Virus record (IMG/VR): IMGVR_UViG_3300023184_000456
Span: 1-26,549 of that record
Strand: one strand, 5' to 3'
DNA: 26,549 bases
Source of the DNA: a virus
In this document: positions 1 to 26,549 of the stretch, in pieces
How positions within the stretch are numbered: the first letter of the stretch is position 1
How the letters are laid out: every line of letters starts with the position of its first letter
Made by a program: the position numbers and the translations under genes
The notes under the pieces: generated by a model
What the model was told of the DNA's origin: nothing
What the model saw: the letters and a program-made list of their open reading frames with translations, nothing else
The model's database searches: none

Positions 1-312
1 TGGGTTTCTTTTATTCCAAACATCTGCGTAAGTTTCGTTGTCCTCATAAGAACAATAAAAATACAAACCCTCACCATCAAATGTGCGCCACGCCACAGGC
101 TCTTGCTCTGCATAAGCATCTTTGTACAAGCCCAACCGTTCATTTTCATTGTGCAAGGCTTGAAGTGCTTTCTCTTGTGCCAATCGTTCTTTGAGTGCGG
201 TGATGGCTGTTTCTTTGCGGTAAACCATGTGCCCATCTTTACCAATAACCATGTCTAGTTCATCCGCTTCCAACGCCTCAAGCGCCAGCTTCATTGCTTC
301 TTTGTCAGTCAT
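1..312 (-). CDS. Hypothetical phage protein, C-terminus cut by window edge
   Basis: The reading frame starts at ATG 312 and stays open for 104 codons to base 1, so the stop lies outside the window. The N-terminal half is helical and charged (a run of Lys/Glu/Leu with an AITALKERLAQEKALQ segment). It is followed by an EQEPVAWRTFDGEGLYFY segment of a type that recurs in hypothetical proteins of proteobacterial phages, which is recollection rather than a search result. The start overlaps the stop of the upstream gene by ATGA, so it is probably translated by coupling as the current last gene of the leftward early operon. Function is unknown; no catalytic motif is visible. Confidence 0.75.
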   Translation of the reverse strand, partial: MTDKEAMKLALEALEADELDMVIGKDGHMVYRKETAITALKERLAQEKALQALHNENERLGLYKDAYAEQEPVAWRTFDGEGLYFYCSYEDNETYADVWNKRNP

Positions 313-512
313 GCTTGTTCTCCTCTGGCTCTGATTGCATCGGCAATAAATTCGCCATATTCATCACCGTATTCATCACACAGCTTGGCACACGCCTCAC
401 GCTCATGCTGTGCCACAAGTTTGGCAAAGTGATGGCGGATATACACCTCACCATCCTTTATTGACTCTTGCATGGCCTGTTGCCATACGATGTCAATTTC
501 ATCTTGTGTCAT
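309..512 (-). CDS. Small hypothetical phage protein (67 aa)
   Basis: This is a 67-aa acidic protein. It contains an HEREACAKLCDEYG segment followed by ADAIRARGEQA at the C-terminus, a layout I recognise from small hypothetical proteins of proteobacterial phages (usually an AHEREACAKVC...AIRARG pattern). It overlaps both neighbours by 4 nt (ATGA): its start with the 70-aa gene and its stop with the partial gene at the left edge. That arrangement supports a translationally coupled operon. Two cysteines four residues apart could bind metal but nothing shows it. Function is unknown. Confidence 0.75.
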   Translation of the reverse strand: MTQDEIDIVWQQAMQESIKDGEVYIRHHFAKLVAQHEREACAKLCDEYGDEYGEFIADAIRARGEQA

Positions 513-721
513 GCTTCTTGCTCCAGTAGTACATCACGCCATTCGCCACGATTGGGTGATGGCAAAGTGTTTCCGTCTTTGTCGGTTATGTGTACTGACA
601 GCATTATGTTTTTGTCCTCCCACCATTGCTGGAGGATGCGAACAGTTCTTGCAATGTTTTCACCATATTCAGGTGCAGTCACTACACGATCAACAAAGCG
701 TAGTTTTGGTGTTGGTGTCAT
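509..721 (-). CDS. Small hypothetical phage protein (70 aa)
   Basis: This 70-aa soluble protein has no signal peptide or membrane segment. It contains a WWEDKNIMLSVHITDKDGNTLPSPNRGEW-like stretch in its second half, suggesting a small beta-containing fold, but no family is recognised. The ATG lies inside an ATGA overlap with the stop of the 88-aa gene, and its own stop overlaps the next ATG. Its reality rests on this unbroken chain of coupled genes rather than on homology. Confidence 0.65.
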   Translation of the reverse strand: MTPTPKLRFVDRVVTAPEYGENIARTVRILQQWWEDKNIMLSVHITDKDGNTLPSPNRGEWRDVLLEQEA

Positions 722-984
722 TCAGCCACCTCATAAGTCATCTCAAAAATATCTGGCTTGCATGGGTAGTGTTCGCCCTTCACCCCTGTGATGATCCAGT
801 CGCCGGGGGTGACCAACATCCAGCCTTCAAGAGTGCGGATTTCGCCAATCGACCCTTTTGGAAGCCCCTGCCTCCTTTCCCATTCCAAATTCACCGATGC
901 TGTGGGCTTGTGAACCAACGGATGGTCGCCCATCTTGAACCACTGGGTGGCCTCAATGACCACAGGCTTTTTTCTGTATTTCAT
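718..984 (-). CDS. Conserved phage protein of the KYRKKPVVIEA type (88 aa)
   Basis: This 88-aa protein begins MKYRKKPVVIEATQW and ends with a LEGWMLVTPGDWIITGVKG segment followed by EHYPCKPDIFEMTY. This N-terminal KYRKKPVVIEA...W signature with a C-terminal GD-I-I-GVKGE-YPCKPDIF motif is widespread in phages and prophages of many bacteria. The family has no established biochemical role that I know of. It fits a small beta-rich domain. It overlaps the upstream 97-aa gene (981) and downstream 70-aa gene (721) by ATGA. Family recognition is strong; function is unknown. Confidence 0.85.
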   Translation of the reverse strand: MKYRKKPVVIEATQWFKMGDHPLVHKPTASVNLEWERRQGLPKGSIGEIRTLEGWMLVTPGDWIITGVKGEHYPCKPDIFEMTYEVAE

Positions 985-1274
985 CGCTTCATCCCCCTCA
1001 CAAACGCCGCGAAGCTTGCCACTGTGTCACGCCCAAAAGGCATGGTAAATTTTGTTTCCAACTCCACCGCCACTTCTTCCAATACTTCGTTACGTGTTGC
1101 CATCAACACCGCATCGCCATCGCGGGGGTCGTATCCCATGCACCCACGCTCAGCGCATCCTGCATCAACAAGCAAATTTCCATAAATCTGTTTCTTGCGC
1201 CAGCCGCTGGTGTGTTGCCATTGGCCCTGCTTGAGCGCCAGTTCCTCGAACGCCTCGTCCTCTGCGTCTTTCAT
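981..1274 (-). CDS. Hypothetical protein (97 aa)
   Basis: This 97-aa protein starts at ATG 1274 behind a GGAGAG ribosome-binding site. It shows a GWRKKQIYGNLLVDAGCAERGCMG stretch around residues 24-47 with two cysteines five residues apart, then an acidic helical segment (EVLEEVAVELETKF). No known domain is recognised. Its start overlaps the 67-aa gene and its stop overlaps the 88-aa gene by ATGA. It is therefore an internal member of the coupled leftward operon. Function is not assignable. Confidence 0.65.
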   Translation of the reverse strand: MKDAEDEAFEELALKQGQWQHTSGWRKKQIYGNLLVDAGCAERGCMGYDPRDGDAVLMATRNEVLEEVAVELETKFTMPFGRDTVASFAAFVRGMKR

Positions 1275-1474
1275 GTTCTCTCCTTTGTGATCTTCGGTTT
1301 CCTACGCAAAACATACAGCCAATACTTGAATGACTTGTGTCCCGCTTTCCACGCGCCGATGTTGAGTCGGATGGCGTATAGAAACACACCCCACTTGTAC
1401 GCCCATGCAAGTTCTTTCTGCATTGAGTCCCAGTCAGCGTAGTTGCCGTTGCTGTACGTGATTCGGTATCTCAT
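1271..1474 (-). CDS. Hypothetical basic protein (67 aa)
   Basis: This 67-aa protein is rich in Trp/Tyr and Lys/Arg (KEYWORD-like aromatic spacing such as WDSMQKELAWAYKWGVFLYAI). An amphipathic or weakly membrane-associating middle segment around residues 20-40 is followed by a basic C-terminus (YVLRRKPKITKERT). The start sits in an ATGA overlap with the 40-aa membrane gene and has a purine-rich AGGGGGGAT upstream. It could be a small host-interaction or membrane-surface protein, but that is speculation; no family is recognised. Confidence 0.6.
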   Translation of the reverse strand: MRYRITYSNGNYADWDSMQKELAWAYKWGVFLYAIRLNIGAWKAGHKSFKYWLYVLRRKPKITKERT

Positions 1475-1593
1475 CTATCCCCCCTCTCGTTCTCGTCCAT
1501 CCAGAACCACAGGTGCATCAGCCCAACAAACACAAGGCCGCACACAATGAAGCCTATGCCGCCCAAGATAATCGTGGTTAGTATTGTTTCCAT
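1471..1593 (-). CDS. Small single-pass membrane protein (40 aa)
   Basis: This 40-aa frame starts at ATG 1593, directly after the stop of the winged-helix gene (TGAATG), and ends in an ATGA overlap with the 67-aa gene. Residues about 4-31 form one hydrophobic helix (ILTTIILGGIGFIVCGLVFV...), followed by a short charged tail (MDENERGDR). This predicts a single-pass inner-membrane peptide with a short cytoplasmic end. It is short enough to be missed by automatic callers. Tight gene packing on both sides is the main support. Function is unknown. Confidence 0.65.
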   Translation of the reverse strand: METILTTIILGGIGFIVCGLVFVGLMHLWFWMDENERGDR

Positions 1594-2226
1594 TCAACCC
1601 CCGAACACTTTCTTTAGCTCGCTGTACAGATACCGAGCATCCCCCACATCGAGGTCACGCAGTATGCACAGCGCATCGTACACAGCACGCGCCTCACGCA
1701 CAGGTTTGGCAAGCACCACTGCAAGCGTGTCGTGCCCTTTGTCGGGGGTAGTATCGGGGGCCAGCGCGGCTATGCCTTGCGCCTTGGGCTTTGCGGGATT
1801 TGTTGGCTTGTCGCGTGCTATGCCCAGCTTCTTGCTCATCTCTTTTCTCTTGGCTCCGCTGACCAGAGGCTTGTAGTAAACGCGTTTTGCTTCGAGGTTG
1901 CCCACCTCGTTGATACTCACCATCTTGTTGCGAACCATCTGCGAAACAAGCGAGCCTATTGAAGCCTCTTTAAAACCCGCCTCGATAAACACCTTTCGCA
2001 CATCGGCGCGTAAGCAGCCGGGGTTGTCTCTGATGTAGGTGAAGATGTCTTTGGATAGGTTGCCCGTGAGGGTGAGTTTGCTGTTGCCGTTGATTTTAGT
2101 TTGCATGATTGGTGCCTGTGGTTGTGCTTGCATGGTCTGCTTTTCCTCTTCTTCCCATTCGTTGATGGTGGTTGATAAAACTTGGTTCTTGATTGCAGTG
2201 GTAAGTGCGGTTTGTAAGTCGGGCAT
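1594..2226 (-). CDS. Winged-helix DNA-binding protein, candidate regulator (210 aa)
   Basis: The start at ATG 2226 is chosen because it follows the previous stop by 2 nt and has AAGGA upstream; a longer frame upstream overlaps the 72-aa gene. Residues about 55-125 (LSKDIFTYIRDNPGCLRADV..., then IGSLVSQMVRNKMVSI and a VYYKPL strand) have the helix-helix-recognition-helix-wing pattern of a winged HTH. A Pro/Ala/Lys-rich linker follows. The C-terminal 30 residues (VYDALCILRDLDVGDARYLYSELKKVFGG) form a separate helical motif. It may be a transcriptional regulator of the early genes; the target is not known. The HTH call is by pattern only. Confidence 0.7.
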   Translation of the reverse strand: MPDLQTALTTAIKNQVLSTTINEWEEEEKQTMQAQPQAPIMQTKINGNSKLTLTGNLSKDIFTYIRDNPGCLRADVRKVFIEAGFKEASIGSLVSQMVRNKMVSINEVGNLEAKRVYYKPLVSGAKRKEMSKKLGIARDKPTNPAKPKAQGIAALAPDTTPDKGHDTLAVVLAKPVREARAVYDALCILRDLDVGDARYLYSELKKVFGG

Positions 2227-2228
2227 TT

Positions 2229-2447
2229 TTAGTCCTTGGCTAAGAGAAAAAAGATGGTGGAAACAAGGGTGAAAACGACAGCGACATAGATCATTGCGCT
2301 CTCGATGAAGTAGCACCAATCAGGGCGTATGCCAAGCAGTGCGGCTTGGATAAGCTCTTCGTCTCGCGTCATGGTGCTGGGCCTGCCGTTGTACATCAGG
2401 CCGATCTTTACTTTGCCCGTGTCGTAGGGCGGTGTGTGGTAGTGCAT
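2229..2447 (-). CDS. Small C-terminally anchored membrane protein (72 aa)
   Basis: ATG 2447 is preferred over an upstream in-frame start because it has a GGAGAAG site at proper spacing. The N-terminal 45 residues are soluble (HYHTPPYDTGKVKIGLMYNG). Residues about 47-69 (FIESAMIYVAVVFTLVSTIFFLL) form one membrane helix ending in AKD, so this looks like a tail-anchored protein with a cytoplasmic domain. It is the first gene after the promoter at 2470-2498 and probably heads the leftward operon that runs to the window edge. Function is unknown. Confidence 0.65.
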   Translation of the reverse strand: MHYHTPPYDTGKVKIGLMYNGRPSTMTRDEELIQAALLGIRPDWCYFIESAMIYVAVVFTLVSTIFFLLAKD

Positions 2448-2469
2448 GTGTGCTTCTCCGTTTTTTGAA

Positions 2470-2498
2470 AATGTACCTCGCAATTAAAAGTCTGTCAA
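2470..2498 (-). promoter_or_regulatory. Predicted sigma70-type promoter, leftward
   Basis: On the minus strand a perfect TTGACA (2498-2493) is followed by a 17-nt spacer and TACATT (2475-2470). It sits just upstream of the 72-aa gene. The -35 is part of an 18-bp element (CTTGTCCAACACTTGACA, 2510-2493) that recurs at 9788-9805. The -10 is imperfect (4 of 6), which would suit activator dependence. Confidence 0.5.
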
Positions 2499-2501
2499 GT
2501 G

Positions 2502-2509
2502 TTGGACAA
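2502..2509. promoter_or_regulatory. TTGTCCAA-type operator candidate
   Basis: The 8-bp near-palindrome TTGGACAA lies directly upstream of the -35 of the leftward promoter. The same 8-mer, on one strand or the other, occurs only in gene-free segments of this window that I could find (8379-8386 and 9789-9796). It may be a regulator-binding site. Confidence 0.35.
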
Positions 2510-2520
2510 GTTAGTGGTTG

Positions 2521-2616
2521 CTACGCCCTCCATATAAATAAATCCAAGGCCAGCACGATTAGCGCCAGCAGGAAGACCACGCGTGCAACGCGTTCGGATA
2601 GGGTGTAGTTATTCAT
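2521..2616 (-). CDS. Very small membrane peptide (31 aa)
   Basis: This 31-codon frame starts at ATG 2616 with GAGGAG 8-13 nt upstream and overlaps the end of the 47-aa gene by 8 nt. Residues about 10-28 (VARVVFLLALIVLALDLFIW) form one hydrophobic helix, with a polar N-terminus (MNNYTLSER) and an RA tail. It looks like a single-pass inner-membrane peptide. Being so short, it depends on ribosome-binding site and overlap evidence only. Phage mini-membrane proteins of this size can act in lysis control or superinfection effects, but nothing here shows which. Confidence 0.55.
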   Translation of the reverse strand: MNNYTLSERVARVVFLLALIVLALDLFIWRA

Positions 2617-2752
2617 CTTTCATCTCCTCTAGTAAAGCCGCCTGATCTTCGGGATAAAGATCATCGAACGGCACGAAATGGTTCTCTTGGCAGCAAGAGT
2701 AGCTGTCCCCCTTGGGGGTCAGGCAGTACACGCAATAAAGTTCATCAATCAT
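2609..2752 (-). CDS. Cys-rich mini-protein (47 aa), possible metal-binding knuckle
   Basis: The frame starts at ATG 2752 in an ATGA overlap with the stop of the 148-aa gene and ends at 2609. Near the N-terminus it carries C7-x2-C10 and C20-C21 with a short loop between (YCVYCLTPKGDSYSCCQEN). This is a plausible small zinc-binding turn. The acidic C-terminal half (FDDLYPEDQAALLEEMKDE) follows. It lies between the 148-aa gene and the 31-aa membrane peptide, all coupled. No family is recognised. Confidence 0.6.
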   Translation of the reverse strand: MIDELYCVYCLTPKGDSYSCCQENHFVPFDDLYPEDQAALLEEMKDE

Positions 2753-3195
2753 TTACTTGGCTCCTTGGTTGAAAAATACTCGTTCGCTTGTCTTACTATG
2801 TGGCTTTGTTTTACAGCTATGAACTGTTTGTGTTGCCACAGGCGCTGTGTAGCGGCAGCAAGTTTGTCTACCCATGCGTCTATCCCTGCGGGGTCAAGCG
2901 TGGGGTTGTAGTGTTTGCTCCATTCTTTAAGGGAAGAAGCCAGCACAACTATCCTTGGGGAACCGCCCATTAACTGGTGTGTACGCCCTCGAAGTGGGTG
3001 CTCTCGGTTTGATTTGTTTACGCGGTGCATCCCCCCTCCATAGATGCGTTCGTACCACATCATGAGCGAGGAATCCGGCACTGCTTTGATTAACACCATG
3101 ACATCTACGCAGGGGCCGTCTTTATGTCCGTCATAGCGAAGCAGTAGTTTGATTAGCCTGTTTTCTAGTTGAACTGCAAGTGGTTTGTTGGCCAT
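2749..3195 (-). CDS. Hypothetical protein downstream of the amidoligase pair (148 aa)
   Basis: This 148-aa soluble basic protein starts at ATG 3195 behind AAAAGGAA. The N-terminal helix (AVQLENRLIKLLLRYDG) is followed by a central GGGMHRVNKSNREHPLRG-like stretch rich in His/Arg/Asn. The C-terminus is helical and aromatic (LAAATQRLWQHKQFIAVKQ). I recognise no domain. It lies 62 nt downstream of the glutamine amidotransferase with a strong hairpin in between, so it may be transcribed at reduced level from the same unit. The downstream 47-aa gene overlaps its stop by ATGA. Its role is unknown. Confidence 0.7.
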   Translation of the reverse strand: MANKPLAVQLENRLIKLLLRYDGHKDGPCVDVMVLIKAVPDSSLMMWYERIYGGGMHRVNKSNREHPLRGRTHQLMGGSPRIVVLASSLKEWSKHYNPTLDPAGIDAWVDKLAAATQRLWQHKQFIAVKQSHIVRQANEYFSTKEPSK

Positions 3196-3211
3196 ATGAA
3201 TGTTCCTTTTG

Positions 3212-3246
3212 TTTAAAAGCCCCGTGGAACACCGCGTTCCACGGGG
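3212..3246 (-). terminator. Strong hairpin with short U-run after the amidotransferase gene
   Basis: An 11-bp perfect stem (CCCCGTGGAAC, 3220-3230, with its complement at 3236-3246) encloses a 5-nt loop. On the minus strand it is followed by CTTTTAAAC. It sits 12 nt after the stop of the amidotransferase gene, so it may be a full or partial rho-independent terminator, or a 3'-end protecting structure. The U-run is short (four). Confidence 0.6.
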
Positions 3247-3257
3247 ACTGACACCCG

Positions 3258-4373
3258 TCAGGCAAGCAAGGCGGGCAGGGGTTGGCTACGCACATGAGAC
3301 CAGTTGAGGTAGTAGCAGAGCACCTCGGCAATCGTACCGGCAGACTTACCGTTGCGCACGAAGTCGTGCATCGCGGCAACATCTCGGTCGAGCGCGGCTT
3401 TGTAGATGTCTTGCTCGTATGAGGACAGGTCTTGCTCACGCGTGAATGTCGTGATGCTTGGCATCCAGTTGGCAAAGATGGTGTCAATGGTAGCCATGGG
3501 CATGGCCTCGAGACACGCCTCGACCGCCTCCACATCCGCATCAAACAGATACTCACCAAGCAGCTCGATGTCTTCCATGGTCATGGACTCAGCGTCAATC
3601 ATCGCATCATCGGCCCACTCGTAGTCGTCCTCGTTGAACTTGGGGTCATGCGCTGATACAGATGCCTTGCGTGGTGCGACCTCACCCATGTACATATCGT
3701 CATAGATGTCATCACCGCCCCAGCTACCATACTTGCCATAGGTGGAATAGCTGGAATACCGACTGGCGTGGTTGCTGGACGAGTAGTATGTGGGTATCAG
3801 GCGTGTGGGTCTCCATGCATAGGTGTTGCTGAACCACAGCCCATCGTGCTCAACGCCCTGGTCGTAGTTGACATGGGCCATACGACCCTCGCCGTCCATG
3901 AACACAAAGCGGTTGTCGCCGATGTAGTCAGCAACCATGGTCAGGAACGACTCGTTGTGTATGAGCGTGGGGTGGTCATGCACAGGGTCAGCAAGGTAGG
4001 TCTTGATGAAGTGCCAAGTGTCGGACTTGGTGGTGTCGGCGGCATTGCCAGTCTTTAGCACGCCGTTGTGCATCATGGCAACATAGCCAGGGACAACATC
4101 GTAGGGGTGGCAGTTGATGAGGTCGGTGTCGCCGTGCGTAGTCCAGCGGAAGTGGATGGCCAACTCGCGGTCATCGTTGGGTAGCTTGGTGATGAACGCA
4201 GTCGCATCGGCAAGACTCTTGGGCAGAACCTTGACGACCTTCAACCCCTTGGTTGTTGAGTACATGATGCCGATACCATCGGGGTTCGATGAGTAGATGT
4301 CGGAGATGAGACCATTGGTCTCGAGCAGGGTCGAGCGGATTTTGGCAGACTTGCCAGTGATGATGAGACACAT
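3258..4373 (-). CDS. Class II (Ntn-type) glutamine amidotransferase
   Basis: Predicted to hydrolyse glutamine to ammonia with an N-terminal cysteine nucleophile. The protein starts MCLIITG, so Cys2 becomes residue 1 after Met removal. The class II signature follows in order: NPDGIGI (30-36), AIHFRWTTHG (72-81, with the Arg that binds the glutamine carboxylate), CHPY (88-91), MMHNGVL (100-106, oxyanion-hole Asn-Gly) and SDTWHF (117-122, with the substrate-binding Asp). The Ntn domain covers about residues 1-190. A Tyr/Ser/Gly-rich linker (195-222) and a 150-residue acidic helical C-terminal extension follow, with no recognised domain. It lacks the sugar-isomerase or synthetase partner domains of GlmS, PurF or AsnB. 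The partner is probably the amidoligase encoded 27 nt upstream. AAGGAAA precedes ATG 4373. Confidence 0.9.
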   Translation of the reverse strand: MCLIITGKSAKIRSTLLETNGLISDIYSSNPDGIGIMYSTTKGLKVVKVLPKSLADATAFITKLPNDDRELAIHFRWTTHGDTDLINCHPYDVVPGYVAMMHNGVLKTGNAADTTKSDTWHFIKTYLADPVHDHPTLIHNESFLTMVADYIGDNRFVFMDGEGRMAHVNYDQGVEHDGLWFSNTYAWRPTRLIPTYYSSSNHASRYSSYSTYGKYGSWGGDDIYDDMYMGEVAPRKASVSAHDPKFNEDDYEWADDAMIDAESMTMEDIELLGEYLFDADVEAVEACLEAMPMATIDTIFANWMPSITTFTREQDLSSYEQDIYKAALDRDVAAMHDFVRNGKSAGTIAEVLCYYLNWSHVRSQPLPALLA

Positions 4374-4400
4374 AGTGATTTTTCCTTGATTGTTATTTGA

Positions 4401-6296
4401 TTAAACGCGGTCAACACAAGCCAGCTCAGCGGGCGCGGCATTCTTGGCAGTGGCACGACGACGAACGCCATACCAGTCGGCAAGGTTGGGATAGGTGTTG
4501 TTGGTGGTACGCAACCACTTGATGAAGCTCGAGTAGTCAAGGTCGCGGTAGCTTGCGACACGGCAGAACATGACAGCGGCATGGGTGAACTCGATCTGCG
4601 CCAACAAACGCTCACGCTTGAGAGACGAGCGGAAGATGCGAAGCTCGATGGTGTTGAAGTTGCGCTCACCGACATACTCCACACCCAAGCGGTCAGCCTC
4701 GGAACGCTTCAAGCAGGTCGTGTTGACCATGCGGTAGCGGCGTGTGCTCTTGCCCTTGATGGCGTGCTTGGGGTTGTCGAGGATGCTCTGCTCTTCTGCC
4801 GCGCAGTACTCACGCGCTTGCTTGTCCACAGAGGGGTGGCGACCAGCGATACGGCGAATGAAGTCCACATTGGTGCTGGCATTGATGAGCATCAGGAACT
4901 TGCCAAGCGTCATCGCAGTGAACGCACGAGAGTCGATGTGTACATGCATACCGCACGCACTGTCGCCGTTGTGCCCACGCACATCCCAGGCAGAGAACTG
5001 CGAAGGCACACCTGCGGTAAACCAATCGCCGAAGCGCTTGATGTGCTCGCTCAGTTTGCGCGGTGCAGTCACGACCTCGAAGCCGCCGCTGGGCAGCGAA
5101 CCATCAGACTTGCATACGCAGTAGTCTTCGTCAAGTGCTTCGCGCATAAGCTCAACCGCACTGCTGATAGACCCCTCTGTTGACATCTCCAACTCGACAC
5201 CCATGAGGAAGTCACCGAAAGGCGAAGACACGAAGCTGGTGTCCTTTGCCACAAAGTCTGTGACCACCGTCATGTAGCTCATCAGGCGATTGGGTTCCTC
5301 GTCGCGGTCGTAGTCACCATCGTCCTCGTCATAGTCGCTCTCTGCTAACTCTTCGTCGCGGTCGTATGAGTAGTACGCTTGCTCACGCTCAGACCAGTGT
5401 GCATCGTCTGACTGCCAGTACTCTTCCGCGTCTTCGATCCATACTGCGCGGTCGTCACGGCACGACTCACACCATGTACGCATACGCCCATTCTCACGCA
5501 CCTCGCAGGTATCGTGCGCGTGCACCACATGATTGCAGTAGGTAAACTCCAGGTCAGTGTGTACGCCTGCATTGCTCAGCGCGGACTCAATAGCAGGGAA
5601 CGCTTCAACCATGCGATTCATCAGGTGACCATCGCTGTGGTCTGCAAACCAGCTATCGAACTCATCCGCATCCTGGTCTTTGATGGCCTCGCGCACCTTG
5701 CGACCAAGCTCGGCGTAGTGTTGACGCATACGCATGAATTGCGACTGGTCAATGCGTATGCCTTTGTAGTCTGCCCTGCCCTCTCGTGCCTGATCTAGCC
5801 CCAGCTTGATGCGTGCGTTGCGTTTGATGCGATCTACCCGTGCGCTAATCAGCGTGGACTTGCGTCCGTAGAATGGAGAGTCCAGCAAGCCAAGCAGTCT
5901 TTGTTGTAACGCGTAGCCCTCGATGTCGAACCATGCACGCTCCGCTTGTGTCAGCGGCTTGACGACATACGACGCGTCGTCAAACGCAACGCTCCATGTG
6001 TTGTTGTCGATCATGTACTGCATAGCTTCGTCCAAGCTGGTGTGTGACAAGACTGAATTAATATCAGAGTAAGAGCGACTGAGCCACGGGGACTCAATGC
6101 CTGCACTGCGCGTTGCTTCAACGAAGCAGGTGTTCGGGTTGTTGAACAGACAGGGGTTGGATACGCCCTTGATGGCAAGCCACACGCGCGTGTTGAATGC
6201 TTCGGCTACAAACACATGGCGGTGCTTGATGTGGTTGATGTTTGTTGCGTCAAGCTCGTCGTTGACGAAAGTAAATGTTGCGTGATAGATTTTCAT
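4401..6296 (-). CDS. Amidoligase of the GS-like COOH-NH2 ligase type
   Basis: Predicted ATP-dependent enzyme that joins a carboxylate to an amine or ammonia. The C-terminal half (about 360-600) carries the family's motifs in order: GVELE (366-370, metal/ATP-binding acids), KSDGS (396-400), GFEVVTAP (405-412), CGMHVHID (448-455, with the paired His) and NTIELRIFRSSL (548-559, Glu and Arg). The N-terminal half is unusual. Residues 1-250 have no recognised fold. Residues 254-279 contain Cys254, His256, His260, Cys264, Cys276 and Cys279, which look like a zinc-binding finger. Residues 287-335 form a very acidic Tyr/Asp/Glu linker. GGAGAAAG precedes ATG 6296. The gene lies just upstream of the amidotransferase, which could supply ammonia. 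The true substrate (wall peptide, phage or host protein, small metabolite) cannot be told from sequence. Confidence 0.85.
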   Translation of the reverse strand: MKIYHATFTFVNDELDATNINHIKHRHVFVAEAFNTRVWLAIKGVSNPCLFNNPNTCFVEATRSAGIESPWLSRSYSDINSVLSHTSLDEAMQYMIDNNTWSVAFDDASYVVKPLTQAERAWFDIEGYALQQRLLGLLDSPFYGRKSTLISARVDRIKRNARIKLGLDQAREGRADYKGIRIDQSQFMRMRQHYAELGRKVREAIKDQDADEFDSWFADHSDGHLMNRMVEAFPAIESALSNAGVHTDLEFTYCNHVVHAHDTCEVRENGRMRTWCESCRDDRAVWIEDAEEYWQSDDAHWSEREQAYYSYDRDEELAESDYDEDDGDYDRDEEPNRLMSYMTVVTDFVAKDTSFVSSPFGDFLMGVELEMSTEGSISSAVELMREALDEDYCVCKSDGSLPSGGFEVVTAPRKLSEHIKRFGDWFTAGVPSQFSAWDVRGHNGDSACGMHVHIDSRAFTAMTLGKFLMLINASTNVDFIRRIAGRHPSVDKQAREYCAAEEQSILDNPKHAIKGKSTRRYRMVNTTCLKRSEADRLGVEYVGERNFNTIELRIFRSSLKRERLLAQIEFTHAAVMFCRVASYRDLDYSSFIKWLRTTNNTYPNLADWYGVRRRATAKNAAPAELACVDRV

Positions 6297-6354
6297 GTTG
6301 CTTTCTCCGGTTTTAAGTTTTGGTTTTGCCTGTATCCGACAGGCGGCGGTTTGT

Positions 6355-6372
6355 GGGAGAGAAACCTCTCCC
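6355..6372. repeat. Palindrome copy 1, GGGAGAG-AAAC-CTCTCCC
   Basis: A 7-bp perfect stem with a 4-nt loop begins 2 nt after the TAA stop of the 67-aa gene on the minus strand, and 58 nt upstream of the amidoligase start. It is one of five near-identical palindromes between 6355 and 9352. As RNA it would be a stable hairpin without a U-run, so it may be a processing, protective or protein-binding site rather than a classical terminator. Confidence 0.75.
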
Positions 6373-6374
6373 GA

Positions 6375-6578
6375 TTACTGCAAGTGATTTTCAAGGCGGT
6401 TCAAGATACACATAGCGATGTCTTGATCGTTCATCAGCAGTGCACCTTGCACTTCAATCACCAAGTCGAGCAGCATCTTGCGTTCAGCATCAGCCAGGGC
6501 GGACTGCGCGTCTTCTCTGTCGATCAGGTCTTGGTACGAGTCCATGACCGCGTAGTGGTGTGCGTCTAGTCCTTTCAT
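6375..6578 (-). CDS. Small helical hypothetical protein (67 aa)
   Basis: This 67-aa all-helical acidic protein has leucine-rich amphipathic stretches (DAQSALADAERKMLLDLVIEV, then AMCILNRLENHL). The ATG at 6578 overlaps the stop of the 92-aa gene (ATGA) and has AGGAGAG upstream. It is the last gene before palindrome copy 1 and the amidoligase. It could be a small helical adaptor, but no family is recognised. Confidence 0.65.
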   Translation of the reverse strand: MKGLDAHHYAVMDSYQDLIDREDAQSALADAERKMLLDLVIEVQGALLMNDQDIAMCILNRLENHLQ

Positions 6579-6853
6579 GTTGTCTCTCCTTGTGTTGCTT
6601 CGTTAACCAGCTTGTGTGCTAGGTTCAGCGCCATCGTGGCCACCACCATGGCGATGGCTTTCTCTGATCCGCTGAATCGCTCGCAGTACGCCATTAATTC
6701 ATCGAGTGAATCGGGCGTGGCCACAAAGTTTGTTGTTGGTATTGGGTTCTTCATTTGCTCTTCCTGTGTTAGTTGTTCTATGTCCCACGCCATGTCGGGT
6801 CTGCCATGAAACAGGCGTACCAGTTGTCCTTCTTTGATGTCATAGGTAATCAT
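6575..6853 (-). CDS. Hypothetical protein (92 aa)
   Basis: This 92-aa protein starts at ATG 6853 (ATGA overlap with the 90-aa gene, GGAAG upstream). The first 30 residues (MITYDIKEGQLVRLFHGRPD) look like a short beta segment. The C-terminal half is helical (LDELMAYCERFSGSEKAIAMVVATMALNLAHKLVNEA) and its last helix is fairly hydrophobic but contains Lys/His/Asn, so it is more likely buried than membrane-spanning. Family is unknown. It is coupled on both sides within the 7289-6375 gene group. Confidence 0.65.
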   Translation of the reverse strand: MITYDIKEGQLVRLFHGRPDMAWDIEQLTQEEQMKNPIPTTNFVATPDSLDELMAYCERFSGSEKAIAMVVATMALNLAHKLVNEATQGETT

Positions 6854-7122
6854 TGCACTTCCTCCATATGAAACTCTTCTTCAACACGAGACGACACGAC
6901 ATTTATCGAGGCGTGCTCACCAATGATTTGCTTGCCCTCAGCAAACACATAGTCCACGGGTTGTTTGCGCTCGCGCATCTCTGCGAGTACCGCATCGCAC
7001 ATAGAGTCAGACAATCCCTTGGGCATGACCAGCGCGAACCAGTCGAATGGTTCAGCGTTGTACCCGTACGGGGCAAAGGGGTTCTTGGCGTATCCGTAGA
7101 TACGCAGGACTGTTACTTTCAT
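6850..7122 (-). CDS. Hypothetical protein (90 aa)
   Basis: This 90-aa protein starts at ATG 7122 with AAAAGGAA upstream. It is aromatic-rich at the N-terminus (MKVTVLRIYGYAKNPFAPYGYNAEPFDWFALV), then has a helix (SDSMCDAVLAEMRERKQ) and strands (DYVFAEGKQIIGEHASINVV). The alternation suggests a small alpha/beta domain. No homologue is recognised. Its stop overlaps the next ATG by ATGA, and the 53-aa gene ends 5 nt upstream. Confidence 0.65.
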   Translation of the reverse strand: MKVTVLRIYGYAKNPFAPYGYNAEPFDWFALVMPKGLSDSMCDAVLAEMRERKQPVDYVFAEGKQIIGEHASINVVSSRVEEEFHMEEVQ

Positions 7123-7127
7123 TTGCT

Positions 7128-7289
7128 TTATTCCTTTTCATAACTCAGTATGTCTTCACGCAACACTTGCACAGGGTAGTGCCCGTTGACTATCTCCAGT
7201 ATCAAAGCGGTCAAATCGTGCACTTTCAATGTGTCCGACCCCATCCATGCGTAGAACTGGTCTTCAGTTACAAACTTTCTTTCAGTCAT
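7128..7289 (-). CDS. Small hypothetical protein (53 aa)
   Basis: ATG 7289 has a well-placed GGAGAAAG site and gives a 53-aa acidic protein (MTERKFVTEDQFYAWMGSD..., LILEIVNGHYPVQVLREDI). An alternative GTG at 7415 would extend it by 42 residues and would overlap the stop of the 219-aa gene as GTGA. It would, however, translate through the palindrome at 7354-7371 and has no ribosome-binding site, so the shorter form is preferred. It heads a coupled group running to 6375. Function is unknown. Confidence 0.6.
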   Translation of the reverse strand: MTERKFVTEDQFYAWMGSDTLKVHDLTALILEIVNGHYPVQVLREDILSYEKE

Positions 7290-7353
7290 TTGCTTTCTCC
7301 AACAGGCTATGGTGAAAGCTGTGCGCGGCGTAGCCCAATGCCGAGTACAGCGT

Positions 7354-7371
7354 GGGAGAGAAATCTCTCCC
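7354..7371. repeat. Palindrome copy 2, GGGAGAG-AAAT-CTCTCCC
   Basis: This is a perfect 7-bp stem with a 4-nt loop in the gap between the 219-aa and 53-aa genes, 41 nt past the stop of the former on the minus strand. It is followed (rightwards) by a tandem direct repeat TGAATGTTCC at 7373-7382 and 7384-7393. Confidence 0.75.
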
Positions 7372-7411
7372 GTGAATGTTCCATGAATGTTCCCCCTGAC
7401 ACCCGTCAAGG

Positions 7412-8071
7412 TCACAGCCCATGCCAGGTCGTGGGCACAGGTTCGCCCTGGGACAGATGCTTGATGATGTCAAGCGCTTGACTGATTTTCGCTACGCGGT
7501 CTTTGTCCCCCTCGGACTGCGCCCGCCCCAGGTCTTTGAGGGTGCGCCTGAGTAAGCGGTCTTTTTGCTTGCCGTGCAGGATTACTGGCACTGTCCGCTC
7601 GAATGGGCGCTTGCGCTTTGCCCGTACCACGGGCGGTATGGCATCAAATAGCGTGACTACCCTCTCGCGGATGTGCGCTGGTACATGGTCGCACCAGTGT
7701 GTGCGCTCTGGGTACAGTTGCATGGGTGTCTCAGATTTTTCCCGCTTCAACAACTCTAGCCTGCCGCGCAGTGTGTCGAGCACCTGGATGTAGGCTTGCA
7801 GTGCAAGCGTGCGAGCATCCCCAGATTTTGCCGATTTGTAGCCCAGCATGGAGCGCACGACCTTGCGCTCGTGGATGAGTGGTGCGAGGAATTCACCCCA
7901 GGTGTGGTCAAGCTGGCGCTTGTGTGCACGCTTGACCTTGAGATTTTTCCGCATTTCGCGCACTTGTGCTTTTATCCGCTCGATTGTTTCGGGCGAGTCG
8001 TGCCGTCTGCTTAGTGCGTTGTGCAGGTCGCGCTCGCCCATGTGGGCGTAGCTTGATAGTCCTTTTGGCAT
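7412..8071 (-). CDS. Strongly basic hypothetical protein (219 aa)
   Basis: ATG 8071 is chosen because it has AAAGGA at good spacing; a longer frame to 8140 has no such signal. The protein is very rich in Arg/Lys/His throughout (AQVREMRKNLKVKRAHKRQLD, RAKRKRPFERTVPVILHGKQK, KDRLLRRTLKDLGRAQ) and mostly helical, which suggests nucleic-acid binding or a structural scaffold. No catalytic motif or known domain is seen. It is the first gene after the two leftward promoters in the 8072-8436 control region, so it could be among the earliest expressed products. Function is unknown. Confidence 0.7.
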   Translation of the reverse strand: MPKGLSSYAHMGERDLHNALSRRHDSPETIERIKAQVREMRKNLKVKRAHKRQLDHTWGEFLAPLIHERKVVRSMLGYKSAKSGDARTLALQAYIQVLDTLRGRLELLKREKSETPMQLYPERTHWCDHVPAHIRERVVTLFDAIPPVVRAKRKRPFERTVPVILHGKQKDRLLRRTLKDLGRAQSEGDKDRVAKISQALDIIKHLSQGEPVPTTWHGL

Positions 8072-8147
8072 GATGTGTCCTTTTTCGGTCTGTAAGTATC
8101 CGTGATTAGAGCAACTTTCCCCCCGCGTGGACAGTTGCAAGTGCTTG

Positions 8148-8177
8148 ATTGTACTGCGTTAGTCGAGCTACTGTCCA
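8148..8177 (-). promoter_or_regulatory. Predicted leftward promoter, TGGACA-N18-TACAAT
   Basis: On the minus strand TGGACA (8177-8172) and TACAAT (8153-8148) are separated by 18 nt, each matching 5 of 6 consensus bases. The 9-bp inverted repeat arms at 8127-8135 and 8170-8178 bracket it, so the -35 overlaps one arm. A dimer or looped repressor could control it. It would drive the 219-aa gene. Confidence 0.5.
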
Positions 8178-8198
8178 CACTATACATCTGTTTGGGAA

Positions 8199-8227
8199 GT
8201 GATACACAGCCTTTGACAGATTGTCAA
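8199..8227 (-). promoter_or_regulatory. Predicted leftward promoter overlapping an inverted repeat
   Basis: On the minus strand TTGACA (8227-8222) is followed after 17 nt by TATCAC (8204-8199). The -35 is one arm of TTGACA-GAT-TGTCAA (8213-8227), an operator-like symmetric site. The -35 is perfect and the -10 is weak (4 of 6). Confidence 0.45.
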
Positions 8228-8296
8228 GCGCGGTCAAAACAGCGGGAGTTAGCAAGATGATAAACCCGGCAATTCTGAACGCGCACGAGTACACAT

Positions 8297-8336
8297 CTCT
8301 ATATCTATATCTATATAAATATAGATAGATAGATAG
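8297..8336. repeat. AT-rich TATC/GATA palindromic tract
   Basis: A tandem run of CTATAT/TATC units on the left reads into GATAGATA units on the right. The two halves are largely complementary and can fold into an AT-rich cruciform or hairpin with little GC content. Such tracts are easily melted, as in DNA-unwinding elements, and are also prone to slippage. Confidence 0.7.
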
Positions 8337-8436
8337 GACAGTGTGTGTCCGTGCCGCATACGAATCAACCACTTACGCTTGTCCAAGCGGGGGGAAAGTG
8401 TATCTAATCTGGGATACCTATTTTTGTGCCTATTTT

Positions 8437-8652
8437 TTAGGCAGTTTGTGCACCGAGTTGGTGCGGAATGGGTATTCCGATGGATTCGAGGTAGCTGGCG
8501 CAGACTTCTGCGCTTGTGTGAAGGCGTGCTTCACGCCCCACGCAAGTCTCCCACATCTGCACTTCGCGCCAGCGTTTGCCGCCCCTCTCAAGGCAGGGGA
8601 TGTAGGACTTGATGACCACTCCATTGATGGTCAGGTTGGTGTGCTTTTTCAT
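8437..8652 (-). CDS. Hypothetical protein (71 aa)
   Basis: The start at ATG 8652 has the GGAGAAGCACC leader typical of this phage. A longer frame to 8811 would have to run through two hairpins and lacks a ribosome-binding site. The 71-aa product has a beta-like N-terminus (HTNLTINGVVIKSYIPCLE), a basic middle (RGGKRWREVQMWETCVG) and a helix (SAEVCASYLESIG). Three cysteines are present but unpaired in any known motif. Palindrome copy 3 lies 18 nt upstream of the start. Family is unknown. Confidence 0.65.
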   Translation of the reverse strand: MKKHTNLTINGVVIKSYIPCLERGGKRWREVQMWETCVGREARLHTSAEVCASYLESIGIPIPHQLGAQTA

Positions 8653-8669
8653 GGTGCTTCTCCAATTGC

Positions 8670-8687
8670 GGGAGAGGTTTCTCTCCC
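8670..8687. repeat. Palindrome copy 3, GGGAGAG-GTTT-CTCTCCC
   Basis: Same stem as copies 1 and 2 but with the loop in the opposite orientation (minus strand reads AAAC). It lies between the hairpin at 8716-8739 and the ribosome-binding site of the 71-aa gene, so in RNA it would form part of that gene's leader. Confidence 0.75.
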
Positions 8688-8715
8688 AGGGTTCTGCAAG
8701 GCGCAGGGTTGCCCA

Positions 8716-8739
8716 GCAAGCACAGCACGCTGTGCTTGC
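8716..8739. repeat. 11-bp perfect inverted repeat with 2-nt centre
   Basis: The arms GCAAGCACAGC (8716-8726) and GCTGTGCTTGC (8729-8739) are perfectly complementary around AC. On the minus strand this lies 9 nt past the stop of the 37-aa gene. There is no U-run, so it is a poor classical terminator. It could be a dimeric protein site, a processing site or a roadblock. Confidence 0.7.
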
Positions 8740-8747
8740 GGAAGTTC

Positions 8748-8861
8748 CTATCGCAGACGATACATACGGCGCACGAAGCGCAGGCGGCGCAAGCCGTTTT
8801 CGGTTGACCACACAGGGATTGCGCGGGTGCTCAAGGTGCGGTTGGTGTGGCGTTGTTTCAT
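8748..8861 (-). CDS. Arg-rich mini-protein (37 aa)
   Basis: The 37-codon frame starts at ATG 8861, overlapping the stop of the 35-aa gene by ATGA, with GGAG 8 nt upstream. The product is highly basic: MKQRHTNRTLSTRAIPVWS, then NGLRRLRFVRRMYRLR. Such Arg-rich peptides may bind nucleic acid. No homologue is recognised, and reality rests on the overlap and ribosome-binding site. Confidence 0.5.
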   Translation of the reverse strand: MKQRHTNRTLSTRAIPVWSTENGLRRLRFVRRMYRLR

Positions 8862-8965
8862 GACATCCGCTCCACTAGATAGCCTTCTTCCTTGTAAACC
8901 AAGGCTTCCATGACGGGGACATTCTCAATCCAGCGGGCTTGCTGGGGTAGGTAAACACGATACAT
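8858..8965 (-). CDS. Mini-protein (35 aa)
   Basis: ATG 8965 has GGAGA 8 nt upstream and gives a 35-aa product (MYRVYLPQQARWIENVPVME...). Longer in-frame starts upstream (9079) would cover the terminator-like hairpin at 9054-9076 and lack a ribosome-binding site. It couples to the 37-aa gene by ATGA. No function can be assigned. Confidence 0.5.
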   Translation of the reverse strand: MYRVYLPQQARWIENVPVMEALVYKEEGYLVERMS

Positions 8966-9044
8966 GATGATTCTCCAGATAGCGGACAGGATCGTCCCCA
9001 CAGAGCACCCTTGTGGGATGCGCTGTAAGAATTCCCGTTGGACA

Positions 9045-9076
9045 GGAAAAGAAACAGCGGCATGGATAGCCGCTGT
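9045..9076 (-). terminator. Rho-independent-like terminator, leftward
   Basis: An 8-bp perfect stem (ACAGCGGC 9054-9061, GCCGCTGT 9069-9076) with a 7-nt loop is followed on the minus strand by TTCTTTTCC. It lies about 27 nt past the stop of the 147-aa gene, beyond palindrome copy 4, and probably ends that transcript at least partly. Confidence 0.6.
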
Positions 9077-9081
9077 CACTC

Positions 9082-9099
9082 GGGAGAGAAATCTCTCCG
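9082..9099. repeat. Palindrome copy 4, GGGAGAG-AAAT-CTCTCCG
   Basis: This copy has six of seven stem pairs. It starts 3 nt after the TAA stop of the 147-aa gene on the minus strand, the same placement as copy 1 after its gene; both contexts begin TAATC. It is followed by the terminator-like hairpin. Confidence 0.7.
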
Positions 9100-9102
9100 G
9101 GA

Positions 9103-9546
9103 TTACTCGAAGGTGATCTGAGCCAAGGCGCGATCGACCAAGGCGTTGATCTGCTCACGGGTCAGACCCTTGAACAGCTCGACTGCCTGCTCAACCTTGA
9201 CCTTGGGCACAGCCACACGAGCGTGGCTCTTGGTAGGTACATCCTCGGTGATGGGGCGAATGATGTGATAGCGGAACTTCGAGTAGCCCTTGTAGTAGGC
9301 ATCCTGTGCATCCTTGGTTCGCTCGTCCCGAGTCTGGGAGAGAATTCTCTCCGCCGCTTTCGCTTTGCACTCTGTGTAACCCATGATGAACTGCACAAGG
9401 CAGTCGTGCATCAGTTGCTCTTGTTGCTCAGGCGTGGACTTGGTGTAGTCCTTGTGAGCCTGTGTAGTTGCTTTCCGTGTCAGGCGTTCTGCTTGACCCA
9501 GCGCAAAGAACAAGGCAGTGGTTGTGATTGCTTTCGATTGGTTCAT
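9103..9546 (-). CDS. Helical hypothetical protein (147 aa)
   Basis: The start at ATG 9546 has GGAGAAG at ideal spacing. The 147-aa product is Lys/Glu/Gln-rich and helical (AERLTRKATTQAHKDYTKSTPEQQEQ..., FIMGYTECKAKAAERILSQ). A mid segment has Tyr-rich character (DAYYKGYSKFRYHIIRPITEDV), and the C-terminal helix is LTREQINALVDRALAQITFE. No known domain is seen. It is the rightmost leftward gene, abutting the switch region, so it may be expressed first. Palindrome copy 5 lies inside it, encoding ERILS. Confidence 0.75.
   Translation of the reverse strand: MNQSKAITTTALFFALGQAERLTRKATTQAHKDYTKSTPEQQEQLMHDCLVQFIMGYTECKAKAAERILSQTRDERTKDAQDAYYKGYSKFRYHIIRPITEDVPTKSHARVAVPKVKVEQAVELFKGLTREQINALVDRALAQITFE
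9336..9352. repeat. Palindrome copy 5, GGGAGAGAATTCTCTCC, inside a gene
   Basis: GGAGAGAATTCTCTCC (9337-9352) is a perfect 16-bp palindrome inside the 147-aa coding sequence. It matches the intergenic copies over GGGAGAGAA and CTCTCC. The in-gene position argues for a DNA-level or RNA-level signal that is tolerated by coding, or for chance. Confidence 0.6.
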
Positions 9547-9787
9547 GTTACTTCTCCAGTTAGTTTAAGGATGCCCTCGGGGTTTCCCCCTTGGACACTT
9601 CCAGTATCACATGACGGGGTTTTAAACATGGTCTAGAACCCCATCCCTGAACCCCACCATACCCCCACCAACCCATATATAAACCAGACATACCAGCCAG
9701 CCAGAACACTGTTTCACAACCATAAATCAATCTTTTGTAATACTTAACCACTACCCCCATAAATTTTTTAAAAAATTCTATAAAACC

Positions 9788-9805
9788 CTTGTCCAACGAT
9801 TGACA
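9788..9805 (+). promoter_or_regulatory. 18-bp element CTTGTCCAACGATTGACA
   Basis: This matches the minus-strand sequence at 2510-2493 in 16 of 18 positions, including TTGTCCAAC and TTGACA. Unlike that site, no -10-like hexamer follows at 16-18 nt. It may therefore be a regulator site or an activator-dependent start for the rightward genes. Confidence 0.4.
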
Positions 9806-9824
9806 CAAGCAACAACACCTCCCA

Positions 9825-9861
9825 AAACAAAAAAATCCCCTGACCGTTGCCAGTCAGGGGA
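9825..9861 (-). terminator. Rho-independent terminator, leftward
   Basis: A 9-bp perfect stem (TCCCCTGAC 9836-9844, GTCAGGGGA 9853-9861) with an 8-nt loop is followed on the minus strand by seven T residues, then GTTTTG. It points leftwards, so it would stop antisense or read-through transcription coming from the terminase side, or end a short leftward RNA. Confidence 0.75.
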
Positions 9862-9901
9862 TGAAGTGGGGGATAATCACAAACCCCCGGAGGAGAAGCA
9901 A

Positions 9902-9928
9902 ATGAACAATTTTGCTGATTGGCCGTAG
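9902..9928 (+). CDS. Leader mini-ORF (8 aa) before the terminase operon
   Basis: ATG 9902 has a very strong GGAGGAGAAGCAA leader, the same initiation signal used by several real genes on the other strand. It encodes only MNNFADWP before TAG. The hairpin TTGGCC-GTA-GGCCAA (9919-9933) covers its stop codon. It could be a leader peptide controlling downstream translation, or a relic of a gene. It is not in frame with the small terminase gene. Confidence 0.4.
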   Translation: MNNFADWP

Positions 9929-9965
9929 GCCAACTGACAACTGCTTGCACACTTACCGGGATTGA

Positions 9966-10628
9966 GTGTACATTAGCCCCATCGCAGGTTCAAGGGCTTA
10001 TGCGCGTATGCTGGATCACTTAATAGATTTCTCCCCCGAGGTGAGCGCTCACCAAGGGAAAAGCGTTGCCGTAAACAAACTGTCCCCGACAGATTTGATA
10101 GACGCCAAAATAAAAACCGCTGACTGGCTCAAGGGGTTGGGGGCTACTGACACCGACGACGTTGTGGCGCAAGCGGAAATTGACGCAGCTAGGGCTTCGT
10201 TTAACGGATTGGTTGCCGCCGCCCCCGCCGAGATCACGCACAAACACCTGTCCCAAGTAAAGACCCCCGCTGCGGTACAACACTTGGTGGGCATGCTGTC
10301 TGCATACGACTGGGAGTTTGTGGAACGCGCCAAAGAGATTCGTGGCTACACCGTGGCCAAACTGTTGGAAGAAGCAGAGAACCCCAACGCCAACATCCGC
10401 CTGAAGGCGCTTGGTCTTTTGGGAAAAATCACGGAAGTGGGGCTGTTCACCGACAAGATCGAGGTCAAGAAGGAGTCTTTGAGCGACGACGAGATCGACC
10501 AGAAGATCAAAGATAAGCTCAGCAGGTTCATGGGCGTCACAGACGCGTCCGTAATCGAAGATATAGAAGTTAGTACTCACACACCCACGGCTGATGAAGC
10601 TCAACGACCTGACGCTCTCCCCAACTGA
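9966..10628 (+). CDS. terS: Putative terminase small subunit
   Basis: DNA-recognition subunit of the packaging motor, called mainly from position: it directly precedes and overlaps the large terminase by 35 nt. The 220-aa product has a helical middle (FVERAKEIRGYTVAKLLEEA) followed by NIRLKALGLLGKITEVGLFTDKIEVKK, a pattern seen in small terminase-like proteins. The C-terminus is acidic and disordered. The start is uncertain. GTG 9966 has only a weak GGGA site, and ATG 10008 would remove 14 residues with no better signal. No clear N-terminal HTH is visible, so the assignment is moderate. Confidence 0.6.
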   Translation: MYISPIAGSRAYARMLDHLIDFSPEVSAHQGKSVAVNKLSPTDLIDAKIKTADWLKGLGATDTDDVVAQAEIDAARASFNGLVAAAPAEITHKHLSQVKTPAAVQHLVGMLSAYDWEFVERAKEIRGYTVAKLLEEAENPNANIRLKALGLLGKITEVGLFTDKIEVKKESLSDDEIDQKIKDKLSRFMGVTDASVIEDIEVSTHTPTADEAQRPDALPN

Positions 10629-12129
10629 GATCGCCGCCATTCAAAAGGCGCTCCCGACCCTCTCTATCAAGGAGAAGATGGAGCTGTTTGACATGCTGGA
10701 AGAGCGCGAGAAGCGCTACGGAGTGGCAGCAGCACGCCAAGACATGATTTCCTTTGCCAAACGGGTCTATCCGGGGTTCAAAGTGGGTCCGCACCACAGG
10801 AAACTGGCCAAAATCTTCACCGATGTGATTGAAGGACGCAAAAACCGGGTCATCATCAACATTGCCCCCCGTATGGGCAAGTCAGAATTTAGTTCTTACC
10901 TGTTCCCAGCCTTCTTTCTAGGGAAATACCCTAATAAGAAGATCATTATGGGCACGCACACCGCGTCTTTGTCGGAAGACTTTGGCCGCAAGGTGCGCAA
11001 TTTGATTGACAGCGAGGAGTACCGTGAACTTTTTCCCCAAACAGTTGTTGCCGATGACCAAAAAGCTGCTGGAAAATGGGGTACTGGTGCTGGGGGTCAG
11101 TATTACGCTGCTGGTGTCGGTGGCGCTCTTGCTGGTCGGGGGGCCGATCTGTTTGTTATTGATGATCCTCACTCGGAACAAGACGTAAAAGCCAACAGTC
11201 GTCTAGCGTTTGACACGGCGTGGAGTTGGTTCCAGACTGGCCCACTCCAGCGCTTGATGCCGGGGGGCGGAATCATTGTGGTGATGACCCGCTGGGGCAA
11301 ACTGGACCTGACCGGGCGGCTGATTGACTACCAAACCAAGAATCCCGAAGCACCGCCGTGGGAGATTGTGGAGTTGCCTGCCATACTGAACGAAGGCACG
11401 GACGACGAGAAGTCCCTGTGGCCAGAGCAGTGGCCACTGAAAGCGTTGAAGTCGGCCAAAGCGTCAATCGACCCCCAGTACTGGAACGCCCAGTACATGC
11501 AGCAGCCCACCAGCGACAATGCGGCCATCATCTCCAGAAAGAATTGGCGCATCTGGGAGGGGGAAGAGCCGCCCACCTGTGAGTACATCATCCAGTCATG
11601 GGACACTGCGTTTGAAGCCAAGACCAGCGCTGACTATTCCGCCTGTACGACTTGGGGTGTGTTCTACAACGAGGAGGAGAACGATGCTGCGCAGGTCATA
11701 CTGCTCGATGCGTTCAAGGACAGGATGCAGTTTCCTGAGTTAAAGGCCACCGCGCTCAAGCACTACAAGGAGTGGGAGCCAGATGCGTTCATCGTGGAAA
11801 AGAAGGCCGCAGGAGCGCCACTGATACAAGAGTTGCGCAGGATGGGCATACCCGTGCAAGAGACCAACCCCAGCCGGGGCAACGACAAAGTGGTGCGTCT
11901 AAACGCTGTTGCAGATTTGTTCACTTCGGGTACAGTCTGGGCACCTGACACACGCTGGGCTAGGGAGGTCATCGAGGAGGTGGCGTCCTTCCCCAACGGA
12001 GAAAATGATGACTACGTGGACACGACTTCTCAGGCGTTGCTGCGGTTTCGCCAAGGCGGGTTCATCAGTTTGAACACCGACGAGAAAGACGACCCCATCT
12101 ACTTCCGCCGTAAGGCGGCGTATTATTAA
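10594..12129 (+). CDS. terL: Terminase large subunit
   Basis: ATP-driven DNA-packaging motor with nuclease activity at the portal vertex. The 511-aa protein has a P-loop variant APRMGKS (91-97), Walker B LFVIDD (187-191), an ATPase coupling motif MTRW (231-234) and a C-terminal RNase H-like nuclease with SWDTAF (Asp337), FIVEKKAAG (Glu402) and DDYVDTTSQAL (Asp472/473 and Asp476). Length and motif order fit the TerL family of the Terminase_6/psiM2-ORF9-like branch. ATG 10594 is used because the N-terminal residues form coherent helices, although the ribosome-binding site is weak. Overlap with the small subunit suggests translational coupling. Confidence 0.93.
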   Translation: MKLNDLTLSPTEIAAIQKALPTLSIKEKMELFDMLEEREKRYGVAAARQDMISFAKRVYPGFKVGPHHRKLAKIFTDVIEGRKNRVIINIAPRMGKSEFSSYLFPAFFLGKYPNKKIIMGTHTASLSEDFGRKVRNLIDSEEYRELFPQTVVADDQKAAGKWGTGAGGQYYAAGVGGALAGRGADLFVIDDPHSEQDVKANSRLAFDTAWSWFQTGPLQRLMPGGGIIVVMTRWGKLDLTGRLIDYQTKNPEAPPWEIVELPAILNEGTDDEKSLWPEQWPLKALKSAKASIDPQYWNAQYMQQPTSDNAAIISRKNWRIWEGEEPPTCEYIIQSWDTAFEAKTSADYSACTTWGVFYNEEENDAAQVILLDAFKDRMQFPELKATALKHYKEWEPDAFIVEKKAAGAPLIQELRRMGIPVQETNPSRGNDKVVRLNAVADLFTSGTVWAPDTRWAREVIEEVASFPNGENDDYVDTTSQALLRFRQGGFISLNTDEKDDPIYFRRKAAYY

Positions 12130-12137
12130 GGACAGAC

Positions 12138-14630
12138 ATGGCAACCAATATCGACAAAGCGCTTTACCAACAGCCCCAAGGCATCGACGAGCTGGGGGAG
12201 CAAGAGGAGCCGCTTGAGATTGAGATCATTGACCCCGAAGAAGTCAACATCCACGCGGGGGACTTGGAGTTGTCAATAAAGCCCGGTGACGAAGAAGATG
12301 ACACGTTCAACGAGAACTTGGCCGAGGACATGGACCAGTCTGCCATCGAGTCTATGGCGGGAGACCTGTGTGGTGACATTGAGAATGACAAGAACTCCCG
12401 CAAGGACTGGGAGAAAGCCTATACAGAGGGGCTGAAACTACTGGGTCTTCAGTATGAGGAGCGCACGGAGCCGTGGAACGGAGCGTCTGGCGTGTTCCAC
12501 CCAATGATTACCGAAGCCGTTGTGCGCTTTCAGTCTGAGACGATCACGGAGACATTTCCCGCGCAAGGCCCGGTGCGGACCAAGATACTGGGTAAACAGA
12601 CCCCAGAGAAACAAGAAGCGGCTATCCGTGTCGAGTTCGACATGAACTACGAGCTGACCGAAGTGATGCGCGAATTCAGGCCAGAGCACGAGCGCATGCT
12701 GTGGAGCCTGCCAGCCACTGGTAGCGCGTTCAAAAAGGTGTACTACGACCCAAGCCTTGGCCGTCAGGTGTCGATGTTTGTGCCTGCTGAAGACATCATC
12801 CTGCCCTACGGGGCCACGGATTTGGACACCTGCTACCGCGTCACCCATGTGATGCGCAAGACCAAAAATGAGATTGTGAAACTCCAGCAAGCTGGGTTCT
12901 ACCGCGACATTGAGTTGCCCGATCCGTCCAAAGAACAAACCAACATCCAGAAAGCCAAGGACAAAGAGACCGGGTTTAGCGATTTGAACGACGAGCGCTA
13001 TATCATCTATGAGTGCCACGTTGACTTGGATTTGGACGGGTACGAGGACACCGATGGGGACGGGGAAGAAACTGGTATTGGGTTGCCATACGTAGTTACC
13101 CTTATAAAAGGAACCAATGATGTGTTGGCCATCCGCCGTAACTGGAAGGAAGACGATGACCTGCGACTCAAGCGACAGCACTTTGTCCACTACCAATACA
13201 TCCCCGGATTTGGGGCTTATGGCTTTGGTCTTTTCCACCTCATCGGTGGGTTTGCCAAGTCTGCGACCAGCATCATGCGCCAGCTTGTCGATGCGGGTAC
13301 GCTCTCAAACCTTCCCGGAGGACTCAAGTCTCGAGGACTTCGCATTAAGGGTGATGACACACCGATTCAACCCGGTGAGTTCCGAGACGTAGACATCGGC
13401 TCTGGAGCGCTTAGAGACAACATCCTGCCCCTGCCCTACAAAGAGCCAAGCAGCGTTCTGTACCAGTTGTTGGGGACCATCGTAGAAGAAGGCAGGCGCT
13501 TTGCCGCTACGGCGGATATGAAGGTCTCGGACATGAGCGCACAAGCGCCCGTGGGCACAACTCTGGCGTTGCTTGAAAGACAACTGAAGGTGATGTCGGC
13601 TGTTCAGGCCCGGTTGCACTACAGCTTCAAACAAGAACTACAACTGCTGGCCGGGCTGATTCGGGACTACACGGACCCCGAGTACGACTATGACCCAGAC
13701 AAGTCCAACCGCCGCGCCAAGCAAGAGGACTACAACCACGTTGACATCATTCCGGTGAGCGACCCTAACGCGGCCACCATGAGCCAGCGGGTTGTGCAGT
13801 ACCAAGCCGTCATCCAGATGGCACAGATGGCCCCCGACATCTACGACTTGCCCCAGTTGCACCGCCAGATGCTGGCTGTGCTGGGGATAAAAGACGCAGA
13901 CAAGCTCGTGCCCCTGCCTGACGACCAGAAACCGAAAGACCCCGTGTCTGAGAACATGGCTGCGCTTAAGATGGAGCCGCTCAAAGCGTTCTTCTATCAA
14001 GACCATGAGTCGCACATCAAGGTGCACATGATGGCCATGCAAGACCCCATCGTCATGCAGTTGATCGGCCAAAACCCCAAGGCACCGCAGATTCAAGCGG
14101 CCATGATGGCGCACGTTGCCGAGCACGTAGGGTTTGCGTATCGCCAAAAAATTGAGCAGCAGCTTGGCATGCCCCTGCCCCCACCAGAAGAGAAACTGCC
14201 ACCGCAGATTGAAGTGGCTCTGTCAGGGATGATGGCGCAGGCCGCGCAGCAAGTGCTCCAGCAAAACCAACAGCAAGCTGCCCAGCAGCAAGCGCAGCAG
14301 CAAGCCCAAGACCCCGTGCTTCAGGCGCAGCAAAAAGAACTGGCCATCCGCGAGCGTGAAGTCAACATCAAGGAACAGGAAGTTCAAGGCAAACTGGCCA
14401 TCGAGAACAAGAAGTTGCAAATTGACGCTACGGCAAAAGCGGGCAAGTACCAGATGGACAAAGAAGAGCAAAAGCTCAAGTCAATAGAGAACATGGGCAA
14501 GTTCGAAATGGCTAAAAAAGAACAACAGACCAACAACATGCAAAGGATGGGGGATGCCCTACTGCGTGCGGATGAGCAACTGTTTAAGCGCAAAGAAACC
14601 AACCAACGAAAGGAAACCCCTAAAGAATGA
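12138..14630 (+). CDS. Portal protein
   Basis: Forms the dodecameric channel at the packaging vertex. At 830 aa it is long, like portals of short-tailed phages. It follows the large terminase by 8 nt, and the portal call rests on this order plus length and sequence character. The N-terminus is acidic (1-60). Residues about 80-560 contain portal-like segments such as RTEPWNGASGVFHPMITEAV and LPATGSAFKKVYYDPSLGRQV with PAEDIILPYG. Residues about 697-730 are very Gln/Ala-rich, followed by a charged coiled coil to the C-terminus (REREVNIKEQEVQ...). The C-terminal extension resembles the barrel or coiled-coil tails of P22-type portals in character only. Confidence 0.85.
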   Translation: MATNIDKALYQQPQGIDELGEQEEPLEIEIIDPEEVNIHAGDLELSIKPGDEEDDTFNENLAEDMDQSAIESMAGDLCGDIENDKNSRKDWEKAYTEGLKLLGLQYEERTEPWNGASGVFHPMITEAVVRFQSETITETFPAQGPVRTKILGKQTPEKQEAAIRVEFDMNYELTEVMREFRPEHERMLWSLPATGSAFKKVYYDPSLGRQVSMFVPAEDIILPYGATDLDTCYRVTHVMRKTKNEIVKLQQAGFYRDIELPDPSKEQTNIQKAKDKETGFSDLNDERYIIYECHVDLDLDGYEDTDGDGEETGIGLPYVVTLIKGTNDVLAIRRNWKEDDDLRLKRQHFVHYQYIPGFGAYGFGLFHLIGGFAKSATSIMRQLVDAGTLSNLPGGLKSRGLRIKGDDTPIQPGEFRDVDIGSGALRDNILPLPYKEPSSVLYQLLGTIVEEGRRFAATADMKVSDMSAQAPVGTTLALLERQLKVMSAVQARLHYSFKQELQLLAGLIRDYTDPEYDYDPDKSNRRAKQEDYNHVDIIPVSDPNAATMSQRVVQYQAVIQMAQMAPDIYDLPQLHRQMLAVLGIKDADKLVPLPDDQKPKDPVSENMAALKMEPLKAFFYQDHESHIKVHMMAMQDPIVMQLIGQNPKAPQIQAAMMAHVAEHVGFAYRQKIEQQLGMPLPPPEEKLPPQIEVALSGMMAQAAQQVLQQNQQQAAQQQAQQQAQDPVLQAQQKELAIREREVNIKEQEVQGKLAIENKKLQIDATAKAGKYQMDKEEQKLKSIENMGKFEMAKKEQQTNNMQRMGDALLRADEQLFKRKETNQRKETPKE

Positions 14631-14821
14631 TTCAAGATTTCGCACGCGTATTGCGCGAACAAATACGCACCGACATGAACAACTACGCAGACGACTGCGC
14701 TGGTGGTGCGTGTCGCAATTTTGACGAGTACCAAAAACTTTGCGGAACCATTCAGGGTCTGGCTATCGCAGAGCGTTACATCATCGACCTTGCAGAGAAA
14801 GTTGAAAAATCCAATGAGTGA
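14627..14821 (+). CDS. Small helical protein after the portal (64 aa)
   Basis: This 64-aa helical protein has an ATG that overlaps the portal stop (ATGA). It contains FARVLREQIRTDMNNYADDCAGG and a GTIQGLAIAERYIIDLAEKVE helix. I recall small proteins of this type next to portal genes in related phages, but no function is established. Its end overlaps the GroES-like gene by 8 nt. It could be a portal or scaffold cofactor; that is inference from position. Confidence 0.7.
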   Translation: MIQDFARVLREQIRTDMNNYADDCAGGACRNFDEYQKLCGTIQGLAIAERYIIDLAEKVEKSNE

Positions 14822-15251
14822 ACTCGTACTTGAACCGGGGCAATTTGCCCTGCCTGAAGCAATCCAGCCCATCAATGCCCCGGCAGAAGACGCAGAAAAC
14901 GACGAGAAAGCAACCATGCTGCCAGAGCCGACAGGCTGGAAGCTGCTGTGTGCGGTGCCCGACATATCTGAAAAGATTGAAGGTACTGATCTCGATCTGG
15001 TTAAAGCATCATCCGTCATGCGCCAAGAAGAACACGCCACAACTGTTCTATTTGTGCTCAAGGTCGGCCCTGACGCATACAAAGACACCACCAAGTTCCC
15101 CGCAGGCGCGTGGTGCAAGGCAGGAGACTTTGTGCTGGTACGCACGTACTCTGGTACGCGCTTCAAAATTTTTGGTAAGGAGTTTCGCTTGATAAATGAC
15201 GATCAAGTCGATGCTGTTGTGCAAGACCCTCGCGGCTTAACCCGCGCTTGA
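14814..15251 (+). CDS. GroES-like (Cpn10-fold) co-chaperonin candidate
   Basis: This 145-aa protein with an extended acidic N-terminus (1-38) has a region 39-140 that follows the co-chaperonin-10 pattern. First is a strand PTGWKLLCAVPD (where GroES has a DRVIVK strand), then a variable loop 51-72 (mobile-loop position) and VLFVLKVGPDAYK (the GEVLAVG strand). Next come KFPAGAWCKAGDFVLVRTYSGTRF (the VKVGD-V-F-Y-G segment) and IFGKEFRLINDDQVDAVVQD (the EE-L-I-ESDILAIV end). A phage GroES would help the host GroEL fold the capsid protein, as T4 gp31 does. The gene sits between portal and scaffold, which fits. The start ATG 14814 is chosen over an upstream frame buried in the previous gene. Confidence 0.75.
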   Translation: MSELVLEPGQFALPEAIQPINAPAEDAENDEKATMLPEPTGWKLLCAVPDISEKIEGTDLDLVKASSVMRQEEHATTVLFVLKVGPDAYKDTTKFPAGAWCKAGDFVLVRTYSGTRFKIFGKEFRLINDDQVDAVVQDPRGLTRA

Positions 15252-15261
15252 AGGAGTAGAT

Positions 15262-16218
15262 ATGGCTGAACAATTCAGGTTCCCCGATGAACTGGAAGAC
15301 GAAAAGACCCCCAAGGTTGAAGTGTCTGTGGACGATGGAGATGTAGAAATCGAAGTCGTTGATGACACACCTATCCAAGACAGGGGCCGCAAGCCCTTGG
15401 AACGGGAGGTGGAAGACCCAACCGACGATGAAATTGAGACCTACTCCGATAAAGTCAAAGGACGCATCAAGGAGTTGACCCACGCCCGTCATGACGAGCG
15501 CCGGGCCAAAGAATCCACAATGCGTGAGAAGCAAGAACTCGAGCGTCTTGCACAGCAACTCATTGACGAGAACAAAAGACTAAAACAATACGTCTCAAAT
15601 GGCACTGAGCAGTACACCACAATGGCTAAAAGTGCAGCGGAAGCTGAACTTGAGAAAGCACGGCGGCAGTACAAGGATGCACAGGAAGCGTTTGACACTG
15701 ATGCCATCATTGCCGCCCAAGAAGCACTGACTGATGCCAAATGGAAGTTGGAGCAAGCGAAAACTTTTCGCCCACCCTCTTTACAAACGGAAGAATATGC
15801 AGTACAAACTAGGCAAAGCGCACCCGAACAAGCGCAACCAGACGAAAAAACCCTGCGCTGGCAGGCTAAAAACCAGTGGTTTGGTTCAAACGGGTTCGAA
15901 GAAGTCACCAGCTACGCACTAGGGCTGCATCAGAAGCTAGTCAACAACGGGGTAGACCCCCGCACTGAAGAATATTTCGAGCAAATTGATGCTCGCGTGA
16001 AGTCGAAGTTCCCCGAAGTTTTCGGTGGTGCAGAAGACAAGCCAAGGTCGGGAGATTCCCCAAGACGACCTGCTGCCGTTGCAGCTCCCGCGACCCGTTC
16101 GTCGGGAGCCAAGAAAGTCCAATTAACGCAGACCCAAGTAGCATTGGCGAAGAAGTTTGGATTAACCCCGCAGCAGTACGCTGCTCAAGTAGCAAAGTTG
16201 GAGAATCAAAATGGCTGA
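15262..16218 (+). CDS. Putative capsid scaffold protein
   Basis: This 318-aa, highly charged, largely coiled-coil protein is in the usual scaffold position between portal and capsid genes. Residues 1-60 are acidic and disordered. Residues about 68-175 form a long charged helix rich in Glu/Lys/Arg/Gln (ERRAKESTMREKQELERLAQQL...). The C-terminal segment (KKVQLTQTQVALAKKFGLTPQQYAAQVAKL) is a small helix-turn-helix-like tail, as in scaffolds that bind the coat protein. AAGGAG precedes ATG 15262. No protease motif is seen. Confidence 0.75.
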   Translation: MAEQFRFPDELEDEKTPKVEVSVDDGDVEIEVVDDTPIQDRGRKPLEREVEDPTDDEIETYSDKVKGRIKELTHARHDERRAKESTMREKQELERLAQQLIDENKRLKQYVSNGTEQYTTMAKSAAEAELEKARRQYKDAQEAFDTDAIIAAQEALTDAKWKLEQAKTFRPPSLQTEEYAVQTRQSAPEQAQPDEKTLRWQAKNQWFGSNGFEEVTSYALGLHQKLVNNGVDPRTEEYFEQIDARVKSKFPEVFGGAEDKPRSGDSPRRPAAVAAPATRSSGAKKVQLTQTQVALAKKFGLTPQQYAAQVAKLENQNG

Positions 16219-16663
16219 AAACCGTACCCCCCGTGACCTTGTGTCGCGCGACAAGCAAACTCGTTATGTGTATACGCCGTCCTCGGCACTGCCTGACCCC
16301 ACTCCGGAGCCGGGATATGTGTACCGTTGGGTAGCTACACACGTATTAGGGCAAGCTGAACCCACCAACGTGTCTCGAAAGATGCGCGACGGTTGGGAGC
16401 CAGTCAAGGCAGAAGATCATCCGGAATTGATGATTGAAGGTAGTGCAAAGACCGGGAACGTGGAGATTGGCGGGCTCATGCTCTGCAAAATGATCGCCGA
16501 AAAAGCACGCGCACGGGATGATTATTACGACCGACAAGCACAAAACCAGATGGAATCGGTGGACAACCACTTCATGCGAAACAATGATCCTCGTATGCCC
16601 TTGTTTGCGGACCGCAAGTCCACAGTCAGCGGCGGCAAAGGGTTTGGTTCAGGTTCTAAGTAA
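16211..16663 (+). CDS. Hypothetical head-module protein (150 aa)
   Basis: This 150-aa basic protein overlaps the scaffold gene by 8 nt. It contains EPGYVYRWVATHVLGQAEPTNV, then KMRDGWEPVKAEDHPELM, and a C-terminal GGKGFGSGSK tail. A pattern of Tyr/Trp in a beta-like N-terminal half, followed by a helical segment (MLCKMIAEKARARDDYYDRQAQ), suggests a small structural or assembly protein. I recall similar proteins upstream of capsid genes in environmental phages, without known function. No signal peptide or membrane segment is present. Confidence 0.7.
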   Translation: MAENRTPRDLVSRDKQTRYVYTPSSALPDPTPEPGYVYRWVATHVLGQAEPTNVSRKMRDGWEPVKAEDHPELMIEGSAKTGNVEIGGLMLCKMIAEKARARDDYYDRQAQNQMESVDNHFMRNNDPRMPLFADRKSTVSGGKGFGSGSK

Positions 16664-16678
16664 ACAAGGAGTCCTTAA

Positions 16679-17305
16679 ATGGCATCAGTAGCATCCCCAT
16701 ACGGGCTAAAACCCGTGAATGAGCTGGGTGGCACACCATACGCAGGTGCAACCCGTTCTTATCTCATCGACCCCGCAGGCACGGCCTCGAGCATTTACAA
16801 CGGTTCGCCCGTGTATGTGAATGCGTCTGGCTATCTGGCTGTGGCCACCGCAACTGGCGCTGATGCGACCACCAACGGCTTTCCTACTGGCACCGCTAAC
16901 ACGGGCATCGTAGGTGTGTTTGTTGGCTGTTCTTACATCAACACCCAAGGCCAAGTGATCTACGCTCAGTACTACCCCACGGGTGTGACTGGTGTGGTTA
17001 ATGCCTACGTTGTGGATGATCCCGGCGTTGTGTTCCAAGTCCAGTCCGCTGGCACTGTGGCACAAACTGCACTGGGCGCAAACGTGTTCTTCTCAACCAG
17101 CGCTGTGTCAACTGGCAGCACAACCACAGGTAACTCTACGGCTTCTGTCGTGGCAGGTTCCTCGGCTGTGACCACCACCGCAGCATTCCGTGTTGTTGGG
17201 TTCGTTAATATGCAAGGTTTCTCGACTGTGGGCGACGCCTACACCGATATTCTGGTCAAAATTAACCCCGGCTATCACTCATTTACCAACGCAGTTGGCC
17301 TGTAA
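16679..17305 (+). CDS. Putative head structural or decoration protein (208 aa)
   Basis: This 208-aa, Thr/Ser/Ala/Gly/Val-rich, almost fully beta-structured protein begins MASVASPYGLKPVNELGG and contains a YINTQGQVIYAQYYPTG stretch. Such composition and position immediately before the major capsid gene suggest a capsid-associated (decoration or vertex) protein. An AAGGAGT ribosome-binding site and compact spacing suit strong expression, as for the following capsid gene. There are no cysteines outside one in VGCSY. Identification is by composition and context only. Confidence 0.65.
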   Translation: MASVASPYGLKPVNELGGTPYAGATRSYLIDPAGTASSIYNGSPVYVNASGYLAVATATGADATTNGFPTGTANTGIVGVFVGCSYINTQGQVIYAQYYPTGVTGVVNAYVVDDPGVVFQVQSAGTVAQTALGANVFFSTSAVSTGSTTTGNSTASVVAGSSAVTTTAAFRVVGFVNMQGFSTVGDAYTDILVKINPGYHSFTNAVGL

Positions 17306-17318
17306 GGAGTAACTCAAA

Positions 17319-18248
17319 ATGGCAATTTCACGCGCACAACTACTTAAAGAGTTGCTCCCTGGTCTGAACGCTTTGTTCGGTTTGGAATACGCTCGCTACG
17401 GCGAAGAGCACAAAGAAATCTACGAAACTGAGAAATCAGAGCGTAGCTTCGAAGAAGAGACCAAGCTTGCTGGTTTCGGTGCTGCTCCCGTCAAGAACGA
17501 GGGTTCCGCTATTTCCTACGACAATGCGCAGGAAGCGTTCACCGCCCGTTACAACCACGAAACCATCGCCCTGGGCTTCTCGATCACTGAAGAAGCGGTC
17601 GAAGATAACTTGTACGACAGCCTGTCTGCTCGTTACACCAAAGCCTTGGCCCGTGCGATGTCCTACACCAAGCAAGTTAAAGCCGCATCCGTTATCAACA
17701 ACGGTTTCAACGGTTCTTTCCTGGGTGGTGACGGCGTGACCTTGTTCGGTAACAACAGTTCCAGCGTTCGCGTTGGCCACCCCTTGGTTAATGGCGCGGT
17801 TAACTACAATAGCCCCACCACTGGCGTGGACTTGAACGAAACCTCCTTGGAAAATGCCGTGATTCAAATCGCTGCATGGACCGATGAGCGCGGTCTGTTG
17901 ATCGCCGCCAAGCCCCGCAAGATGGTCATCCCCCCAGCACTGATGTTCGTTGCCAAGCGTTTGCTTGACACTGAACTGCGTGTTGGCACCACTGACAACG
18001 ACATCAACGCGTTGAAACAGATGGGTGCGATTCCTGAAGGCTACACCGTCAACCACTTCTTGACCGACACGAACGGCTGGTATTTGATTACCGACGTTCC
18101 CAACGGCATGAAGCATTTCGAGCGTATGCCTTTGGCTAACTCGATGGACGGTGATTTTGACACTGGCAACGTTCGCTACAAGGCCCGTGAGCGTTACAGC
18201 TTTGGATGGAGCGATCCGCTCGGGATGTGGGGTTCTGCCGGAGCTTAA
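17319..18248 (+). CDS. Major capsid protein (Mu gpT-like, HK97 fold predicted)
   Basis: The 309-aa main shell protein begins MAISRAQLLKELLPGLNALFG, followed by EYARYGEEHKEIYETEKSERSFEEE. A charged E-loop-like region is followed by the P-domain helix region (ITEEAVEDNLYDSLSARYTKALARAM). A second half carries GLLIAAKPRKMVIPP, RLLDTELRVGTTDNDINAL and a C-terminal WYLITDVPNGMKHFERM. That is the pattern of Mu-like major head subunits. Codon use is rich in GCT, GGT, CGT and AAC, as expected for a highly expressed gene. It is preceded by TAAGGAGT and closed by a terminator 16 nt after its stop. Confidence 0.88.
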   Translation: MAISRAQLLKELLPGLNALFGLEYARYGEEHKEIYETEKSERSFEEETKLAGFGAAPVKNEGSAISYDNAQEAFTARYNHETIALGFSITEEAVEDNLYDSLSARYTKALARAMSYTKQVKAASVINNGFNGSFLGGDGVTLFGNNSSSVRVGHPLVNGAVNYNSPTTGVDLNETSLENAVIQIAAWTDERGLLIAAKPRKMVIPPALMFVAKRLLDTELRVGTTDNDINALKQMGAIPEGYTVNHFLTDTNGWYLITDVPNGMKHFERMPLANSMDGDFDTGNVRYKARERYSFGWSDPLGMWGSAGA

Positions 18249-18263
18249 TACTCTGGTATGTAG

Positions 18264-18293
18264 AAAAGGGGGCTTCGGCCCCCTTTTCTTTTT
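18264..18293 (+). terminator. Rho-independent terminator after the capsid gene
   Basis: GGGGGC-TTCG-GCCCCC (18268-18283), extended by AAAA/TTTT, is followed by CTTTTT. It has a stable UUCG tetraloop and a U-rich tail. It has the same 16-nt core as the terminator at 19527-19549. Confidence 0.92.
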
Positions 18294-18294
18294 G

Positions 18295-18303
18295 TGCTAT
18301 ATT
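18295..18303 (+). promoter_or_regulatory. Extended -10 candidate for the HNH gene
   Basis: TGCTATATT matches the extended -10 form TGnTATAAT at 8 of 9 positions. No -35 is visible because the terminator lies upstream. A transcript starting near 18310 would begin around the hairpin that covers the HNH ribosome-binding site. Confidence 0.4.
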
Positions 18304-18304
18304 A

Positions 18305-18322
18305 CCTGTGTCGTAACACAGG
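18305..18322 (+). promoter_or_regulatory. Hairpin overlapping the HNH ribosome-binding site
   Basis: CCTGTGT-CGTA-ACACAGG forms a 7-bp perfect stem whose 3' arm contains the AGG of the AGGAGGG ribosome-binding site (18320-18326) of ATG 18331. Read-through RNA from the capsid operon would fold it and hide the site. Confidence 0.6.
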
Positions 18323-18330
18323 AGGGCATC

Positions 18331-18921
18331 ATGGAGTACCCAAAAACAAGAGCGGAAGCCAAAGCCGCAGGCGCTAAGTACTATTTCACTGGGCAACCGT
18401 GCAAACACGGCCATGTTGCTTTACGAAAAACCAAAGGCGCGTGTATTGAATGTTTGAAAGCGGAATGGGAAAAAGGCAATGAGACTCGTGCGGAATATTT
18501 TTGTGAGTACAACCGATCTGACGCAGGGATAGAAGCCAAACAGGAGTACTACAAACGAAATCGAGGGGCCGTAATTGCTCGCGCACAGGCAAGACCTTCA
18601 GAAGAAAAAAGGGCGTATAGGGCTGCGTGGAAAGCAAACAACGCCGATCAAGTTTTGGCGGACAACAAAGTTCGCCGCCGTAAGCACCGCCAAGCCACTC
18701 CGCCTTGGATCACTCGAAAACAAAAATCGGAAATTCGGCAGCTCTATCAAATTGCCATAACCATGTCTAGAACCACTGGTGAGCGCTATGTGGTAGATCA
18801 CATCGTCCCGTTAAGGTCTGATTTTGTGTGTGGGCTGCATGTGCCTTGGAACCTGCGGGTAATCACCCAAGAGGAGAATTTGAAGAAGTCAAACAAGCTG
18901 CTTGACACGCCCCAAGAATAG
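18331..18921 (+). CDS. HNH endonuclease, free-standing homing type
   Basis: This 196-aa nuclease has a metal-dependent C-terminal HNH domain: VDHIVPLRSD (155-164, catalytic His157), then CGLHVPWNLRVIT (167-179, Asn174) and ENLKKSNK (182-189, Asn183). The N-terminal part has C24-KHGH-C38-x2-C41, a probable zinc-binding region. The middle is basic and helical and may hold the DNA. It lies between the capsid gene and another structural gene, flanked by terminator and promoter. This is typical of a free-standing selfish endonuclease inserted in a late operon. No intron or split gene is visible around it. Base use looks somewhat less biased than the capsid gene. Confidence 0.88.
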   Translation: MEYPKTRAEAKAAGAKYYFTGQPCKHGHVALRKTKGACIECLKAEWEKGNETRAEYFCEYNRSDAGIEAKQEYYKRNRGAVIARAQARPSEEKRAYRAAWKANNADQVLADNKVRRRKHRQATPPWITRKQKSEIRQLYQIAITMSRTTGERYVVDHIVPLRSDFVCGLHVPWNLRVITQEENLKKSNKLLDTPQE

Positions 18922-18929
18922 TGTATATT
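18902..18929 (+). promoter_or_regulatory. Strong sigma70-like promoter, rightward
   Basis: A perfect TTGACA (18902-18907), a 16-nt spacer and TATATT (18924-18929, 5 of 6) overlap the 3' end of the HNH gene. It would start transcription near 18936, just before a structured leader and the 166-aa structural gene. It is one of the best promoters in the window. Confidence 0.7.
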
Positions 18930-18935
18930 GCAACC

Positions 18936-18993
18936 ATTCCGGGAAACCCGGTGTATCAAACAGTCCCGGCTGACTGTCATGCAAGATTGATAC
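18936..18993 (+). promoter_or_regulatory. Structured 5' leader
   Basis: Downstream of the promoter are CCGGG-AAA-CCCGG (18939-18951) and a composite hairpin. The composite hairpin has an outer stem GTATCAA/TTGATAC (18953-18959 with 18987-18993) and an inner stem ACAGTC/GACTGT (18960-18965 with 18972-18977), with a bulge at 18978-18986. It could stabilise the mRNA or control translation of the gene at 19018. Confidence 0.5.
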
Positions 18994-19017
18994 GCCTTAA
19001 CGCATGGAGAAATTCTC

Positions 19018-19518
19018 ATGGGATTCGCAACTCACCTTGGCCCCTGGTTGTTGGGCACTGTTAAAAACACCACTGGCACCACTGCTGGCACCATTCGCAA
19101 TATGGGCGCTACGATTGTTTCTCAGTCGTACACCGCAGCCACAGCCACTATTTTGGCGTCCCCCACCGCAGTACAGATGTTCACTCTGCCTGCTGGCGCA
19201 CAAATCATGCGTTTTGACATTTATGTGATTACTGCTTTAACTGGTGCCACTAACTGCGGCGTAGTTATTGGAACGAGCGGCACATCCAACTTCTACATGA
19301 CTTCTGTTAACAGTGGAACTTCTGCTGTTCAAGTCTCTCCTGCAACGATTGCTGCTGCAACACAAGCGGCTAAAACCAACAACGTAGGAACCACTGACGC
19401 AATCATCTACGGCACGTTTACAGCGGCTACGGCTGATGCAACTGCTGGTTCAGTAGTTGTGTCGGTCACATACACTGTCCGTGATTCTGACGGTTCTGCT
19501 AACCCCAGCCAAGGTTAA
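19018..19518 (+). CDS. Putative virion structural protein (166 aa)
   Basis: This 166-aa, Thr/Ala/Ser/Val-rich beta protein begins MGFATHLGPWLLGTVKN and contains FTLPAGAQIMRFDIYVITALTGATNCGVVIG. Together with its own strong promoter and terminator, this composition suggests an abundant capsid-surface or decoration protein. GGAGAA precedes ATG 19018. It forms a monocistronic unit (promoter 18902, terminator 19527). No enzyme motif is present. The call is by composition and context. Confidence 0.7.
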   Translation: MGFATHLGPWLLGTVKNTTGTTAGTIRNMGATIVSQSYTAATATILASPTAVQMFTLPAGAQIMRFDIYVITALTGATNCGVVIGTSGTSNFYMTSVNSGTSAVQVSPATIAAATQAAKTNNVGTTDAIIYGTFTAATADATAGSVVVSVTYTVRDSDGSANPSQG

Positions 19519-19526
19519 TTGATCTA

Positions 19527-19549
19527 GGGGGCTTCGGCCCCCGCTTTTT
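19527..19549 (+). terminator. Rho-independent terminator after the 166-aa structural gene
   Basis: GGGGGC-TTCG-GCCCCC (19527-19542) is followed by GCTTTTTA, with an identical 16-nt core to the terminator at 18268-18283. Confidence 0.9.
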
Positions 19550-19561
19550 AAAGGATTGATT

Positions 19562-20104
19562 ATGGCAATGCAAACAGACGTTAAATCAGCACACCTAAAT
19601 GTGACTGGTATTGCGGTTAACCAAGGAACCCGCTTGCGGGGGCTTTTCTACACCAGCGGCACTTCTGCTGGCACGCTCAATATTTGGGACACCCTCAGTG
19701 CAGTGACGGCCATTACGTCATACACGCGAACAGGCACCACCATCACCGTCACTTTGGCAAGCCACGGGCTTACCACGGGAGACCAAATTGGTTTGAGTTT
19801 TAGTTCTGGTACAGGCGGCTACGGGACAAACGGTACGTACATCGTTACTGTTTTGACTTCCAGCACTTACACCGTGACTGACATCAACTCGGGCACGATC
19901 ACCTCGGGCACGGGCGGAACGCAGACGGTTGCTGGTGGGCGGTGGTTGTTCTCTTTGGATACGGCTGCGCAAACAACTTCTGGCCAACCCGGCATAACCA
20001 GCGTGCTGATTCCCGGCGAAGGCATCGTTGCTCGAACAGGGCTTTATTGTCAAATGGGTACGGCGGGGACAAACCAAAACGGCGTAACAGTCTTTTATGG
20101 CTAA
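19562..20104 (+). CDS. Putative structural protein with an inserted beta module (180 aa)
   Basis: ATG 19562 has AAAGGA 7 nt upstream; a TTG two codons earlier is less likely. The N-terminal 48 residues (VTGIAVNQGTRLRGLFYTSGTSAGTLNIWDT) and the C-terminal 55 (GGRWLFSLDTA..., SVLIPGEGIVARTGLYCQ) look like halves of one small beta domain. Between them, about residues 48-122, lies a Thr/Ser/Gly-rich module with a TRTGTTITVTLASHGLTTGD and GTYIVTVLTSSTYTVTD pattern. This module type recurs in many phage structural proteins. It is probably a virion surface component; its exact place is unknown. Confidence 0.7.
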   Translation: MAMQTDVKSAHLNVTGIAVNQGTRLRGLFYTSGTSAGTLNIWDTLSAVTAITSYTRTGTTITVTLASHGLTTGDQIGLSFSSGTGGYGTNGTYIVTVLTSSTYTVTDINSGTITSGTGGTQTVAGGRWLFSLDTAAQTTSGQPGITSVLIPGEGIVARTGLYCQMGTAGTNQNGVTVFYG

Positions 20105-20351
20105 GTCCCCTGCATGGCAACGCAAGGAAGGCAAATCGGAGAAGGGCGGATTGAACGCCAAAGGCCGAGCTTCCTACAACAAAGCCAACCCCGGCAAGCC
20201 GGGTTTGAAAGCACCGCAGCCAGAGGGCGGCAGCAGGCGCGACTCTTTCTGTGCAAGGATGACTGGGATGAAGAAGAAACTTACATCCGAGAAGACAGCC
20301 AAAGACCCAAACAGTCGGATTAACAAGAGCCTGCGGGCTTGGAAGTGCTGA
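20097..20351 (+). CDS. Small basic conserved phage protein, DUF6321-like (84 aa)
   Basis: This 84-aa Lys/Gly/Arg-rich protein overlaps the preceding gene by 8 nt. The N-terminal SPAWQRKEGKSEKGGLNAKG with ASYNKAN, a central PQPEGGSRRDSFCARMTGMK segment, and the C-terminal NKSLRAWKC match my recollection of the DUF6321 family, which is frequent in phages of aquatic bacteria. That family has no known role. It may bind DNA or be packaged in virions, which is inference from charge only. Confidence 0.75.
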   Translation: MAKSPAWQRKEGKSEKGGLNAKGRASYNKANPGKPGLKAPQPEGGSRRDSFCARMTGMKKKLTSEKTAKDPNSRINKSLRAWKC

Positions 20352-20352
20352 C

Positions 20353-20601
20353 ATGGAAATGGCTATTTGGAACGCAATCTTGACAGCGTTTTTGGCGTTG
20401 TTGGGCTGGAATCTGAAAGACAAAGCGGATGAGATCAAACGTCTTCAAATTTTGATTAATAGAACGCGTGAAGAGATGCCCAAAGAGTACGTGACCAAGG
20501 TAGACTTGCACACGGACATCAACAGGATAATGGACAGACTGGACAGGTTAGAGAACAAGATTGACCTGTTTATCAAGGAGCAACGCAGTGCCCTCGGTTA
20601 G
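20353..20601 (+). CDS. Membrane-anchored coiled-coil protein (82 aa)
   Basis: This 82-aa protein has an N-terminal hydrophobic helix (residues about 4-21, IWNAILTAFLALLGWNL). A long charged coiled coil follows (KDKADEIKRLQILINRTREE... and DINRIMDRLDRLENKIDLFIKEQ). The layout resembles small phage membrane proteins near lysis or tail genes, such as holin-like or spanin-like proteins. It has neither multiple membrane segments nor a lipobox, so it remains unassigned. It follows the previous stop by 1 nt, and its end overlaps the next gene by 14 nt. Confidence 0.65.
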   Translation: MEMAIWNAILTAFLALLGWNLKDKADEIKRLQILINRTREEMPKEYVTKVDLHTDINRIMDRLDRLENKIDLFIKEQRSALG

Positions 20602-20962
20602 CGCAAAACAGCACAGGTTCATGGCGGCGGTGGCGCACAGTCCATCGTTTGCCAAGAAGGCAGGAGTCCCACAATCCGTGGGCAAGGATTTCTCAAACGC
20701 CGACAAAGGCAAGACTTTTAAAAAAGGTGGTGATACTATGGCTAAAGCAAACCCTTTCATGGAAATGATTGCTAAGAAAAAAGCAATGGGCACAAAGAAG
20801 ATGGCTTCTGGTGGCATCACCAGCGCCAAAATGGGCAGTGTCAAGACTGGTGCTCCCAGCCGTGACGGCGTTGCTACCAAAGGCAAAACCAAGGGCACCA
20901 TGGTCAAGATGGCTGGTTCTACACCCCTGGGCATGAAGCGCGGCGGCAAAGCCGCTTGCTGA
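20588..20962 (+). CDS. Basic phage protein with internal start candidate (124 aa)
   Basis: GTG 20588 is chosen because AAGGAG lies 7 nt upstream. The N-terminal part has SAKQHRFMAAVAHSPSFAKK with AGVPQSVGKDF, a motif frequent in small phage proteins. From residue 51 the sequence restarts as MAKANPFMEMIAKKKAMG at ATG 20738, preceded by AAAAAGGTGG. The rest is Lys/Gly/Met-rich and ends in RGGKAAC. It could be two products from one frame, or a fusion of two small genes that are separate elsewhere. Function is unknown; it is probably nucleic-acid associated by charge. Confidence 0.65.
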   Translation: MPSVSAKQHRFMAAVAHSPSFAKKAGVPQSVGKDFSNADKGKTFKKGGDTMAKANPFMEMIAKKKAMGTKKMASGGITSAKMGSVKTGAPSRDGVATKGKTKGTMVKMAGSTPLGMKRGGKAAC

Positions 20963-20963
20963 G

Positions 20964-21239
20964 ATGATGGCCAGCCGTGGGATGGGCGACATCAGCCCAT
21001 CCAAAATGCCCAAAGGCGTTCGAAAAGAACGCCGTGACGATACCGACTTCAAGCAGTACAAAGAAGGCGGGAAAGTCAATGCTGCTGGCAATTACACCAA
21101 GCCCTCGCTTCGCAAGCGGATTGTGTCCCAGGTAAAAGCTGCGGCCACACAGGGCACGGGCGCAGGCCAATGGTCAGCCCGTAAGGCACAGCTTGTGGCC
21201 AAGAAGTACAAAGCGGCTGGAGGAGGTTATCGTGACTGA
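20964..21239 (+). CDS. Small basic conserved phage protein (91 aa)
   Basis: This 91-aa Lys-rich protein starts 1 nt after the previous stop. Its C-terminal half has NYTKPSLRKRIVSQVKAAAT and GAGQWSARKAQLVAKKYKAAGGGYRD. The NYTKP-x-RKR and GQWSARKAQ-AK-YKA-GGGY signature is common in small proteins of phages from aquatic bacteria. The N-terminal MGDISPSKMPKGVRKERRDD is basic. No catalytic residues are seen, and the function is not established. The 3' end carries AGGAGG, the ribosome-binding site of the next mini-gene. Confidence 0.75.
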   Translation: MMASRGMGDISPSKMPKGVRKERRDDTDFKQYKEGGKVNAAGNYTKPSLRKRIVSQVKAAATQGTGAGQWSARKAQLVAKKYKAAGGGYRD

Positions 21240-21348
21240 ACACACAAAAGACTGTTTAATTGGCGAAGCAGGACAGTGCACTTGCGACGCAATAACGGAC
21301 AAAGAAATAGATGCTGAATTGCTTGAAAAAGAAGAGGCAAAAGATTGA
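21232..21348 (+). CDS. Cys-containing mini-protein (38 aa)
   Basis: GTG 21232 follows AGGAGGT by 5 nt, a near-perfect ribosome-binding site, and gives 38 codons to TGA 21348. The product is acidic (VTEHTKDCLIGEAGQCTCDA, then KEIDAELLEKEEAKD) with three cysteines in C-x7-C-x-C spacing. It overlaps the 91-aa gene by 8 nt, and its stop overlaps the next start (TTGA). It is too short for most gene callers. It is acidic among basic neighbours. Function is unknown. Confidence 0.6.
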   Translation: MTEHTKDCLIGEAGQCTCDAITDKEIDAELLEKEEAKD

Positions 21349-21578
21349 AACCGCCGCAGACTTCTCTCAGAGCTTGGGGTGACCAGAAATGGCGCACCAA
21401 GTCGGGGAAGCCTTCGTCAAAGACGGGGGAGCGGTATCTTCCAGAAGCGGCAATCAAAGCGCTCAGTCCTTCTGAGTACGCGGCTACCACCAAAGCCAAA
21501 CGGGCGGGTAAGGCGGCAGGTAAACAGTTTGTGGCGCAACCCAAGAGCATTGCGAAAAAAACAGCGGGGTTTAGATAA
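21345..21578 (+). CDS. DUF5872-like small basic protein (77 aa)
   Basis: The frame starts at TTG 21345, overlapping the previous stop, and its TAA overlaps the next ATG (TAATG). The 77-aa product has SLRAWGDQKWRTKSGKPSSK and TGERYLPEAAIKALSPSEYA, with KAKRAGKAAGKQFVAQP and a final IAKKTAGFR. The KWRTKSGKPS...RYLP...AIKALS pattern matches my recollection of DUF5872 and of small proteins in cyanophages and related phages. It is very basic, with no known activity. Confidence 0.75.
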   Translation: MKPPQTSLRAWGDQKWRTKSGKPSSKTGERYLPEAAIKALSPSEYAATTKAKRAGKAAGKQFVAQPKSIAKKTAGFR

Positions 21579-22075
21579 TGGGCGGTGGTGGTCAACAAAT
21601 GATGGGGCAGGTGGGACAGGCTGTGCAAGGCGGCATGTCTCAGGGGTCTTCGACGACTCCTTCTGCACCCGCCGCTCCTGTGGGCAATGCGTATGCAGCC
21701 CCCGTCTCGCTTCCTGCACAACTGCCCGAAAGTTACCAAGACGACAGAATGCGTAGTCCGCAGGAGCAACAGCCGTTTCCACAGCAACAACAGCAACCAT
21801 CTTGGCAGCAGAATCCTGAGTGGCAAGGTTACCAAAGCCAGATGCAGGATTTACAAAACAAGATGCAGACGTATCAGCGCCAGTATCAGCCGCCACAGAT
21901 GCAGCAACAGCAAAATGACTATCAGCCCCGTGGCCGTGGAGGTTGGGGCTATGGTGGCCGTGGAGGTGGTAGCTTTGGGCAACAGCAAGGGCCGTTTCAA
22001 GGCAGCGGCTTGGCTGGACTTTTAGGCGCTTTTGGTGGTAACAGCATGTTTAAAAACGGCGGTAAGGTCGAATAA
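21578..22075 (+). CDS. Gln/Gly-rich low-complexity protein (165 aa)
   Basis: This 165-aa protein of strongly biased composition has an N-terminal Gly/Gln/Met segment, then Pro/Ala (SSTTPSAPAAPVGNAY). A long Gln/Pro-rich region follows at about residues 64-114, then an Arg/Gly/Tyr segment (RGRGGWGYGGRGGGSFG, about 117-135) resembling RGG-box low-complexity tracts. The C-terminus is GLLGAFGGNSMFKNGGKVE. It has no stable fold by eye. Both ends overlap neighbours by 1 nt (TAATG). It may be a disordered virion or nucleic-acid-associated protein. Confidence 0.65.
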   Translation: MGGGGQQMMGQVGQAVQGGMSQGSSTTPSAPAAPVGNAYAAPVSLPAQLPESYQDDRMRSPQEQQPFPQQQQQPSWQQNPEWQGYQSQMQDLQNKMQTYQRQYQPPQMQQQQNDYQPRGRGGWGYGGRGGGSFGQQQGPFQGSGLAGLLGAFGGNSMFKNGGKVE

Positions 22076-23016
22076 TGGCAGTCACCTCTGGACAATCAGG
22101 CTTTAACCTCGACCTCACCGAGCTGGTCGAGGAGGCGTTTGAACGGGCGGGGTCCGAGTTGCGCACGGGGTATGACCTCAAAACAGCACGGCGGTCACTG
22201 AACTTACTGTTTGCTGACTGGGCCAATCGTGGCATCAATATGTGGACGTTTGAGCAAGGCACGATCACTCTGACTCAGGGGCTGAACACCTACGCCGTGC
22301 CGACGGACACAGTGGATTTGCTGGATCATGTGATCCGCACCAATGCCAACATTCTGGCCAATCAAGCGGATTTGACAATCACGCGCATCAGCGTTTCTAC
22401 CTACGCAACCATTCCCAACAAACTCAACCAAGCACGTCCAATTCAGGTTTGGTATCAGCGTTTGGATGGGCAGGTTGCCACTACAACTTCGACATTTGTC
22501 TCCCAAGACCTTACCGCTGCGACGATTACGCTGAGTTCGGTTGTGGGGCTTCCTGCCGTTGGGTACGTGGACATCGTGGCCTCTGGTGGCACAGAAACTG
22601 TGTTCTACAACTACATATCAGGGAATACCCTTAGTAACGTGTTTCGTGCGCAAAACGGCACGACCCAGCAGACCCCTGCGGCGGGTAATCCCATTCGCGT
22701 CAACAACGTTCCCCGTGTCACTGTGTGGCCCACACCTGACGGCTCCCAGACCTACCAGTTTGTCTACTGGCGCATGCGCCGTGTGCAAGATGCTGGCGGG
22801 GGTGTCAATGTAATGGATGTGCCGTTTCGGTTTGTCCCGTGCATGGCAGCAGGACTGGCCTACTATATTGCGCTCAAAGTGCCGGGGGGCATGGACCGCT
22901 TGGCTGTCCTCAAACAGCAGTACGACGAAGCGTGGATGAGCGCAGCAGATGAAGATCAAGAACGTGCGGCCCTGCGGCTTGTGCCCCGGCAGATGTTCAT
23001 TGGGAGCGGTACGTAA
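22075..23016 (+). CDS. Head-tail connector-like structural protein (313 aa)
   Basis: The 313-aa protein begins with NLDLTELVEEAFERAGSEL followed by RTGYDLKTARRSLNLLFADW. This helical N-terminus is typical of phage adaptor or stopper-type proteins of short-tailed phages. Residues 61-130 and 212-235 (PIQVWYQRL... and PRVTVWPTPDGSQTYQFVYW) form the body. Between them, about 133-211, lies an extra beta module of the TITLSSVVGLPAVGYVDI...FRAQNGTT type. The C-terminal YYIALKVPGGMDRLAVLKQQYDEAW is helical. It is probably part of the neck or tail hub; P22-like gp4/gp10 roles are guesses. Confidence 0.65.
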   Translation: MAVTSGQSGFNLDLTELVEEAFERAGSELRTGYDLKTARRSLNLLFADWANRGINMWTFEQGTITLTQGLNTYAVPTDTVDLLDHVIRTNANILANQADLTITRISVSTYATIPNKLNQARPIQVWYQRLDGQVATTTSTFVSQDLTAATITLSSVVGLPAVGYVDIVASGGTETVFYNYISGNTLSNVFRAQNGTTQQTPAAGNPIRVNNVPRVTVWPTPDGSQTYQFVYWRMRRVQDAGGGVNVMDVPFRFVPCMAAGLAYYIALKVPGGMDRLAVLKQQYDEAWMSAADEDQERAALRLVPRQMFIGSGT

Positions 23017-23444
23017 TGGGCAATAGGTTTGCGTCTGGCAAGAACTCAATTGCGGAGTGCGACCGTTGTGGGTTTCGCTTCAAGTTGACCACGCTGCGCA
23101 AAGAAGTTGTCAAGACCAAGGTATATGATCTCAAGGTGTGCCCCCAGTGTTGGGACCCCGATCAGCCACAGTTGCAACTGGGCATGTATCCGGTGGATGA
23201 CCCGCAAGGGGTAAGAGACCCAAGACCCGACATCAGCTACAAAGTGTCTGGACGTACGGGTTTGCAGATCGTACTGACCAACAGTTCGGCTGCGGATGCG
23301 CAGGGGATTCTCAGCGGGGGTAGCAGGGTTTTTCAGTGGGGCTGGACCCCTGTTGGTGGCTCGGAATTTTTTGATGCCGCACTTACACCGAACAATTTGG
23401 TGTTGGGCGTGCAATTGGGTATAGTGACGGTGGCAACGACATAA
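23016..23444 (+). CDS. Zinc-ribbon protein of the tail/connector module (142 aa)
   Basis: This 142-aa protein has a clear four-Cys zinc ribbon: C15-DR-C18 and C42-PQ-C45, with strands between (GFRFKLTTLRKEVVKTKVYDLKV). It is followed by WDPDQPQLQLGMYPVDDPQG and RDPRPD, which recur in such phage proteins. The remainder (FQWGWTPVGGSEFFDAALTPNN) is beta-like. Its start shares the A of the preceding TAA (TAATG). It is likely structural rather than regulatory given its position. The exact role is unknown. Confidence 0.8.
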   Translation: MGNRFASGKNSIAECDRCGFRFKLTTLRKEVVKTKVYDLKVCPQCWDPDQPQLQLGMYPVDDPQGVRDPRPDISYKVSGRTGLQIVLTNSSAADAQGILSGGSRVFQWGWTPVGGSEFFDAALTPNNLVLGVQLGIVTVATT

Positions 23445-23454
23445 GGAGTCAAAG

Positions 23455-23646
23455 ATGGACAAGAAGGACTTGGCACAAGACAAGAAGATGATCGCAGGCG
23501 CGGTGCATAAGCATGAGAAAAAGCTGCACCCTGGCAAGCCTATGACCAAACTCAAAGCTGGCGGCAAAACCAACGGCGACATGCTCAAATACGGGCGCAA
23601 CATGGCCAAAGTAATGAACCAGCGTAGCTCTGGTCGTGGGGGCTGA
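23455..23646 (+). CDS. Small Lys/His-rich protein (63 aa)
   Basis: This 63-aa, strongly basic protein (MDKKDLAQDKKMIAGAVHKH, EKKLHPGKP, LKAGGKTNGD) ends in RSSGRGG. It has AAGGAG upstream of ATG 23455. It belongs to the set of small Lys/Gly-rich proteins seen repeatedly in this late region (also 20097, 20588, 20964, 21345 and 23648). The DKKMI...HKHEKKLH-GKP pattern is familiar from related phages without known function. It may associate with packaged DNA. Confidence 0.7.
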   Translation: MDKKDLAQDKKMIAGAVHKHEKKLHPGKPMTKLKAGGKTNGDMLKYGRNMAKVMNQRSSGRGG

Positions 23647-23647
23647 T

Positions 23648-23848
23648 ATGGCGACCTACAAGCAGCCGACCAAAGTGGCCAACGTGATCGTTGGCGAAGA
23701 GCCAGCCAAAGAGACGATGCGCAAAGCAAACGTGTCTGTGGCCAACACACGCAGTCAAGACTACCCACCCATGAAGACCTCTGGTATTGTGGTGCGCGGC
23801 GGTAAAGCGCAGACCAAAGGCAAGCTGGCCCGAGGCCCGATGGCATGA
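23648..23848 (+). CDS. Small basic protein (66 aa)
   Basis: ATG 23648 follows the previous stop by 1 nt; an upstream in-frame start lies inside the preceding gene and is less likely. The 66-aa product is basic (MATYKQPTKVANVIVGEEPA, MRKANVSVANTRS) with a C-terminal TSGIVVRGGKAQTKGKLARGPMA. Its stop overlaps the ATG of the next gene by 4 nt (ATGA). No family is recognised with certainty. Confidence 0.65.
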   Translation: MATYKQPTKVANVIVGEEPAKETMRKANVSVANTRSQDYPPMKTSGIVVRGGKAQTKGKLARGPMA

Positions 23849-24558
23849 ATTACACCGAGTTGTACAACACAATTCAGAGCTATACAGAGAACCAGTTTCC
23901 CGATGTATACCTTGCGAGTGGGAGTACTGTGTCTGCAACGACACAGATCAATACTTTCATCACGCAGGCTGAACAACGTATATACAACTCGGTTCAGTTC
24001 CCATCGCTGCGCAAGAACGTAACGGGATTTACAACCACAAGCAATAAGTACTTGGCTTGCCCATCTGACTTCTTGGCAACGTATTCAATGGCTGTGATTG
24101 CCGCAGACGGCTCATATGAGTATTTGCTAAACAAGGATGTGAACTTCATCCGTCAGGCGTATCCGCAGCCAACGGACACCGCTATCCCGAAGTATTACGC
24201 GCTATTTGGCCCGTCATACACAAGCAGCAATGAGCTGTCTTTCATTCTTGGCCCGACTCCTGATGCAGCCTATAACGTAGAGTTGCACTACTTCTTTTAT
24301 CCAGAATCAATTACTACTGCGTCTACGGGGCGTACTTGGTTGGGGGATAACTTTGATTCTGTGCTGTTGTATGGGTCTTTGGTTGAGGCATACACCTTTA
24401 TGAAGGGCGAAGTGGACATCATTACTGGGTATAACCAGAAGTACATGGAAGCCCTTGCATTGGCCAAACGTCTGGGCGATGGTATGGAGCGCAGCGACGC
24501 ATACCGCAGTGGGCAGTACCGCGCACCCGCGTTGCCACAAAATAATGGGGTGCGTTGA
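23845..24558 (+). CDS. Adaptor / tail tubular A-like protein (237 aa)
   Basis: This 237-aa protein has a helical N-terminus (YTELYNTIQSYTEN, then TQINTFITQAEQRIYNSV). A beta core follows (KNVTGFTTTSNKYLACPSDF, ELSFILGPTPDAAYNVELHY) with the FYPESITTAS region. The C-terminal helical part is LLYGSLVEAYTFMKGE...YNQKYMEALALAKRLGDGMERSD. This order (short helices, a beta core with a GPTPD turn, then a LLYGSLVEAY-x-FMKGE helix) is shared by phage neck/adaptor proteins of the gp11-like type. It probably sits between portal and tail. Confidence 0.65.
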   Translation: MNYTELYNTIQSYTENQFPDVYLASGSTVSATTQINTFITQAEQRIYNSVQFPSLRKNVTGFTTTSNKYLACPSDFLATYSMAVIAADGSYEYLLNKDVNFIRQAYPQPTDTAIPKYYALFGPSYTSSNELSFILGPTPDAAYNVELHYFFYPESITTASTGRTWLGDNFDSVLLYGSLVEAYTFMKGEVDIITGYNQKYMEALALAKRLGDGMERSDAYRSGQYRAPALPQNNGVR

Positions 24559-24980
24559 TGGCATTCCAAGGCAACTTCAGTTGCAACACCCTTCGCTCCG
24601 GGCTGGCAAACGGCACGATTAATTTTGCGTCAGACACGTTTTACTTGGCGCTGTACACCAACGCGGCCACACTTGACCAGAACACCACCGCGTACACTGC
24701 GGCTGATGAGGCGTCTGGGGGCAACTACGTTGCTGGGGGGCTGGTGGTTACTGCAACCATTGGCACGGAGTTGGCTTCTTCTGGAAGCATTGTGTTCATT
24801 AATTTCTCATCCCCGTCTTGGACGGGGGTTATCACTGCCAGGGGCGCTTTGATTTACAAGGCCGGGGCCAATGGCGCTGTGTGCGTCTTGGACTTCGGCA
24901 GTAACAAAACATCCACCAACACTTTCACCGTGACGATGCCTGCGAACACCAGCACATCGGCACTCATTCGGCTTGTTTAA
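24558..24980 (+). CDS. Tail-associated structural protein (140 aa)
   Basis: ATG 24558 overlaps the previous stop (TGATG). The 140-aa protein has MAFQGNFSCNTLRSGLANGT, FYLALYTNAATLDQNTTAYT and a GGNYVAGGLVVTATIGTEL segment. It also has WTGVITARGALIYKAGANGA and a final TVTMPANTSTSALIRLV. This beta-sandwich-like pattern with FYLALYTN...DE-SGGNYV-GG is familiar from phage virion proteins of unknown placement. No enzyme motif or signal peptide is present. Confidence 0.7.
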   Translation: MAFQGNFSCNTLRSGLANGTINFASDTFYLALYTNAATLDQNTTAYTAADEASGGNYVAGGLVVTATIGTELASSGSIVFINFSSPSWTGVITARGALIYKAGANGAVCVLDFGSNKTSTNTFTVTMPANTSTSALIRLV

Positions 24981-24989
24981 GGAGCAATC

Positions 24990-25568
24990 ATGTTCAACGA
25001 TAAAGTTAAATCCAAAGATGTTGCCTCAAGCAGCTTGATTGCTGGTGGCTCCGCCGCTGATAGCGCAAGCGCAAAAGGCGTGTACAAAATCCAGTGCCAC
25101 GACAAAGACGGCAACTTGAAGTGGGAAGATGAAGCCCTCAATCTGGTTGTAAACGGAGGTCTGCAAGACATGAACGCCAAGTACTTTACTGGTAGCGCTT
25201 ACACCGCAGCTTGGTATATTGGCCTGTACGGTGCCGGGGCATCAAACACCCCTGCGGCTGGTGACACCATGTCTTCCCATGCGGGTTGGACTGAAGTGAC
25301 GGCGTATAGCCAAGCTACCCGTCCTGCCTGCACGTTTGGAACCCCCTCGACTGCCAACCCCTCAGTGGCAACCAATTCAGCTTCACCAGCATCGTTCAGT
25401 ATCAATGCAACGACCACGGTTGGCGGGGCTTTCTTGACCAGCAACAACACCAAGAGCGGTACGACTGGAACGCTGTACTCAGCCGCAGACTTCAGTTCTC
25501 CCGGTGACCGTTCCGTTGTGTCGGGCGACACCCTTTCTGTTACTTACACTCTGAGTTTGGCAGGTTAA
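24990..25568 (+). CDS. Tail-associated structural protein (192 aa)
   Basis: The 192-aa protein has an N-terminal region with GVYKIQCHDKDGNLKWEDEA followed by LNLVVNGGLQDMNAKYFTG. Next come WYIGLYGAGASNTPAAGDTM and SSHAGWTEVTAYSQATRPA. The C-terminus is GGAFLTSNNTKSGTTGTLYS, then SGDTLSVTYTLSLAG. The NLVV..GL..M...YF.GS....WY-GL pattern with a W-E--AYS-ATRP motif is common in phage tail or virion proteins. AAGGAG precedes ATG 24990. Its function is structural by context only. Confidence 0.7.
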   Translation: MFNDKVKSKDVASSSLIAGGSAADSASAKGVYKIQCHDKDGNLKWEDEALNLVVNGGLQDMNAKYFTGSAYTAAWYIGLYGAGASNTPAAGDTMSSHAGWTEVTAYSQATRPACTFGTPSTANPSVATNSASPASFSINATTTVGGAFLTSNNTKSGTTGTLYSAADFSSPGDRSVVSGDTLSVTYTLSLAG

Positions 25569-25570
25569 TC

Positions 25571-25750
25571 ATGGCAACAACTTTCAAAAAAGGCGACGTT
25601 GTTAAAGCTGTCGCAGTCGTTCCTCAAGGCCCGGTGCTTGCTCTGCGTATGAGCGAAGAGGGTGTGGTGTCGTATCTGATCGAATGGACGGATGCGGACG
25701 GAGATACTCAACAACGCTGGTTTGAAGAGTCTCAACTGACAGGAGCATGA
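25571..25750 (+). CDS. Small SH3-like protein, YodC/DUF2158-like (59 aa)
   Basis: This 59-aa product starts 2 nt after the previous stop. It has the layout of the small SH3-like beta proteins of the YodC/DUF2158 group: FKKGDVVKAVAVVPQGPV at the start, VVSYLIEWTDADGDTQQRW in the middle, and FEESQLTGA at the end (the family's W...F...L finish). Such proteins have no established function. It lies between a tail protein and the fibre gene and is just below the length that most callers accept. Confidence 0.7.
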   Translation: MATTFKKGDVVKAVAVVPQGPVLALRMSEEGVVSYLIEWTDADGDTQQRWFEESQLTGA

Positions 25751-25753
25751 TCT

Positions 25754-26549
25754 ATGGCACTCGTCCTCGCGGATCGAGTCCGTGAAACTACCACCACTAC
25801 AGGCACTGGCTCTGTAACGCTGGCTGGCGCGTACACGGGCTTTCAGACTTTTCTTGCTGGTATTGGCAACAGTAACAGCACGTACTACACCATAGCCAAC
25901 GTAGTTTCGGGCGAGTGGGAAGTAGGTATTGGCACGTACACAGCCTCTGGGAATACGCTTTCCCGTACAACGGTTCTGGCGTCCAGCAACTCAGGTTCGC
26001 TTGTAGTCTTCACTTCGGGCACCAAAGATGTGTTTGTCACCCAGCCTGCTGAACGGGCTGTGTATGTGGATGGAACGGATGTTATTCCGTCAAACAGCGC
26101 CAGTTTAAAAACAACTTACGGTGGTACAGGCGTAACCAGCTACACGGCTGGTGATGTTCCTTACTTTGCCACGGGCACGGCATTATCCAAGCTTGGGATT
26201 GGGGCGGCAAACACCGTTCTAACTTCAAGTGGTACTGCGCCTCAATGGTCTACGAGCATTAATATATCGGGCAGCGTTACTGCGGCAACGGATTCATCAT
26301 TCACTTCCACGGGTGCGTTGCAAATCTCAGCGGGTACGACTGGTCAGAGGCCCACGGGAGCAGTGGGCAAGATTCGTTGGAACAGCACGTTGTCCCAGTA
26401 TGAAGGGTATGACGGCGCAAACTGGACGCTCCTGGGCGGGGCAGTGATCTCCAACGACACCTCAACGACAAGTGTTCGTTACCCAGTGTTTTCCAGCGTC
26501 ACAACTGGCAACGCTTCCACTTTGTACACAGGCAATGCCAATCTGCTTT
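25754..26549 (+). CDS. Tail fibre or tail-tip protein, N-terminal part, cut by window edge
   Basis: ATG 25754 lies 3 nt after the previous stop and the frame is open for 265 codons to the window end. Residues 1-100 carry the N-terminal attachment domain seen in many phage tail proteins (GEWEVGIGTYTASGNTLSR at 53-71). Then follows a Thr/Ser/Gly-rich shaft with TTYGGTGVTSYTAGDVPYFA (120-139) and LSKLGIGAANTVLTSSG (144-160). Next is a GQRPTGAVGKIRWNSTLSQ segment (198-216) with a YDGANW turn, as in fibre tips or knobs. It probably binds the host surface at its missing C-terminus. Confidence 0.75.
   Translation, partial: MALVLADRVRETTTTTGTGSVTLAGAYTGFQTFLAGIGNSNSTYYTIANVVSGEWEVGIGTYTASGNTLSRTTVLASSNSGSLVVFTSGTKDVFVTQPAERAVYVDGTDVIPSNSASLKTTYGGTGVTSYTAGDVPYFATGTALSKLGIGAANTVLTSSGTAPQWSTSINISGSVTAATDSSFTSTGALQISAGTTGQRPTGAVGKIRWNSTLSQYEGYDGANWTLLGGAVISNDTSTTSVRYPVFSSVTTGNASTLYTGNANLL

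Follow-up and report, generated by a model that had tools for sequence, protein, structure and literature searches.

Palindromic sites in the leftward gene block

What is the role of a short palindrome that recurs five times within one gene block of a phage, and which protein, if any, reads it? The window analyzed here (the whole IMG/VR record, 26,549 bases) is a fragment of a phage genome. The preliminary description had reported five copies of GGGAGAG-N4-CTCTCCC in the leftward gene block, and all five were recovered:

6355..6372, no strand: palindrome copy 1, GGGAGAG-AAAC-CTCTCCC, perfect; 2 nt past the stop of the gene at 6375-6578 (-)
7354..7371, no strand: palindrome copy 2, perfect, centre AAAT; 40 nt past the stop of the 219-aa gene
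8670..8687, no strand: palindrome copy 3, perfect; 17 nt upstream of the gene at 8437-8652 (-)
9082..9099, no strand: palindrome copy 4, one mismatch, in the outermost pair; 3 nt past the stop of the p147 gene
9336..9353, no strand: palindrome copy 5, one mismatch, in the outermost pair, centre AATT; within the p147 gene

The coordinates of copies 1–4 agreed with those first given, and the end of copy 5 was corrected from 9352 to 9353. The settings were as claimed, with copies 1 and 4 just past stop codons, copies 2 and 3 both between leftward genes and copy 5 inside a gene. Copy 1 also lies 58 nt before an amidoligase-like gene. Since copies 1 and 3 are exact reverse complements of each other, the orientation need not be fixed. 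When up to 3 mismatches were allowed, six matches were found in the window against 0.9 ± 0.93 expected, a number reached in no shuffle. The sixth lies at position 21425. The GGGAGAG family was also the first to be picked in a de novo search of the window for repeated palindromes, and the same search of a block-shuffled copy returned no family; by both measures the copies in the block are far above chance. The leftward block further contains an AT-rich tract within a 58-nt inverted repeat (8093-8420).

Palindrome families in related phages

Among named phages, the nearest terminases to that of the window were those of HTVC023P-type phages and 023Pt_psg01 (about 50%), and metagenomic viral contigs carried terminases 97–98% identical to it. 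Relatives were gathered with the amidoligase-like and terminase proteins, giving 158 loci plus 15 near-complete or long records. In 15/15 of these records the strongest record-wide palindrome family had 5–8 copies, whose positions fell inside the leftward block and no further than about 9 kb to the left of terL; a few records had single outlying members, some of which are circular-order or chance effects. No palindrome family of comparable size was found in shuffled sequence by the same scan. Nearly all of 117 related freshwater-phage loci carried 3–8 copies in the same block. A crude gene call placed 359/457 sites in gaps and 98/457 inside genes, in a block that is about 71% coding.

The stem differed by lineage: GGGAGAG (N3 or N4), GAGAGAG, GGGGAAC, GGGGAGA, GGGGAAA, GGGGACA, GGGGTAG, GGGGGTC, GCAGACA, GTGGACA, TGGGACA, TGGAACA, CGGGTCAC, GATTCAG and GTTGCAC were all found. 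Conservation of the stems in relatives, on which the preliminary description had staked its proposal, was therefore seen in part: the sequence varies by lineage, whereas palindromicity, copy number and position are conserved, and the stem co-varies with the p147 gene (see below). A phage-specific repeat family, one of the options first listed, is supported. Likeness of the copies within a genome and difference between genomes, together with the location of sites at gene borders, where modules exchange, would also suit a mobile or recombination repeat (REP/MITE-like or gene-end exchange sites) that is homogenized by gene conversion and has no cognate protein. However, only the site of 16–20 bp is common to the copies, not the flanks, and such a family does not predict that one protein N-terminus should track sequence and spacer, as was found both for locus L337 and in the reverse test from DNA alone; of all the explanations weighed, this one was given the least credence.

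No comparable palindrome family was detected in the marine phages HTVC023P and 023Pt_psg01 (first 50 kb each) or in DSL-LC04, and blastn of the leftward block against named phages gave no match. In the cultured Planktothrix cyanophage Pag-Yong1, GGTTCAG-N-CTGAACC occurs 27 times, with 21/27 in or at the gaps of a stretch that is 91% coding; its first leftward gene (product UMO76074.1) has a site in its leader and another past its stop. This same layout of sites suggests that the design may be wider. In the limited set of literature searched, no paper describing the repeat was found, and those found on HTVC023P-type phages did not mention it.

Signature of double-stranded DNA sites

Pairing was analyzed on the transcript strand over a six-pair core of about 430 distinct sites. 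Among the core mismatches, G-U (8) was no more common than A-C (13–14). The pair just outside GGGG..CCCC was most often the non-pairing C..A (100/232), with an association opposite to pairing (p = 0.001, only indicative since sites from related phages are non-independent). The central bases varied freely, and the two half-sites varied independently. The absence of a G-U bias and the independence of the half-sites point to double-stranded DNA sites rather than RNA hairpins, and the mismatch pattern is the one that would be expected of a dimer on double-stranded DNA. A genuine RNA hairpin, found in the leader of p147 in the relatives' operons, by contrast showed changes from G-C to G-U and compensatory changes.

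Many sites lie just past stops or in the 5′ leaders of leftward transcripts, as would suit RNA hairpins that protect mRNA 3′ ends, direct processing or are bound by an RNA-binding protein. Against this stand the mismatch counts, the C..A flank and the association opposite to pairing; in addition, the centres are usable in either orientation, T-runs are absent, and a generic hairpin needs no uniform stem sequence per genome. An RNA role was accordingly considered very unlikely. The same evidence speaks against the selection on pairing and the RNA-processing hairpins that had initially been suggested. That the palindromes are not ordinary terminators was confirmed, as no site was identified as a whole-stem terminator in a terminator scan. 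The option of protein-binding operators gained support from the double-strand signature and from the co-variation with p147 presented below.

Co-variation of p147 with the palindrome

Two genes of the block were compared as sources of the putative binding protein:

9103..9546, minus strand: p147 (147 aa), first in the leftward block and predicted to encode a regulator that binds the palindrome; tracks the palindrome across relatives
7412..8071, minus strand: p219, 219-aa helical protein; a linked gene, rejected as the cognate binder

An ORF in the p147 position, rightmost in the block, was present in 115/117 loci. A site lies 2–11 nt past the p147 stop in most loci and in the p147 leader in many; in the lineage of the window the leader site is absent and a site lies within p147 instead. 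The area under the curve (AUC) for separating same from different palindromes was 0.91–0.98 for p147, 0.74–0.86 for p219 and 0.56–0.74 for terL, locus L150 being excluded from these analyses owing to a mis-picked p147. Clade structure was handled by identity bands and a bootstrap over loci, in which p147 reached an AUC of 0.94, compared with 0.75 for p219 and 0.76 for the gene in the terS position; the p147 N-terminus exceeded both others in 500/500 resamples.

Discordant pairs of loci sided with p147. With the same site, L131 and L009 had 91% identity in p147 but 42% in p219, and L235 and L255 had 74% and 33%, respectively. With different sites, the p147 proteins of L131/L133, L246/L260 and L180/L198 had no detectable match, although p219 was 82–93% identical. 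Similar half-sites (GGGGACA) occurred in G003/L138, L154 and L198 with p147 N-termini that have no detectable mutual homology, so the code is not one-to-one.

That p219 rather than p147 is the cognate DNA-binding protein had been favored first, on its divergence among close relatives. It lies near the sites in every relative genome, it is far more divergent than its neighbors in most close pairs with differing palindromes (84–89% identity to genomes of the same class and 59–60% to TGGRACA genomes, most neighbors being at 78–97%), and its model (pLDDT 91) has long basic helices. This candidate was dropped on the discordant pairs: p219 is 93% identical across different palindromes (L180/L198) and 33–42% identical across identical ones. 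In addition, its AUC was lower in every resample, it is only 48% identical in L337, which has the palindrome of the window, and its correlation is explainable by linkage to p147. The p219 reading is thus held to be unlikely. A search for specificity columns in p219 gave no consistent code, and Spearman correlations over the whole set, in which distant pairs prevail, were for that reason weak for every gene. A PDB fold search with p219 gave no significant match and a BFVD search one viral match, to an uncharacterized phage protein; some p219 members matched HNH endonucleases in PHROG, weakly and on a lysine/arginine-rich helix, and tblastn against named phages gave no match. Rather than the 219-aa or winged-helix protein, which the preliminary description had put forward for binding assays, the product of the 147-aa gene is the best candidate.

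Prospective and reverse searches also followed p147. A search with the p147 of the window alone led to L337, where terL was 78%, p219 48% and the p147 N-terminus 84% identical, and where five GGGAGAG-N4 sites were found, the 4-bp spacer of the window included. In the phages nearest to the window by every other gene (L340, L342, L345 and L346; terL about 97%), the p147 N-terminus was 37–40% and the C-terminus 80–90% identical, and the sites were GGGAGAG-N3, with 3-bp spacers. When 120 contigs were collected by the DNA pattern alone, a p147 homologue was encoded in 3/3 multi-copy contigs (at least 2 good copies; L009, L108 and L115) and in 0/117 single-copy contigs. Finally, G015 and L127 combine a window-like p147 C-terminus with an N-terminus like that of L134/L260, and their palindrome is of the GAGAGAG kind found in L134/L260.

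Domains and predicted structure of p147

Three parts of p147 were distinguished:

9247..9546, minus strand: N-terminal ~100 residues, putative specificity domain, by AUC and class-specific residues
9259-9315, minus strand: residues 78-96, candidate recognition helix, the last N-terminal helix, with class-specific residues
9106..9246, minus strand: C-terminal exchangeable module, by swaps and lower AUC

The AUC was 0.90–0.97 for the N-terminal part and 0.77–0.83 for the C-terminal 45 residues, and C-terminal modules were exchanged between proteins that keep one palindrome; this module probably serves dimerization or oligomerization. The AlphaFold2 model of p147 (pLDDT 86) is helical, with helices at residues 9-26, 28-36, 39-58, 62-70 and 78-96, a linker, and helices at 115-124 and 130-143. 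In aligned classes, the residues around the last N-terminal helix switched with the inner bases of the half-site, as judged by eye and not statistically: RTASxEKAVNTG with GGGGAAC, mostly RTxxEExxVNAG with GGGGAGA, YENAKRDLYD with GGGGAAA and YExAKRAxTR with the GGGGACA of L149, L154 and L184. This pattern fits a role of that helix as the candidate recognition helix.

No family match was found for p147 in Pfam, PHROG or PDB, and tblastn of three p147 types against named phages gave none. The fold search against PDB gave no significant match and no recognized DNA-binding fold; the weak Foldseek hits included helix-turn-helix repressors, with headpieces of PurR and LacI in the top rows and members of the MarR family also present, but no hit was significant (best E 2.7, VIA Z at most 4.1).

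Candidate promoter, site layout and proposed mechanism

An extended -10-like box is conserved in the p147 leaders of the window and its relatives:

9603..9611, minus strand: candidate extended -10 box TGTGATACT, putative promoter of p147 and the leftward operon; similar boxes stand in the same place in relatives

In many relatives the leader site lies downstream of this box and the other sites lie at gene boundaries of the operon, an arrangement for which an elongation block and autoregulation are a better fit than promoter occlusion of the classical kind. We consider it probable, at roughly two chances in three, that p147 is an autoregulated repressor that binds the palindromes as dispersed, stoperator-like sites. 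A p147 dimer would recognize them as double-stranded DNA, with the N-terminal helical domain reading the half-site and setting the spacing between half-sites, and bound p147 would act as a roadblock to elongating RNA polymerase and so repress its own operon; repression of this operon is suggested by the location of the sites, which lie along it beyond the p147 promoter and next to or within the p147 gene. If an incoming phage carried the same type of site, p147 could silence the same operon there. If diversifying selection acted on a specificity of the immunity type, lineages would be expected to have different N-termini with matching palindromes, as they do here. The sequence comparisons support that the p147 N-terminus co-varies with both the sequence and the spacing of the sites, that the signature is one of double-stranded DNA rather than RNA, and that the sites are positioned as described; from them we infer physical binding, dimerization, roadblock repression and superinfection immunity.

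A few dispersed palindromes bound by one protein are also found in the genomes of phages with N15-type ParABS. The sites could be DNA targets of p147 in a partition (centromere), replication or DNA-organizing system and not those of a repressor. The centromeres of phage-plasmids such as N15 share both the dispersed palindromes and the adjacent binding protein, and the AT-rich tract in the 58-nt inverted repeat (8093-8420) lies in the same block. However, no ParA-type ATPase (PF13614) was detected in 13 relatives (0/13, control positive in 14 genomes), which were scanned because the window is a fragment; in this point they differ from N15-type systems. The sites also keep close to gene ends and to the leader of p147, which suits transcription control. 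A partition or replication role was thus regarded as improbable, if less so than the other alternatives.

For a p147 repressor, a lysogenic role is not obvious. A tyrosine integrase (PF00589), as in integrating temperate phages of the lambda class, was likewise found in 0/13 relatives (control positive in 14 genomes), and the lack of integrase and ParA matches would favor tuning of the lytic program or exclusion of related phages over lysogeny.

Comparison with known systems and significance

The closest working analogues are the stoperators of Cluster A mycobacteriophages and SPBRE/MrpR. Each Cluster A stoperator (L5, Bxb1) is an asymmetric 13-mer to which a monomer binds in a single orientation, and the genomes of these temperate phages have >20 of them (PMC6550527, PMC9283540). 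As here, they are many short dispersed sites, found also in short intergenic spaces, with a site at the regulator gene (PMC6550527, PMC9283540), and from one related phage to another the motif changes along with the regulator; the present sites, too, lie largely in short intergenic spaces (359/457), their role as regulator sites being a predicted one. In contrast, they are palindromes of 15–20 bp, in either orientation and 5–8 per genome; p147 has no sequence match in Pfam, PHROG or PDB and no detected sequence homology to the Cluster A repressor, and the 13 relatives gave no integrase or ParA match. In the Bacillus prophage SPbeta, SPBRE is a 15-bp element repeated in several intergenic regions, as in the genomes studied here, under one phage-encoded master repressor, MrpR (PMC10516654). 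MrpR has a tyrosine-recombinase fold and sites in prophage promoter regions (PMC10516654), whereas p147 is small and helical, with sites after gene ends and in leaders. Because site symmetry and protein family differ, the locus was not assigned to either system. Repressors of the lambda cI/Cro class bind a palindrome as a dimer, have an N-terminal DNA-reading part and a C-terminal oligomerization part, and are autoregulated (PMC9283540 and general knowledge); p147 may be likened to them in dimer, domain order and autoregulation. Unlike in that class, the sites do not gather over one or two promoters but extend over kilobases, and neither homology to it nor a significant match in fold was detected for p147.

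Tentatively, and at somewhat less than even odds, p147 could found a new modular family of phage DNA-binding proteins with about a dozen palindrome specificities in one phage group, acting through roadblocks in phages with no detected integrase and providing immunity-type kin recognition among uncultivated phages of freshwater; the layout of their sites recurs in a cultured cyanophage (27 sites). If this is true, an undescribed DNA-binding protein family would offer a natural, readable series of specificities (N-terminus versus palindrome), and the co-evolution of a phage regulator with many dispersed sites would be directly testable. The variable domains of p147 are, moreover, candidates for use in the laboratory as orthogonal repressors. 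Such a system would further suggest that phages with no detected integrase can have an immunity-like specificity, and this would influence how phages co-infect and recombine in lakes. Together, p147 and its site resemble a gene switch that is diversifying rapidly and that may let phages tell kin from rivals.

Other Inverted Repeats in the Window

18267-18290 and 19526-19549, two GGGGGCTTCGGCCCCC hairpins, near-identical to each other, between structural genes
18331-18921, candidate HNH/endonuclease VII-like gene (likeness judged by eye), past the capsid-position gene
8093-8420, upstream of the gene for the 219-aa protein, 58-nt inverted repeat with an AT-rich stretch, TATCTATA, between its arms

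Both GGGGGCTTCGGCCCCC hairpins are followed by T-rich DNA, and they are probably ordinary terminators. The arms of the 58-nt inverted repeat are 79% complementary, and the AT-rich palindrome of this region, which could be an origin or a regulatory region, was also found in close relatives.

Palindromes of the Cultured Planktothrix Phage Pag-Yong1

In Pag-Yong1 (OL906435), a GGTTCAG-N-CTGAACC palindrome was observed in 27 copies spread over 361-41983, with 21 of them lying between genes or across gene ends and with copies on both sides of the first leftward gene (18933-19496). A search of this genome for a sequence homologue of p147, the proposed binder of the window palindrome, found none.

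The p147 Leader and C-Terminus

9106-9246, C-terminal module of p147, 45 residues

In relatives of the window phage (e.g., L153, L161, and L134), a conserved RNA-type hairpin, in whose stem the changes include compensatory and G-U ones, directly follows the -10-like box (a candidate extended -10 promoter element) in the leader upstream of p147. Several different kinds of 45-residue C-terminal module are swapped between p147 proteins, and this exchange points to domain shuffling within a 150-aa protein.
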